This document shows, in pieces, positions 1-55,980 of a DNA stretch of 55,980 bases. Position 1 is the first letter of the stretch; each line of letters starts with the position of its first letter. The DNA is taken from NCBI GenBank assembly GCA_020346465.1, contig CP070783.1, positions 1 to 55,980 of the forward strand, written 5' to 3'. The position numbers and the translations under genes were made by a program. The notes beneath the pieces were generated by a model. That model did not search any database. It was given only the letters and a program-made list of their open reading frames with translations, and had not been told where the DNA came from. This stretch comes from Deltaproteobacteria bacterium. GTDB lineage: Bacteria; Desulfobacterota; Deferrimicrobia; Deferrimicrobiales; Deferrimicrobiaceae.

Positions 1-655
1 GCTCCCGGCCCTCGATGTATTCCTCCACCAGGACGGGCTGGTTGTAATCGGCCAGGATCTTGCCGACGCCATGTTCCAACTGGGCCCGGTCTTCGACGAC
101 GGCCTCCTTGGTCACTCCCGCACTCGCATCCTCCCAGGCGGGCTTGACGATGAGAGGATAACGGAGTCCCGTCAGCTTGGGAATGGCTTTCTGCTTGATG
201 AGTTTGTACCGGGGCGTCGGGATGCGGAAGGCCTTGAGGATCTGTTTCGTAAGCCCTTTCCGCTGGCAGATGGCAAGCGTCATTGGGGGGGACCCGGTAT
301 AAGGAATCTGCAACAGATCGTAGAGGGCGGCGACGCGGTCTTCGTGGAGGGGATTGTCGTTGAAGAATTCCACCAGATTAAAAACAACGTCGGGCCGGGG
401 GGCCGTCAAGCTCCTGAGAAGGCGCTTGAAATCGTCCTTGATGTTGACCGACCGGGCGTCAAATCCCTCCTTTTCGAGTCCCTTGAGCAGGGCGTCGATC
501 TCCTCCCGGACGGTGGCAATCTCCTCCAGGTCCACAATGTCCCCTGTCGGAGAGATGACTTTTCTGGCTCGGACCTTCTTGCGGAGGGCTTCATACTCGT
601 CATCGCCCGAAGAATTGTAGATCACGGCGACCGAGATCCGCTCTGCCTTGCCCAT
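1..655 (-). CDS. ATP-grasp ligase, D-alanine-D-alanine ligase-like (partial)
   Basis: Reading the minus strand from the ATG at 655 gives an open frame of about 218 codons that runs off the left edge, so the C-terminal half is missing. The protein starts MGKAERISVAVIYNS. It contains a stretch typical of the D-Ala-D-Ala ligase family: a VVFNLVE-like strand, then YTGSPP near residue 120, a Lys-containing IVKPAWEDASAGV strand, and QPVLVEEYIEGRE at the edge, the ATP-grasp nucleotide-binding signature. The family joins a carboxylate to an amine using ATP. The real substrate cannot be told from this half; Ddl proper and RimK-associated ligases are both possible. A terminator-like hairpin (685-702) separates it from the upstream tmRNA gene. 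Confidence 0.75.
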   Translation of the reverse strand, partial: MGKAERISVAVIYNSSGDDEYEALRKKVRARKVISPTGDIVDLEEIATVREEIDALLKGLEKEGFDARSVNIKDDFKRLLRSLTAPRPDVVFNLVEFFNDNPLHEDRVAALYDLLQIPYTGSPPMTLAICQRKGLTKQILKAFRIPTPRYKLIKQKAIPKLTGLRYPLIVKPAWEDASAGVTKEAVVEDRAQLEHGVGKILADYNQPVLVEEYIEGRE

Positions 656-680
656 GGATGCCCGTCTCCTTCAAAGGATA

Positions 681-709
681 AGAAAAACCCGACAGCGGGT
701 TTCTTTTTT
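681..709. terminator. Bidirectional rho-independent terminator
   Basis: A 7-bp stem (685-691 with 696-702) encloses a four-base loop. It is followed by CTTTTTT on the plus strand, and a T-run also follows on the minus strand. It lies between ssrA (minus) and the ATP-grasp gene (minus), so it probably ends the smpB/ssrA transcript. Confidence 0.7.
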
Positions 710-928
710 CACTGGCCCATCCAGGAGGGTTTTTCCTCCGATCGGCCGTTCTGTATCGGGGGCGTGTCGATCGTCCCGCCACCCCCCCTCCCCACGCGGC
801 GCCGGAGCCGGCAGCCTTTCGCAGTCAGTATACACGCGAGTCGAGGCGAAAGGGGAGGAGGGGAAAAGCCCGGTCCCCGGTAGCCTTCCTGCGGTCCGTA
901 AGTTCTTGGGAACGGCTTGACTGGAATA

Positions 929-954
929 TTCGATGGTGGAGGCGGGGGGAGTCG
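929..954 (-). repeat. Duplicate of ssrA 3' end (attachment-site-like)
   Basis: These 26 bases are identical to 1102-1127, which cover the 3' CCA end and acceptor/T-arm of tmRNA. The match ends abruptly inside the T-arm. The copy lies 173 bases downstream of the real gene end in the direction of ssrA transcription. The 3' end of ssrA is a common integrase target, so this resembles a leftover attachment site. No integrase gene is present in the window. Confidence 0.55.
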
Positions 955-1106
955 CCCGCGTCGAGCCTCGGCGATCGCGCCATCGGCCTTGGCGGCGCGG
1001 CCCCTGGCTTACGCGCTCCTAAAGTCGCGCTTTTCCTCCTGCTCGTCGGCGCCCGTGGCCGGTTCGACTCCCCATGAACGTGTCGTATGTGGAAAAGGAG
1101 TTTCGA

Positions 1107-1464
1107 TGGTGGAGGCGGGGGGAGTCGAACCCCCGTCCGAAGACTCTTTACTCCGGGCTACTACGTGCGTTTCCGGTCATTTGATTCTCGTCCCCGGGGA
1201 CCCCGGCCGGCAGGGTTCCCTTCGGACCATCCCGGTTTGGATTTCGCCCTTCCTCCCCCCGGGAGGGGGATTCGGGCTATCCCGTTAGGGCGACGCCCTT
1301 CCGCTTACACGGGCAATCGGCGGTCGGACGTACGCGGCGCGTTAGGCCGCGTAAGCGTAGCTATAGTCGTTGGCGACTATTGGTTCCCGCTTTTAACGAG
1401 GTCCGCGGGGCCTCGGCACGCAACCCGGGAGCATCGACGTCCCCGTCGAAACCGTTTCGCCCCC
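1107..1464 (-). ncRNA. ssrA: Transfer-messenger RNA (tmRNA)
   Basis: tmRNA rescues stalled ribosomes and adds a degradation tag. The 5' end GGGGGCG (1464-1458) pairs with the 3' acceptor CGCCTCC, followed by A and an encoded CCA ending at 1107. The T-arm is GGGGGTTCGACTCCCCC. The 5' domain has the typical CGGTTTCGACGGGGA. The tag frame on the minus strand (1374-1342) reads ANDYSYAYAA followed by TAA, with the usual hydrophobic Ala-Ala end. Length is about 358 nt. Its protein partner smpB lies just upstream on the same strand, 56 bases away. The 3' end is duplicated at 929-954. Confidence 0.96.
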
Positions 1465-1520
1465 GTCCTTTCAATGTATCATTTTCTGCCGGGTGGAGAA
1501 ACCCCGTCCGGAGGAGGGGG

Positions 1521-2006
1521 CTACCCGCGGTCGCCTGACTTCGCCCTGCCCCTCGTGGCGCGCTCGATGTCGCGCTTCGCGTCGCGGGCGGCGATGTCCT
1601 CCCGCTTGTCGTACAGTTTCTTGCCGCGGGCCAGCCCGATCGCAAGCTTCACGTGCGGTCCCTTCAGGTAGAGCCGCAGGGGGATGAGGGCGAGCCCCCT
1701 TTCCCGGGTCTTCCCGAAGAGGTAGTCGATCTCCTTGCGCTTGAGGAGGAGTTTCCGGGTCCGCAGCGGGTCGATGACGCGCTGGTCGCCGTGGGAATAG
1801 GGGGTGACGTGCATGTTCTCGACGAACGCCTCGTTCCCCCGGACCGTCCCGTAGGCGTCCTGGATGTTGACCCGTCCCTGGCGGATCGACTTCACCTCGT
1901 GCCCGTGCAGGACCAGCCCGCACTCGAAGTCCTCGAGGATGTGGTACTCGTGCCGGGCCCTCCGGTTGGTGGCGAGCGTCTTCTCCTTCGCGCTCTTTTC
2001 CGTCAT
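1521..2006 (-). CDS. smpB: SsrA-binding protein SmpB
   Basis: This 161-residue protein binds tmRNA and delivers it to stalled ribosomes. It matches the family along its whole length: NRRARHEYHILE near the start, GLVLHGHEVKSIRQGRVN, then a basic C-terminal tail (KREDIAARDAKRDIERA) that inserts in the empty mRNA channel. The ATG at 2006 overlaps the stop of the upstream amidohydrolase gene as ATGA, so the two are translationally coupled. ssrA follows on the same strand, an arrangement seen in many bacteria. A longer in-frame extension to 2282 exists but lies inside the amidohydrolase gene and is not needed. Confidence 0.96.
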   Translation of the reverse strand: MTEKSAKEKTLATNRRARHEYHILEDFECGLVLHGHEVKSIRQGRVNIQDAYGTVRGNEAFVENMHVTPYSHGDQRVIDPLRTRKLLLKRKEIDYLFGKTRERGLALIPLRLYLKGPHVKLAIGLARGKKLYDKREDIAARDAKRDIERATRGRAKSGDRG

Positions 2007-3340
2007 GGGCGCTCGTGCTCCGGTTCCCCGGCGATGACGGTCAGCCTCACGTCCCCGTCCTCCACCCTCTCCACCATTCGGGAGAAACTCCACCCGCCGG
2101 GTCCGCGGCCCGGGTCGCCGATCGCCACGAAGTCGGCCGGGGCGCCGGCGGCGAGCGTCCCGGAGGGAAGGCCGAGAACACGGGCACCGTTCTCCGTGGC
2201 CGCCCGGAAGAGGGACCTGCACAGGTCCTCCCCGCTGAGGCCACCCCGGTAGATCCCGGCCGCCGCGCGCATCTCCTCCCACATGCTCAGGGAGGAGACC
2301 GATCCCAGGCTGTCGGTCCCGAGCGCGAAGGGGATCCCGGCGTCCACGAAATGCGTCACGTCGGGCGTCCCGTTCTGGTGGGCCGCGTTGCTGCGGGGGC
2401 AGAGGACGAACGTCGCGCCTCCCGCCCGCAGGTCGTCGGTGTCCCCCCGGGACAGGTGGACATTATGCACCAGGATCAACCCCTCCCGCAAAATCCCTGC
2501 CGATCGCAGATAGGAGGGAATGGAACCCCCGATCCCCCGGAAGGAGGAAACGTCTTTTCCCACCGCGGGGTAGAGCCGGGTCGCCACCTCCCCTCCCCCG
2601 GAGGCCAGAAATTCCATCTCGGCAGGGGATTCGGCCAGGTGCAGGGCGAGCGGGAGATCGAGGCGCGCGGCAAGCCGTGCAAGGTCTTGCAGGAGAGCGA
2701 ACCCGACGGTGTAGAGCGTGTGGGGGGAAATCCCCGGCGCGACCCTGCCCCCGGCCCGGGAGAAGGCGTCGATCCGGGCCACGGCCTCCTCCACGGAGGA
2801 TACGACGGTCCCGGCGACCTCGGGGTGGAACCCGATCCCCTCCACGAAGACCTTCGCGCGCAAAGGGCAGCGGGCGTATGCGGCGACGTCCGGACCGGCG
2901 ATCTCGCCGACGCCCGTCGTCCCGTTCGAGACCGCCTCCCGGGAGGCTGCCTCGACGTTGGTCGCGAATTCCCCCGGAGATGCGTTCCGCTTCCATGCGA
3001 CGACGCGCAGGATCCACTCCACGAAAGGAGGTGGGGAAAGCGCCCGGGCTCCGTCCCGGTCGGCCAGGCGCGGGATGGACAGGTGCGCGTGGGCGTTGAC
3101 AAGTCCGGGAAGGATGGCAAGGCCAGGGAGGTCCACCCGGTCGAACCGTGCCGGGGCCTCCCTCTCCACGTCGGCAAGGGGTCCGGCCGCGACGACGACG
3201 CCGTCCTCCACCGCCAAGGCCCCGGGGGAAAATACCGTCGAAGCGTCCGGGACGAGGCGGGATGCGACGTACACCGTCCCGCGCGGATGTGCGGAGCCGT
3301 TCCTTTCCAACCCGGGGACGTTCCTTAACTTTTCATTCAT
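2003..3340 (-). CDS. Amidohydrolase, cytosine deaminase/chlorohydrolase type
   Basis: This is a metal-dependent hydrolase of the amidohydrolase superfamily, about 445 residues. Visible metal-binding elements are NAHAHLSIP (HxH), an LHLAES histidine, VHNVHLS and GTDSLGS (the catalytic Asp). This pattern fits the subgroup containing aminodeoxyfutalosine deaminase, guanine deaminase and S-adenosylhomocysteine deaminase; a role in menaquinone (futalosine) synthesis is possible but unproven. The ATG at 3340 has a GGGAGA ribosome site. However, the first ~9 codons (MNEKLRNVPG) fall inside a repeat-like element, so the N-terminus may have been captured; a GTG at 3274 is an alternative start. It ends by an ATGA overlap with smpB. 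Confidence 0.8.
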   Translation of the reverse strand: MNEKLRNVPGLERNGSAHPRGTVYVASRLVPDASTVFSPGALAVEDGVVVAAGPLADVEREAPARFDRVDLPGLAILPGLVNAHAHLSIPRLADRDGARALSPPPFVEWILRVVAWKRNASPGEFATNVEAASREAVSNGTTGVGEIAGPDVAAYARCPLRAKVFVEGIGFHPEVAGTVVSSVEEAVARIDAFSRAGGRVAPGISPHTLYTVGFALLQDLARLAARLDLPLALHLAESPAEMEFLASGGGEVATRLYPAVGKDVSSFRGIGGSIPSYLRSAGILREGLILVHNVHLSRGDTDDLRAGGATFVLCPRSNAAHQNGTPDVTHFVDAGIPFALGTDSLGSVSSLSMWEEMRAAAGIYRGGLSGEDLCRSLFRAATENGARVLGLPSGTLAAGAPADFVAIGDPGRGPGGWSFSRMVERVEDGDVRLTVIAGEPEHERP

Positions 3341-3439
3341 GAGGGCTTCTCCCTTTCCCAGCCCTCCCATCTGTGGAGAAAGTCGGGGAACGTCCCTCTG
3401 GCGACATTAAAAAGTTTAAGAACGTCCCCTCTTGGGGAA
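3313..3439. repeat. Inverted pair of REP-like repeat elements
   Basis: The right arm (3407-3439) carries AAGTTTAAGAACGTCCCC followed by a short CCCC/GGGG hairpin. It matches the repeats at 43557 and 49068. The left arm (3313-3340) is an inverted, slightly diverged version (GGGGACGTTCCTTAACTT). A GGGAACGTCCC core lies between them near 3386. The right arm begins one base after the panD stop codon. The left arm contains the chosen start codon of the amidohydrolase. Confidence 0.6.
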
Positions 3440-3440
3440 G

Positions 3441-3845
3441 TTAGCGGGCTGCGGCGACGCGAGGAGCCTGGCTTTCGGACTCCACCTTCCTCTTCACGGA
3501 GGTGATCCGGTTCTTTTCGTCGACGTATACCAGCGTCGGCCGGAAGTCCGCCAGCTCCTTCTCGTCGTACGACGCGTAGTTGGCGATGATGAGCAGGTCC
3601 CCCTTGCTCACCTTGCGCGCGGCGGCGCCGTTGACGCAGATCACTCCGGAATCGCGCTCCCCCCGGATGACGTAGGTGGAGAACCGGTTTCCGTTGTCGA
3701 TGTTGTAGATGTCGACCTGCTCGTACTCGATCAGCCCCGCCGCCTCCATGAGCGTCTCGTCGATCGTGATGCTCCCTTCGTAGTGAAGCACCGCCTCCGT
3801 CACCTTCGCCCTGTGGATCTTGCACTTCAGCATGGTACGTATCAT
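3441..3845 (-). CDS. panD: Aspartate 1-decarboxylase
   Basis: PanD converts L-aspartate to beta-alanine for pantothenate and CoA. The 134-residue protein aligns throughout: [18 protein letters not shown], then HYEGS, where the Gly24-Ser25 bond is self-cleaved to make the pyruvoyl cofactor, and later [20 protein letters not shown]. Its start overlaps the panC stop (ATGA, 3842-3845), completing a panB-panC-panD operon. A REP-like repeat begins directly after its stop codon and may end or stabilise the message. Confidence 0.96.
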
Positions 3846-4702
3846 GTTGCCTCCCCCCCTTGCAGGGTGATGTTATCGATCAGCCTTGCCGGCCCGACGC
3901 GGGCGGCCACCAGGATCGTCATCCGGTCCGAGGGACCCCGGAGAGGACCCAGCGTCTCCGGGTCCCGGGCCTCCGCGTACTCCAGCGTTGCCCGTGTTTC
4001 CGCCTCGACCACCGCGCGCGCCGCGGACGCGATCCTCGTCGGGTCCCGTTCCCCTTCCAGAAAGAGGTTCCGTGCCAGGAACAGCCCCCGGGACAGGCAT
4101 CGCGCCGCTTTGCGGTCCTCCCCCTCGAGGTACTGGTTCCGGGAGCTCATGGCCAGGCCGTCCGCCTCGCGGACGGTCGGCGCCGCGACGATCTCGACGT
4201 CGAGATCGAGGTCCCGGACCATCCGCCGGATGACGGCCAGCTGCTGGTAATCCTTCTCCCCGAAGACCGCCACGTGAGGCTTCCCGACGTGGAAAAGCTT
4301 CGCCACCACCGTGGCGACCCCCCGGAAAAGGGCCGGGCGCGAGTCGCCGCACAACCCCCGGGAGACCTCCGCCACCTCCACGAACGTCTGGTACCCCTCG
4401 GGGTAGACGTCGCGCACCCCCGGGAGATAGACCGCCGCCGCGCCCGCCGCCCGAAGCATCGCGAGATCGCGCTCCTCGTCCCGCGGGTATCTCTCGTAAT
4501 CCTCCCCGGGCCCGAACTGGGTCGGGTTGACGAAGATGGTGGCGGCCACCCTGTCGCACCCGCGCTCCCGGGCGATCCGCACGAGGCTCACGTGCCCCTC
4601 GTGCAGGTACCCCATCGTGGGGACGAGCCCGATCCGTCTGCCGGCCGCGCGCTGCGCGTCGGCCCAGGCCTGCATCTCCCCCGGGCGGCGGAAGATCTCC
4701 AT
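3842..4702 (-). CDS. panC: Pantothenate synthetase
   Basis: PanC joins pantoate and beta-alanine with ATP. The 286-residue protein has the HIGH-like motif in [10 protein letters not shown] (residues ~29-38), [18 protein letters not shown] for pantoate binding, [18 protein letters not shown], and the KMSKS-like MSSRNQYL near residue 187. Length is normal. Its ATG shares one base with the panB stop codon (TGATG at 4702), and it overlaps panD downstream, so all three pantothenate genes are co-translated. Confidence 0.97.
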
Positions 4703-5508
4703 CAGAACGAATGCTCCTTCCCCGGGAACTTTCCGCGCCGCACCTCGTCGGCGTACTTCCGGACTGCGTCACGCACCGGCTGCTTCAGCTCCCCGAACCG
4801 CTTCACGAACTTCGGCCGGAACTCGTCGAAGAGGCCGAGCAGATCCTGCATCACCAGCACCTGCCCGTCGCACCGGGGCCCCGCGCCGATGCCGATCGTG
4901 GGAATCGCGAGCTCTTCGGTGATCTCCCCCGCGAGGTCGGCCGGGATCCCCTCGAGGACCACCGAGAATGCCCCGGCTTCCTGCACCGCCCGTGCGTCGT
5001 CCCGCAGCTGCTGGCGCTGGGCCTCCTGCCTCCCCTGCACCCGGTACCCCCCCATCCGGTGGACCGACTGGGGAGTAAGGCCCACGTGCCCCATCACCGG
5101 GATGTCGCACCGGGCGATCGCCCGGATGACATTCTCCATGTTGCGTCCCCCCTCGAGCTTGACGGCTTCCGCCCCGGCCTGCAGGAGCCTGCCCGCGTTG
5201 CGGATCGCATCGTCCGGTCCCGTCTGGAAGGAGAGGAACGGCATGTCCGCGATCAGGAAGGCCCGCCCCGTGCCCCGGGCCGCCGCGCCCGTGTGCCGCT
5301 CCATGTCCTCCATCGTCACGCCCAGGGTGCTCGGGAGGCCGAGCACCACCTGCCCGAGCGAGTCGCCCACGAGGATGGACTCCACGCCGGCATCGTCGAA
5401 GATCCGGGCGAACAGGGCATCGTAGGCCGTGATCATCACGATCTTCTCGCCCTTTTCCTTGTAGCGGGCGAAATCGAGGATGGTGACCTTTTCCCCGACC
5501 TTTTTCAT
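4702..5508 (-). CDS. panB: 3-methyl-2-oxobutanoate hydroxymethyltransferase
   Basis: PanB transfers a hydroxymethyl group from methylene-tetrahydrofolate to ketoisovalerate, the first pantothenate step. The 268-residue TIM-barrel protein shows MITAYDALFARIFDDAG, then ILVGDSLGQVVLG with the metal-binding Asp, VKLEGG, PVMGHVGLTPQS, and IPTIGIGAGPRCDGQVLV. Length and order are typical. It is first in the panBCD operon, about 30 bases downstream of the terminator that ends the deoxynucleoside kinase message. Confidence 0.97.
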   Translation of the reverse strand: MKKVGEKVTILDFARYKEKGEKIVMITAYDALFARIFDDAGVESILVGDSLGQVVLGLPSTLGVTMEDMERHTGAAARGTGRAFLIADMPFLSFQTGPDDAIRNAGRLLQAGAEAVKLEGGRNMENVIRAIARCDIPVMGHVGLTPQSVHRMGGYRVQGRQEAQRQQLRDDARAVQEAGAFSVVLEGIPADLAGEITEELAIPTIGIGAGPRCDGQVLVMQDLLGLFDEFRPKFVKRFGELKQPVRDAVRKYADEVRRGKFPGKEHSF

Positions 5509-5534
5509 CCTGTTCTCCCCGTCTTCCGAAAATG

Positions 5535-5568
5535 AAAACAGCCTTCCGGAACCGTATCCGGAAGGCTG
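5535..5568 (-). terminator. Rho-independent terminator after deoxynucleoside kinase
   Basis: A perfect 12-bp stem (5539-5550 with 5557-5568) has a six-base loop and is followed on the minus strand by TTTTCATTTT. It sits between the kinase gene and panB, so the pan operon probably has its own promoter close by. Confidence 0.85.
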
Positions 5569-5644
5569 CAGCGAACATTCAGCCTGCGGCGGAGGGACGA
5601 AACAGTCCCCTGCCGCTCCCTTACGATCCCGTCTCGGTCCGGCC

Positions 5645-6295
5645 TTACCTGGATCCCAGCGGTATGTAGTGTTGCGTCCCCCGTTTTACGCTCTTGACTT
5701 CCCTTACGAGCTGTTCAAGGTCGCGGGGGCTTTCCACGAAATCGATCTCGCTCGTGTTCACCACCAGGAGCGGAGTCTCGTTATAGTGGAAGAAATATTC
5801 ATTATAAGCATCACTTAGCATCCGGAGGTAGTCAAGGGAAATGTTCCGCTCGTACTCCACGCCCCGTTTGCGGATCCTCGCCAGGAGCACCTCGGGGCGG
5901 GCCTGCAGGTAGATCACCAGGTCCGGCCGGGGAACGGTCGGGACGAGCAGCTTGTAGACCATCTCGTAGAGGGAGATCTCGTCCTCCTCGAGGTTCAGGT
6001 AGGCGAAAATCTTGTCTTTCGCCAGCACGTAGTCGGAGACGACCCCCTTTTCGAACAGCTTCCCCTGGGCAAGCTCCCTCTGCTGCCGGTACCGGGAGAG
6101 GAGGAAGTACAGCTGGGTCTGGAACGCGTACTTGCGGCGTTCCTCGTAAAACCGCTCGAGGAACGGGTTGTTGGCGACCTCCTCCTGGATGAGGCGGGAG
6201 CCGAATTTCTGGGCCAGGAGCTTGGCGAGGGAGGTCTTCCCCACGCCGATCGCCCCTTCGATTCCGATATACCGGGGTGTTTTCTGGGAGGTCAT
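5645..6295 (-). CDS. Deoxynucleoside kinase (dAK/dGK family)
   Basis: This 216-residue kinase phosphorylates deoxynucleosides for nucleotide salvage. The P-loop is GAIGVGKT (residues ~14-21). It is followed by EEVANNPFLERFYEE, a family-typical helix, then VVSDYVLAKDKIFA, RPDLVIYLQARPEVLLARIRKRG and a lid region GVEYERNISLDYL. These match deoxyadenosine/deoxyguanosine kinases rather than thymidine kinase. Which nucleoside is preferred cannot be told. Transcription appears to stop at the hairpin at 5535-5568. Confidence 0.88.
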   Translation of the reverse strand: MTSQKTPRYIGIEGAIGVGKTSLAKLLAQKFGSRLIQEEVANNPFLERFYEERRKYAFQTQLYFLLSRYRQQRELAQGKLFEKGVVSDYVLAKDKIFAYLNLEEDEISLYEMVYKLLVPTVPRPDLVIYLQARPEVLLARIRKRGVEYERNISLDYLRMLSDAYNEYFFHYNETPLLVVNTSEIDFVESPRDLEQLVREVKSVKRGTQHYIPLGSR

Positions 6296-6344
6296 GTCCG
6301 GTAGATTCTATGCGCCGTGGCCCGGAAAAGTCCACTATATTTCC

Positions 6345-7211
6345 TCATCCGTCCCCCGGATGCCGCCCTCCACCGGCAGGGAGGGTGCGGGCAAGCAGAA
6401 GGTAGCTCTCCGGCGGGACCGACTCGGCCCTCGCCGACGGGTCGATCCCTGCCCGGGACAGGAGGTCGCACCACGTCTCCATCCCCCCCGGAAGGAACGG
6501 AACGGGGGCGTTCCGGAGCTTTTTCCGCCTTCGGGCGAACGCGGCGCGCACGACGGCCCGGAGGTTCCCGAGAAGGGGGTCGGGGAACCCGGACCGAAAC
6601 CGGATCGAGACGACGGCGGAATCGACTTCGGGGGAAGGCGTGAAGCAGCTTCTCCGGACGATCCGTTCCAGGCGGGCGTCCGCCAGAACCGAGAGGTACA
6701 CGGTCAGGGTGCCGTACTCCTTCCCCCCGGGGGTCGCGCAGAGCCTCTCCGCCATCTCCTTCTGCAGCATGATCACCGCGCGGGGGAATACTTCCCTTAG
6801 CTCCATCAGCCGCAGGACGATCGGCGAAGAGAGGGAGTACGGCAGGTTCCCGACGACGGTGCCTCCGGCGGGAAATCGCCGCCTCCACTCGTCTTCCGGC
6901 GTGCGGAGGAAGTCCCCCTCGACCACCTCGACCGCCGATCCCGCGAACCTCCCGCGCAGGTATGCCGCAAGCGTCCGGTCGATCTCCACGGCCACCGTCT
7001 TCTCCCCCCCGTCGGCCAGGAAAGCGGTCAGCGCGCCGAGCCCCGGTCCGATCTCGAGATACGGAGGCCCCATCTCCCGGGCCGCCGCTACGATCCGGCG
7101 TGCGATGTTCCGGTCGTGAAGGAAGGTTTGGCCCCGCCTCCTGCTGGGGGAAATGCCCAGGTCCGCCAGGAGGCCGCGGGGATGGTCAGCGGGAGAACCG
7201 CGAGGAGGCAT
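6345..7211 (-). CDS. rsmA: 16S rRNA dimethyladenosine transferase RsmA/KsgA
   Basis: RsmA dimethylates two adjacent adenosines near the 3' end of 16S rRNA during small-subunit assembly. The 288-residue protein has GQTFLHDRNIARRIV, SAM motif I LEIGPGLGALT, the VEGDFL acidic loop and the catalytic NLPYSLSSPIVLRLM. AFARRRKKLRNA follows near the C-terminus. Its first 26 bases overlap the end of tsaD, so the two are coupled. Confidence 0.96.
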   Translation of the reverse strand: MPPRGSPADHPRGLLADLGISPSRRRGQTFLHDRNIARRIVAAAREMGPPYLEIGPGLGALTAFLADGGEKTVAVEIDRTLAAYLRGRFAGSAVEVVEGDFLRTPEDEWRRRFPAGGTVVGNLPYSLSSPIVLRLMELREVFPRAVIMLQKEMAERLCATPGGKEYGTLTVYLSVLADARLERIVRRSCFTPSPEVDSAVVSIRFRSGFPDPLLGNLRAVVRAAFARRRKKLRNAPVPFLPGGMETWCDLLSRAGIDPSARAESVPPESYLLLARTLPAGGGRHPGDG

Positions 7212-8184
7212 ACGCGTTCAGGTCGGGCCCGGAGGCCCGGCCGGCCGACAGCCGACGCTCCCCCAGGAGCGCCACCATCGCCGCATTGTCCGTGCACAGG
7301 GCCCTTGAGGGGAAATACACCGCGATCCCGGCACGGCTCCCCTCCTTCCCGGCAAGGTCGCGCAGGCGGGAATTGGCGGACACGCCCCCGGACAGGACGA
7401 TGCGGGGAACCCTCTCGCGCCGCGCCGCCTCGAGGGTCTTCCCCACCAGCACGTCGACAACCGCCTCCTGGAACGAGGCGGCAAGATCCTCGACGCGCCC
7501 GTCCTTCCCCTCCGGGGTGGACAGAAAGACCCGGAGGGACGTCTTCAGGCCCGAAAACGAGAAATCGGCCGAGCCGGGGGCAAGCCACGCCCGGGGGAAA
7601 GCGAACCGGTCGGGGTCGCCCCCCTGCGCGATCCGATCGATCGCCGCCCCTCCGGGGTACCCGAGCCCCAGGAGTTTGGCCGCCTTGTCGAAGGCCTCCC
7701 CCGCCGCGTCGTCGAGCGTTCCCCCGAGGTAGGAGACCTCCTCCCACCCCGACACCCGGAACAGGGAGGTGTGCCCGCCGGAGACGAGGAGGGCGAGGAA
7801 AGGAAACTCCACGTCCTGCTCCAGGAAGATGGAGAAGATGTGCGCCTCGAGATGGTCGGTTCCGTACAGGGGCCTCCCCCACGAATACGCCAGCGACTTG
7901 GCGAAGCACAGCCCCACGAGGAGCGATCCGATGAGGCCGGGGCCCGCCGTGACCGCGATGCCGTCGATCTCCTCGCGGCCCGACCCCGCATCGGACAGCG
8001 CCTGCTCGACCACGGGAAGAACGTGGCGGATATGCTCCCGCGAGGCAAGCTCGGGGACGACGCCGCCGTACAGGCTGTGCACGGGGACCTGGGAGGAGAT
8101 GACGTTGGCCAGGAGTCCCGCCGAGGCGTCGTACACCGCCGCGGCGGTGTCGTCGCACGAACTTTCGATTCCCAGGACGCGCAT
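7186..8184 (-). CDS. tsaD: tRNA threonylcarbamoyladenosine transferase subunit TsaD
   Basis: TsaD transfers the threonylcarbamoyl group to A37 of ANN-reading tRNAs. The 332-residue protein begins MRVLGIESSCDDTAAAVYD, has the metal-binding HxxxH in ASREHIRHVLP, GLCFAKSLAY, LLVSGGHTSLF, and VLSGGVSANSRLR near the C-terminus, all hallmarks of the Kae1/TsaD family. Length is standard. Upstream, a 14-bp perfect palindrome (8204-8217) lies in the short promoter region. Confidence 0.97.
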   Translation of the reverse strand: MRVLGIESSCDDTAAAVYDASAGLLANVISSQVPVHSLYGGVVPELASREHIRHVLPVVEQALSDAGSGREEIDGIAVTAGPGLIGSLLVGLCFAKSLAYSWGRPLYGTDHLEAHIFSIFLEQDVEFPFLALLVSGGHTSLFRVSGWEEVSYLGGTLDDAAGEAFDKAAKLLGLGYPGGAAIDRIAQGGDPDRFAFPRAWLAPGSADFSFSGLKTSLRVFLSTPEGKDGRVEDLAASFQEAVVDVLVGKTLEAARRERVPRIVLSGGVSANSRLRDLAGKEGSRAGIAVYFPSRALCTDNAAMVALLGERRLSAGRASGPDLNAYASSRFSR

Positions 8185-8406
8185 CCCATTAAGTTACCAC
8201 AGGCGCTCCCGGGAGCGGCGACCCTGGACGCGAAGCCTCAACCGGCGCCCTTGCAAGGGGGCAACACTCGACCGAGGACCCTGGCTCGCGGGGAATTCCC
8301 CTCTGCTGCGCTCGCGACCTTGCGCCCGCTCACTGCCGGTTCCGCTCGTCGGACCAGGAATCCCGCTCCACAGGCCGCTTCGCGGAACCCCCCGCATCGC
8401 CCCGGG
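8185..8406. other. Intergenic region with palindromes
   Basis: There is no convincing gene. It holds a perfect CGCTCCCGGGAGCG palindrome (8204-8217). It also holds a 16-base sequence (8276-8291) repeated exactly at 51401-51416, followed here by the perfect palindrome GGGGAATTCCCC (8290-8301). Confidence 0.5.
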
Positions 8407-9723
8407 TCAGAGGATGTTGGCGGCCAGCTCCGCGAGGGGGGAGCGCTCCCCCTTCATCAGCATGACGTGGCCCGCCATCGCCTCCCCCTTGAACTTCTCG
8501 ACGATGCAGGACAGGCCGTTGCTGGCCGAGTCGACGAAGGGGTTGTCGATCTGGTACGGGTCCCCGGTGAGCACGACCTTGCTGTTCTCCCCCGCCCTGG
8601 TGAGGATGGTCTTCACCTCGTGGGGGGAGAGGTTCTGGGCCTCGTCGATGATGATGTACTGGTTCGGGATCGACCGCCCCCGGATGTAGGTCAGCGGCTC
8701 GATCTCCAGGATCCCCAGATTGATCAGCTCCTGGTAGCCGCGCATCCCCTGGCGCTTCCGCCTGCTGTACCCGAAGAGGTACTCGACGTTGTCGAAGATC
8801 GGCTGCATCCACGGCTTGAGCTTCTCCTCGACATCCCCGGGGAGGAACCCGATGTCCTTCCCCATGGGGAATACCGGGCGGGAGACGAGCAGCCGCTGGT
8901 ACGCCTCGTCGTCCGACGTCTTCCGCAGGCCGGCGGCGATGGCCAGGAGCGTCTTCCCCGTCCCCGCCTTCCCCGCCAGCGTCACGAGCTTGACCGAATC
9001 GTCGAGCAGGATGTCGAGGGCGAAGTGCTGCTCCTTGTTGCGCGGGCGGACGCCCCAGACGTCATCCTTGAACGAGGGGAGAACGCGGATCTTTTTCCGG
9101 ACGGTGTCGTGCCGCCCGAGGGCGGACTGGGAGGAGGAGTTCTTCAAAACGAGGTATTCGTTGGGGTGCAGCTCCTCCGCGCCCTCCGGGGGATCGCCCT
9201 CCCCCGCGGCGTAGAACGCGTCGATCCAGGCCTTTTCGACGTGCACCTCCCGGTAGCCCTGGTAGAGCTCCTCGATGTCCACGCGGTCGCTCTCGAAGTC
9301 CTCCGCACGGAGGCCGAGGGCGTCCGCCTTGATCCGCAGGTTGGTGTCCTTGGACACGACCACCACGGGCGCGTCCCCGTTCCGCACCTTCTCGCCCAGC
9401 GCCACGGCAAGGATCTGGTTGTCCTCCCGGTTCCCCTGGAGCTCGGCCGGCAGAAGGGCCGCGCCGTCGCCGTCGAACGCCACGCGGAGCATCCCGCCGT
9501 TCCCGAGGGAAACCCAGTTCGCCAGGCTTCCCTCCCCCCGCAGCCGGTCGATGAACTTCGACACCGTCCGCGCGTTGCGCCCGAGCATGTTCAGATCCTT
9601 CTTGAAGCGGTCCAGCTCCTCGATGACGGTGATGGGAATGATGATCCGGTTGTCGCGAAACTTGAAAATAGCGGAGGGATCGTGCAGCAGGACGTTGGTG
9701 TCCAGCACGAAGTTCTTGATCAT
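8407..9723 (-). CDS. PIN domain-PhoH family ATPase (PhoH2 type)
   Basis: The protein couples an N-terminal PIN ribonuclease domain to a PhoH helicase-like ATPase, a pairing shown in some bacteria to act on RNA. The PIN domain covers about residues 1-130: NFVLDTNVLLHDP, VIEELDRFKK and a later acidic VVSKDTNLRIKADALG. The ATPase covers about 240-438 with Walker A AGKAGTGKT, Walker B IIIDEAQNLSPHEVK and VVLTGDPYQIDNP. The ATG at 9723 (MIKNFVLD) is preferred because GGAGG sits just upstream; the longer frame to 9768 runs into cpoB. It is 438 residues, a normal size. Confidence 0.93.
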   Translation of the reverse strand: MIKNFVLDTNVLLHDPSAIFKFRDNRIIIPITVIEELDRFKKDLNMLGRNARTVSKFIDRLRGEGSLANWVSLGNGGMLRVAFDGDGAALLPAELQGNREDNQILAVALGEKVRNGDAPVVVVSKDTNLRIKADALGLRAEDFESDRVDIEELYQGYREVHVEKAWIDAFYAAGEGDPPEGAEELHPNEYLVLKNSSSQSALGRHDTVRKKIRVLPSFKDDVWGVRPRNKEQHFALDILLDDSVKLVTLAGKAGTGKTLLAIAAGLRKTSDDEAYQRLLVSRPVFPMGKDIGFLPGDVEEKLKPWMQPIFDNVEYLFGYSRRKRQGMRGYQELINLGILEIEPLTYIRGRSIPNQYIIIDEAQNLSPHEVKTILTRAGENSKVVLTGDPYQIDNPFVDSASNGLSCIVEKFKGEAMAGHVMLMKGERSPLAELAANIL

Positions 9724-9751
9724 CCATCCTCCATGGATTCCGCCGGCCCGC

Positions 9752-10576
9752 TCATTTGAGTTCGGCAAGATTCCGGCGCGCCTTCTCGGCGGCCATCGAT
9801 TTGGGGTACTTGCCCAGGAGCAGCTCGTAGAGGACCCGGGCGTTCTTCTTGTCGTTCAGCGCCTGGAAGGAAAGGCCCTGCTTGAGCATCGCGTCGGGGG
9901 CTTTCTCCCCCTGGGGGTATTTGTCGATCACGTCCTGGAACGAGAGGATGGCGCTTTCGTAATCCTTCTCGACGTAGAAGGTTTCCCCTTTCCAGTAAAA
10001 GACGTTCTGCATGAGCCGGTGGTCGGGGTATTTCGCGGCGAAGGCGTTCAGGACCTCCCGCCCCTTTTTCGTGTCGCCGTTCTTGATCAGTCCCAGGGCG
10101 TAGTCGTACGTCTCCTCGGGCGTCGACAGCTCGTCGAGCGACGTTTTCGGAGGCGCGACGACGGGCGGCTTCTCCGCCGGGCCTTTCGCCCCCTTCTCCT
10201 CGAGCCGGTCGACCTTCGTCCGCAGTTCCTGGATCGCCTCCCCCAGTTCGAGGGTGGCTCCGTTGAGGCGGCTCACCTCCTTCTGCAGCTCCAGCTTCGT
10301 CTCGTCGGTCCGTGCCATGACGGCCAGAAGATCCGCCTTGATCCGGTCGTTGTCCGCCGCGAGGTCCGCCATGTTCCTCTGGAGGGAGGGCAGTTCGCCC
10401 TGGCCCGCAGCGGCGGGGGAAGCCTCCGCCTTCTTGACGGCGGCGACCTCCCTCTTCAGGGACTCCACATCCTCCTGGATGCGGACGAATGCTCCCTGGT
10501 CGGCCACGGCGCAGCCGCCCGCCGCCGCTCCCAGAAGGACAAGACAGGCCAGCCGGACAAGGCGTCCCGGTTTCAT
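9752..10576 (-). CDS. cpoB: Tol-Pal cell division coordinator CpoB (YbgF), lipoprotein form
   Basis: CpoB works with Tol-Pal in coordinating outer membrane constriction at division. The 274-residue protein has a signal peptide ending in a lipobox-like AGGC (Cys22), so it is probably lipid-anchored, unlike the soluble E. coli protein. A coiled-coil follows (~30-130, rich in heptads such as VESLKREVAAVKKAE), then a Pro/Lys linker and a TPR region (~150-274: EETYDYALGLIKNGD, NVFYWKGETFYVEKDYESAI). It is last in the tol operon, 8 bases after pal; its GGAG ribosome site overlaps the pal stop. Confidence 0.92.
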   Translation of the reverse strand: MKPGRLVRLACLVLLGAAAGGCAVADQGAFVRIQEDVESLKREVAAVKKAEASPAAAGQGELPSLQRNMADLAADNDRIKADLLAVMARTDETKLELQKEVSRLNGATLELGEAIQELRTKVDRLEEKGAKGPAEKPPVVAPPKTSLDELSTPEETYDYALGLIKNGDTKKGREVLNAFAAKYPDHRLMQNVFYWKGETFYVEKDYESAILSFQDVIDKYPQGEKAPDAMLKQGLSFQALNDKKNARVLYELLLGKYPKSMAAEKARRNLAELK

Positions 10577-10584
10577 CGTCACTC

Positions 10585-11157
10585 CTACTTCCGCACGAAG
10601 TGGGCCCGCCGGTTCTTCGCCCACGCCGCTTCGTCGTGCCCCGGGTCGAGCGGCTTCTCCTCGCCGAAGCTGACCGTGGAAAGCGCGCCGGCCTTGACCC
10701 CGAGGGAGACGAGATAGCTCTTGGTGCTTTCTGCGCGCCGCTCGCCCAGCGCGATGTTGTATTCGGCGGTCCCGCGCTCGTCGCAGTGCCCCTCGATGAG
10801 GATCGACGCCGCCGGGTTCGCCTTCAGGTAGTCGGCCACCGTCCGGAGAGTGGGCCTGGCATCCTCCCGGATGAACGACTGGTCGAAGTCGAAATGGATG
10901 TCTTGGAACTCGGACGGTTTCTCCATGGTCGCCGCGACGCCCGCCTGCGCTTCGGTCATCGCCGTCTGCGTCCCCAAGGTCTCGGAGGTGATCTGTCCGC
11001 CGGCCTGGGTCTCCGCGGAGGAAGGCGTCGACATCTCCGCTCCCGGAGCGCCGTCGGTCGATTTCACCATTTCCTTCTTTCCGCATCCCGCCGCGACCGC
11101 CAGAAGAACCACCGACAGTGCCACGAGGACCCGTTTCCCCACCAACATGTTTTTCAT
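10585..11157 (-). CDS. pal: Peptidoglycan-associated lipoprotein Pal
   Basis: Pal tethers the outer membrane to peptidoglycan. The 190-residue protein has a lipoprotein signal with Cys25 (LLAVAAGC), a long flexible Ser/Thr/Ala-rich linker, then an OmpA-like domain: IHFDFDQSFIRED, LKANPAASILIEGHCDERGTAEYN and LGERRAESTKSYL, with the usual peptidoglycan-binding residues. The start at 11157 follows a GAGGAGGAAG ribosome site; a frame extension to 11223 has no support. It lies 62 bases after tolB. Confidence 0.96.
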   Translation of the reverse strand: MKNMLVGKRVLVALSVVLLAVAAGCGKKEMVKSTDGAPGAEMSTPSSAETQAGGQITSETLGTQTAMTEAQAGVAATMEKPSEFQDIHFDFDQSFIREDARPTLRTVADYLKANPAASILIEGHCDERGTAEYNIALGERRAESTKSYLVSLGVKAGALSTVSFGEEKPLDPGHDEAAWAKNRRAHFVRK

Positions 11158-11219
11158 CTCTTCCTCCTCAGGCAGACGTAAGAGCCGATCATGATTCCCT
11201 GGTATCCCGCCGCAAACGG

Positions 11220-12524
11220 TCACTGCCGGGGGGACCAGGAGGGGGAACCGACGGCCGGCAGCCCCTTGAAGAGCCCCCTCTGCCAGCGTCCATCCACGGA
11301 ACCGATTTTCAACTCAGAATAGCCATTTTTCCGGAGCGTGTAAACCAAGTAACGGCCGTCGGGGGAGAAGGACGGATCGACGCAGTCGCCGCTTCCCGAG
11401 ACCGCAAGACGCTGGTCCGACCCGTCGGGGCGGACCGTGTAGATCGAGTACCTTCCTCCCGACAGCGAAGTGAAGGCGATCCGGTCGCCCGCGGGGGACC
11501 AGGAGGGGGACGTCGAGTAATTCCCCGCCTGGGAGACGCGCCTCTCGTCGGAGGAGTCGATCTCCTTGACGTAGATCTGGGGCGAACCGCTCCGGTTGGA
11601 CACGAAGGCGACGCTCTTTCCGTCCGGGGAGACCGACGGGGAGACCTCGATCCCCCACCCGCCGGCGACCTTCTGCACGGCGGAGCCGGTCAGCGACATC
11701 CGGTAGATATCGGAGTTCCCCTTGACGCTCAGGGTGGCGTACAGGAAGTCGCCGGAGGGGGAAAACGATCCCGGGGACTTCGAGTTCCCGACCTGCGGCA
11801 AGAGCCGTTCCTTCCCGGTGGCGAGGTTGCGCAGGTAGATCTGGGGAACCCCGGTCCGGTACGAGGTGTAGGCAAGTCCCGCCGCGTCCGGAGACCAGCG
11901 GGGAAAGAGGTTGAAACTCCGGTTGTCGGTCACCTGCCGCAGTTCCTGTCCGTCGAGCCCGATGATGTAGATCTCCTTCCCCCGCCCCTTCTCCGGCCTC
12001 GCCGAGAAGGCGATCTCGGTGTCGAAAATTCCCCGGACACCCGTGAATGCGTAAAGCACCTCGTTGGCGAACTTGTGCGCCATCTTCCGGAATTGGCGCA
12101 CGGGGCCCGCGTACTTCTTGCCGACCATCATGTTCCCGAGGGTGGCGTCGTAGAGGCGCATCTCCACCGTCATCAGGTCCCCCCGGAACTCCACCTTGCC
12201 GATCACCACGGCCTCGGCCCCGATCATCTTCCAGTCGGGAAAGGAGAGCGGCCTCCCCCCGAAGTGCTCCGGCACGATCCGCTCGAGATGGGCCTGCCGC
12301 GGGAGGACGTCGAACAGCGAGGTCATCCCCAGATCCCCGCCGATCGCCTCGGGGAACCCCCGGGCCAGGGACGCGTCTCCCGACGCCACGACGAAATCCG
12401 GGAGGGCGACCGGCATGAGCTTCCCCCCCGGGGCGTTGATGTCGATGTACAGGAGAGCCCCGGAAACGGAAGGGAGGCAAAGGAACAGAAGGGAGAGGAG
12501 CAGAGGCTTCGCGAAACGGATCAT
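11220..12524 (-). CDS. tolB: Tol-Pal system beta-propeller protein TolB
   Basis: TolB is the periplasmic partner of Pal. The 434-residue protein has a signal peptide (LLLSLLFLCLPSVSG), an N-terminal alpha/beta domain (IDINAPGGKLMPVALPDF to about residue 170), and a six-bladed propeller marked by repeated units such as FPRWSPDAAGLAYTS, SPSVSPDGKSVAFVSNRSG and DPSFSPDGRYLVYT. Its start overlaps the tolA stop by ATGA. Confidence 0.97.
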   Translation of the reverse strand: MIRFAKPLLLSLLFLCLPSVSGALLYIDINAPGGKLMPVALPDFVVASGDASLARGFPEAIGGDLGMTSLFDVLPRQAHLERIVPEHFGGRPLSFPDWKMIGAEAVVIGKVEFRGDLMTVEMRLYDATLGNMMVGKKYAGPVRQFRKMAHKFANEVLYAFTGVRGIFDTEIAFSARPEKGRGKEIYIIGLDGQELRQVTDNRSFNLFPRWSPDAAGLAYTSYRTGVPQIYLRNLATGKERLLPQVGNSKSPGSFSPSGDFLYATLSVKGNSDIYRMSLTGSAVQKVAGGWGIEVSPSVSPDGKSVAFVSNRSGSPQIYVKEIDSSDERRVSQAGNYSTSPSWSPAGDRIAFTSLSGGRYSIYTVRPDGSDQRLAVSGSGDCVDPSFSPDGRYLVYTLRKNGYSELKIGSVDGRWQRGLFKGLPAVGSPSWSPRQ

Positions 12525-13408
12525 GAAGCACCCCCGTCCTCATAGAAGCGGAATCCGATTTCGTAATGGTCCTCTCCTCCGCGCAGCTGCTCGGGAGGGA
12601 CGGGAAGCGGGCTCGCCTTGTTGATCGCCCGCCGCACGGAATCGTCGAAATAGGGGTTGCCGGACGTTTTCTCCATCCGCACCTGCGACACCCGGCCGTC
12701 CTTCTCGATGACGATCCGGAGCTGCACCATGAGGGCCTCTTTCTCTCCCACCGCAAGCGCGGGAACGGTCCAGTTCGACCGGATCTTCTCGTCCAGCTGG
12801 CGGAAGTAGGCCAGGTGCTCCGGGGGAACCCGGGCATTCCCGGCGGCGCCGGCCATCCCGCCCGACGCGGGGCGCGCGGCGGACAGGTCGATTTTGCGGC
12901 TTGCGCGCTCTCCGATCTGCCGGATCGCGGAGCGGGCCGCCTTTTCCCGCCGGATCGTCCCCACCGCTTCCCCGACCTTCTCCGTGGAAGCCCTCTTCTG
13001 GCGCATCTTCCGGATGCTCTCGGCCAGCGCCTTCTCGTCCGGAACCTCCTTCGGCGTGCTCTTCTTTTCCGCCTTCGCCGTCACGGGGGGAGGAGCCGCC
13101 GGCTCTTTCGGCGCCTTCTTCTCTTTCGCGGGTGTCTCGGGGGCGGGAGGCGGAGGAGCCGGCTGCTCGTCCACCTTCGCGGTTTCCCGGGGCGGAGGGG
13201 CGAACGCCTCGCCTCCGACCAGGTCGACGACGGCAACCTCGAGGAACCGGGGAGGCGAAGTGTGGAGAGCCGCCCAGAGGAGGCCGATTCCAAAGGCGGC
13301 GAAATGAAACACCAGCGAAAAGGCGATCATCCTGCGGAACAGCGGCTCCATGGGAGTGTACACCTGGTGGAGGTACATCCGTTTCAGCTTGCCCCCACGC
13401 CTGGTCAA
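12521..13408 (-). CDS. tolA: TolA/TonB-type energy transducer
   Basis: This links the TolQ/TolR motor to the envelope. The 295-residue protein has an N-terminal membrane helix (IAFSLVFHFAAFGIGLLWAAL, ~30-50), a long Pro/Ala/Lys/Glu-rich periplasmic spacer (~80-180), and a TonB_C-like domain with IRSNWTVPALA, VQLRIVIEKDGRVSQVRMEKTSGNPYFDDSVRRAI. Position between tolR and tolB makes it TolA, though the C-terminus looks TonB-like. The TTG at 13408 overlaps the tolR stop (TTGA) and suggests coupling; an ATG at 13378 is a possible alternative start. Confidence 0.88.
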   Translation of the reverse strand: MTRRGGKLKRMYLHQVYTPMEPLFRRMIAFSLVFHFAAFGIGLLWAALHTSPPRFLEVAVVDLVGGEAFAPPPRETAKVDEQPAPPPPAPETPAKEKKAPKEPAAPPPVTAKAEKKSTPKEVPDEKALAESIRKMRQKRASTEKVGEAVGTIRREKAARSAIRQIGERASRKIDLSAARPASGGMAGAAGNARVPPEHLAYFRQLDEKIRSNWTVPALAVGEKEALMVQLRIVIEKDGRVSQVRMEKTSGNPYFDDSVRRAINKASPLPVPPEQLRGGEDHYEIGFRFYEDGGAS

Positions 13409-13821
13409 CGCTCGAGGGGTTCGGTGACCATCCCGAGCTTTTCGATCCCGGCGTTGCGGATCTCTGCGATGACCTTCACGACGAAGCCGTAGGGAACCAC
13501 GCGGTCGGCGCGGAAATAGACCTGCCGGTCGGTGCGCCGCGCAACGATGGCCTGGAGGGTGCTGCTCAGTTCGTTGAACTTCATCGGCTGCTTCCCGACG
13601 AAAATCCTGCTGTTCGCATCCACGGTGACCACGAGGCGCTCCTCGTCCGACCGCAACGCCTTCGCGTTCGCCTGCGGCAGGTTGACGTCCACTCCCTGGG
13701 TGAGCATCGGGGCGGTGACCATGAAGATGATGAGGAGCACGAGCATCACGTCGACGAGGGGCGTGACGTTGATCTCCGACATCATCCCCCGGTCTCTCCC
13801 GTTCCCGTTGGAGATGGCCAT
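13405..13821 (-). CDS. tolR: Biopolymer transport protein TolR (ExbD family)
   Basis: TolR is a stator element of the proton-driven TolQR motor. The 138-residue protein has a short cytoplasmic N-terminus, MSEINVTPLVDVMLVLLIIFM with the essential membrane Asp, and a periplasmic domain (TDRQVYFRADRVVPYGFVVKVIAEIRNAGI). Length is normal. It lies four bases after tolQ. Confidence 0.95.
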   Translation of the reverse strand: MAISNGNGRDRGMMSEINVTPLVDVMLVLLIIFMVTAPMLTQGVDVNLPQANAKALRSDEERLVVTVDANSRIFVGKQPMKFNELSSTLQAIVARRTDRQVYFRADRVVPYGFVVKVIAEIRNAGIEKLGMVTEPLER

Positions 13822-13825
13822 GGGG

Positions 13826-14569
13826 CTACACCTTGTCCAGATTGCGCTCGAGGAAGTTGACGAACTCGATGGAGAACCCGTCGAGGTTGGTGGCGACCCC
13901 CCGCACCCGGTTCAGGAAGAAGTTGTACGCCATGACCGACGGGATGGCGGCTGCCAGCCCCGCGGCCGTGGCGATCAGCGCCTCGGCGATCCCCGGAGCG
14001 ACCGTGGAGAGCGTGGCGCTGCCCGTCATGGCGATCCCCGAGAAGGCGTTCATGATCCCCCAGACGGTCCCGAACAGCCCGATGAAGGGGGTCGCGCTCC
14101 CCGTCGTCGCCAGAAAGGGGAGGTACGTCTCCATGAGGGCGATCTCCTCGTTGACCGCCTTCCTCATCGCCCGCTCCACGTTTTCCAGAGGGATCGCGCC
14201 CGCGCGCATGCCCGGCGCCGCGGGGTCGCCGCCGGCCCGGCCCCGCTTGATCCGCATCAGCTCGAGGTACCCGGTCCGGAACACCTCGGTGAGAGGGGTC
14301 CGCTCCGATCTCTCGGCCGCGTCATACAGGGCGGAAAGGTTCTTCCCCTCGGCGAACGCCTTGGCGAACGTGGCCTGGTTCTTCTCGATCCCCTTGAAAA
14401 GACGGAATTTGAGAAAGATGATGGCCCAGGAGACGACGGAAAACACGATGAGCGTCAGGAGCACGAACTTCACGATCGGCCCCGCAAGCAGGACGTGCTG
14501 GAAGACGCGGGTGTCGAACAGGCCGGACTCGGCCGCTACGACGGGGAAGGCGATTCCCGGATGCGACAT
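13826..14569 (-). CDS. tolQ: TolQ (MotA/TolQ/ExbB proton channel)
   Basis: TolQ forms the proton channel of the Tol motor. About 247 residues; three membrane helices can be seen: FVLLTLIVFSVVSWAIIFL near the N-terminus, TPFIGLFGTVWGIMNAF, and IAEALIATAAGLAAAIPSVMAYNFF. The Thr/Gly pattern in helices two and three is typical of the family. The ATG at 14569 has a GGAGGT site 10 bases upstream; the ATG at 14587 has no well-spaced site, so I chose the inner one. The promoter lies at 14605-14633. Confidence 0.94.
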   Translation of the reverse strand: MSHPGIAFPVVAAESGLFDTRVFQHVLLAGPIVKFVLLTLIVFSVVSWAIIFLKFRLFKGIEKNQATFAKAFAEGKNLSALYDAAERSERTPLTEVFRTGYLELMRIKRGRAGGDPAAPGMRAGAIPLENVERAMRKAVNEEIALMETYLPFLATTGSATPFIGLFGTVWGIMNAFSGIAMTGSATLSTVAPGIAEALIATAAGLAAAIPSVMAYNFFLNRVRGVATNLDGFSIEFVNFLERNLDKV

Positions 14570-14604
14570 CGAACGCTGTACCTCCATCCTTATAATATCA
14601 CTCC

Positions 14605-14633
14605 TATATAACCCAATCCCTATTGGGGTTCAA
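14605..14633 (-). promoter_or_regulatory. tol operon promoter with palindrome filling the spacer
   Basis: On the minus strand TTGAAC (14633-14628) and TATATA (14610-14605) are 17 bases apart. The spacer contains CCCAAT-N4-ATTGGG (14612-14627), a 16-base inverted repeat and plausible operator. A divergent Fur-family gene begins 43 bases away. Confidence 0.6.
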
Positions 14634-14638
14634 TCTTC

Positions 14639-14667
14639 TTGACAACAATTCCTTTCCTCAATACGAT
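14639..14667 (+). promoter_or_regulatory. Promoter of Fur-family gene
   Basis: TTGACA (14639-14644) and TACGAT (14662-14667) are separated by 17 bases, and the ATG follows at 14676. The leader would be very short. Confidence 0.55.
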
Positions 14668-14675
14668 ACGGAATA

Positions 14676-15086
14676 ATGAAACCCGCAGGGAAAAAATCCC
14701 GCAACACCAGGCAGCGCACGGTCATCATGGAGATCCTCCGGAAAAGCGGTTATCACCCGACCGCGGAGGCGATCTACCACGAAGCGAGAAAAGTTCTCCC
14801 CAACATAAGCCTCGGAACGGTCTACCGCAACCTCAATTTTCTCCGGGAGCAGGGGCAGGTCCGGGAGATCCGCACGGACTGCGATTCCTCTTCGCGGTTT
14901 GAGGGGAAATGCCCCCCCCACGCCCATTTCCACTGCACGAACTGCCAGGCGGTCCTCGACCTTCCGCTCCCGGAGTGCCTCGACGAGGTCCGGTGGGAAG
15001 GGACGACCGATATCTCCTCCATACAATCCATGGATCTGCACGTCATCGGCGCCTGCCGGGAGTGCGGTCCGCCGGTCACGGTTTAG
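14676..15086 (+). CDS. Fur-family transcriptional regulator (PerR-like)
   Basis: This 136-residue metal-dependent repressor has a winged-helix N-terminus (RNTRQRTVIMEILRKSGYHPTAEAIYHEARK, LGTVYRNLNFLREQG). Its dimerisation domain carries a His-rich metal segment HAHFHCTNCQ and two CxxC pairs (CTNC, CREC) for structural zinc. The lack of a C-terminal His cluster favours PerR-like over Fur, but peroxide or iron sensing cannot be decided from sequence. It is transcribed away from the tol operon, and a shared palindrome lies between them. A bidirectional terminator ends it. Confidence 0.9.
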   Translation: MKPAGKKSRNTRQRTVIMEILRKSGYHPTAEAIYHEARKVLPNISLGTVYRNLNFLREQGQVREIRTDCDSSSRFEGKCPPHAHFHCTNCQAVLDLPLPECLDEVRWEGTTDISSIQSMDLHVIGACRECGPPVTV

Positions 15087-15180
15087 ACAAGAAGCCCTCC
15101 CCCCTGGTTCCCGGTGCCGACTTGGTTCCCGATGCCGACGCCCGGTCGCCGGATGCATCAGGCAGCGCGTTCCGCCCGAT

Positions 15181-15223
15181 AAAAAAAGAACCGCCGGGGA
15201 AAGAGATCCCCGGCGGTTTTTTT
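15181..15223. terminator. Bidirectional terminator between Fur-family gene and gltA
   Basis: A 12-bp stem (15189-15200 with 15207-15218) has a six-base loop. T-runs on both strands (7 T after the stem on plus, an A-run at 15181-15187 on minus) serve the two convergent genes. Confidence 0.9.
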
Positions 15224-15243
15224 CCGGTGCGATGGCCGATCGG

Positions 15244-16581
15244 TCAGGAGAGTTTCCTGCCCCCCTCCGCGGCCCACTTCTCGAGCATGTCCGTGGTGAC
15301 CGACTTCGGGCGCTCGATGGCGTAGCCCAGGGCACGGTCCCACGTGATGTTGGTCAGGACGCCGAGAGCGCGCCCGATGCCGAAGAGCACGGTGTAGAAG
15401 TCGTATTCCACGACGCCGTAATACCACTGGATGACGCCGGACTGGGCGTCGACGTTCGGCCAGGGGTTTTTCGCCTTGCCGTGCTCCATCAGGACCCCCG
15501 GGGCGACCTTGTAGATCAGGTTGACCAGCTTGAAGAGCGGATAGTCCGGGAGATGCTTCAGGCAGAACTCCATCTGCGAGACGTACCGCGGGTCGGTCTT
15601 GCGCAGGACCGCGTGGCCGTACCCGGGGATGACCTGCCCGCTGTTCAGGGTGTCCCACAGGAACTTCTTGAGCTCCTCCTCGGTGGGGAGCTTGCCGCCC
15701 AGCTTGTTGAACACGCCCTGGCACCACCCCAGCACTTCCTGGTTCGCCAGGCCGTGGAGCGGGCCGGCCAGCCCGTTGATCGCAGCGGAATAGGCGTAGT
15801 AGGCGTCGGACAGGGCCGAGGCGACCAGGTGGCCGGTGTGGGCCGAGACGTTGCCCGACTCGTGGTCGGAATGGAGGATGAAGTACATCCGGGCCACGTC
15901 GTCGTACGGCTTGCCGATGCCCATCATGTGGGCGAAGTTGCCGCCCAGGTCGAGCTTCGGATCCGGGGCGATCGGAGTATCGCTCTTGTACTTGATCCGG
16001 TAGATGTACGCGCCGATCGCCGGAAGCTTCGCCATCAGGTTGCAGGCGTCCTCGTACATCGGGTCCCAGTACTCCATCTTCGTCATTCCCTCCGCGTACC
16101 GCTTGGCGAAGTTCGACTCCCTCTGCATCGCGAGGATGGCCGCGGAGAACATCGTCATCGGGTGGGTGTCGCGGGGCATGGCCCGGAGGACATCGAAGAC
16201 ATACTGGGGGATCTGGGCACGGCTCTTGAAATCCTCGACGACCGCCAGGGTCTGCTCCATCGTCGGAACGTCGCCGGTCATCAGGAAGTAGAAAAATCCC
16301 TCGACGAACGGATACTCGGAGCCCGGCACCTTGGGGAGGGCGGCAAACGTTTCGGGAATGGTCTTCCCCCGGAAACGAATCCCCTCCTCGGGGTCGAGGT
16401 AGGAGATGTCGGTCACCAGGGAGCGGATTCCCCGGGCCCCGCCGATGGCCTGGGCGATCGTCACCTGGTCGATGAGGACGCTTCCGAACTCCTTGTTGAG
16501 CTTGGCGGTGCGGGGGCGGTGTGCCTGGATCTTCTCGAAGAGTTTTTCTTTCAACGTCATTTTCTCTGCAACCTTTGCCAT
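15244..16581 (-). CDS. gltA: Citrate synthase (eukaryote-like type)
   Basis: This condenses oxaloacetate and acetyl-CoA at the entry to the TCA cycle. The 445-residue protein has the catalytic His in HSDHESGNVSAHTGHLV, the second His in GYGHAVLRKTDPRY, and the Asp in VVEYDFYTVLFGIGRA. Features such as LNGxxGPLHGLANQEVL (here INGLAGPLHGLANQEVL) resemble mitochondrial enzymes, the form known from Geobacter. The ATG at 16581 follows a GGGGGAT site; a long upstream frame to 16977 crosses the promoter and is rejected. A TGTATAC palindrome at 16814-16828 sits in its likely promoter. Confidence 0.95.
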   Translation of the reverse strand: MAKVAEKMTLKEKLFEKIQAHRPRTAKLNKEFGSVLIDQVTIAQAIGGARGIRSLVTDISYLDPEEGIRFRGKTIPETFAALPKVPGSEYPFVEGFFYFLMTGDVPTMEQTLAVVEDFKSRAQIPQYVFDVLRAMPRDTHPMTMFSAAILAMQRESNFAKRYAEGMTKMEYWDPMYEDACNLMAKLPAIGAYIYRIKYKSDTPIAPDPKLDLGGNFAHMMGIGKPYDDVARMYFILHSDHESGNVSAHTGHLVASALSDAYYAYSAAINGLAGPLHGLANQEVLGWCQGVFNKLGGKLPTEEELKKFLWDTLNSGQVIPGYGHAVLRKTDPRYVSQMEFCLKHLPDYPLFKLVNLIYKVAPGVLMEHGKAKNPWPNVDAQSGVIQWYYGVVEYDFYTVLFGIGRALGVLTNITWDRALGYAIERPKSVTTDMLEKWAAEGGRKLS

Positions 16582-16813
16582 GCCGTGAATCCCCCTTTCT
16601 CGTGATATGAGAGTCCCCTCTTCCGCAAACAGATCGACGGGTGAAGCCGCAACACGGAACGTGCCTCCCCTGACTCCGCTTCTCGAACCGAAGACACCGG
16701 ACGGCGGAAAACCCCGAAGGATGACAACGCTCACATGGTGGAACCGTGCCGGCCGGGCGTACGGACTGCTGGCGACTGCCAAAAAGCGCCGTTTTGACGC
16801 CAAAATCGAAGAT

Positions 16814-16842
16814 TGTATACCGTATACACGCAGAATCAACCC
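16814..16842 (-). promoter_or_regulatory. gltA promoter with TGTATAC palindromic operator
   Basis: The perfect inverted repeat TGTATACCGTATACA spans 16814-16828. On the minus strand it overlaps a likely promoter, TTGATT then 16 bases then TACAAT. A 12/15 match to this palindrome lies before the cytochrome operon at 31100-31114. The GTATAC core resembles GntR-family operators, but the regulator is not in this window. Confidence 0.55.
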
Positions 16843-16891
16843 CATAGATAACAGGAAATCTTCCCGCAAGTCAAGACAAAAGGGGGGCCGT

Positions 16892-16920
16892 TTGACATCG
16901 TGGCGTTTCCCTTGTAGTAT
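16892..16920 (+). promoter_or_regulatory. metH promoter
   Basis: TTGACA (16892-16897) and TAGTAT (16915-16920) are 17 bases apart, about 57 bases before the chosen start. Confidence 0.65.
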
Positions 16921-16976
16921 AGGGCACTTATTTGTTCCCCGGTCCCCGGGGAGGAACCCGCAAGGAAGGGGCAGCA

Positions 16977-19900
16977 TTGAGCCTGTTCGATGAAGCCGTT
17001 CTCATCTTCGACGGAGCCTGCGGGACGAATCTGCAGAGCCGTTCCCTGCCACCGTCGGCGTGGGGGAAACACGAGGGGTGCAACGAATACTTAAACCTCT
17101 CGGCCCCGGAAGCCATCGCGGAGCTGCACGCGTCGTTTCTGTCGGCCGGGGCGATGGTCCTCGAGACGAACACCTTCGGCGCGAACTCCGTCGTCCTCGC
17201 CGAGTTCGGGCTGGAAGACCAGGTGGAGGCGATCAACCGCGCCGCCGTGGAAAACGCCCGGGCCGCCATCGCGGGGCACGGCGGGACCGGGTACGTCGCG
17301 GGATCCATCGGGCCGACGACAAAGCTGCCTTCGCTGGGACATATCTCCTTCGGGGAACTGTCCCGTGCGTACACCGGGCAGGTCCGCGCGCTCGTCGAAG
17401 CCGGGGTGGATCTCCTCGTGTTCGAGACGTGCCAGGACCTCCTGCAGGTGAAGATCGGACTCGCGAGCTGCTTCGAGGAGCTCGCACGGCTCGGCCGGGA
17501 GATTCCCGTCATGGTGTCCCTGACGGTCGAGACCTCGGGCACCATGCTGGTCGGTTCCGACGTGGCGGCGGCGGCGGCAGCCATCGAGCCCTTCCCCGTC
17601 TTCTCGCTGGGACTCAACTGCGCCACCGGACCGGAAGGGATGAAGTCCCACCTCCGGTACCTGGGCCGCCACTGGCCGGGGAGGATCTCCTGCATTCCCA
17701 ATGCGGGCATCCCGCGGGTCGTCGGGGGACAGACGGTCTACCCTCTCTCGCCGGAGCGGTTCGCGGCGGAGCTCGGGGCGTTCGTGGCCGAGGAGGGGGT
17801 GAGCATCGTGGGCGGCTGCTGCGGCTCGACCCCGGACCACATCCGCCGCCTCAAGGAGGCCGTGGACTCCGTGCGCCCCGCCCCGCGGGCCCCGCGCTGG
17901 AATCCGTCCCTGTCGAGCCTCTACCAGGCCGTGGAGATCCGGCAGGAGATCCCGCCGCTCCTGATCGGGGAGCGGGCGAATGCGAACGGGTCGCGGCTGT
18001 TCCGCGAGCGCCTCCTCGCGGACGACTACGACGGGGCGCTTGCGATCGCCCTGCAGCAGCAGGAGGACGGCGCCCATGCCCTGGACCTCTGCACGGCGTA
18101 CGCCGGCCGGGACGAGAAGGCGGATCTTTCGGCCCTGACCCGCCTGTTCGCCCACTCCGTCCGCGTCCCCACCGTCATCGACTCGACCTCGCCGGACTGC
18201 ATCGAGGAGGCCCTCCGGATCCACCCGGGGAGATGCCTCATCAACTCCATCAACCTCGAGGACGGCGGGAAGAACCTCGACCGGATCTGCCGGCTGGCGA
18301 AACGGTACGGCGCCGCCGTGGTGGCCCTGACCATCAACGAAGCGGGCATGGCGATGACGGCCGGGGAGAAGCTGGCCACGGCGAAAACGATCTACGACCT
18401 GGCGGTCCGCGTGCACGGGCTGCGCCCGGGCGACCTGCTGTTCGACATGCTGACCTTCACGATCGGCTCGGGCGACCCGTCCCTGGGGAACGCGGCGGCG
18501 GAGACGATCGAGGCCGTCCGGCGGGCAAAGGAGGAGCTGCCGGGCTCCTTCACGCTCCTGGGGGTGAGCAACGTCTCCTTCGGTCTTTCCCCTGCCTCCC
18601 GCCGGGTCCTCAACTCGGTGTTCCTCCACGAGGCGGTCGAGGCGGGCCTCGACGCGGCGATCATCGACGCCGCGAAGGTCCTCCCGCTGGCGAAGATCCC
18701 CGAGGAGGACCGCCGCGTCTGCCTCGACCTGATCTACGACCGGCGGGCGGAGGGCGCAACGCCGCCGCTGGAGGCGTTCATCGGGCATTTCGCCGAAACG
18801 GCGGCGGAGGGGCAGCAACGCCCTGCCGCGGAGAACGGCGCCGTCCCCCCCCCGGAGAGTTCCCTCACCGGCAAGATCGTCGCCGGCGACCGGGAGGGGC
18901 TCGAGGACCTCCTGTCGATCCTGCTCTCCCGGCGGCCGGCCGGGGCGGTGATCAACGAGATTCTCGTGCCGGCCATGCGGCACGTGGGGGAGCTGTTCGG
19001 GCGCGGGGAGATGCTTCTCCCGTTCGTGCTCAAGTCCGCGGAGGTGATGAAACGGTGCGTCGATCATCTCCAGCCCTTCCTGACGGGAGCCGACCGGGAC
19101 ACCGGCCGCAAGGTCCTTCTGGCGACCGTCGCGGGGGACGTGCACGACATCGGAAAGAACCTGGTCGACATCATCCTCTCCAACAACGGGTACCGCGTGG
19201 TCAACCTCGGCATCAAGGTCCCCGCGGAGACGATCATCCGGGAAGCCCGCGAACACAACGTGGACGCGATCGGCCTGAGCGGCCTTCTCGTCAAGTCCGC
19301 CATCATCATGAAGGAGAGCATGCCGCAGTACCGGGAGGCGGGGCTGTCCATCCCCATCCTCCTCGGCGGAGCGGCCCTCACGGAGAAATTCGTGGCCGAG
19401 GAGTGCGTGACGGGATACGGAGGGAAGGTCGTCTACTGCGCAGACGCCTTCGCGGGGCTTGCGGCGATGCAGGAGCTGGAGGCCGGCACGCTCGAGTCCA
19501 CCACGTACCGGGAGACGGGGAGGAAGGTGACCGCGCCGGGGCGGAGGGAAGCGAGGATCTCCCGCGGGAAACCCGCTCCCGTCCCCCCCTTCCTCGGACC
19601 GCGCCACGTCACGGAGATCGGGACGGAGCTCCTGTTCCCCTACGTCAACGAGCAGGCGCTGTTCCGGGGGCGCTGGGGATACCGGCGGGCGAAGATGGAG
19701 GCCGAGGAGTACCGCCGGCTCGTCGAGGGGACGGTGAAGCCGATGTACGAGGAGCTGAAGCGCCGGTGCGTGGAGGAGAGGCTCTCCCGCCCGATGGTCG
19801 CCTACGGATATTTCCGGTGCCATTCCGAAGGCGACACCCTCGTCGTGCAGCATGACGGACGGGATTTCCCCTTTTCGTTCCCCCGCCAGAAGAACCCGCC

Positions 19901-20354
19901 GCACCTGTGCATCGCCGACTACTTCCGGACGGCGGCCGAGGGCGGCGACGTCGTGGGGTTCTTCGTGGCGACGATCGGGGAGCGGTTCGGGCAGGCGACG
20001 CGGGAGCTGTTCGAAGCGAACCGGTACCACGACTACCTGATGCTGCACGCGCTGAGCGTCGAGCTCACCGACGCGCTGGCCGAGTACTGGCACGAGGTGA
20101 TGCGGCAGGAGCTCGGCATCGCGGGACAGAAGCCGTCCGGGCCGGAAGGGTACGTCGTCCAGGAGTACCAGGGGTCCCGGTACGGGTTCGGCTACCCCTC
20201 CTGCCCGGACCTTTCGGCCCACAGGCCGGTGTTCGAGCTGCTCCGGCCCGGGAGCATCGGGGTCACGCTCACCGAATCGATGGAAATGGTGCCCGAGCAG
20301 ACCACCTCGGCCATCGTCGCGCACCATCCCCAGGCGAAGTATTTCGCCGTGTAG
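16977..20354 (+). CDS. metH: Cobalamin-dependent methionine synthase
   Basis: MetH moves a methyl group from methyl-tetrahydrofolate to homocysteine through cobalamin. All four modules are present in ~1125 residues: homocysteine/zinc domain (~1-300, ending VGGCCGST), pterin domain (~320-600, [14 protein letters not shown]), B12 cap and binding domain (~630-870, with [13 protein letters not shown] carrying the cobalt-ligand His), and the SAM-dependent reactivation domain (~900-1125, [12 protein letters not shown]). The TTG at 16977 follows AAGGAAGGGG and is preferred over a TTG at 16932. A rubredoxin gene follows after 20 bases. Confidence 0.96.
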
Positions 20355-20374
20355 ACGCACGGAGGAAGGAACTT

Positions 20375-20536
20375 GTGAAGAAGTACATCTGCAGCAACTG
20401 CGGGTACGTGTACGACCCCGCGACGGGCGATCCGATGGGGGATATCCCCCCCCACACGGCCTTCGAGGACCTTCCGGAGAGCTGGGTGTGCCCCATGTGC
20501 TACTCGCCCAGGTCGCTCTTCGACGAACTGGAGTAG
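20375..20536 (+). CDS. Rubredoxin
   Basis: This 53-residue iron protein carries one electron. It has the two Cys knuckles CSNCGY (N-terminal) and CPMC (C-terminal) around [28 protein letters not shown], as in rubredoxins. The second knuckle is followed by [11 protein letters not shown] rather than the usual GVGK. The GTG start has GGAGGAAGG eight bases upstream. It lies 20 bases after metH and 3 bases before the methyltransferase/MTHFR gene, so it belongs to the one-carbon operon. Confidence 0.9.
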
Positions 20537-20539
20537 GCG

Positions 20540-22390
20540 ATGGAACCGATCCTCGACCGGATGAGGAGGTCCCCGATCGTCTTCGACGGCGCCATGGGGA
20601 CGATGATCTACGAGCGCGGGGTCTTCATCAACACCTGCTTCGACGAGCTCTGCCTGACGAACCCGAAGCTCATCAGCCAGATCCACGGCGAATACATCGA
20701 GGCCGGGGCCGAGGTGATCGAGACGAACACCTTCGGGGCCAACCGCATCGCCCTCCGGCCGTACGGGCTTGCCGAGAGGGTCCGGGAGATCAACCGGGAG
20801 GCGGTGAGGATCGCCCGGGAGGCCGCGGGGGATTCCGTGTACGTCGCCGGCGCCGTGGGCCCCTGCGTGCGTCCGGACCAGATCATGCCGGACGAGCACG
20901 CCGTCGAGGTGGAGGAGGCCTTCGCCGAGCAGATCGGGACGCTGGTCGCGGAAGGGATCGACCTCGTCGTGCTGGAGACGTTCACCCACCTGAAGGAGAT
21001 CCGGCTGGCCGCCCGGACGGCCCGGAACCTCGGGGCCCCGGTGCTTGCGTCCTTCGCGCTGAACGACCGCGGGGAGACGGCCGTCGGGATGAAGGCGGGC
21101 GCCATCGCCCAGGCGCTCGACGCCGACGACAACGTGGACGCCGTCGGGATCAACTGCGGGACCGGCCCCGCCGGCGTCTTCGACGCCCTGCAGTCCGTCC
21201 TTCCCCTGGTCACCAAGCCGGTCGTCGTCATGCCCAACGCGGGATTCCCCCGCGACGTCGGGGGGCGCCTGCTCTATCTCACCAGCCCGGAATATTTCAC
21301 GGAGTACGCCAAGAAGTACATCGAGCTGGGGGTTCGCGGGGTCGGCGGCTGCTGCGGGACCACCCCGGCGCACATCCGCGTGGCCGGGCGGGCGGTCAAG
21401 TCGCTCAGCGGCGTGAAGAAGCACGTGGAGGTCCGGCCCCTCACCCAGCAGGGGGTCCTGGTCCAGGTCATCCCCGCCGCGAGGAAGTCGCGGTTCGCCC
21501 GCAAGATGCTCGGCGGCGAAAAGGTCACCTCCGTGGAGATCGTCCCCCCGCGCTCCAGCGACCTCTCGGGGATGCTCGCCAAGGTGAGAAAATGCGCCGA
21601 GGCGGGGATCGACGCGATCAACATCCCCGACGGGCCGCGGGCCAGCGCCCGCATCTCCCCGATGATCGCCGCCATCACCATCCTCAGGGAGGTCGGCATC
21701 GAACCGATCCTCCACTACTGCTGCCGGGACCGCAACCTCATCGGGATGCAGTCGGATCTCCTCGGCGGGTACGCGGCCGGGCTGGCGAACTTCCTCATCA
21801 TCACGGGGGACCCCCCCAAAGTGGGAGACTACCCCCAGGCCACGGGGGTCTTCGACGTGGACGCGATCGGCCTCACGCAGGTGACGGCCAACCTGAACCG
21901 GGGCTTCGACATCGGCGGGAACCCGATCGATCCCCCGACCGGCATCTTCATCGGCGTCGGGGCGAATCCGTGCGCCGTGGACATGGAGAGGGAGATCGAG
22001 CGCTACTTCCGCAAGATCGACGCGGGCGCCGAGTACGCCATCACCCAGCCGGTCTTCGACGTGGAGGCCCTGTTCCGCTTCCTGGACCGCGTGGAGACGT
22101 ATGAGCGGCGCATCCCCGTCATCGCGGGAGTCTGGCCGCTGGTCAGCTTCAAGAACGCGGAGTTCATGAACAACGAGGTGCCCGGCGTGGTCGTCCCCCG
22201 GAAGATCCTCGACCGGATGGCCCGCTGCCGCACCAAGGAAGAGGGCCGCCGGGCCGGGGTCGACATCGCAAGGAGGACCATCGAGCGGATCTCCCCCCGC
22301 GTGTGCGGGTTCCAGGTGAGCGCACCCCTGGGCAGCGTGGAGACCGCTCTCGCCGTCCTGGGAAGAGGCCGGCTCGAAAAATCTCCCTAG
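20540..22390 (+). CDS. Bifunctional homocysteine S-methyltransferase / methylenetetrahydrofolate reductase
   Basis: This is a 616-residue fusion like Bacillus YitJ. Residues ~1-290 are a zinc-dependent homocysteine methyltransferase: [33 protein letters not shown] and GVGGCCGTTPAHIR with the zinc Cys pair. Residues ~325-600 are an MTHFR barrel: VTSVEIVPPRSSD, FLIITGDPPKVGDYPQATGVFDVD, GANPCAVDMEREIERY and GAEYAITQPVFD. It makes methyl-tetrahydrofolate for MetH. The methyltransferase half duplicates MetH's first domain. It sits 3 bases after rubredoxin, with GGAG upstream. Confidence 0.93.
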   Translation: MEPILDRMRRSPIVFDGAMGTMIYERGVFINTCFDELCLTNPKLISQIHGEYIEAGAEVIETNTFGANRIALRPYGLAERVREINREAVRIAREAAGDSVYVAGAVGPCVRPDQIMPDEHAVEVEEAFAEQIGTLVAEGIDLVVLETFTHLKEIRLAARTARNLGAPVLASFALNDRGETAVGMKAGAIAQALDADDNVDAVGINCGTGPAGVFDALQSVLPLVTKPVVVMPNAGFPRDVGGRLLYLTSPEYFTEYAKKYIELGVRGVGGCCGTTPAHIRVAGRAVKSLSGVKKHVEVRPLTQQGVLVQVIPAARKSRFARKMLGGEKVTSVEIVPPRSSDLSGMLAKVRKCAEAGIDAINIPDGPRASARISPMIAAITILREVGIEPILHYCCRDRNLIGMQSDLLGGYAAGLANFLIITGDPPKVGDYPQATGVFDVDAIGLTQVTANLNRGFDIGGNPIDPPTGIFIGVGANPCAVDMEREIERYFRKIDAGAEYAITQPVFDVEALFRFLDRVETYERRIPVIAGVWPLVSFKNAEFMNNEVPGVVVPRKILDRMARCRTKEEGRRAGVDIARRTIERISPRVCGFQVSAPLGSVETALAVLGRGRLEKSP

Positions 22391-22394
22391 TCGA

Positions 22395-22423
22395 TTGACA
22401 TCGGCAAAACCCGTCCCTATAAC
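22395..22423 (+). promoter_or_regulatory. gcvH promoter (predicts leaderless mRNA)
   Basis: TTGACA (22395-22400), 17 bases, then TATAAC (22418-22423). The gcvH ATG is only six bases beyond the -10 box, so transcription should start at or next to the start codon. Confidence 0.65.
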
Positions 22424-22429
22424 TGATCT

Positions 22430-22810
22430 ATGGCAGACGAAAGCGAACTCAAATTTTCCGAGGACCATCTCTGGGTCCTGGAAATGGGAGATTCCGCCCG
22501 CATCGGGCTCTCCGACTACGCCCAGGAACAGCTCGGGGAGATCCTTTCCGTGACGCTGCCCGAGGTCGGGAAGTTCGTCGGGCAGGGGGAGTCGGTGGGC
22601 GAGGCCGAATCGCAGAAAACCGTCGTGGAGCTCCTGTCCCCCCTGTCCGGCACCATCCGGGCCGTCAGCGAGAACGTCGTGGAGGATCCCTCCCTGATCA
22701 ACGTCGACCCGTACGGGAAGGGGTGGCTCGTCGAAGTGGAGATCGCCGAGCCCGAGGAGCTGGAGCAGCTCATGAGCCACGACGAGTACGAGCTGTTCAT
22801 CGAGGATTGA
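22430..22810 (+). CDS. gcvH: Glycine cleavage system H protein
   Basis: GcvH carries an aminomethyl group on a lipoyl lysine between the glycine cleavage enzymes; it can also act as a lipoate donor. The 126-residue protein has FSEDHLWVLEM, IGLSDYAQEQLGEIL, the lipoylation segment VGEAESQKTVVELLSPLSG (Lys near residue 65), and NVVEDPSLINVDPYGKGWLVEVE. No gcvP or gcvT lies nearby, so it is orphaned here. It has its own strong promoter right after the MTHFR gene. Confidence 0.94.
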   Translation: MADESELKFSEDHLWVLEMGDSARIGLSDYAQEQLGEILSVTLPEVGKFVGQGESVGEAESQKTVVELLSPLSGTIRAVSENVVEDPSLINVDPYGKGWLVEVEIAEPEELEQLMSHDEYELFIED

Positions 22811-22926
22811 CCCGTCCATAGCCGGAGAGACGTCGGGGACGGGGCATGCTCCGCCCCCGGGGTCCCCGCCCGCGGCCGCCTTCTCCCCGGGCCCCTTTCC
22901 CCTCTGCCTTCCGGGAATCCTCCCGG

Positions 22927-24960
22927 TCACTTCCTCTTCAGGATCCGGTCCAGGGCGTCCTGCGACGACTTCAGGAGCTCCCGGCTCAATTCGACGTTGT
23001 GGGTTCCCCGCCCGTTGCTGACGATCCCGTAGTTCGTCTCGGCCCCTTTCAGGAGCTTCTTTTCCGCTTCCACGTTCGTTCCGATCTTTTCGGTGCGATC
23101 GAGATACTCCCTCGCCTCCTCGATTCCCACCGCGATGGCGTTCTCCTTGGCGGTGATCTCCTCCTTCCAGCCGAGGAGCATCGTTCCGTACTTTTCGCTG
23201 TGGCACTCCTCGCACTTCCCCTTGACGGTGAGGACCGTCTGGGTCCCCTTCTTGAGCTCGTGGCATTCGGTGCACACGATCCCCGCCTCGGCCATCACGT
23301 CGGGGCTCGGGGATACGCCGAACGGCTTCACCTTCCCTTCGTACAGGGCCTTGTGGGCCTTGTGGCAATGTCCGCAGTCGATGTCGCGGCTTTCGTGGTG
23401 GCACGACATGCACTCGGACTTCGTGACGATCCGCATCTTGTGCTTGTCCGGGGAGTGGCACTTGGTGCACTCGATCCCGACGTCCTCGACGTGCAGCGCG
23501 TGGGGGAAGCGCACCTCCATCTCCTGGAAGAAGAGGTCTTTCGGCGGCTGGACGCGCTGGTGGCACAGGGTCATGCAATAGGCGGACGAACTCGCCAGGA
23601 TGGCGGGGCGGGGAGGCCCCCCGGAGACGCCCGCGGTCTTGTGCGCCGCGGAGACCTGTGCGTACCCTTCCCTCACGATCTTGTAGGCGTACTCGATGTT
23701 GTGGGCTCCGCGCCCGGCCTTGAGCAGGTCCAGGTTGGCGCGGGCATCCGCCACCAGCGCACGGGCGTCCGCGATCTTCTTCGATTTCGCGGGGCCCTTC
23801 CCGACCGCCGCCTCCCCGGAGGCGACGATCGACCCCATGTCGGCGACGAGGAGGCGAGAGGCGCGGATCCAGTCGTCGAGCATCCGGTCGTAGTTCTTCC
23901 CGTGGCAGGCAACGCAGCTTTGCCGCTCGGCCGTCAGCTTCCTCTCGCCGGGGAAGGCGACGCCGGACTCGAGCACCTCCACGGACTTCGTGTGGCACCC
24001 GTCACAGGAAACCTGTGCCGAGAACATCCTCGAGGGGGTGTCGGCGACGCCCCGCGCGCCCGCCCCCATGTACATCTCCTTCTGGTAGTTGTGGAGCCTC
24101 TGGTGGCAGGAGTCGCACTGGACCTCGAAGGTCTTGACCAGCTCGACCTCCCCGTGCCGGATCTTCTCGTGGCACATGAGGCACTTGATCGCGTTGTAGG
24201 TGACGTGCGTCCGGTGCAGCGCGAGCGGGTCGGACTTGCCCTTGAGCCTGCCGACGTGGCAGTCGTAGCAGTGTTTCTCGTCGACCCGGCCGTCCCCCTC
24301 CGCCACGCGCAGGTGGCACTGCTTGCACTGCACGCCGATCTTCAGGTAGGAGTCGTGGGAGAAGGTGAACCCGCTGTGGTCCACCGTCTTCTTCGGGGTG
24401 CCGTGGCACCCGGGGCACCCGCCCAGGGCCTGCCCCTGGCTGATCCCCTTGAAGTGGCAGAGGAAGCAGACGTTCGTGTCGACCGAGATGTGCTCCCCCT
24501 GGACGATCGAGTAATGGCACGTCGTGCAGCGGAGCTGCTCGCCGCGCTTGAGCTTCGTCATGTGCTCCTGATGGTCGAAGAGGATGGCGCCGAGCTTGGC
24601 CTTCCCCTGCTCGATCCGTCCCTCGTGGCAGCCCGAGGACAGGCACTGCTTGTCGGGGACATTGGCGTGCGGCCTCGGGTGGTAGAGGCCGGTCCAGTAC
24701 TTGAGCGTCGTCACGGTGATGAACAGCGGAGAGAAGGAGTGGCACTTGATGCACGAGACGTCCGCGTGCCGGGAGGTCTTCCACTGGTCGTAGAACGGGT
24801 CCATGTAATGGCAGACGACGCACGACTTGGGGAAGTAGGCGGCGACGAAGAATGCCCCGTTGAACAGGATCAGGACCCCCAGCGCCACCGCCCCGATCGC
24901 CAGGAGCGTTTTCCGGTACCGGACGACGAGGTCCCACCAGGACAGGAACATCTCTTTCAT
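22927..24960 (-). CDS. Membrane-anchored multihaem cytochrome c, NapC/NirT-like N-terminus (~18 haems)
   Basis: The 677-residue protein has a single N-terminal membrane helix (LLAIGAVALGVLILFNGAFF, ~20-40). This is followed by CVVCHYMDPFYDQWKTSRH and CIKCH, which resemble NrfH/NapC quinol dehydrogenases. I count 16 CxxCH sites plus one CX3CH (CMTLCH) and one CX4CH (CLSSGCH). Two haem-free helical segments share a GRGxHNxE pattern (middle GRGAHNIEYA, C-terminal GRGTHNVELS), suggesting internal duplication. Last gene of the cytochrome operon; its ATG overlaps the preceding cytochrome b stop (ATGA). It probably passes quinol electrons into the periplasm; the acceptor is unknown. Confidence 0.88.
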   Translation of the reverse strand: MKEMFLSWWDLVVRYRKTLLAIGAVALGVLILFNGAFFVAAYFPKSCVVCHYMDPFYDQWKTSRHADVSCIKCHSFSPLFITVTTLKYWTGLYHPRPHANVPDKQCLSSGCHEGRIEQGKAKLGAILFDHQEHMTKLKRGEQLRCTTCHYSIVQGEHISVDTNVCFLCHFKGISQGQALGGCPGCHGTPKKTVDHSGFTFSHDSYLKIGVQCKQCHLRVAEGDGRVDEKHCYDCHVGRLKGKSDPLALHRTHVTYNAIKCLMCHEKIRHGEVELVKTFEVQCDSCHQRLHNYQKEMYMGAGARGVADTPSRMFSAQVSCDGCHTKSVEVLESGVAFPGERKLTAERQSCVACHGKNYDRMLDDWIRASRLLVADMGSIVASGEAAVGKGPAKSKKIADARALVADARANLDLLKAGRGAHNIEYAYKIVREGYAQVSAAHKTAGVSGGPPRPAILASSSAYCMTLCHQRVQPPKDLFFQEMEVRFPHALHVEDVGIECTKCHSPDKHKMRIVTKSECMSCHHESRDIDCGHCHKAHKALYEGKVKPFGVSPSPDVMAEAGIVCTECHELKKGTQTVLTVKGKCEECHSEKYGTMLLGWKEEITAKENAIAVGIEEAREYLDRTEKIGTNVEAEKKLLKGAETNYGIVSNGRGTHNVELSRELLKSSQDALDRILKRK

Positions 24961-25898
24961 GGGTTGGGCACCTCCGCCGCCTTCTGCTTCGACCTCTTTG
25001 CCATGATCTCCTCGTACTCGAGCGGGTGCTCCTCCTTCATCTCATGCTCGGAGATCTGGCCGTGCCACCACATGAGGGTCCCCGGGAACCGGTCGGGGTT
25101 GAAGTGGACGTTGTAGAAATGCCAGATGACGATCGCCAGCGTGGCGAGCATCGCCTCGTCGCTGTGCATCTCGTGGGCGACGTCCAGGACGTACTTCGGG
25201 AAAAACTTGAGGACGATCTCCTCGCCCCAGAGGAAGACGCCCGAGCCGATCATGATGACGCATCCCCAGTAGACGGCCCAGTAGTCGAACTTCTCGATGT
25301 AGCTGAACCGGCCGAACCGGGGCTTCTCCCCCGTCTTCCCCAGGAAGTGGCGGACGTTCTGCACCGCGTCCCGGGCGTCCTTGGGGGTGGGGATCAGGAG
25401 GATGAAATCCCGCCGGCCCTGCCGGGAGAACACCGTGTAGAAGAGGTGGTGCACCATGAAGTAGATGAGCATCCCGGCGCCGATCCGGTGGACGATCGTG
25501 GCGTTGTGGATCCCCCCCCACATGTTCACGAGGAACCGGGAGAGCACGAACTCCGGGAACTTGATCGGCATCCCGGTGATGACCAGGATGATCACCGAGG
25601 TGAACATCACGATGTGCTGGAAGCGGAAGTTCCGGTTGAACCTCTCGAACATCTCCCCTTCCTCGTGGAGCCTCTCCCGCCGTTTCTCCTCGCGGCGCCT
25701 CCGCTCCTCCGCCCTGCGTTCCGCGGCCGTGCGGATGCGTCTCTCCCGTTCCACCTCCTCGAGGACGCGGGCGCGCACCTTCTCCCGGATCCTCCCGGCT
25801 TCGGCAGGGTCCAGGCCGGCGGTCTCCTCGTCAACCACGGACTCGACCTCCCGTTCCAGGGTATCCTGCTTCGACTCCTTCTTGTCGTTCGCGGACAT
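24957..25898 (-). CDS. Cytochrome b (b561-like) with charged coiled-coil N-terminus
   Basis: This 313-residue protein has an unusual first ~90 residues: highly charged, Arg/Glu-rich, predicted long helix (EREVESVV, RRAEERRRREEKRRERL). Membrane helices with haem-binding His follow: FQHIVMFTSVIILVITG, HRIGAGMLIYFMVHHLFYTVF, YWGCVIMIGSGVFLW and LATLAIVIWHFYNVHF. The end HPLEYEEIM matches the other two cytochrome b units in this operon. The start at 25898 (MSANDKK) has a GGGGGAAGGA site. It overlaps the next gene by four bases and lies 51 bases after the 9-haem cytochrome. Confidence 0.87.
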   Translation of the reverse strand: MSANDKKESKQDTLEREVESVVDEETAGLDPAEAGRIREKVRARVLEEVERERRIRTAAERRAEERRRREEKRRERLHEEGEMFERFNRNFRFQHIVMFTSVIILVITGMPIKFPEFVLSRFLVNMWGGIHNATIVHRIGAGMLIYFMVHHLFYTVFSRQGRRDFILLIPTPKDARDAVQNVRHFLGKTGEKPRFGRFSYIEKFDYWAVYWGCVIMIGSGVFLWGEEIVLKFFPKYVLDVAHEMHSDEAMLATLAIVIWHFYNVHFNPDRFPGTLMWWHGQISEHEMKEEHPLEYEEIMAKRSKQKAAEVPNP

Positions 25899-25949
25899 GC
25901 GTTCCTTCCCCCGCTCGTGGTTTCGCCCCCTGCGCATCGACGGCGACGT

Positions 25950-27014
25950 CTACTTGTCGCCGCGCAATCTTCTGGTCCGCCCGTACATGTCGAGAAAGAT
26001 GTGCGCGATGAGGGCGAGCATGGTGCCGATCGTGAGGTACTTGAAGAATTGCGCGGTGTAATAGATGATCCCGGATTCCTTGCTGTGGGAGTCGACGTGC
26101 ATCTTCCCCACGGCGAAATTGGGGTTGGCCCCGGGGTGGCATTTCCCGCACGTCGCGGGAATGTTCTTCGGGTTGACCATGGAGCGCGGGTCCTCCGACG
26201 GCCGGATGTCGTGGACGCCGTGGCACGAGGCGCAGTTGGCCACGGTCCGGGAGCCGAAACCGCTCGCCACCCCGTGGAACGAGTTCTGGTAGGTGGTCAC
26301 CTGCTCCGCCTCGATCCCGTACTTGCTCATGATCGACACGGAGCCGTGGCACGTCGAGCACTGGGCGGCCACGTGGGTCGCGAACACGGTGGACTTGGGG
26401 TCCTTGTGGGCGTAGATCTTGTGCTCCCCGTGGCATCCGGTGCACGACGGGGCCTCCGGGATCCCCTGGGACACCGCCACGCCGTGGATCGACGTCTTGT
26501 ACACCGCGTAGATCTCGATGTGGCACCGCCCGCACGTCTCCGCGACATTCCCGCGGGAGACCGCCGATGTCGGGTCCTTCGTCTTGTGGATGGAGTGGTT
26601 CCCGTGGCAATCCTGGCAAAGGGGCGCCTTCGTGTTCCCACCGGCGATCGCGTTGCCGTGGACCGAGCCGAAGTACTCCAGGTACGCGTCGGACTGGGGG
26701 GCCCCTTCCGCGTTCCCCTTGTAGTGGCAGTGGGTGCAGGTCACGCGCTGCGGGCGCTGCCGGTGGGGGATCTCGCTCACGTCGAAATGGCAGTCCACGC
26801 ACGTCTTTTTTTCGTGGACGGACCCCTTCAGGCTGTCCGCCGTCGCAAACAGGTCCCGGATCTTCCCGTCGACGAGGATCTTCCGGAACTCCGGCTTCCC
26901 GTGGCAGAGCGTGCACTTTTCCAGCGAGATCCTGGCATCCGCCGGGAACCAGAAACCCTGGGCGATGACCCCCAGGGCGATGAAGATCGCTGCTGCGAGG
27001 AACGTCCCCCTCAT
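25950..27014 (-). CDS. Nine-haem cytochrome c with C-terminal membrane helix
   Basis: The 354-residue protein has a signal-like N-terminus (FLAAAIFIALGVIAQGFW), nine CxxCH sites, recurring SxHG motifs (FGSVHGNAIA, KTSIHGVAVS, QNSFHGVASG) and DP-S spacers, then a C-terminal membrane helix (LTIGTMLALIAHIFLDMYG). Its last two haems (VANCASCHGVHDI and ATCGKCHPGANPNFAVGKMH) are nearly the same as in the other two cytochromes upstream. The ATG at 27014 overlaps the cytochrome b stop as ATGA. It probably hands electrons between its partner cytochrome b and the periplasm. Confidence 0.9.
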   Translation of the reverse strand: MRGTFLAAAIFIALGVIAQGFWFPADARISLEKCTLCHGKPEFRKILVDGKIRDLFATADSLKGSVHEKKTCVDCHFDVSEIPHRQRPQRVTCTHCHYKGNAEGAPQSDAYLEYFGSVHGNAIAGGNTKAPLCQDCHGNHSIHKTKDPTSAVSRGNVAETCGRCHIEIYAVYKTSIHGVAVSQGIPEAPSCTGCHGEHKIYAHKDPKSTVFATHVAAQCSTCHGSVSIMSKYGIEAEQVTTYQNSFHGVASGFGSRTVANCASCHGVHDIRPSEDPRSMVNPKNIPATCGKCHPGANPNFAVGKMHVDSHSKESGIIYYTAQFFKYLTIGTMLALIAHIFLDMYGRTRRLRGDK

Positions 27015-27715
27015 ATCACCCCTTCTCCTTTGAGTTTCTCGTATTCCGCGGGATGCTCCTGCCGGAGCCACTCGGCGTCCACCTTCCCCGTCAGCCACGC
27101 CCGGTTCATCGGAAAGACGGACGGGTGCAGGTGGACGATGTACAGATGCCAGAAGAGAAGGATCACGAAGGCGAGCAGGCCCTGGTACCCGTGGACGATG
27201 AGGGTCAGGTCGAGCACGACTTTGGGGAGGTACCTCATGGAGAACGTCTCGGCCCAGAGGATGATCCCGGTCACGGAGATGAGGAAGACGCCGGTCGTCG
27301 CCCCCCAGTACTGGAACTTCTCCTTGTACCCGTACCTCCCGAAGCGGGGGTATTTGCTGTCCATCCCGAGGTTGAACCGCATCGCCAGGAAAAAGTCGTC
27401 GAAATCCCGCCTGGTGAGCCAGACCTCCCGCAACTCCCGTTTCCCCTCGCGGGAACAGAGCATGTAGAAGGCGTGGTAGACGAGCTGGGCCATCAGGAAG
27501 ACGGCGGCGGACCGGTGGATGATGCCCCGGTAGAGCACCCCGCCCTCGAGGCGGATCACGGCCGCCGCGAGCCAGTTGTCGTGGAACATCAGCGCAAAGC
27601 CGGTCACGGCGAGGACGAGGAGGGAAACCATCAGCAGGATGTGCTGCACGCGGAACAGCACCGACATCCGTTCCACGGTCACGGGGCTGCGGGGTTCTTC
27701 GCCCATCGGGGTCAT
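27011..27715 (-). CDS. Cytochrome b (b561-like), stand-alone
   Basis: This 234-residue membrane protein has four to five helices with conserved His: VQHILLMVSLLVLAVTGFAL, HRSAAVFLMAQLVYHAFYML, VFLISVTGIILWAE and LIVHGYQGLLAFVILLFWHLYIVHLHP. It shares FGRYGYKEKFQYWG and QEHPAEYEKL with the two other cytochrome b units in the operon. The start at 27715 follows GGAGGG and overlaps the upstream 11-haem gene by ATGA. It is the likely menaquinol-facing membrane partner of its multihaem neighbours. Confidence 0.9.
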   Translation of the reverse strand: MTPMGEEPRSPVTVERMSVLFRVQHILLMVSLLVLAVTGFALMFHDNWLAAAVIRLEGGVLYRGIIHRSAAVFLMAQLVYHAFYMLCSREGKRELREVWLTRRDFDDFFLAMRFNLGMDSKYPRFGRYGYKEKFQYWGATTGVFLISVTGIILWAETFSMRYLPKVVLDLTLIVHGYQGLLAFVILLFWHLYIVHLHPSVFPMNRAWLTGKVDAEWLRQEHPAEYEKLKGEGVI

Positions 27716-28968
27716 CCCTCCGTCTTTCCCGCCTTCGCTTTGCCGCGGCGGTGCCTCCCCAGCAGGTCCATGGCCACGTGCAGGACGAACAGGGTGACGA
27801 GCGTGCCGATGAAGATCGTGTAGAAGACGCGGACGGCGAACACGCCCATCGCCTTCTCGGGGCTCACCTCGACGTGGATCATCCCCTTGGCGAAGTTCTC
27901 CCCCGCGTTGGGGTGGCACTTGCCGCAGGTCCTGGGCAGGTTCGCCTTGTTGACCGGGGACGCGGGGTCCGAGGCCGGCAGGATGTCGTGGAAGGCATGG
28001 CAGGAAGCGCAGTTGGCCGCCTTGGTCATCCCGTATTCCAGGGCGATTCCGTGGAACGAATCCATGTAGCTGGAGAACCGCTTCTTCGGCAAGGCGTACC
28101 GGGAAGAGATCGCCTCCTTGTCGTGGCATGCCGAGCAGGTCCGGGGGACGTTTTTCACATAGACCGACGAGGCGGGGTCGGAGATCTTCGTGATCGTGTG
28201 CTCCCCGTGGCAGTCGGTGCACACGGGGGACTCCGCGATTCCCGCGCGCATCCCTTTCCCGTGCACGGAGCGCTCGTACTTCTCCAGGATGCCGGAGTGG
28301 CACTTGCCGCAGAGCGACGGGATGTGCTGCCGGTGGGTGGCGGACCGGGGCTGGTCCCCCGGGAGAATCAGGTGGTTCCCGTGGCAGTCCGTGCAGACCG
28401 CGGAACCGAGGAGGCCGGATTTCCTTGAGGCCATCCCGTGGACGCTCTCCCGGTACGCCGCCATCATCTTCTCGTCGGGCAGGTCGTACCTCTCCTCGAT
28501 GACCCGGTCTTCGTGGCACTCCAGGCAGACCCCGACGATGTTGAGCCGGAACGTGCGCGCCATCGGGTCCTGCACCTTGCGGATGTCGTGCTTGCCGTGG
28601 CAGTCGCCGCACCCCGGCACGTCCGGGTTCCCTTTCGCGCGCACGATCCCGTGGGTGCTCTGGGCGTACGACTTCGCCGCCTCCGTGTGGCATCGTCCGC
28701 ACGAAACCGGGGACAGCTTGCCGTGCGGCGCCTTGGCGTCCACGTGGCACGCCGTGCACGCGGCCTTCCCGTGGGTCGACGACCGGTACGCCTTCCCGTC
28801 GACGAACAGCGACCGGACCGTCCCGTCGGGCATCGTCATTTCGATCGTCTTGTCGCCGTGGCACTCCTGGCAATCCCCGACCGTCGGGCCCGCGTTCCCC
28901 GCCGTGGCCATGCCCCCTACCGCGGCCGCCAGGAGTCCGGCCATCACGAACGATCGCAACGGTTTCAT
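27712..28968 (-). CDS. Eleven-haem cytochrome c with C-terminal membrane helix
   Basis: The 418-residue protein has a signal peptide (FVMAGLLAAAVGGMATAG), eleven CxxCH sites, repeated STHG/SVHG/SFHG motifs that probably give distal His ligands, and a C-terminal helix (TIFIGTLVTLFVLHVAMDLL) that anchors it. The last two haem segments (NCASCHAFHDILPASDP, TCGKCHPNAGENFAKGMIH) match the cytochromes on either side. GGAGGAGAA lies before the ATG at 28968, which overlaps the stop of the fusion gene. It pairs with the cytochrome b encoded next. Confidence 0.9.
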   Translation of the reverse strand: MKPLRSFVMAGLLAAAVGGMATAGNAGPTVGDCQECHGDKTIEMTMPDGTVRSLFVDGKAYRSSTHGKAACTACHVDAKAPHGKLSPVSCGRCHTEAAKSYAQSTHGIVRAKGNPDVPGCGDCHGKHDIRKVQDPMARTFRLNIVGVCLECHEDRVIEERYDLPDEKMMAAYRESVHGMASRKSGLLGSAVCTDCHGNHLILPGDQPRSATHRQHIPSLCGKCHSGILEKYERSVHGKGMRAGIAESPVCTDCHGEHTITKISDPASSVYVKNVPRTCSACHDKEAISSRYALPKKRFSSYMDSFHGIALEYGMTKAANCASCHAFHDILPASDPASPVNKANLPRTCGKCHPNAGENFAKGMIHVEVSPEKAMGVFAVRVFYTIFIGTLVTLFVLHVAMDLLGRHRRGKAKAGKTEG

Positions 28969-31013
28969 TTCTCCTCCGTCAGCAGCGTGCTCGTTCCCGG
29001 GATCCCTTCTCCTCCGTGCCGTTCCCGCTCCTCGATCTCCTCGAGTTCGAGCGGGTGCTCGTGCTCCATGTGGTGGCGGGACAGCTTCCCGTCGATCCAG
29101 GTAAACGACATGGGAGCGAAGTCCGGGTTGATGATCACGTAGTACAGGTGCCACACGAAGATCGCCAGGGTGGCGAGAATCGCCTCATAATAGTGGACCA
29201 GGGTGGCGACGTCCAGTCCCCACATCGGGATCCGCTTCAGGGTCTCGTTCTCGAACCAGAGCATGAACCCCGTGACGACCATGACGATCGTGCCCCACAC
29301 GAGGGCGAGGTATTCGGCCTTCTCCACGTAGCTGTACCGGCCGAACTTCGGCTTGTGGTCGGAGATCCCGATGTAGTACTGCAGCATCGCCACGACGTCC
29401 AGCGCGTCCTGCCAGCGGGGCATCATCCTTGCCAGCTGGTCCCGCCCGCGCTCCGTGAAGATGGCGTAGAACATGTGGTACACGGAGGTCGCCACCATCA
29501 CGATCGCGGCCGCCCGGTGCCCGTCTCCCCGAAGGGCGACGTTCGTCGCGTCCGACAGGAACGGGATCGACCACTTGAACTTGAGCGCGAACCCCGTGAC
29601 GACGAGGACGAAGAAGCTCGACAGCGTCAACAGGTGCTGGATCCGCTCGGAGCGGTTCAACCGCTCGTAGCCGGGGTGCGACCACTCCTGTCTCTCCCGG
29701 TAGAGGGCCTGCATCTTCCGGAGGTAGTCGGCCCCGTTGTGGAGGACCATCCCCCCGATGACGACGACGATCAGCCAGATGTAGATGTTCTCCACCCAAT
29801 ACTTGACGGTGCCCCCGATCCCGCCCGCGCCGGCGTGGATGTTCCCCTTGGCGAAGTTCTCCGTCGCGCCGGGGTGGCACTGCCCGCAGGTCACCGGCAG
29901 GTTTTTCGGGTTCACCGTGGAGCGCGGGTCTGCCGTCGTGAAGATCTCGTGCACGCCGTGGCAGGAGGAGCAGTTCGCCACGGTCCTGTCGCCCAGCCGC
30001 TGGGAGAGGCCGTGGAAGCTGTCCCGGTACCCCTTGACCTTGTCGGTCTGGACGCCGTACCGGGCGGCGAGCTTCTCGGCGGCGTGGCACGAGGGGCACG
30101 TCTTCTCGGAGATGGCCATGAAGGAGACCGCGGAGCGGGGGTCATCCGCCTGCCGGATCTCGTGCTCCCCGTGGCACTCGGTGCATCCCGGGGCGTCGGG
30201 TACGCCGCGGGCCAGCGCCACGCCGTGCACGCTCTCGCGGAAGATCGTGTAGACACCGTAGTGGCATTTCCCGCACGTCTCCGGGATATTCGTCCGGTAG
30301 ATGGGGGAGAGCGGGTCGAACCGGTCCTTGAGATCGTGGGCGCCGTGGCAGTCGACGCACGAGGCGGATTTGTTCAGCCCCTTCTCCACGATCGCCTTGT
30401 TGTGGATGCTCTTCTCGTACATCCTCGCCGCGCCGGGGATGGCGATCCCCCCCTGTTCGATCACCTCCCGGTTCCCGTGGCACCGGGTGCACGTTGCGGC
30501 GATATTCCGGAAATAGACGGGGGACGAGGAAAGAGACGACTTGGGGATCGCGTGCGCCCCGTGGCAGTCCGAGCAGCGGGGAGCCTCGATCCCCGCCATC
30601 CTCTTGTACCCGACCACGTGCCGGCTCTTGGCGTACACGGCCGCCTCCCCGGAGTGGCAGCCGGAGCAGTCGACCGCCTTGAGCCGCGCCGTGTGCGGCA
30701 GGTCCGAGACGTCCGCATGGCAGTCCGTGCAGGAGAGGTCCGCGTGCACCGAAGCCTCATACAGCCCGGCGTCCACATGGAGGCTGATCCCCGGGAAGGG
30801 AGAGGCGACCCGGTGGGGCCTTTCCGGCCCCCCAGGGGTCACGTTCGACTCCCTGTCCTCGGCCGACCAGGAGAGGATGTCCCGGTCTCCGTGGCAGTCG
30901 AGGCACTCGGAGTTTTCCATGGCCCGCAGCGAAGAGGGGCCAGACGCGAGCAGGAGTGCAACTGCCCCGACGAGACCGACAATGCGGATTCTTCCCCGGT
31001 GCAAGGGGAACAT
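28965..31013 (-). CDS. Fused multihaem cytochrome c - cytochrome b
   Basis: The 682-residue protein has a signal helix (~11-31) and eleven CxxCH sites between residues 37 and 380. A membrane helix follows (~404-424), then a full cytochrome b part (~455-640) with His at about 460, 499, 513, 607 and 622. The layout recalls Geobacter CbcL (a c/b fusion tied to low-potential metal reduction), but haem number and context must be compared. It fuses what the next genes encode separately. The ATG at 31013 has GGAAAGGAAGGG upstream; it is first in the operon. A palindrome at 31100-31114 lies in the promoter region. Confidence 0.9.
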   Translation of the reverse strand: MFPLHRGRIRIVGLVGAVALLLASGPSSLRAMENSECLDCHGDRDILSWSAEDRESNVTPGGPERPHRVASPFPGISLHVDAGLYEASVHADLSCTDCHADVSDLPHTARLKAVDCSGCHSGEAAVYAKSRHVVGYKRMAGIEAPRCSDCHGAHAIPKSSLSSSPVYFRNIAATCTRCHGNREVIEQGGIAIPGAARMYEKSIHNKAIVEKGLNKSASCVDCHGAHDLKDRFDPLSPIYRTNIPETCGKCHYGVYTIFRESVHGVALARGVPDAPGCTECHGEHEIRQADDPRSAVSFMAISEKTCPSCHAAEKLAARYGVQTDKVKGYRDSFHGLSQRLGDRTVANCSSCHGVHEIFTTADPRSTVNPKNLPVTCGQCHPGATENFAKGNIHAGAGGIGGTVKYWVENIYIWLIVVVIGGMVLHNGADYLRKMQALYRERQEWSHPGYERLNRSERIQHLLTLSSFFVLVVTGFALKFKWSIPFLSDATNVALRGDGHRAAAIVMVATSVYHMFYAIFTERGRDQLARMMPRWQDALDVVAMLQYYIGISDHKPKFGRYSYVEKAEYLALVWGTIVMVVTGFMLWFENETLKRIPMWGLDVATLVHYYEAILATLAIFVWHLYYVIINPDFAPMSFTWIDGKLSRHHMEHEHPLELEEIEERERHGGEGIPGTSTLLTEEK

Positions 31014-31099
31014 GGTCGCTCCCTTCCTTTCCCTGTGAGAATGATTGGGCTGGTTCAATGCGGCATCCCTATTTGCGACCCATTACGATTATTGTCGAC

Positions 31100-31114
31100 T
31101 GTATACATAATACA
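31100..31114 (-). promoter_or_regulatory. TGTATAC palindrome upstream of cytochrome operon
   Basis: TGTATACATAATACA matches 12 of 15 positions of the operator-like palindrome before gltA (16814-16828). It lies 87 bases before the cytochrome start codon. Confidence 0.5.
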
Positions 31115-31175
31115 TCGCAGGCCAAGAATCAAGACGAATTTTCCTTTCCCGGACGGTTTTTTCACCACTTATGTT

Positions 31176-31197
31176 GAAAAATTCTGTAGAAAAATTC
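31176..31197. repeat. Tandem GAAAAATTC repeats
   Basis: Two exact 9-base copies (31176-31184 and 31189-31197) are separated by TGTA, in an otherwise GC-rich region upstream of the cytochrome operon. Possible activator or repressor site. Confidence 0.4.
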
Positions 31198-31391
31198 GAC
31201 GGTGCGCCCGGGGCAGGGGTAGCAACCCCGGGGCGGAGCATCCTTCCGGCACGTACCGGTGGAACCGGGAATCCCCGCAGGAGATTCCAAGGGGGCGGAA
31301 ACCGGCTCCGGAGATGGGACCTGTTTTATCCGGTTGAAAACCATCTCTCCTTGGGGGGTTAGAAGAATTTCCTTTTTTTCCCCTCTTTTCC

Positions 31392-31456
31392 TTGACAGCC
31401 CAAACCGGACACCATATCTTGTATCCGTGATAATCCTCGACCACAAGATACGCTAT
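31392..31456 (+). promoter_or_regulatory. nrdJ promoter with NrdR-like boxes
   Basis: TTGACA (31392-31397), 17 bases, TATCTT (31415-31420). ACACCATATCTTGTAT (31409-31424) matches 13 of 16 positions of the NrdR box consensus as I recall it and covers the -10. A weaker second box lies at 31441-31456, about three helical turns on, the usual NrdR spacing. Confidence 0.6.
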
Positions 31457-31494
31457 CATTAAAGTAGGATAATACCTGCAGGGGAGCAGCCACG

Positions 31495-33942
31495 ATGGAT
31501 CTGAACCAGCCGGTTTCCACGCCCACCCTTCCGGGGGGCGACAAGCCGGAGACCCTCCTGGTCCCCGGAACCAGGGATCTTCCGGCCCACCCTCCGGGCA
31601 AGTGGACCGACCGGATGAAGGCGAAGTACGGCCCGATGCCGATCTCGGAGAACGCACGCAAGGTTCTCGAGCGCCGGTACCTCAAGACGGGCCCCGGGGG
31701 GGAGAGGAGCGAGACCCCCGAGGAGATGCTGGCGCGCGTGGCCTACGACATCGGGATGGCGGAAGGACTGTACTACGGTTCCGTCCCCGAGGTCGTCCTC
31801 CGGTGGGCGGAGCGGTTCTACGCCATGATGAGCCGGCTCGACTTCCTGCCCAACTCGCCCACCCTGATGAACGCCGGGCGGGAGCTGCAGCAGCTGTCGG
31901 CGTGCTTCGTGCTGCCGGTCGACGACTCGATGGAATCGATCTTCGAGGCGGTCAAGAACACCGCGCTCATCCACAAAAGCGGCGGAGGGACCGGCTTCTC
32001 CTTCTCCCGGCTGCGCCCCCGGCACGACGTCGTCAAGTCCACCAAGGGGATCTCCTCGGGGCCCATCTCGTTCATGACGGTGTTCGACGCGGCGACCGAG
32101 ACGATCAAGCAGGGGGGAACCCGGCGCGGGGCGAACATGGGGATCCTGCGGGTCGACCACCCCGACATCCTCGATTTCATCTCCTGCAAGATGAAGAACG
32201 ACCGCCTGAACAACTTCAACATCTCCGTGGCCCTCACCGAGGAATTCATGAGGGCGGTGGAGACCGACGGGGAGTACGACCTCGTCAACCCCCACTCCCG
32301 CGCGGTCGTCGCGAGCCTCTCCGCCCGCGAGGTGTTCGAGAAGATCGTGGACGCCGCGTGGCGGAACGGGGAGCCGGGAATCATCTTCCTCGACCGGATC
32401 AACCGGGACAACCCCACGCCGAAGATCGGCGCCATCGAGAGCACGAACCCGTGCGGCGAGCAGCCGCTTCTCCCCTACGAGAGCTGCAACCTGGGCTCCA
32501 TCAACCTCGCCGGCATGGTGACGGGCGAGAACGGGGGCATCCAGATCGACTACGAGAGGATGCGCGGGACGGTCCACGACGCGATCCGGTTCCTGGACAA
32601 CGTGATCGACAGGAACAACTACCCCCTCCCCGAGATCCGGCAGATGACGATGGGGAACCGGAAGGTCGGGCTGGGGGTGATGGGGTTCGCCGACATGCTC
32701 ATCAAGCTGGGGATCCCCTACGACTCGGACGAGGCCCTGGCCGTCGCCCAGGAGGTGATGAGCTTCATCCAGGAGGAGTCCGTCAACGCCTCGTCGCTCC
32801 TCGCGCGCGAGCGGGGCCCCTTCCCGAACTTCCCGGTGAGCGTGTTCGCGGACCGGGGGACGGTCGCCCGGCGCAACGCCACGACGACGACGATCGCCCC
32901 GACGGGGACCATCAGCATCATCGCCGGCTGCAGCAGCGGCATCGAGCCCCTCTTCGCCCTGTCCTTCATCCGCAACGTGATGGACAACGACCATCTCGTC
33001 GAGGTGCACCCCCTCTTCGAGGCCGAGATGAAGCAGCGCGGCATCTTCTCGGCGGAGCTGATGCGGGAGATCTCCCGGAAGGGGACCCTGCGGCACGTGG
33101 AGGGGATCCCGGAGGAGGTGCGCAGGGTCTTCGTGACGGCGCACGACATCTCTCCCGAGGCGCACCTGCGGATGCAGGCCGCCTTCCAGAAGCACGTCGA
33201 CAACGCCGTCTCCAAGACGGTGAACTTCCCCGCGGAAGCGACCCGGGGGGACATCCGCAAGGTCTACCTCCTCGCCTGCCGCCTGAGCTGCAAGGGAGTC
33301 ACCGTCTACCGGGACAAGAGCCGGGAGGAGCAGGTGCTCAACATCGGCGAGGTGAACCGGGCGGAAACGGCGCCGGCGCCCGGTCGTCCGGCAGAGGAGG
33401 CCGGTTACGTCTCCACCCGCCCCCGGCCCGACACCCTGATCGGGGTCACCAAGGAGATGAAGACCAGCTGCGGGAAGATCTACGTCACGATGAACTGCGA
33501 CGAGAAGGGGATCTTCGAGGTGTTCAACCAGATGGGAAAAGCGGGCGGGTGCGCCGCATCGCAGTCCGAGGCGATCGGCAGGCTCGTCTCCCTGGCCCTC
33601 CGTTCGGGGGTCAAGCCCGACGCGATCGTCAAGCAGCTGAAAGGGATCTCGTGCCACCTTCCGGCGTGGGCCGGAAACGGCGCGAAGATCATGTCGTGCG
33701 CGGACGCGGTGGCCAAGGCCGTCGAATGGTACATCGACAACGTCAACCGGATGTTCCCCGCCCACGCGGCATTGGCGGAACCTCTGCCCTCCGACCCCGG
33801 GGAGGACCCCTCCCGGCAGGTAAGCTCTCTCGGCAGCGAGGGGTTCGAGGTGGCGCGGGGCGCCTGCCCGGACTGCGGCAGCCAGGTCGAGATGCAGGAG
33901 GGGTGCCTCAAGTGCCGTTCGTGCGGCTTCTCGGAGTGCTAG
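31495..33942 (+). CDS. nrdJ: Adenosylcobalamin-dependent ribonucleotide reductase (class II)
   Basis: This makes deoxyribonucleotides using a B12-derived radical, with or without oxygen. The 815-residue protein shows FLPNSPTLMNAG, LSACFVLPVDDSMESIF, HKSGGGTGFSFS, GGTRRGANMG, the active-site STNPCGEQPLLPYESCNLGSINL, TIAPTGTISIIAGCSSGIEPLF, and a C-terminal zinc ribbon CPDCGSQVEMQEGCLKCRSCG. The last part, after ~650, is the TSCPD-like region (TSCGKIYVTMNCDEKGIFEVF). No class I subunit is nearby. The promoter carries NrdR-like boxes. tmk follows after 43 bases. Confidence 0.96.
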   Translation: MDLNQPVSTPTLPGGDKPETLLVPGTRDLPAHPPGKWTDRMKAKYGPMPISENARKVLERRYLKTGPGGERSETPEEMLARVAYDIGMAEGLYYGSVPEVVLRWAERFYAMMSRLDFLPNSPTLMNAGRELQQLSACFVLPVDDSMESIFEAVKNTALIHKSGGGTGFSFSRLRPRHDVVKSTKGISSGPISFMTVFDAATETIKQGGTRRGANMGILRVDHPDILDFISCKMKNDRLNNFNISVALTEEFMRAVETDGEYDLVNPHSRAVVASLSAREVFEKIVDAAWRNGEPGIIFLDRINRDNPTPKIGAIESTNPCGEQPLLPYESCNLGSINLAGMVTGENGGIQIDYERMRGTVHDAIRFLDNVIDRNNYPLPEIRQMTMGNRKVGLGVMGFADMLIKLGIPYDSDEALAVAQEVMSFIQEESVNASSLLARERGPFPNFPVSVFADRGTVARRNATTTTIAPTGTISIIAGCSSGIEPLFALSFIRNVMDNDHLVEVHPLFEAEMKQRGIFSAELMREISRKGTLRHVEGIPEEVRRVFVTAHDISPEAHLRMQAAFQKHVDNAVSKTVNFPAEATRGDIRKVYLLACRLSCKGVTVYRDKSREEQVLNIGEVNRAETAPAPGRPAEEAGYVSTRPRPDTLIGVTKEMKTSCGKIYVTMNCDEKGIFEVFNQMGKAGGCAASQSEAIGRLVSLALRSGVKPDAIVKQLKGISCHLPAWAGNGAKIMSCADAVAKAVEWYIDNVNRMFPAHAALAEPLPSDPGEDPSRQVSSLGSEGFEVARGACPDCGSQVEMQEGCLKCRSCGFSEC

Positions 33943-33985
33943 CCGGCGTCGAGGGCTCCCTTCCTTCGGAACCCGGCGGCGCGTC

Positions 33986-34612
33986 TTGAAGGCCCCGTTC
34001 GTCACGTTCGAGGGAATCGAGGGGTCCGGCAAAACCACGCAGGTCGGGCTTCTGTCGGAATACCTCGCCGGGAAAGCGGTCCCCCACATCGTGACCCGGG
34101 AGCCGGGCGGGACCCCCCTGGCCGACGAGATCCGGGGACTCCTCCTCGCCCGGCGCGAGGAGCGCGTCTTCCCCGAGACCGAACTTCTCCTCTACGAGGC
34201 CGCGCGCGCCCAGCACGTCCGCGCGGTCATCCTTCCCTCCCTCTCCTCGGGAAAAGCCGTCCTGGCCGACCGCTTCAGCGACGCCACCTCCGCCTACCAG
34301 GGCTTCTCCCGGGGGATCGACGCCGCCCGGATCGAGGGGCTGAACGCATTCGCCGCCGGAGGCCTCCTCCCGGACCTCACCCTCCTGTTCGACATCGATC
34401 CCGAAGACGGGTTCCGCAGGCTCCCCGGCAGGGGGAGGCGGGCGGACCGCATGGAATCCGAGACCATCGAGTTCCACCGGAAAGTCCGCGAGGGGTATCT
34501 CCGCCTGCAGGCCGCGAGCCCGGACCGGATCGTGCGGATCGACGGAGCGCCCCCGGCCGGGGAGGTCTTCCGCCGCGTGCAGGCGGTGGTCGCGGCGCGG
34601 TTCGGATGGTAG
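33986..34612 (+). CDS. tmk: Thymidylate kinase
   Basis: Tmk phosphorylates dTMP to dTDP. The 208-residue protein has P-loop FEGIEGSGKTTQ, the TREPGGTPLADEIRGLLL segment, the DR motif ADRFSDATSAYQGFSRG, and a lid region with Arg residues (LPGRGRRADRMESE). The TTG start at 33986 is the only good choice: sequence similarity begins immediately after it. It overlaps holB by seven bases. It sits with nrdJ upstream, so DNA precursor genes are linked. Confidence 0.94.
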   Translation: MKAPFVTFEGIEGSGKTTQVGLLSEYLAGKAVPHIVTREPGGTPLADEIRGLLLARREERVFPETELLLYEAARAQHVRAVILPSLSSGKAVLADRFSDATSAYQGFSRGIDAARIEGLNAFAAGGLLPDLTLLFDIDPEDGFRRLPGRGRRADRMESETIEFHRKVREGYLRLQAASPDRIVRIDGAPPAGEVFRRVQAVVAARFGW

Positions 34613-35586
34613 GGGCGTTCGGGGGCGTCCGCGGGCAGGACCGGGCGGTCGCCCTGCTGCTGCGCTACCTCGAGTCCGGCAACGTCCCCGCCGGTCTCCT
34701 GTTCTTCGGGGAGGAGGGGATCGGGAAGGAGAAGGCGGCGGTCGCCTTCGTGTCGGCCCTCTTCTGCCGGACCCGCGGGGAGTCCGGCGGGTGCGGGACG
34801 TGCCGCGACTGCCGCGTTCTCGCGTCGGGATCCCACCCGAATTTCCTGCGCGTCTCGCCGGAGAACCAGAACATCCTGATCGACGATATCCGGCGTCTCC
34901 AGGAAGAGCTGTCGCTCAAGGCGTTCTCGGACCGGCCCCGCGCCGTCGTCATCGCCCCGGCCGACCGGATGACGGTCCAGGCCGCGAACGCGCTCCTCAA
35001 GACGCTCGAGGAGCCGCCGCCGGGGACGCACCTCCTGCTCGTCGCGCACCGGATGTCCCGCCTTCCCCCCACGATCGTCTCCCGCTGCCAGAAGGTCTCC
35101 TTCTCCCCCCTTGCGCCGGGCCTGGTGGAGGAGATCGTCACCGGCATCCCCGGGGCCGGCGACCGCTACCCCGCAGCGGTCATCCGCGGGGCGGCGGCCC
35201 TCTCGGGGGGAAGCCCCGGGAGGGCGCTCGAGGTGCTCGAGGAGGCGGAAGGGGAGCGGGAGAGGTGGGTCCGGCTTCTCTCCTCGCCCGACCCGGCGGC
35301 CATCACCTCGGTTGCCGCGTCGTGGAAAGGGGCCGGGGACCTCTCGCGGAAGGTCGCGGCCCCCCTCTCCGTCGTGCGGGATATCTCCCTCTTATCATCC
35401 GGCGCGGAACTGGGTATCATAAACGAGGATCTGAAGGATGCGCTCCGCGTCGCCGCCGGCCGGAAGACCCCGGAAGGGTGGGGCCGGGCGTACCGGGCGC
35501 TTCTCTCCATGTCCCGCATGCCTCCGCAGGCGCAGAAGCAGCTCATGGTGGAGGCATTTTTGTTCGGATTTCACGGGAAGGGATAG
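34606..35586 (+). CDS. holB: DNA polymerase III subunit delta'
   Basis: This is a clamp-loader subunit. The 326-residue protein has the AAA+ sensor fold: VRGQDRAVALLLRYLESG, a P-loop-like FFGEEGIGKEKAA, a zinc module CGTCRDCRVLASGSHPNF, LKTLEEPPPGTHLLLVA, and sensor 1 SRCQKVSFSPL. ATG at 34606 overlaps the end of tmk, the usual tmk-holB order. ricT follows after six bases. Confidence 0.92.
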   Translation: MVGAFGGVRGQDRAVALLLRYLESGNVPAGLLFFGEEGIGKEKAAVAFVSALFCRTRGESGGCGTCRDCRVLASGSHPNFLRVSPENQNILIDDIRRLQEELSLKAFSDRPRAVVIAPADRMTVQAANALLKTLEEPPPGTHLLLVAHRMSRLPPTIVSRCQKVSFSPLAPGLVEEIVTGIPGAGDRYPAAVIRGAAALSGGSPGRALEVLEEAEGERERWVRLLSSPDPAAITSVAASWKGAGDLSRKVAAPLSVVRDISLLSSGAELGIINEDLKDALRVAAGRKTPEGWGRAYRALLSMSRMPPQAQKQLMVEAFLFGFHGKG

Positions 35587-35592
35587 GACCCC

Positions 35593-36339
35593 ATGGATCT
35601 GGCCGGAATCCGGTTCCGGAGCCTCTGCAAGATGACCCATTACGACTGCACCGGGACGGCCCTGGGAAAGGGGGACTACGCGGTCGTGATGACCGACCGG
35701 GGACCGGTCCTGGGACAGGTCGTCCAGCGGCTCGACGACGTCTCTTCCGCGCCGGAGAGGACGCCGTTTCCGAAGGTGGTCCGCGCCGCCTCGGCCGACG
35801 ACCTGCGCGCCCACCAGGAGAACGCCAGGCGGGAGACGGAGGCCCACGCCTTCTGCCTCGCCCGGATCGAGGCGAGGAAGCTCCCGATGAAGCTCGTGCG
35901 AACCGAGATCCTCCTCGACCGGAGCAAGTCGATCTTCTACTTCACCGCGGACGGGCGGATCGACTTCCGGGAACTGGTCAAGGACCTGGCCCACGAGATG
36001 AGGACCCGCATCGAGATGCGCCAGGTCGGCGTGCGCGACGAGGCGAGGATCGTGGGGGGGATCGGCCCCTGCGGGAAGGAGCTCTGCTGCGCCTCCCACC
36101 TCTCCGGGTTCGAGCCGATCACCGTGAAGATGGCCAAGGACCAGGGCCTCGCGCTCAACCCCGCGAAACTCTCGGGCGTCTGCGGAAGGCTGATGTGCTG
36201 CCTGATCTACGAACACGGGGCGTACGCCCGGGCCAAGGCGGGGGGGACGTGCCCCGCGGACCGGGACGGGCGGATGCCGGACGCCGGGGAAGCGGGGGAC
36301 CCCTCCTCCCCGCCCGGGGACGGGAACGAGGGGAGCTGA
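35593..36339 (+). CDS. ricT: PSP1-domain protein RicT (YaaT family)
   Basis: In Bacillus, RicT (YaaT) is part of the Ric/Y-complex that binds iron-sulfur clusters and controls RNA processing. The 248-residue protein contains YFTADGRIDFRELVKDLAHEMRTRIEMRQVGVRDEA, then GIGPCGKELCCASHL and VCGRLMCCLIYEH, the Cys-rich PSP1 signature. A Gly/Pro/Asp-rich tail of ~40 residues is low complexity. It is between holB and metG, a common cluster. Its role in this organism is inferred from the family only. Confidence 0.9.
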   Translation: MDLAGIRFRSLCKMTHYDCTGTALGKGDYAVVMTDRGPVLGQVVQRLDDVSSAPERTPFPKVVRAASADDLRAHQENARRETEAHAFCLARIEARKLPMKLVRTEILLDRSKSIFYFTADGRIDFRELVKDLAHEMRTRIEMRQVGVRDEARIVGGIGPCGKELCCASHLSGFEPITVKMAKDQGLALNPAKLSGVCGRLMCCLIYEHGAYARAKAGGTCPADRDGRMPDAGEAGDPSSPPGDGNEGS

Positions 36340-37872
36340 GTGAAGGAGACGTTCTACATCACGACCCCGATCTACTACGTGAACGACGTCCCCCACATCG
36401 GGCACGCCTACACGACGATCGCCGCCGACGCGCTCGCCCGGTACCACCGGATGAAGGGGCAGAAGGTCTTCTTCCTCACCGGGACCGACGAGCACGGGGA
36501 GAAGGTGCACAAGAGCGCGGTGCAGCAGGGGGTCTCCCCGAAAGAGCTCGCCGACCGCGTGGTCACCCGGTTCCAGGGGCTCACCCCGGCGCTCCACATC
36601 ACGAACGACGACTTCATCCGGACCTCGGAGCAGCGCCACTACGCCTCCGTCCAGGATCTTTTCCGGAAATCCCTCGCGAAGGGGGACATCTACCTCGGCA
36701 CGTACGAGGGGTGGTACTGCACGCCCTGCGAGTCGTACTGGACCGACCTCCAGCTGGCCGACGGGAATTGCCCCGAGTGCAGACGCCCGGTGGAGAAGCG
36801 GAAGGAGCCCTCGTACTTCTTCCGGCTCTCGGGCTACCAGCGGCCCCTTCTCGACTATTACGAGAAAAACCCGTCGTTCATCCGCCCGGAGAGCCGCCGG
36901 AACGAGGTCGTCTCCTTCGTGGCCGGAGGGTTGAACGACCTCTCCCTGTCCCGGACCTCCCTCACCTGGGGGATCCCCGTCCCCGGCGACCCGGCCCACG
37001 TGATCTACGTGTGGTACGACGCGCTGACCAACTACATCACCGGCGTGGGGTACCCGGCCGGCGGCGAGCGGTTCGACACCTTCTGGCCCGCCGACGTCCA
37101 CATCGTCGGGAAGGACATCCTCCGCTTCCACGCCGTCTTCTGGCCCGCGTTCCTCCTGTCCGCCGGCGTGGCCCCTCCCCTGGGCGTCTTCGCCCACGGA
37201 TGGTGGACCGTCGAGGGGCAGAAGATGAGCAAGTCGCTGGGCAACGTGGTCGACCCGTACGAGATGGTCGCGACCTACGGCCCGGACGCGTTCCGCTACT
37301 TCCTCCTCCGGGAGGTCCCCTTCGGGACGGACGGGGACTTCTCCCGGAAGGCGCTGGTGCACCGGATCAACTCGGAGCTGGCCAACGACTTCGGAAACCT
37401 GCTGAACCGCTCCCTCGGGATGCTGGGGAAATATTTCTCCGGGACGGTTCCCCCCCAGGCCCGGCCGGGGGACGAGGAGCGGGCCATGAAGGCGAAGGCG
37501 GAAGACGTCCTGCGCGCGGTCGACGGGGCGATGGAGGAGCTGGAGCTGCATCGCGCGCTGTCCGCCATCTGGGAGCTGGTCAAGGCCGGCAACAAGTACG
37601 TCGACTCGACGGCGCCGTGGACGCTGGCGAAGGATCCGGCCCGGCGGGAGCGGCTGGGAACGGTCCTCTACACCGTCCTCGAGACGGCGAGGATCTGCGT
37701 TCTCCTCTCGGCACCGTTCGTCCCGGTGGCGGCGCAGAACATGTGGGAAGCGCTCGGCTGCGAAGGGGCCGTCGCGAAGGCGGTGCTGTCCGCCGCGGGC
37801 CGATGGGGAGGTCTTTCCGAGGGCGCCACCCTCGCGCGGTCCGCCGTCGTCTTCCCCCGCATCGAGGAATAA
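36340..37872 (+). CDS. metG: Methionyl-tRNA synthetase
   Basis: Charges tRNA-Met. The 510-residue protein has the HIGH motif in PHIGHAYTTIAADALARY, a zinc-knuckle CTPCESYW...CPECRRPVEKR, the WYDALTNYITGVGYP signature and the KMSKSLGNVV loop. The C-terminal dimerisation (tRNA-binding EMAP-like) domain is absent, making it the short form. The GTG start directly follows the ricT stop codon. Confidence 0.96.
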   Translation: MKETFYITTPIYYVNDVPHIGHAYTTIAADALARYHRMKGQKVFFLTGTDEHGEKVHKSAVQQGVSPKELADRVVTRFQGLTPALHITNDDFIRTSEQRHYASVQDLFRKSLAKGDIYLGTYEGWYCTPCESYWTDLQLADGNCPECRRPVEKRKEPSYFFRLSGYQRPLLDYYEKNPSFIRPESRRNEVVSFVAGGLNDLSLSRTSLTWGIPVPGDPAHVIYVWYDALTNYITGVGYPAGGERFDTFWPADVHIVGKDILRFHAVFWPAFLLSAGVAPPLGVFAHGWWTVEGQKMSKSLGNVVDPYEMVATYGPDAFRYFLLREVPFGTDGDFSRKALVHRINSELANDFGNLLNRSLGMLGKYFSGTVPPQARPGDEERAMKAKAEDVLRAVDGAMEELELHRALSAIWELVKAGNKYVDSTAPWTLAKDPARRERLGTVLYTVLETARICVLLSAPFVPVAAQNMWEALGCEGAVAKAVLSAAGRWGGLSEGATLARSAVVFPRIEE

Positions 37873-37891
37873 GGCGCCGGATCTCCCCGTC

Positions 37892-39262
37892 ATGTATTTC
37901 GATTCCCATGCGCACCTGGATCTCCCCCCCCTTTGCGACGCGGAGGACGACGTCGTTCGCCGCGCCCGCGAGGCGGGGGTGACGCACATCGTCACGATCG
38001 GGATCGACCCGGAGAGCGACGAGAGGGCGGTCGAGATCGCCCACCGCCACGGGGGGGTCTACGCGGCCGTCGGTCTGCACCCGCACGACGCCTCCGGCTG
38101 CTCGGAGGCGCTGCTCGCGCGTCTCGAGGGCCTCTCGCGGTGCGACAAGGTCGTCGCGATCGGCGAGACGGGGCTCGACTTCTTCCGCGACCGGTCCCCG
38201 AGGGACGCCCAGCGGGCCGCCTTCCGGGAGCAGGTGCGTCTGGCCCGGAAGCGGAACCTCCCTGTCGTCGTCCACGACCGGGACGCCCATGAGGAGACGC
38301 TCGCCATCCTTTCGGAGGAGAAGGCCTCGGAGGTGGGAGGCATCATCCACTGCTTCTCCGGGGACCTTGCGGTGGCGCGCCGGGCGATCGGGATGAACTT
38401 CCTCATCTCCCTCCCCGGGGCGATCACCTACAAGAATGCCGAAACCCAGGTAGAAGCGGTCCGCTCCCTCCCGCTGGAGAAGCTGCTCGTCGAAACCGAC
38501 AGCCCGTTCCTTGCCCCGGTCCCGCACCGGGGAAGAACGAACGAGCCCTCGTACGTCCCCCTCGTGGCGAAGCGGATCGCCGAGATCAAGGGGTTGTCCG
38601 TGGAGGACGTGGCCCGGGTCACCACGATGAACGCAAAACGGCTCTTCCGGATCCCCGTCGACGAGGAGGCCCGCGTCTCGTACCGCATCCGGAACTCCCT
38701 GTACCTGAACGTCACCAACCGGTGCACCAACGTCTGCACGTTCTGCGCGAAGCGGGGCGACTTCCACGTCAAGGGGCACTACCTGAAGCTTCCCGGGGAG
38801 CCCGGCGTGGAGGAGATGGTTGCGGAGGTCGGCGACCCCACCGTCTACGACGAGGTCGTCTTCTGCGGGTTCGGGGAACCGCTCCTCAGGCTCCGGGAGG
38901 TCCGGGAGGTCGCCGCCCTGCTCAAGGCGAAAGGCGCAAGGATCCGGGTCAACACCGACGGGCTGGCGAATCTCGTGCACGGGCGCAACGTCCTGCCGGA
39001 GCTCGAGGGGCTGGTGGACGCGCTCTCCGTCTCTCTCAACGCGCCCGACGCGGAAACGTACGCCCGGATCTGCCCCAACCGGTACGGCGAGGCTTCCTTC
39101 CCGGCCCTCCTCGACTTTCTCCGGGAGGCGACGAAGGTCGTCCCTTCGGTCACGGCGACCGCCGTGGCCCTCCCCGGCCTGGATACCGGGGCGGTGCGAC
39201 GCCTGGCGGAGTCGATCGAAGGCGTCACCTTCCGCCTCCGTCCCTACAACGAAGTGGGGTAA
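37892..39262 (+). CDS. TatD-family nuclease fused to a radical SAM domain
   Basis: This is a two-domain 456-residue protein. Residues 1-~255 are a TatD metal-dependent DNase: FDSHAHLDLP, GLHPHDAS, AIGETGLDFFRD, VVHDRDAHEET, IIHCFSGD and VETDSPFLAPVPHRG. Residues ~265-456 form a radical SAM domain: YLNVTNRCTNVCTFCAKR with the CxxxCxxC cluster site, then FCGFGEPLLRL and VSLNAPDAETYARICPN. This combination is known as a TatD-linked radical SAM protein, function unknown. It is at the end of the tmk-holB-ricT-metG cluster, 19 bases after metG. Confidence 0.92.
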   Translation: MYFDSHAHLDLPPLCDAEDDVVRRAREAGVTHIVTIGIDPESDERAVEIAHRHGGVYAAVGLHPHDASGCSEALLARLEGLSRCDKVVAIGETGLDFFRDRSPRDAQRAAFREQVRLARKRNLPVVVHDRDAHEETLAILSEEKASEVGGIIHCFSGDLAVARRAIGMNFLISLPGAITYKNAETQVEAVRSLPLEKLLVETDSPFLAPVPHRGRTNEPSYVPLVAKRIAEIKGLSVEDVARVTTMNAKRLFRIPVDEEARVSYRIRNSLYLNVTNRCTNVCTFCAKRGDFHVKGHYLKLPGEPGVEEMVAEVGDPTVYDEVVFCGFGEPLLRLREVREVAALLKAKGARIRVNTDGLANLVHGRNVLPELEGLVDALSVSLNAPDAETYARICPNRYGEASFPALLDFLREATKVVPSVTATAVALPGLDTGAVRRLAESIEGVTFRLRPYNEVG

Positions 39263-39300
39263 CGACCCGTCGCGCCTCCCCCGGGAATCCCCGGGGGCCG

Positions 39301-40242
39301 TCACTGCTGCTCGACGGAAAACCCCTTTCTCCGCAGCAGCTCGACGATCCCCTTCTCCCCCACGAGGTGGCCGGCCCCCACGACGACGAAGAACTCCCCC
39401 CCCTCCTTCAGGTACTCCCCGATCTTGGCGGCCATCTTCCCGTTCCTTTGGAAGAAGAGGGCGTCGAACACGGGCATCAGCCCGGGGTGCTCGCGAATGC
39501 TCTCCAGGAGGATCTCCTCCATGGTTGCCGCGTCTCCCTCCGCCCACGCGCGGAGGATCCGGTCCGTCTGTTCCCCGACCGTGTCCAGTTCCAGAAGGGT
39601 GTACCGGAGAAACAGGTCCTGGTGCTCATCGGAAAAGCCGTCGAGCATGGCGATCACCGAATCGGGGCTCTCGATCTCCCGGATCCGCTTGCCGTCCCCC
39701 GCCTTGTCGAGAAAGTAGACGTCGACCCCGTAGTCGTAGTCCAGCCCCAACTTTTTGTATTCGAGCACGGCGATCGTCATCGCGAGGGCCCACGGCTTGA
39801 ACCGGTTCATCCGCTCCGGAGGAAGGTCCGGGAATCGGCGCCTCAGCAGGTCGACCGTCTCCTTCGAGATGTGATTCTCGATCGTGTCGTCCCCGGGATA
39901 GAGCGCCCCCTGCAGCAGCCGCCTCTGCCGCTCTTCCCCCGATCCGTCTCTCACGTTGGCCTCCACGGCCAGGACGTCGGACCGCTCGAAGGCCTCCTCG
40001 ATCCTGCGGTCCAGGGGGAACATCTCCCTCTTCAGGAGGTGGATGGAACCGAGCAGATGGACGGTGCCCTTCTCCGCCCGGACCGTCCACAGGAAGCTCT
40101 TTTTCCCCGGGTCCGCCCCCTCCCGGGCGAAGAGCGGGGAGGCAAGGCACAGCGCCGCCAGGGCGATGGCCAGGAGGAGCGCCGGCCCGCGGACGGTGGC
40201 GCCGCCGTCCTTCCCCCCTCCCCTTCCCGGCGGGCCGTTCAC
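39301..40242 (-). CDS. TraB/GumN family protein, secreted
   Basis: The 313-residue protein has a signal peptide (LLLAIALAALCLASPLFA) and TraB/GumN features: TVHLLGSIHLLKREMFPLD near the N-terminus, MNRFKPWALAMTIAVLEY, and the C-terminal FFVVVGAGHLVGEKGIVELLRRKGF. Conserved GxH motifs suggest a metal-dependent hydrolase or peptidase; no substrate is known. The GTG start at 40242 overlaps the YhaM-like stop by GTGA. It is last in a three-gene minus-strand operon. Confidence 0.87.
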   Translation of the reverse strand: MNGPPGRGGGKDGGATVRGPALLLAIALAALCLASPLFAREGADPGKKSFLWTVRAEKGTVHLLGSIHLLKREMFPLDRRIEEAFERSDVLAVEANVRDGSGEERQRRLLQGALYPGDDTIENHISKETVDLLRRRFPDLPPERMNRFKPWALAMTIAVLEYKKLGLDYDYGVDVYFLDKAGDGKRIREIESPDSVIAMLDGFSDEHQDLFLRYTLLELDTVGEQTDRILRAWAEGDAATMEEILLESIREHPGLMPVFDALFFQRNGKMAAKIGEYLKEGGEFFVVVGAGHLVGEKGIVELLRRKGFSVEQQ

Positions 40243-41201
40243 CCCTTCTTCTTGCCCGCGTAGAGGTATCTCTCGAACATCCGCTGGTAGTCGGTCCAGG
40301 CCGCCCCCTCCCGCAGCTCCTCCATCGACTCGAGGAAGGCGTTGGCCTTCGAGTCCATGTTCTCGACGAAGTGCAGGAGGATCGCCTCGAGCGTCTTGGG
40401 CCGCTTCGGGGAGCCGTACGCGAGCTCCCCGTGGTGGGAGAGGATCATGTGCTTGAGGAGCATCGTCTTGTCGGCGGGGAACCCCTCGGTCCGCGCGCAC
40501 TCCCCGGCTACCCACTCGGCGCCCATGTACAGGTGGCCGAGCAGGCGGCCCTCGTCCGTATAGTCGAACGCCCCGTCGTAGGAGAGCTCCCCCACCTTCC
40601 CGATGTCGTGGAGGAGGGCGCCGGCGGTCAGCAGGTCCGCGTCCACCCCCGCGTAATGCCCGGACAGGAACCGGCAGATCACGGCAACCGACACCGTGTG
40701 CTCCAGGAGGCCGCCGATGTAGTCGTGGTGCATGGTCTTCCCCCCCGGGGCCTGCCGGAACCGGCGAGCCGTCTCCGTTTCCGGGGGGTCCGGGAAGATC
40801 CGTTCGAGCAGCCGGGAGAGGTCCGGGTCCGTGATCCCCCCCACCAGCCCCTGCAGTTCCTTCCAGAGCGGCTCGATCCCCTTCCTCGTCACGGGGAGGA
40901 AATCGGCGAGGTCCGCCTCCTCGTCCGCCTTCCGGACATCGTGCACCTTGAGCTGGATGCGCCCCTGGTACTGGATGGCGCTCCCGGCCGCCTCCACGAT
41001 GTCGTCCCGGTCGAACCGCTTCGCCATCTCCTCGGCGCGGTCCCAGACGCGGCACTCCACCTGGCCCGTCCGGTCGCGCAGGGCGAGGGTGATGTACGGC
41101 TTCCCGGAGTTGCTCACGAGCACCGCCTTGTTGCTCACCAGGAAGAGATCCTTGACCTGCTCCCCTTCCTTGATGTCCTTCACGAACTTTGCTTTGGGCA
41201 T
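40239..41201 (-). CDS. 3'-5' exoribonuclease YhaM-like (OB-fold + HD domain)
   Basis: The 320-residue protein combines an OB-fold nucleic-acid-binding domain (~1-95: YITLALRDRTGQVECRVWD, VVEAAGSAIQYQGRIQLKVHDV) with an HD metal-dependent phosphohydrolase (~155-300: HDYIGGLLEHTVSVAVICRFL, AGALLHDIGKVGEL, HMILSHHGELAYGSPKRPKTLEA). This layout defines YhaM, which trims RNA or DNA 3' ends in Firmicutes. It is three bases after the FAD oxidoreductase gene. Confidence 0.9.
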   Translation of the reverse strand: MPKAKFVKDIKEGEQVKDLFLVSNKAVLVSNSGKPYITLALRDRTGQVECRVWDRAEEMAKRFDRDDIVEAAGSAIQYQGRIQLKVHDVRKADEEADLADFLPVTRKGIEPLWKELQGLVGGITDPDLSRLLERIFPDPPETETARRFRQAPGGKTMHHDYIGGLLEHTVSVAVICRFLSGHYAGVDADLLTAGALLHDIGKVGELSYDGAFDYTDEGRLLGHLYMGAEWVAGECARTEGFPADKTMLLKHMILSHHGELAYGSPKRPKTLEAILLHFVENMDSKANAFLESMEELREGAAWTDYQRMFERYLYAGKKKG

Positions 41202-41204
41202 CGC

Positions 41205-42806
41205 TTATCCCGTCCTTTGTCCGGAGAGTTTCTCCAGGATGCGGAGCGCCGCGCGGATCCCATCGACCGCGGAAGAGACGATCCCGCCCGCGTGCCCCGA
41301 CCCCTCCCCCACAGGATACAGGCCTTTCACCGTGACCGACTCATAATTCTGCCGCTCGATGCGGACCGGGGAGGAGGTGCGGGACTCGACCGCGTACAAG
41401 GTTCCCTCCTGGGTGAGGAACCCGCGCATCGACTCCCCGAACCTCGCCAGGCCGTAACGGATATCCTCCTCCACCCGGGGGGGGAGAATGCCGGCGAGGT
41501 TCGCCCGCGCGACCCGGGGGGCCAGCGCCTTTCCCCGCGCGAGGTTGAGGTTCCTCCCCGTGACGAACGCCGACAGGTTCATGGCGGGGACGCCGAAATC
41601 CCCGCCCCCTTTCCGGAACGCGCGGGCCTCGAGGGTCTTCTGCAGGGCGAGGCCCGCCAGGACGTCGCCCGTCCCGAAATCCTTCTCCGTGACGGCCGCC
41701 ACGATCCCGCTGTTGGCGAACCCCGAACTCCTCGCGTGGGCGCTCATCCCGTTCACCGGCAATTCCCCCGGCGCGGACGAGGCGGTCATCACCTCTCCCC
41801 CGGGACACATGCAGAAGGAGTAGACGCCGCGCCCGGAGGGGGCGCGCGCCGCCAGACGGTAGTCGGCGGGGGGCAGGGCCGGATTTCCCGCCATCTTCCC
41901 GTACTGGATCCTGTCGATCCGCTCCTGGGGGTGCTCCACGCGAAACCCGACGGCGAACGCCTTCGCGGACATCCGGACGCCCCCGGCAAGGAGCATCCGG
42001 ACCGTGTCCCGCGCGGAGTGCCCGACCGCGAGCACCAGCTCCTCGCAGGGGAGCTCCTCGCCGGTGGACAGCAAAACCGACCGGACGGACCCGCCCCCTT
42101 CCCCGATCCCGTCCACCCGCGCGCCGAACCGGACCTCGGCTCCGAGGGATCGAAGCTCCTCCCGCATCCGGATGCAGAATCTCCGGAGGCGGTCCGTTCC
42201 CACGTGCGGCTTCGCCTCCCGGGGCAGGTCGGGAAGGCCGGACCATTCCGCGAAGGCGCCGATCACATGCTCGACCAGCGGGTCCCCGATCCTCGTGGTC
42301 AGCTTCCCGTCGGAAAACGTCCCCGCCCCGCCCTCCCCGAACGGCACGTTGCTCTCCGGGTCCAGTTCCCCCTTCTTCCAGAAGGCCGCAACCTGCCGGG
42401 AACGCTCCTCGACGGGTTGCCCCCTCTCCAGCACGATCGGCGGGGCGCCGTACCGGGCGAGGGTGAGGGCGGCGAACAGCCCGGCCGGGCCGGCCCCCAC
42501 CACGATCGGCCGCACGGCGGGGGGACGGACGGGGGAGCGGGGGAACGGGTCGGGGGCGGGGAGGTGACGGCGGGCGGAGGCGACCCGGGAGCACACCGCC
42601 TCCTCGAGGGCGGGGGAGCGCAGGGAGAGGTCCGCCGCGTAGACGCGCATGACCGCCCCTTTCCGCCTCGCGTCCACCCCGCGACGGGCGACGGAAAAAT
42701 GCCCCACCTCGTCCGGGGGAATCCCTATAATGAGAAGAACTCTCGAGAGGAGGTCCTCTTCCGGAAACCCCAGGGGAACCCGGATATCGGAGATGCGCAA
42801 GGCCAA
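41205..42806 (-). CDS. FAD-dependent oxidoreductase (COG2509-like)
   Basis: The 533-residue flavoprotein has a short N-terminal domain (~1-95, RISDIRVPLGFPEEDLLSRVL, ARRGVDARRKGAVM) followed by an FAD-binding fold: PIVVGAGPAGLFAALTLARYG, ESNVPFGEGGAGTFSDGKLTTR, LVLAVGHSARDTVRMLL, and a C-terminal GLYPVGEGSGHAGGIVSSAVDGI that closes over FAD. The family is uncharacterised. The TTG start is supported by AAGGAGG nine bases upstream. Its first 14 bases overlap the start of the divergent lipoprotein gene. Confidence 0.85.
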   Translation of the reverse strand: MALRISDIRVPLGFPEEDLLSRVLLIIGIPPDEVGHFSVARRGVDARRKGAVMRVYAADLSLRSPALEEAVCSRVASARRHLPAPDPFPRSPVRPPAVRPIVVGAGPAGLFAALTLARYGAPPIVLERGQPVEERSRQVAAFWKKGELDPESNVPFGEGGAGTFSDGKLTTRIGDPLVEHVIGAFAEWSGLPDLPREAKPHVGTDRLRRFCIRMREELRSLGAEVRFGARVDGIGEGGGSVRSVLLSTGEELPCEELVLAVGHSARDTVRMLLAGGVRMSAKAFAVGFRVEHPQERIDRIQYGKMAGNPALPPADYRLAARAPSGRGVYSFCMCPGGEVMTASSAPGELPVNGMSAHARSSGFANSGIVAAVTEKDFGTGDVLAGLALQKTLEARAFRKGGGDFGVPAMNLSAFVTGRNLNLARGKALAPRVARANLAGILPPRVEEDIRYGLARFGESMRGFLTQEGTLYAVESRTSSPVRIERQNYESVTVKGLYPVGEGSGHAGGIVSSAVDGIRAALRILEKLSGQRTG

Positions 42807-43308
42807 ACGGATCTACCTCCTTCTTCTCCTGCCCCTCGCACTGTTCCCGCTTTCCTGCCGGGGCCTGATCAAGGAAGCGTTCAAGACGCCGAAGGTCCGG
42901 CTGATCGACGTGGCGCTGACGTCGAACCCGCTCCACGATCCCCGCAAGCCGTGGGATTTCACCCTAAGCCTCGAGGTGGACAACCCGAACGACTACCCCC
43001 TGGAGGTTGCCTACGTCGCCTATTCCGCGATCATCGGGCGGGAAACGGTCGCGCAGGGGGAGCACCGCGAGGAGATCCGCCTCGGGGCGGCGGGCCTGAC
43101 GGTGGTGAAGGTGCCCTTCTCCATCCTGCCCGCATCCTTCGTGAACGCCTGCCGGGACAGCCTGCTCGGCCGGAAAGTCACCTACGAGTTCAACGGGTCG
43201 GTCGGCATGCGGGCCCCGATGGTCGGCGTCGTCCGGATCCCCTTCTCCAAGACCGGGGGCTTCGACCCGGTCGAACTCCTGAGGCGGAAAGGGTTCGGCA
43301 TCAATTGA
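42793..43308 (+). CDS. Lipoprotein with LEA-type-2/WHy-like domain
   Basis: The 171-residue protein begins with a basic N-terminus and hydrophobic stretch ending FPLSC (Cys22), a lipobox. The rest resembles LEA14/WHy beta-sandwich proteins: VRLIDVALTSNPL, DFTLSLEVDNPNDYPLEVAYVAYSAIIG and VVKVPFSILPASFV. WHy domains occur in desiccation and stress proteins, but the role here is unknown. ATG at 42793 was chosen because the signal starts there; a longer upstream frame lacks support. It is divergent from and overlaps the FAD enzyme's start. Confidence 0.82.
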   Translation: MRKAKRIYLLLLLPLALFPLSCRGLIKEAFKTPKVRLIDVALTSNPLHDPRKPWDFTLSLEVDNPNDYPLEVAYVAYSAIIGRETVAQGEHREEIRLGAAGLTVVKVPFSILPASFVNACRDSLLGRKVTYEFNGSVGMRAPMVGVVRIPFSKTGGFDPVELLRRKGFGIN

Positions 43309-43607
43309 CCGGGCACGGGGGATCCTCCCCCGCGAGGACCGCCGGGACGGGAAGCCCCCGGGCGACGTCCGCCTGATCACCACCTTCGGCCTGCCGGCCA
43401 TCCCCGCGCCTCCCCGCATTCTTCGACGCGCCTTCATTATACAGAGACGCCGGTCCGGAGACATCTCTGCGGGCCTTCCGGGGATCCGGCGCCCGGTCCC
43501 GGTGCGCGGAGGCGCCGAATGCAAAGCCGATCATCGCGCACCTCCCTATTGATAACGAAGGGGCTGGCATGAAAAAGTTTAAGAACGTCCCCTTTTTGGG
43601 GAGAAAC
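43309..43607. other. Intergenic region between converging genes
   Basis: There is no gene I can support. It contains the REP-like repeat copy at 43557-43606 next to the ABC permease stop codon. A short plus-strand frame that starts inside the repeat is not a gene. Confidence 0.5.
43557..43606 (+). repeat. Dispersed REP-like repeat, copy B
   Basis: The first 40 bases are identical to those at 49068, including AAGTTTAAGAACGTCCCC, followed by a CCCC-T5-GGGG hairpin. It lies one base beyond the stop codon of the ABC permease gene, in the same relation as the copy after panD (3407-3439). Confidence 0.8.
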
Positions 43608-44830
43608 CTACTCGTGGCGCAGCGCCTCGATCGGGTCGAGCCGGGAGGCCTTGCGGGCGGGGTAGAACCCGAAGAAGATCCCTACGGCGGCCGAAAACCC
43701 GAAGGCAAGGAGGACGGCACCGGGATCGACGATCGTGGACCATCCGGCGAACCGCGAGATGAGCATCGACCCGCCGACCCCCAGGAGGATTCCGACCACC
43801 CCGCCGGCGGCCGACAGGGACACCGCCTCGATCAGGAACTGGACCAGGATGTCCCGCTCCCTCGCCCCCACGGCGAGCCGGATCCCGATCTCGCGCGTCC
43901 GCTCCGTGACCGACACCAGCATGATGTTCATGATCCCGATCCCGCCGACGAGGAGCGAAACCGAGGCGATCGCCCCCAGCAGCAGGCTCATGACCCGGGT
44001 GGACGCCTCCGCGACCGCAAGCATCTCGCTCAGGTTGCGCACGGAGAAGTCGTCCTCCTGGCCGCTTCCGATCCGGTGACGCTGCCGAAGCAGGGAGACC
44101 ACCTCCCTCTCCGCCTCCTCGATGCTCTCCCGGTCGACGGCCTGGGCGATGATCACCCCGACCGAGCCCGGATGCTCGCTCCCGAACAGTTTGTTCTGGA
44201 CGGTGGTGATGGGAGCGATGATGATGTCGTCCTGGTCCTGCCCCTGGAGGGACTGGCCCTTCTCCTCGAGCACCCCGATCACGGTGAACGGAACCCGTTT
44301 GATGCGGAAGATTGCGCCGACCGGGGATTCCTCGCCGAACAGGTTCCGGATCACCGTCTTGCCGACGACCGCCACCTTGGAGGAGGCGTCCATTTCGTCC
44401 GCGGTGAAATACCGTCCCTCCGCGAGCCGGTACTCCCGGATCTCGAAATACTCCGGCGTCACCCCCTGGACGAGGGTGCTCCAGTTCTGGTTCCCGTATA
44501 CCACGGGAGAGGTGGAGCGCACCGAGGGGGCGGCGAATCGCACTGCGGGGAGTTCCCTCCCGATCGCCTTCGCGTCCGCCATGGTGAGCGTGGGCGCCGA
44601 TCCGAAGCCGGAGCGAAGGCCTCCCGCGGTGGTGCTCCCCGGGAGGACGAGGAGAAGGTTCGAGCCGATGGAGGAGATCTGGGCGGCGATCCGCTCGTTC
44701 GCCCCGGCGCCGATCGCCACCATGACGATCACGGCGGAAACGCCGATGACCATGCCGAGCATGGTCAGGATCGACCGCATCCGGTTCGCGCGCAGCGACC
44801 GGTACGCGATCTTCCCTGCGGAATAGAGAT

Positions 44831-44834
<4 letters not shown>
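43608..44834 (-). CDS. macB: MacB-like ABC transporter permease
   Basis: The 408-residue protein has the MacB/FtsX layout: first membrane helix (MLGMVIGVSAVIVMVAIGAGANERI, ~25-45), a large periplasmic domain (~55-270) with LVLPGSTTAGGL and VVYGNQNWSTLVQGVTPEYF, then three helices (VMSLLLGAIASVSLLVGGIGIMNIML, VSLSAAGGVVGILLGVG, VLLAFGFSAAVGIFFGFYPA) and the end DPIEALRHE. It overlaps the ATPase gene by four bases. Efflux substrate unknown (antibiotic, peptide or lipid). Confidence 0.93.
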
Positions 44835-45562
<728 letters not shown>

Positions 45563-45567
45563 GGCCT

Positions 45568-46743
45568 TTAGAAGAACCTCATTCGCGGACCCTGTCCGCC
45601 GGCCGCCCCCTGCTTTTTCCGGACCTCCTCGACCACCAGGAGGTCCCCCTTCTTGAGATCCCCCTCCACCAGCTGGGTGTGCGTTCCGTCGCTGGCCCCG
45701 CCCTTGACGGAGATCGGTTTGGTCTTGCCGTCCTTTTCCAGGATGTAGACCCGCTGCCCGCCGGCAACCTTTTTCTCCTCCGGCTTCTTCCCGTCGGAAG
45801 GACGGAAGCGAAGGGCGGCGTTCGGGATCTTCAGGACATCCGGCAGGTCCCGCACATGGATCGAGACGTTGGCGGTCATGCCGGGCTTGAGGAGCAGATC
45901 CCCGTTGTCGACCTGGACCACGACGTTGTAGGTGACCACGTTCTGCGTCACGATGGGCGCGGAACGCACCTGCACGACCTTGCCGCGGAAGGCCCGTTCG
46001 GGGTACGCGTCCACGGTGAACGTCGCCTGCTGGCCCGCCCTCACCTTCCCGATGTCCGCCTCGTCGACGTTGGTGTCGATCTGCATCTTGGTGAGATCCT
46101 CCGCGATGGTGAAGAGCGTGGGCGTCTGGAAGCTGGCGGCCACCGTCTGCCCCGCGTCCACGTTCCGGGAGATCACGATCCCGTCGACCGGGGAGCGGAT
46201 GGTGGCGTACCGCAGGTTCGTTTCCGCCGCGGAGAGCTGCCCTTGCGCCTGGATCACCTGCCCCTCCGCGCTCCGCTTCTGGGCGAGCGCCGTCTCGTAG
46301 GCGGTCTCCGCCGAGTCGACGTCGGACTGGGCGACGAACCCGTCCTTGACCAGCTCCCGGTTGCGCCGGGCCGTCCGCTCCGTGTCGATGACGAGGACGC
46401 GGGCCCGCTCGGTCGCGGCGCGGGCGTTTTCGAGGTTCCCTTGCGCCTGGAGGACGGAAGCCTCGAACAGGCGGGTGTCGATCTGCGCGATGACCTGCCC
46501 CTTCTTCACCGGGGAGTTGTAGTCCACGAAGATCTTCTCCAGCGTCCCGGAGACCTGGCTTCCCACCTGCACCGTGGTGACGGCGTTCAGGTTCCCCGTC
46601 GCCAGGACCGTTTCGGCGATATCCCCCCGCTCGACCGGCGCGGTGCGGTAGTTCCTCTTTCCCGCCGAGCCGTCCGTGCCGAGATAATAGTAGGCGACGG
46701 CGGCGAGCAGGACGGCGGCAAGGGCGACGATCCCCCGCTTCAT
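45568..46743 (-). CDS. macA: MacA-like periplasmic adaptor
   Basis: The 391-residue membrane-fusion protein has an N-terminal anchor (GIVALAAVLLAAVAYYYLG), a barrel-sandwich half VGSQVSGTLEKIFVDYNSPVKKGQ, a long alpha-hairpin rich in Ala/Gln (~95-190), the second half TIRSPVDGIVISRNVDAGQTV, and a C-terminal domain. It bridges the inner-membrane ABC parts and the TolC-like channel. It overlaps the TolC gene end by four bases (46740-46743). Confidence 0.94.
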   Translation of the reverse strand: MKRGIVALAAVLLAAVAYYYLGTDGSAGKRNYRTAPVERGDIAETVLATGNLNAVTTVQVGSQVSGTLEKIFVDYNSPVKKGQVIAQIDTRLFEASVLQAQGNLENARAATERARVLVIDTERTARRNRELVKDGFVAQSDVDSAETAYETALAQKRSAEGQVIQAQGQLSAAETNLRYATIRSPVDGIVISRNVDAGQTVAASFQTPTLFTIAEDLTKMQIDTNVDEADIGKVRAGQQATFTVDAYPERAFRGKVVQVRSAPIVTQNVVTYNVVVQVDNGDLLLKPGMTANVSIHVRDLPDVLKIPNAALRFRPSDGKKPEEKKVAGGQRVYILEKDGKTKPISVKGGASDGTHTQLVEGDLKKGDLLVVEEVRKKQGAAGGQGPRMRFF

Positions 46744-48248
46744 CGCAGATCCTTTCGTGTCATCGTCTCGATCTCCCTGTCGCTCACACGGATTCCGTGT
46801 CGCTCCAGAAGTTCCCCGGTACTCCGGTAGAACCGGGTGACGGCGCCCTGGTAATCGGCCCGCGCGGCGGTGAGCGCGTCCCGGGCCGCCGCGTAATCCG
46901 CCTCCACCTCCAGGATGTTCTTGGTGGTCGCCAGCCCGAGCTTGCCCCGCTTGAGAAACGACGCGAGCCGCGCCTCCCCCAGGACGACGCCTTTTCTCGC
47001 CACCTCGATCTGCCGGAACTTCGTCTCCATGTCGCGAATCGCGGAACGGACATCGAGGGCGATCGACTCCTCGAGGTTGCGGATCTGCGCCTCCGCCTGC
47101 CGGGCCCGAAGCCTCGCCTCGGCGAGGTCGGCCCGCGCGGAGTCGTTCCCCAGGGGATAGGAGAAGGACAGACCGACGGACCAGAAGGGGACATCCGCCG
47201 AGACCAGGTCGTCGATCGCGTCGCCGTAGTTCTTCGACAGCCCCTTGACCCCGGCGCTCCCCGTGGCGGCCAGAGAGGGAAGGGCCAGGTTCCGGGAGAT
47301 CTTCGCCTGGAATTCGTAGGTTTTCCGCGAGATGCGCGCACCGACAAGATCCGGCCTTTCCCGGAGAGCGACCTCCGTCGCGCCTTCCTCCGACGCCTCG
47401 ACCCTCCCCTCCGGGAAGGAGGTCTCCGGCGAGAGGATGCCGCGGTCCGGGTACTGGATGAGGACGCGGAGCCTGTCCGCCTGCTCGAGGGCGTTCTTTT
47501 GCGTCTCGAGCAGGTCCCGCTCGCGCCCGGCCAGCCCGAACTCGGAGTCCAGAAGCTCGATCGAGGCGAGAACGCCCGCCCGGACCCGCGCTTCGTTCTC
47601 CGCGTGGACCTGCCTCGCGACGGCCAGCGAGGCCTCCCGGGTCGCGAGCTCCTCCTGCGCCTTGATCAGGGAGAAATAGGCGTCCCTGGCGCTCGCCGCA
47701 ACGGCCAGCGCGGCGTCGCGCCACTGCGCCAGGGCCGCCTCTTTTGCGTCCGACGCAACGGTGATCCCCCGTTCGGTGACCTCCCTGCCGAGCCCCGACA
47801 GGAGGGGCTGCGACAGGGACAGGGAGAGCTCGGGCCTGGCGAACCGGGAAGCCGGGCCCTCCAGGCTGTCCTCGAAGAAGAGGTTGTTGAAGGCGACGCT
47901 CGCCGTGGCCCCGGTACCCAGGAGCTGATTGAGCGAGACGTCCGCGTCGAAAAACCGGCTTTTTACCACGGTGGCAGAGTCCGGAATGAGGCGGTAATCC
48001 TCCTCCCGATGGTCGAGAAGTGCGTCGAGCCTCGGATTGTAGATACCCCCGGCGCGGAGGATGCCGGTCTCCGCGATCGCGGGGTTGAACGTCGTAACGC
48101 GGAGCCCGAGGTTCCTCTCGATGGCCGTGCGCACCGTCGCATCGAGAGAGATGGGGATCTCCCCTTCCGCGGCGTCTCCTGCGCCCGGGGAGGCGGCAAC
48201 CAGAACCGCGAGGAGGAAGAACAGGGAAGACCTCCCGCAGGCCTTCAT
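46740..48248 (-). CDS. TolC-family outer membrane efflux protein
   Basis: The 502-residue protein has a signal peptide (LFFLLAVLVAASPGAG) and two repeated OEP halves with long Ala/Glu/Arg-rich helices, for example DAALAVAASARDAYFSLIKAQEELATREASLAVARQ and DLAEARLRARQAEAQIRNLEESIALDVRSAIRDMETK. It would form the exit channel for the MacAB-like pump. It follows the TetR gene by ten bases. Confidence 0.92.
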   Translation of the reverse strand: MKACGRSSLFFLLAVLVAASPGAGDAAEGEIPISLDATVRTAIERNLGLRVTTFNPAIAETGILRAGGIYNPRLDALLDHREEDYRLIPDSATVVKSRFFDADVSLNQLLGTGATASVAFNNLFFEDSLEGPASRFARPELSLSLSQPLLSGLGREVTERGITVASDAKEAALAQWRDAALAVAASARDAYFSLIKAQEELATREASLAVARQVHAENEARVRAGVLASIELLDSEFGLAGRERDLLETQKNALEQADRLRVLIQYPDRGILSPETSFPEGRVEASEEGATEVALRERPDLVGARISRKTYEFQAKISRNLALPSLAATGSAGVKGLSKNYGDAIDDLVSADVPFWSVGLSFSYPLGNDSARADLAEARLRARQAEAQIRNLEESIALDVRSAIRDMETKFRQIEVARKGVVLGEARLASFLKRGKLGLATTKNILEVEADYAAARDALTAARADYQGAVTRFYRSTGELLERHGIRVSDREIETMTRKDLR

Positions 48249-48258
48249 CGGAGGAGCC

Positions 48259-48936
48259 TCATCTGGCCGTTCCCCGGGGCTTCATCCCCGAGAGGGCGAC
48301 GGCGGCGATGTGCCTGGCCGTCCGTTCGATCTCCGCCGCGTCGAACCGGACGTCCGGGTGCAGCCTCGCGATGACGGGCCGGGCGTGCCGGTAGAACAGG
48401 CATTGCCCGAGGATGCTGAAGACGTGGCGCCGGATCTCCGCGTCGCGGGGGCGGCCCCCCACGATCTCCCGAACGAGGGACTCCAGCGATTCGTGGAGGG
48501 GCCGGATCGCCCGGTCGATCACCTTGTCGAGGGCGCCCGTCGGCTCGACGATCTCCCGCGCCATCAGCTTCCCGAACCACGCCGGGCGACCCTCGTCGAG
48601 AATGCGCAGGAGGAAAAGGCGGACGAAGCCGAAGAGGCTGCTCTCCGTCGATCCCCCGCGGCCGGCGGCATCGCTGTCGGGGTACTTCTGGCGCGCCTGG
48701 CGGTAGGCGAATTCGAGCACGTCGGTGTACAGGTCCTCCTTGCCCTTGAAATAGTAGTTCACCGATGCGACGTTGACGCGGGCCCGGCGGCAGATCTCCC
48801 GAACGGTGGCGCGCCGGTATCCCCGCTCGGCGAAGACCTCCCCCGCGGCGTTGAGCAGCCGCTCGCGGGCCTTCTCCGGGAGCAGCCCTCTCTTCGCCTT
48901 CGCCGGTGCGATATCCGGAATCCCTGTCTTAAACAT
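48259..48936 (-). CDS. TetR-family repressor (CerR-like)
   Basis: The ~225-residue protein has an N-terminal helix-turn-helix: RERLLNAAGEVFAERGYRRATVREICRRARVNVASVNYYFKGKEDLY, and a ligand domain with FGKLMAREIVEPTGALDKVIDRAIRPLHE, close to YbiH/CerR-type regulators. It is first in the efflux operon, so likely autoregulatory. The ATG at 48936 lies inside a perfect palindrome AAACATATGTTT (48931-48942), and transcription seems to start next to it. A GTG at 48960 is possible but lies within the promoter. Confidence 0.88.
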   Translation of the reverse strand: MFKTGIPDIAPAKAKRGLLPEKARERLLNAAGEVFAERGYRRATVREICRRARVNVASVNYYFKGKEDLYTDVLEFAYRQARQKYPDSDAAGRGGSTESSLFGFVRLFLLRILDEGRPAWFGKLMAREIVEPTGALDKVIDRAIRPLHESLESLVREIVGGRPRDAEIRRHVFSILGQCLFYRHARPVIARLHPDVRFDAAEIERTARHIAAVALSGMKPRGTAR

Positions 48937-48976
48937 ATGTTTGAAACAAGTGTATAACACCCGTAAAGGATGTCAA
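48931..48976 (-). promoter_or_regulatory. tetR/efflux operon promoter and operator
   Basis: On the minus strand TTGACA (48976-48971), 16 bases, TACACT (48954-48949). The palindrome AAACATATGTTT (48931-48942) covers the predicted transcription start and the ATG, so a repressor bound there would block both. Confidence 0.55.
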
Positions 48977-49067
48977 GAATATTGGGGCAACGGGGGGAGG
49001 CGGGGCAAGCGCGCGCAGGGAGCCCGGAGGCGACCCCGATCGATGCGGCCCGTTCCCTTTCCCTATG

Positions 49068-49115
49068 GAAGGGGCTGGCATGAAAAAGTTTAAGAACGTC
49101 CCCTTTTGGGGAAGA
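49068..49115 (+). repeat. Dispersed REP-like repeat, copy C
   Basis: The first 40 bases are identical to copy B at 43557, with a CCCC-T4-GGGG hairpin. It ends directly next to the gap promoter (TTGACA begins two bases later), so it could influence transcription. Confidence 0.8.
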
Positions 49116-49116
49116 A

Positions 49117-50202
<1,086 letters not shown>

Positions 50203-50205
50203 GGG

Positions 50206-50958
50206 ATGCGCACCCCGGTCATCGCCGGCAACTGGAAGATGTACAAGACCGCGGACGAGGCCGGCGCTTTCGTCCGCGAGTTCCTTCCGCTGGTACAGGA
50301 TGCGGACGGCGTGGAGATCGTCCTGGCCCCGCCCTTCCCTTCCCTCGCCGCCGTCGCGGCCCTGACGCGCGGCACCCGGATCGGCGTGGCGTCGCAGAAC
50401 GTCCACTTCGCCGACGAGGGGGCGTACACGGGGGAGGTCTCCGCCCGGATGGTGCGGGACGCGGGGGCCGCCTACGCCATCGTCGGGCACTCCGAGCGGC
50501 GGCACTATTTCGCCGAGACCGACGAGTTCGTGAACCGGAAGGTCCGCGCCGCCCTCGCCGCGGGGCTGGTCCCGATCCTGTGCCTGGGGGAAACGCTGGC
50601 CGAGCGCGAGTCGGGCCGCACGATCGAGGTGGTGGAACGGCAGATCCGCGCCGGGCTTGCGGAGGTGCCGGGTTCGGCCGCGGGGAGGATCCTCGTGGCG
50701 TACGAGCCCGTCTGGGCCATCGGGACGGGGAAGACGGCGACCCCCGCGCAGGCCCAGGAGGTCCACGCCTTCCTCCGTGGTACACTGAAGCAGATGTGGG
50801 GGGAGGAGGCGGCCGGCGCCGTGAGGATCCTCTACGGGGGATCCGTCAAGCCCGAGAACGCCGCCGAGCTCATGGGGCAGGAGGACATCGACGGGGCGCT
50901 CGTCGGCGGGGCGAGCCTCTCCGCCCAGTCGTTCGCAAATATCGTGAAGCACCGATAA
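50206..50958 (+). CDS. tpiA: Triosephosphate isomerase
   Basis: Interconverts dihydroxyacetone phosphate and glyceraldehyde-3-phosphate. The 250-residue barrel has the catalytic Lys in GNWKMYKT, His in AIVGHSERRHYF, Glu in AYEPVWAIGTGKTATPAQAQEVH, and phosphate loop ILYGGSVKPENAAELM. Position between gap and secG is a standard cluster. Confidence 0.97.
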   Translation: MRTPVIAGNWKMYKTADEAGAFVREFLPLVQDADGVEIVLAPPFPSLAAVAALTRGTRIGVASQNVHFADEGAYTGEVSARMVRDAGAAYAIVGHSERRHYFAETDEFVNRKVRAALAAGLVPILCLGETLAERESGRTIEVVERQIRAGLAEVPGSAAGRILVAYEPVWAIGTGKTATPAQAQEVHAFLRGTLKQMWGEEAAGAVRILYGGSVKPENAAELMGQEDIDGALVGGASLSAQSFANIVKHR

Positions 50959-50978
50959 CGGAGGAAACGGAAAACGCA

Positions 50979-51374
50979 ATGTATACGGCGATCGTAATCC
51001 TGCACGTCGTGGTGTCCCTGGCTCTCATCCTCATCATTCTTCTCCAGACGGGGAAGGGGGCCGACATCGGGGCCGTCTTCGGAGGCGGCTCCTCCCAGAC
51101 CCTGTTCGGGTCGAGCGGTCCCACCAGCTTCCTGGGCAAGATGACGGCCGCGGCCGCGGTCATCTTCATGCTCACGTCCCTGTTCCTGGCGTACTTTTCG
51201 GGGAGCAGGCCCACGTCCAGCATCATGAAGGGAGACATCCCCGTCCAGACGACGCCGGCGACGGGCGGCCAGCCCGCGTTGCCCCCGCTGCCGCAGGGAT
51301 CCCCCGCAGGGCCGGGCGGGACGGCTCCGCAGGCCCCCGCCCCGCAGGGGACGCCCGCCGCGCCCGGGAAGTGA
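50979..51374 (+). CDS. secG: Protein translocase subunit SecG
   Basis: Auxiliary subunit of the SecYEG channel. The 131-residue protein has two membrane helices (AIVILHVVVSLALILIILLQ and MTAAAAVIFMLTSLFLAYFSG) around GKGADIGAVFGGGSSQTLFGSSGPTSFL, the SecG signature. The last ~45 residues form a Pro/Gly/Ala-rich tail, longer than usual. A GGAGG site lies before the ATG. A large hairpin follows. Confidence 0.93.
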   Translation: MYTAIVILHVVVSLALILIILLQTGKGADIGAVFGGGSSQTLFGSSGPTSFLGKMTAAAAVIFMLTSLFLAYFSGSRPTSSIMKGDIPVQTTPATGGQPALPPLPQGSPAGPGGTAPQAPAPQGTPAAPGK

Positions 51375-51377
51375 TCG

Positions 51378-51436
51378 CGGCTTCCGGACCTCTCTCCCGG
51401 GGACCCTGGCTCGCGGAGGGGTCCCCGGGAAGCCGC
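51378..51436. terminator. Large stem-loop between secG and nfi
   Basis: Inner arms CCCGGGGACCC (51396-51406) and GGGTCCCCGGG (51419-51429); the outer arms GCGGCTTCC (51378-51386) and GGAAGCCGC (51428-51436) lengthen it imperfectly. It lacks a T-run, but its position between convergent genes suggests a termination or stability role. It includes the 16-base sequence shared with 8276-8291. Confidence 0.5.
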
Positions 51437-51479
51437 CTCGCTCCGGGGGGGCTCCAAACGCGGCGCGCGCCGCTCGCCG

Positions 51480-52160
51480 TTATCCCGCCTTCCGGATCTC
51501 CTGCGTCAACTGGTGGGCACGCCTGGCCGGGTCGGGGATCCGGTACCGGGAGCAGAGGGCGAGCACCAGGGAGATCGACGACGGAAGGTCCGCCAGGTGC
51601 CCGGGCGACACGAAGACCGGCTTGACGCGCGCCCTCGTCCGGACGGCGGCCCCGACGGTCTCCCCGTCCCGCGTGAGCGGGGCCGTGTCCCCCTTGCGCG
51701 GCCCGGGCTCCTCATGCACCCCCACGAGCCGCTTCTTGGCGCACCCGACGCTCGGCACCGAAAGGAGGACCCCCATGTGGGAGGCGATGCCGACCCCCCG
51801 GGGGTGGGCGGCCCCGTGGCCGTCGAAGAGCATGACGTCGGGCCTGCGGGAAAGCGCATCCCACGCGGCCAGGACCGCGGGCCCCTCGCGGAAGGCGAGG
51901 TAGCCGGGCACGTAGGGGAAACGGACGCGGCAGACGGCCGTCCGCTCCTCGACCACGGACCTCGACGCCAGGTCGAACACGACGATCCCCGCCGCCACCA
52001 CCTCCTTCGCACCGAGGAACGTGACGTCCGCCGCCCCCACCAGCCGGACGCCGTCCATGCGGAACGGGACGTGGCGGACCAGGGCGCGGATGCGCTCCTG
52101 GACCTGCCGGGCCTCCTCCAGCGAGGAGACGGAAAGGGGAAGAGCGTTACGCGGGTCCAT
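51480..52160 (-). CDS. nfi: Endonuclease V
   Basis: Endonuclease V nicks DNA near deoxyinosine from adenine deamination. The 226-residue protein has the acidic catalytic set: VGAADVTFLG (Asp), FPYVPGYLAFREGP (Glu) and VMLFDGHGAAHPRGVGIASHMG (Asp). It ends with SLVLALCSRYRIPDPARRAHQLTQ. ATG at 52160 is used; a TTG one codon earlier is unnecessary. The cold-shock gene's terminator lies right before it, so it probably has its own promoter or is made by readthrough. Confidence 0.95.
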   Translation of the reverse strand: MDPRNALPLSVSSLEEARQVQERIRALVRHVPFRMDGVRLVGAADVTFLGAKEVVAAGIVVFDLASRSVVEERTAVCRVRFPYVPGYLAFREGPAVLAAWDALSRRPDVMLFDGHGAAHPRGVGIASHMGVLLSVPSVGCAKKRLVGVHEEPGPRKGDTAPLTRDGETVGAAVRTRARVKPVFVSPGHLADLPSSISLVLALCSRYRIPDPARRAHQLTQEIRKAG

Positions 52161-52167
52161 CAATGGA

Positions 52168-52197
52168 AAACCCCCGGCAATTCCTCGCCGGGGGTTT
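52168..52197 (-). terminator. Terminator after cold-shock gene
   Basis: An 11-bp stem (52168-52178 with 52187-52197) is followed by TTTT on the minus strand, 45 bases after the csp stop codon and only eight bases before the nfi start codon. Confidence 0.75.
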
Positions 52198-52241
52198 AAT
52201 GTTCGGGGGATTATTCCCCGCGGGGCGCATGGGCCCGGTCC

Positions 52242-52445
52242 TTAGATCACCTTGGTGACGTTTGCCGCCTGCGGTCCCTTGGGGCCTTCTGTGATCTCGA
52301 ATTCGACGCGCTCGCCCTCCTTCAACGACTTGAAGCCTTCCGCCTTGATCGCGCTGAAGTGGACGAATACATCCGGTCCGCCTTCCTGGGCGATGAAGCC
52401 ATACCCCTTCGCGTCGTTGAACCACTTCACGGTGCCTTGAGCCAA
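52242..52445 (-). CDS. Cold-shock protein (CspA family)
   Basis: This is a 67-residue single-domain RNA/DNA-binding protein. RNP1-like [11 protein letters not shown] and RNP2-like DVFVHFSAI are present, with the start [12 protein letters not shown]. Length is normal. GAAGGAGGT lies before the ATG. It is transcribed from a separate promoter at 52516-52544 with an approximately 65-base leader. Confidence 0.97.
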
Positions 52446-52515
52446 TTGCGTGTACCTCCTTCTTGTAATTGCGTGTCAAACCTGAGCAAAATGCCCAAAA
52501 TTTGAAACAGATGGA

Positions 52516-52544
52516 ACTGTAGCAACCGGCATACCCCCTGTCAA
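52516..52544 (-). promoter_or_regulatory. Cold-shock gene promoter
   Basis: On the minus strand TTGACA (52544-52539), 17 bases, TACAGT (52521-52516). Confidence 0.7.
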
Positions 52545-52642
52545 GCAAAGAAACATCCCGAAGCCTCCCCCTTTCCCCGGGTTCCACGGGGCGGAACGGG
52601 GACTTCCCCCGCCGCGGACGGGCGGGGTGGTACAATACGAAC

Positions 52643-53443
52643 GTGACCCAGCCCGTCATCGTCAGCGCCTCGCGCCGCACCGACGTGCCCGCCTTCCACG
52701 CGGACTGGTTTTCCGCCTGCCTGTCCCGCGGGACGGCCGAGGTCCGCAATCCCTATTCCGGCAGGCCGGCGGCCGTCTCCCTTGCCAGGGAGCGCGTGGC
52801 GGCGTTCGTCTTCTGGACCCGGGACCCCCGGCCGTTCTTCCCCGTCCTCTCGCGCATCGAGCGGGAAGGATTCCGTTCCGTGTTCCACGTCACCGTGACG
52901 GGGCTTCCCCCGGAGATCGAGCCCTCCGTCCCCCCCTTCGCGGAGGCGGTCGCCGCCTTCCGCAGGCTCTCCGGGGCGGTCGGCCCCCGGCGCGTCCTCT
53001 GGAGGTTCGACCCCATCCTCCCGGGGGAAAGCGCATCGGCCCTGGTGGCGCGGTTCGACCGGGTCTCCGCAGCCCTTTCCGGGCTCTCCTCCCGGTGCAC
53101 CGTGAGCCTCGCCCACCCCTACCGGAAGAGCCTGCGGGCGACCCGCCACCTCCCGGGGATCTGGGAGCCGTCGGATTCCCTGCGGGCCGGCGTGGAAACG
53201 ATCGCCGCCATCGGGCGGGCGCGGGGGTTCGCGATGCTCTCCTGCTGCGCCCCCCGCCTCGCCGGGTGGGGGATCCCCCCCGGCGCCTGCGTCGACGGCT
53301 CGTACCTGCAGCGCCTCTACCCCGGCGCGGAGATCCCCGCCTCCCCTTCCCCGGTGCGCCAGGGGTGCCTCTGCCACGCGTCGCGGGACATCGGATCGTA
53401 TCGGACCTGCCGGCACGGGTGCCTGTACTGCTATGCCGCGTGA
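52643..53443 (+). CDS. DUF1848 family protein with C-terminal CxxxCxxC
   Basis: The 266-residue protein matches the uncharacterised DUF1848 family: VIVSASRRTDVPAFHADWFSACL at the start, FVFWTRDPRPFFP, VFHVTVTGLPPEIEPSVPP and WRFDPILPG. The C-terminus has CLCHASRDIGSY and TCRHGCLYCYA. The spacing CxxxCxxC is that of radical SAM iron-sulfur clusters, but placed at the end rather than the beginning. A TACAAT -10-like box (52631-52636) lies six bases before the GTG start, with no ribosome site, so the message may be leaderless. It overlaps the helicase gene by 11 bases. Confidence 0.85.
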   Translation: MTQPVIVSASRRTDVPAFHADWFSACLSRGTAEVRNPYSGRPAAVSLARERVAAFVFWTRDPRPFFPVLSRIEREGFRSVFHVTVTGLPPEIEPSVPPFAEAVAAFRRLSGAVGPRRVLWRFDPILPGESASALVARFDRVSAALSGLSSRCTVSLAHPYRKSLRATRHLPGIWEPSDSLRAGVETIAAIGRARGFAMLSCCAPRLAGWGIPPGACVDGSYLQRLYPGAEIPASPSPVRQGCLCHASRDIGSYRTCRHGCLYCYAA

Positions 53444-55421
53444 CGACCGGCCCGTCCCGACGAGGCGGTACACCGTCCGGGAAGTCCCGGCGTCCCCGGG
53501 GAGGATCGACTACGACGGCGTGCTCAACCCGCGGCAGCGGGAGGCGGTCCTCCACGGGGACGGCCCCCTCCTCGTCATCGCGGGGGCCGGGACGGGCAAG
53601 ACCCGCACGCTCATCTACCGGGTCGCCCGCCTCGTGGAGACCGGCGTTCCGCCCGCCTCCATCCTCCTCCTCACGTTTACGCGGAGAGCCTCGGAGGAGA
53701 TGCTCCGCCGCGCCTCCCTGCTCCTCGACCGCAGGTGCGACCGGGTGTCCGGCGGCACGTTCCACTCCTTCGCCAACACCGTCCTGCGGCGGTACGCGGG
53801 CGCGATCGGGTTCGGCGAGAGCTTCACCATCCTCGACCGGGCCGACTCGGAGGAGCTGGTCGGGCTCCTCCGGCACGAGGTCCACGTCGCCCACAAGACG
53901 GTGCGCTTCCCGCGGAAGGAGACCCTCGCGGACCTCTTCAGCCGGGCGGTCAACCGGGGGGAGGACGTCGCGACCGCCGTGGAGAGGGACGCGCCCCACT
54001 TCCTGTACTGCCTGGACGACATCCTCCGGATCCACGGGCTTTACGGGAAGGCGAAGCGGGACCGGAACCTGATGGACTACGACGACCTCCTCGTCCACCT
54101 GGCCACCCTTCTCCGGGAGCACGGGGGGGTCCGGGAGGCGGTCTCCGGGGCGCACCGGCACATCCTGGTCGACGAGTACCAGGACACGAACCGGATCCAG
54201 GCGGAGATCCTCCGGCTCCTGGCGACCGGCCACGACAACGTGATGACGGTGGGCGACGACTCCCAGAGCATCTACTCGTTCCGCGGCGCGCGGTTCCGCA
54301 ACATCCTCGACTTCCCCTCGGAGTTCCCCGGGACGAAGGTGGTCTACCTGGAGGAGAACTACCGCAGCGTCCAGCCGATCCTGGACGTGACCAACGAGAT
54401 CATCGCCCGGGCGGCGGAGAAGTTCCCCAAGCGCCTGTTCACGACCCGGGGGGGCGGGGAGAAGCCGTCGCTCCTGTCCGCCCCGAACGAGCGGGTGCAG
54501 TCCGCCTTCGTCGCGGACCGGATCCTCGAGCTGCACGAGGAGCACGGCATCCCCCTCCGGGAGATCGCCGTCCTGTTCCGGGCCTCCTACCTCTCCTTCG
54601 ACCTCGAGCTCGAGCTCGCCAGGAGGCACATCCCGTACCGGAAGTTCGGCGGATTCAAGTTCCTGGAGACCGCGCACGTCAAGGACGTGGTCGCCCATCT
54701 GCGGCTGGTCGAAAACCCGCGGGACTCCCTGAGTCTCTCCCGGGCGCTGATGCTCCTTCCGGGCGTGGGGCGAAAGCGCAGCGCGGAAATCGCCCGGCGG
54801 GCCTTCGAGGAGGCGTCGCACGGGCCCGTCCTCGCCTCGCTCTCGGGCATGAAGGCGTCGGAATACGCGGGCCGGCTGTCCGGCTGCCTCCGGGAACTCC
54901 TGGAGGGCCGTGCCGCGCCCGCGGAGGCGATGGCCCGGGTGCTCGCCTACTACCGCCCGCTCCTGGAGGCGAAGTACGACGACTGGCCGCGGCGCCTCAA
55001 GGACCTGGAGCACCTGGAGTCCCTCTGCGCGCGCCACCGCACCCTCTCCTCCTTCCTCTCGGAGGTCACGCTCGAGCCGCCGGAGGCCTCGGTGGGGGGG
55101 ATCGCGGCCCCCGAAGGGGACGACGACACCCTCACCCTGTCGACGATCCACTCCGCCAAGGGGCTGGAGTGGAAAGCCGTCTTCATCCTCTGGGTGCTGG
55201 ACGGGAAGCTCCCGCTGTCGCGGGCGGCGGAGGAGGAGGAAGAGATGGAGGAGGAGCGGCGTCTTCTCTATGTCGCGGCGACCCGGGCAAAGGACGCCCT
55301 GGTCATGACCTATCCCGTCAACATCTACGAGAGGGCGTCCGGGACGGTGCTGTCCCTGCCGTCCCGGTTCGTGGAGGAGATCCCTCCGGGGGTGCTCCCC
55401 CGGTACGCGCTGATCGAATAG
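53433..55421 (+). CDS. UvrD/Rep-family DNA helicase
   Basis: This is a 662-residue superfamily 1A helicase, with motifs in order: Walker A VIAGAGTGKTRTL (~48-60), TFTRRASEEML, Walker B ILVDEYQDTN, QSIYSFRGA, EENYRSVQPI, STIHSAKGLEWKAVFI and RRLLYVAATRAKDALVMT. It is somewhat shorter than E. coli UvrD. The ATG at 53433 lies inside the DUF1848 gene (11-base overlap), indicating coupled translation. Its stop codon directly abuts that of the convergent zinc-ribbon gene. Confidence 0.94.
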   Translation: MPRDDRPVPTRRYTVREVPASPGRIDYDGVLNPRQREAVLHGDGPLLVIAGAGTGKTRTLIYRVARLVETGVPPASILLLTFTRRASEEMLRRASLLLDRRCDRVSGGTFHSFANTVLRRYAGAIGFGESFTILDRADSEELVGLLRHEVHVAHKTVRFPRKETLADLFSRAVNRGEDVATAVERDAPHFLYCLDDILRIHGLYGKAKRDRNLMDYDDLLVHLATLLREHGGVREAVSGAHRHILVDEYQDTNRIQAEILRLLATGHDNVMTVGDDSQSIYSFRGARFRNILDFPSEFPGTKVVYLEENYRSVQPILDVTNEIIARAAEKFPKRLFTTRGGGEKPSLLSAPNERVQSAFVADRILELHEEHGIPLREIAVLFRASYLSFDLELELARRHIPYRKFGGFKFLETAHVKDVVAHLRLVENPRDSLSLSRALMLLPGVGRKRSAEIARRAFEEASHGPVLASLSGMKASEYAGRLSGCLRELLEGRAAPAEAMARVLAYYRPLLEAKYDDWPRRLKDLEHLESLCARHRTLSSFLSEVTLEPPEASVGGIAAPEGDDDTLTLSTIHSAKGLEWKAVFILWVLDGKLPLSRAAEEEEEMEEERRLLYVAATRAKDALVMTYPVNIYERASGTVLSLPSRFVEEIPPGVLPRYALIE

Positions 55422-55592
55422 CTACGGCTTTTCCCGCTCGTCGAACACCTTCCCGCACCAGCTGCAGTGGGGGGATTCGCGCGGGATCCAGTGGAGGCAC
55501 CGCTGGCACTGCTTCTCCGGCGGGAGTTTCTTCTCCTCCCTGTCATCTTCGTCCCACAACTCCTCGTCGTACTTCCAGTCGTCCCGCGGCAC
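55422..55592 (-). CDS. Small zinc-ribbon protein
   Basis: The 56-residue protein begins with an acidic segment (DDWKYDEELWDEDDREEKK), then has a zinc ribbon, CQRCLHWIPRESPHCSWCGK, with two CxxC pairs. The GTG at 55592 is supported by GGAGGAGA seven bases upstream. Function unknown; such mini ribbons may bind nucleic acid or protein. It converges on the helicase gene with no bases between the stop codons. Confidence 0.7.
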   Translation of the reverse strand: MPRDDWKYDEELWDEDDREEKKLPPEKQCQRCLHWIPRESPHCSWCGKVFDEREKP

Positions 55593-55980
55593 TCGTCTCC
55601 TCCGGTTACAGCCGGCGGCCCGGTCCCGTGGTCCGCCTCTCAGGGAATCATACCATCCGGAACGAAGGGACGTTCCAGGGAAAAATAAGAGGGCGAGCCA
55701 CGGGGCGTCGCCCCTCCCCGCGAGATTGGTGGATGAACTCCCTCCCCTTTCGGAAAACCCCCCGGACCGCAAGAGGGCGTTTCCTGCCGCCCCACCCACA
55801 AAAGAACACCGACCCGCTATATCATCAAATTTAAATATATATAAAACATTTTTTTATTGACAGTGGGTCGATACATTGGTTATATAAATAGCGGTATAAA
55901 TATCTATTACGATTTGGGGGTCACCATTTTTGCAGAAAGATCGATATTAAAAAAAGTCATTGGAATCCAATGGCTTATAT
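55593..55980. other. Right-end intergenic region, AT-rich from ~55811, with promoter and possible partial ORF
   Basis: The first part is GC-rich with a GGGACGTTCC core like that of the REP-like repeats (55668-55677). From about 55811 the DNA becomes very AT-rich. TTGACA (55857-55862) and TTATAT/TATATA (from 55880) form a plus-strand promoter. An open frame can be read from 55845 to the edge (GTG at 55863: VGRYIGYINSG...), but it overlaps that promoter and cannot be judged. CATTGGAATCCAATG (55960-55974 approx.) is a near-palindrome. Confidence 0.4.

Follow-up and report, generated by a model that had tools for sequence, protein, structure and literature searches.

Gene content of the locus

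The window (the whole stretch of DNA analyzed here, 55,980 nucleotides), which originates from a probably iron-reducing bacterium, contains six co-directional open reading frames (ORFs) on the minus strand, running from position 31013 to 22927 in the order c1b1-c2-b2-c3-b3-c4 (Table 1). Together they encode 47 strict CxxCH heme c-binding motifs, or 49 when two variant motifs of c4 are included (CMTLCH, a CX3CH motif, and CLSSGCH, a CX4CH motif), and no other ORF in the window contains two or more CxxCH motifs. The initial annotation had described six co-directional genes with about 49 heme sites, organized as three cytochrome c-cytochrome b units with the first pair fused and with 9 or 11 hemes in each c unit; the ORFs and the motif counts bear out this description. 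The four 4-base overlaps noted at the gene junctions are also present, and c3 and b3 are separated by 12 nt as listed. The true start of b3 is more likely Met14 (window position 25898); b3 relatives are mostly 304-313 amino acids long and start near b3 Met14, and GGAAGG precedes the corresponding ATG. The 481-nt region upstream of c1b1 presumably holds the operon promoter; a scan of this region for sigma-70-like promoters gave no match on the minus strand. A search for plasmids found nothing.

Table 1. Features of the multiheme cytochrome locus (positions in the window).
Feature	Coordinates	Strand	Description
c1b1	28965..31013	-	682 aa, 11 CxxCH; signal peptide, periplasmic c domain, C-terminal 4-TM b561/FdnI-type domain
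c2	27712..28968	-	418 aa, 11 CxxCH; signal peptide, c domain, C-terminal anchor helix with conserved His397
b2	27011..27715	-	234 aa; 4-TM b561/FdnI-type cytochrome b, c2 partner; PF01292
c3	25950..27014	-	354 aa, 9 CxxCH; signal peptide, c domain, C-terminal anchor helix with conserved His338
b3	24957..25937	-	326 aa as listed; 4-TM b561/FdnI-type cytochrome b, charged N-terminal extension; PF01292
c4	22927..24960	-	677 aa, 16 CxxCH + CX3CH + CX4CH; uncleaved N-terminal NapC/NrfH-type anchor
Upstream region	31014..31494	.	481 nt, common to the operon and the divergent ribonucleotide reductase gene
b-unit motif HKPKFGRYSYVEK	29319..29357	-	c1b1 residues 553-565; motif flagged in the initial annotation

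Three related c-b modules: ancestry, distribution, and heme ligands

When the cysteine and histidine residues of the heme motifs were masked, the c1/c2, c1/c3, and c2/c3 pairs still aligned with 39-43% identity (E about 1e-42 to 5e-48), which means that the segments earlier recognized as common to the three c units reflect true homology and not the heme motifs alone. Heme spacing in c1 and c2 is nearly identical from the fourth heme onward (28-44-28-30-28/29-42-28), and c3 is a homolog of both with two hemes fewer. The b units are likewise related, as had been proposed, with pairwise identities of 35-38% (E 6e-46 to 5e-57). In the b tree, b1, b2, and b3 each form a separate phylum-spanning clade (99/99 for the b2 clade and 99/92 for the b3 clade), and the c tree recovers the same three clades for c1, c2, and c3, with the c2 orthologs covering f1, f2, NC10, and Zixibacteria. 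The automatic lineage label 'Myxococcota' assigned to L063-L066 was disregarded as an artifact of the old name Deltaproteobacteria. Judged by these sequence comparisons, the triplication is ancient and the modules are separately inherited paralogs. The proposal that the set arose by repeated duplication of a c-b module thus stands as far as paralogy is concerned, which both alignments and trees support, but not as a local or recent event, given the multi-phylum clades. A recent local triplication yielding modules of redundant function, which the adjacency and homology of the modules might suggest, is highly improbable: both trees place each module in a separate clade that spans several phyla, and identity between modules is 33-40%, compared with 64-88% per gene across the family. 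This explanation was rejected as contradicted by both trees.

The search for the same gene order in other genomes, suggested at the outset, found all six genes in identical order within and beyond the family: in seven or more of its genera, in another family of the same class, and in one NC10 bacterium; such conservation over many genera rules out a chance arrangement. Subsets of the six genes are present in further genomes: c1b1 occurs without the other five genes in G005, c3-b3-c4 occurs on its own in G025 and, as indicated by matches, in G055, and BMS3Bbin03 carries the set without c2. Because the modules occur separately, the fixed stoichiometry that had been deduced from the 4-base overlaps is unsupported.

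The c1b1 protein matches the Pfam families PF01292, PF14537, and PF14522, and its AF2 model (pLDDT 81.4) places transmembrane helices at residues 398-440, 454-479, 488-519, 562-586, and 597-627, the first of these being the anchor helix. FdnI (1kqf_C) was the sole significant Foldseek match of the b half and also its best structural match by Z score, at 16.3 compared with 11.1 for the next structure, and b2 matches the same chain by sequence (E 3.5e-12), with FdnI His155 and His169 aligned to the conserved b2 H175 and H190. Five transmembrane histidines of c1b1 (H425, H460, H499, H607, and H622), one of which sits in the c anchor helix, are invariant in 102/102 fusions, including the 9-heme CbcL-like group, and they have counterparts in b2 and b3 and, within the anchor helix, in c2 (H397) and c3 (H338). 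The FdnI fold and these histidines support the link to quinone that had been drawn by analogy with Geobacter Cbc proteins, and point to a specifically CbcL-like one. In the b2-FdnI alignment, the b-unit motif corresponds to the FdnI loop GKYNAGQK, which adjoins the FdnI menaquinone site; Y562, E564, and K565 of c1b1 are kept in 88-89 of the 89 c1b1-type fusions and also in 9- and 19-heme fusions. The FdnI quinone-site residues Asn110 and Gly112 are not conserved as such here.

All 11 hemes of c1 are paired with an invariant non-motif histidine (90, 107, 132, 154, 204, 226, 263, 284, 334, 355, and 393). There are 11 matching non-motif histidines in c2, ten of them invariant and one present in at least 70% of sequences, and nine in c3, eight invariant and one again in at least 70%. 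The c1-c3 hemes therefore look like bis-histidine wires with no open catalytic heme, as far as residue conservation can indicate, and c1 appears to be a wire rather than a catalytic reductase because all 11 of its hemes have a conserved distal histidine. That the multiheme proteins include an HAO/NrfA-type catalytic reductase of a nitrogen or sulfur compound is very unlikely. The c half of c1b1 does give HAO structures at Z about 8 and profile matches to HAO, octaheme nitrite reductase, and MccA; however, this Z score lies within the reported background of the tool, the matches arise partly from the heme motifs, and the distal histidine is conserved on every c1-c3 heme. HAO-like catalysis was rejected on account of the background-level Z score and the apparent bis-histidine ligation.

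The c4 protein and the predicted path of electrons

The c4 N-terminus is an uncleaved anchor with a CxxCHxM first heme, followed by up to 17 further hemes. Residues 19-77 match NrfH (2j7a_C), and Met53 of the CxxCHxM motif is kept in most relatives. The initial annotation of a NapC-anchored terminal protein with about 18 hemes is upheld by the NrfH match, the CxxCHxM motif, and the 16 CxxCH motifs with their two variants. Since c4 carries 16-18 heme motifs, in contrast to a tetraheme protein, its sequence indicates a NapC-like module inside a larger protein and not a member of NapC. The structural model of c4 is weak (pLDDT 64.6). The protein has two helical-hairpin regions, of which the C-terminal one resembles 6I5B (OcwA, a surface cytochrome), with residues 493-671 matching 6i5b_A.

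This resemblance, together with two S/T-P-S/T motifs in c4 (at 308 and 550), could be read as a sign that c4 reduces Fe(III) at the outer membrane or cell surface with electrons received from the membrane complex, a role already proposed for the D. borealis 16-heme protein on the basis of its three S/T-P-S/T motifs and a weak similarity to MtrA (PMC9386147). We consider this role unlikely for c4, as an uncleaved anchor and a NapC/NrfH-type CxxCHxM heme are the mark of an inner-membrane quinol dehydrogenase, the operon has no porin or lipoprotein gene, and two S/T-P-S/T motifs in 677 residues are weak evidence.

We favor, with a probability of about 0.7, the interpretation that the operon encodes three CbcL-type and one NapC/NrfH-type inner-membrane quinone:periplasmic multiheme cytochrome oxidoreductases that serve the respiration of metals or of other extracellular acceptors; the reaction with quinone, the direction in which electrons move, the partner proteins, and the existence of a single complex are inferred. 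Each c-b pair (the fused c1b1, c2 with b2, and c3 with b3) would constitute a CbcL-type unit, in which the b domain is predicted to be a diheme bundle of four helices whose quinone site lies close to the cytoplasmic face, and the anchor helix of the c unit would connect this domain with 9-11 bis-histidine c hemes that form a wire in the periplasm. As a NapC/NrfH-type protein with an inner-membrane anchor and about 18 hemes, c4 would be the fourth quinone-reactive unit. In a metal-reducing lifestyle, menaquinol would be oxidized and electrons would pass from b hemes to c hemes, then to soluble periplasmic cytochromes, and from these to an outer-membrane conduit encoded outside the operon. No gene for a porin-cytochrome partner (an MtrCAB-type beta-barrel with a decaheme cytochrome) lies in the operon, and a genome search for MtrB/PioB (TIGR03509) gave no match, as was also the case for the control genomes.

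Electrons might instead flow inward, with extracellular or periplasmic donors reducing quinone at the cytoplasmic face, as in reverse electron flow, iron oxidation, or syntrophy. Homologs of the CbcL/MtrH/MtoC type (MtoC) do occur in iron oxidizers, and the two directions are not separable by a sequence feature (PMC6295460). However, the lineage is predicted to be an organotrophic iron reducer (PMC9386147), and the genome contains alternative-complex-III-like clusters, consistent with quinol oxidation; inward flow thus seems improbable here.

The energy yield of metal respiration is set by the inner-membrane quinol oxidases, and Geobacter has distinct loci (ImcH, CbcL, and CbcBA) for acceptors of different potential. 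Here, a single operon holds together three CbcL-type modules of ancient divergence and one NapC-type module across several uncultivated phyla, and it is hence a convenient system in which to ask whether modules of this kind form one complex or a potential-tuned ladder. It is conceivable, albeit doubtful, that the six proteins are permanently assembled into one complex of about 55 hemes, in which three different CbcL-type quinone modules and the NapC-type one, tuned to different potentials, draw on the quinone pool from both faces of the membrane and feed a common periplasmic wire, and in which the invariant anchor-helix histidine (c1b1 H425, c2 H397, c3 H338) and an extra TM2 histidine (H513) provide an additional heme b or quinone ligand per unit beyond the FdnI set. 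For the CbcL family as a whole, the anchor-helix histidine, found in every fused member compared and also in the split modules of this operon, amounts to a concrete structural prediction that can be tested.

Comparison with known systems

The gene cluster is already reported in a relative. What looks like the same cluster is cluster 1 of Candidatus Deferrimicrobium borealis SHF-111 (MBNT15) (Begmatov et al. 2022, PMC9386147), in which four genes encode multiheme c proteins (9-16 heme motifs) and two further, separate genes each encode a 4-TM cytochrome b; a signal peptide and TM helices are present in three of the c proteins, and the fourth has 16 CxxCH (PMC9386147). Judged from the published description, the operon analyzed here has the same make-up, with 11, 11, 9, and 16 CxxCH plus b2 and b3, and the layout, initially regarded as one that could not be named, is therefore not new. 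The number of S/T-P-S/T motifs in the 16-heme protein (three in D. borealis, two here) is a one-species detail and not a family criterion. For D. borealis, the product of the first gene was classed among the c cytochromes, and an outer-membrane reductase role was proposed for the 16-heme protein (PMC9386147); the same account mentions neither a b domain fused to this first protein nor that the modules are paralogs, and it does not describe a NapC-type N-terminus in the 16-heme protein. We found no explicit earlier account of the three-fold modular make-up and multi-phylum spread in the literature consulted. The genome studied here shares the other cluster kinds of D. borealis: two ACIII-like clusters, one of which has counter-oriented NrfD/FeS/multiheme operons, and an FeS/NrfD/multiheme cluster.

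The Geobacter Cbc3, Cbc4, Cbc5, and Cbc6 systems are membrane cytochrome c/b complexes proposed to be menaquinol:cytochrome oxidoreductases (PMC11434368). Cbc4 has an iron-sulfur subunit, whereas the six genes here encode no FeS protein, and Cbc5 comprises one b and three c proteins plus CbcE, whereas the present operon has four c proteins (one b-fused), two more b proteins, and no other membrane protein. Thus, neither of these two systems, with which comparison had been suggested, matches c1b1-c2-b2-c3-b3-c4. The c4 protein resembles NapC/NrfH/CymA in its single N-terminal anchor, CxxCHxM heme 1, and NrfH-like sequence, but differs in having about 18 hemes instead of four and added 6I5B-like helical segments at the C-terminus.

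The architecture of c1b1 is that of CbcL/MtrH/MtoC, found in 15 phyla with 3-23 heme motifs (PMC6295460). The c1b1 protein shares with it an N-terminal multiheme c domain (11 CxxCH, within that range), a HydC/FdnI-like b domain with about six TM helices when the signal peptide and 398-440 are counted, and conserved TM histidines as putative heme b ligands. Geobacter CbcL, which passes electrons to PpcA, has bis-histidine hemes, two b hemes, and nine c hemes (PMC9129911), compared with 11 in c1b1; in trees built without Geobacter CbcL itself, the 9-heme fusions of the phylum form a clade apart from the 11-13-heme c1b1 type. CbcL is fused, as is c1b1, and to this fused form the operon described here adds two modules split into c and b genes.

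Gene layout and homology of the c-b modules

The operon comprises six co-directional ORFs on the minus strand (c1b1, c2, b2, c3, b3, and c4, where c denotes a multihaem cytochrome c, b a cytochrome b, and c1b1 a fusion of both), at the positions proposed in the initial annotation. Strict CxxCH motifs number 11 in c1b1, 11 in c2, 9 in c3, and 16 in c4; two variant motifs in c4, CMTLCH (CX3CH) and CLSSGCH (CX4CH), bring that protein to 18 and the total to 49, matching the approximately 49 haem sites first proposed. Counting CX3CH is reasonable, since this atypical motif is also present in ImcH homologues (PMC6295460). The 4-base overlaps noted at four junctions are present. The listed b3 start lies 12 nt downstream of the c3 end; because b3 in relatives is mostly 304-313 aa, with a wider gap after c3, and a second ATG at window position 25898 has a better ribosome-binding site, the true b3 is probably 313 aa long.

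Pfam searches identified PF01292 (b561-type domain) in c1b1, b2, and b3, and the c units matched generic multihaem models; an NCBIfam search of the operon proteins returned no equivalog above cut-off. With motif Cys and His masked, c1, c2, and c3 share 39-43% pairwise identity in alignments of about 240-356 residues. From the fourth haem onward the spacing between haems matches almost to the residue, c3 being two haems short; the b units are 35-38% identical. The proposed repetition of one c-b module is thus correct as homology. In a tree of 83 b domains, b1, b2, and b3 form separate clades (99/98, 99/99, and 99/92), the b1 clade consisting of c1b1-type fusions from more than 10 phyla, and each clade includes the window's family, the sister family, NC10, Zixibacteria, and the unclassified BMS3Bbin03. 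The c1, c2, and c3 groups in a tree of 73 c domains parallel these clades (SH-aLRT 85, 99, and 91, respectively). Since the two trees give matching groups, c and b partners were co-inherited, and since each module forms its own multi-phylum clade, the triplication is older than the spread across these phyla.

Predicted structure of the b units and c4

In the AF2 model of c1b1 (pLDDT 81.4, 39 sequences), the c domain is helical and is followed by a long helix (398-440) and four TM helices. The sole significant Foldseek match for the b half is FdnI of formate dehydrogenase-N (VIA-align Z 16.3, well above the next match). In a b2-FdnI sequence alignment, FdnI His155 and His169, the haem ligands in that structure, fall on b2 H175 and H190, and the FGR(Y/F)xYxEK motif of the initial annotation aligns to FdnI loop 107-114, which lines the cytoplasmic-side menaquinone site. 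The TM residues H425, H460, H499, H607, and H622 (c1b1 numbering) are invariant in 102/102 fusions from many phyla, including 9-haem CbcL-like proteins (CbcL being the Geobacter fused c/b cytochrome), whereas H513 is retained in 85/89 c1b1-type but only 2/8 CbcL-like proteins. Because H425 sits in the c-unit anchor helix, with counterparts in c2 and c3, this helix seems to belong to the working site of the b unit. The c1 domain has 11 invariant non-motif His, equal to its number of haems, and the same equality holds in c2 and c3 when one near-invariant His is allowed in each; bis-His electron wires such as CbcL show this same pattern (PMC9129911).

The N-terminal 77 residues of c4 match NrfH, with haem 1 in a CxxCHxM motif whose Met is conserved in most relatives, and its C-terminal region matches multihaem structure 6I5B (OcwA); the AF2 model is weak (pLDDT 64.6). 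We read c4 as a putative quinol dehydrogenase of the NapC/NrfH type, located in the inner membrane and carrying an extended haem wire, in contrast to the outer-membrane reductase suggested for the 16-haem protein (PMC9386147). No second c4 match was found in the window's genome.

Conservation of the operon and other multihaem loci

Direct reading of the loci showed all six genes in identical order, carrying 11-11-9-16 CxxCH, in seven genera of the window's family and one genome from the class's second family; in one assembly, 8/9 CxxCH were found in c3. Most of these relatives carry, next to the operon, a gene sized and oriented like the window's ribonucleotide reductase gene. All six genes occur in order in an NC10 genome (L075), which has an additional c4-like gene. 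The first five are present on a Zixibacteria contig (L082) that stops there, and BMS3Bbin03 (L089) has every gene except c2. Among other sampled genomes, G005 has c1b1 on its own, G025 has c3-b3-c4 on their own, and G055 has matches to c3, b3, and c4 in that order. The existence of such subsets indicates a modular gene set and argues against obligatory fixed stoichiometry, which had been deduced from the overlaps: modules occur apart in G005 and G025, and c2 is missing in BMS3Bbin03. At E 1e-70, c4-type proteins occur in 46/395 sampled genomes of the phylum, those outside the class being mostly 31-36% relatives.

Coordinates of the operon, neighbouring genes, and other multihaem loci
Feature	Locus	Position in window's genome (G000:C1)
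Six-gene operon, minus strand	window 31013-22927	
Two adjacent homocysteine methyltransferase-like genes	window 16977-22390	
b6-like/PetD-like/NapC-like cluster	L044:14793-18900, L046:12359-16457, L052:2416-6527, L060:4953-8945	
Second c-b pair	L043:6927-11924	about 1203926-1208923
612-aa protein, three TM segments, 12 CxxCH	L155:8336-10174	about 1802335-1804173
Alternative-complex-III-like (ACIII-like) cluster with two counter-oriented NrfD/FeS/multihaem operons	L152:6198-18705	about 1492197-1504704
CbcL-type/ImcH-like pairing	L117:7664-9169, L119:7477-9000, and many Acidobacteria and Omnitrophota loci	

In relatives, cytochrome b6-like and PetD-like genes with 9-haem and 11-haem NapC-like cytochromes lie convergent to the operon; in G025 this cluster is elsewhere on the contig, and it is absent from the corresponding place in the window. 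Two adjacent window genes each start, by reading, with a homocysteine methyltransferase-like domain; one encodes a 1125-aa MetH-like protein, and the 616-aa product of the other resembles a fusion of homocysteine methyltransferase with methylenetetrahydrofolate reductase. The second c-b pair comprises a 13-haem c, a b561-type b with just distant kinship to b1-b3, NrfD and FeS subunits, and a 4-motif protein, and adjoins a cache-domain histidine kinase. The 612-aa protein is possibly an ImcH-like quinol oxidase. In other phyla, c1b1-type fusions frequently neighbour a protein of about 500 aa that combines three TM segments with a NapC-type region and 6 CxxCH and resembles ImcH; this CbcL-type/ImcH-type pairing recurs. 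A sister family of 700-1000 aa fusions (L121, L110, L112, L108, L132), in which 19 haem motifs are joined to a b domain, is often encoded next to c1b1-type genes; the b domain of this family clusters near the separately encoded 19-haem c and b pairs of Ignavibacteria and Acidobacteria.

Comparison with known systems

Cluster 1 of Candidatus Deferrimicrobium borealis comprises four multihaem c genes (9-16 motifs) and two 4-TM cytochrome b genes; three of its c proteins have a signal peptide and a TM helix, and the fourth has 16 haems (Begmatov et al., 2022; PMC9386147). The window's genome also carries two ACIII-like clusters, one flanked by counter-oriented NrfD/FeS/multihaem genes and resembling cluster 4 of the D. 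borealis genome SHF-111, and a separate FeS/NrfD/multihaem cluster, the set described for SHF-111 (PMC9386147). Given this fit of the operon and the other clusters, the MBNT15/Deferrimicrobiota lineage is very probably the source of the window, and the operon, matched by description, is very probably cluster 1, so that the layout left unnamed in the initial annotation would have a published counterpart. The observation itself is confirmed, and its interpretation is partly supported. Quinone chemistry, the direction of electron flow, and assembly of the operon proteins are what we infer. CbcL/MtrH/MtoC proteins are known from 15 phyla (Zhong and Shi; PMC6295460), and the operon is a system of known kind; new here are its make-up of three anciently diverged CbcL-type modules and one NapC-type module, the cross-phylum conservation of the gene set, and the anchor-helix His invariant throughout.
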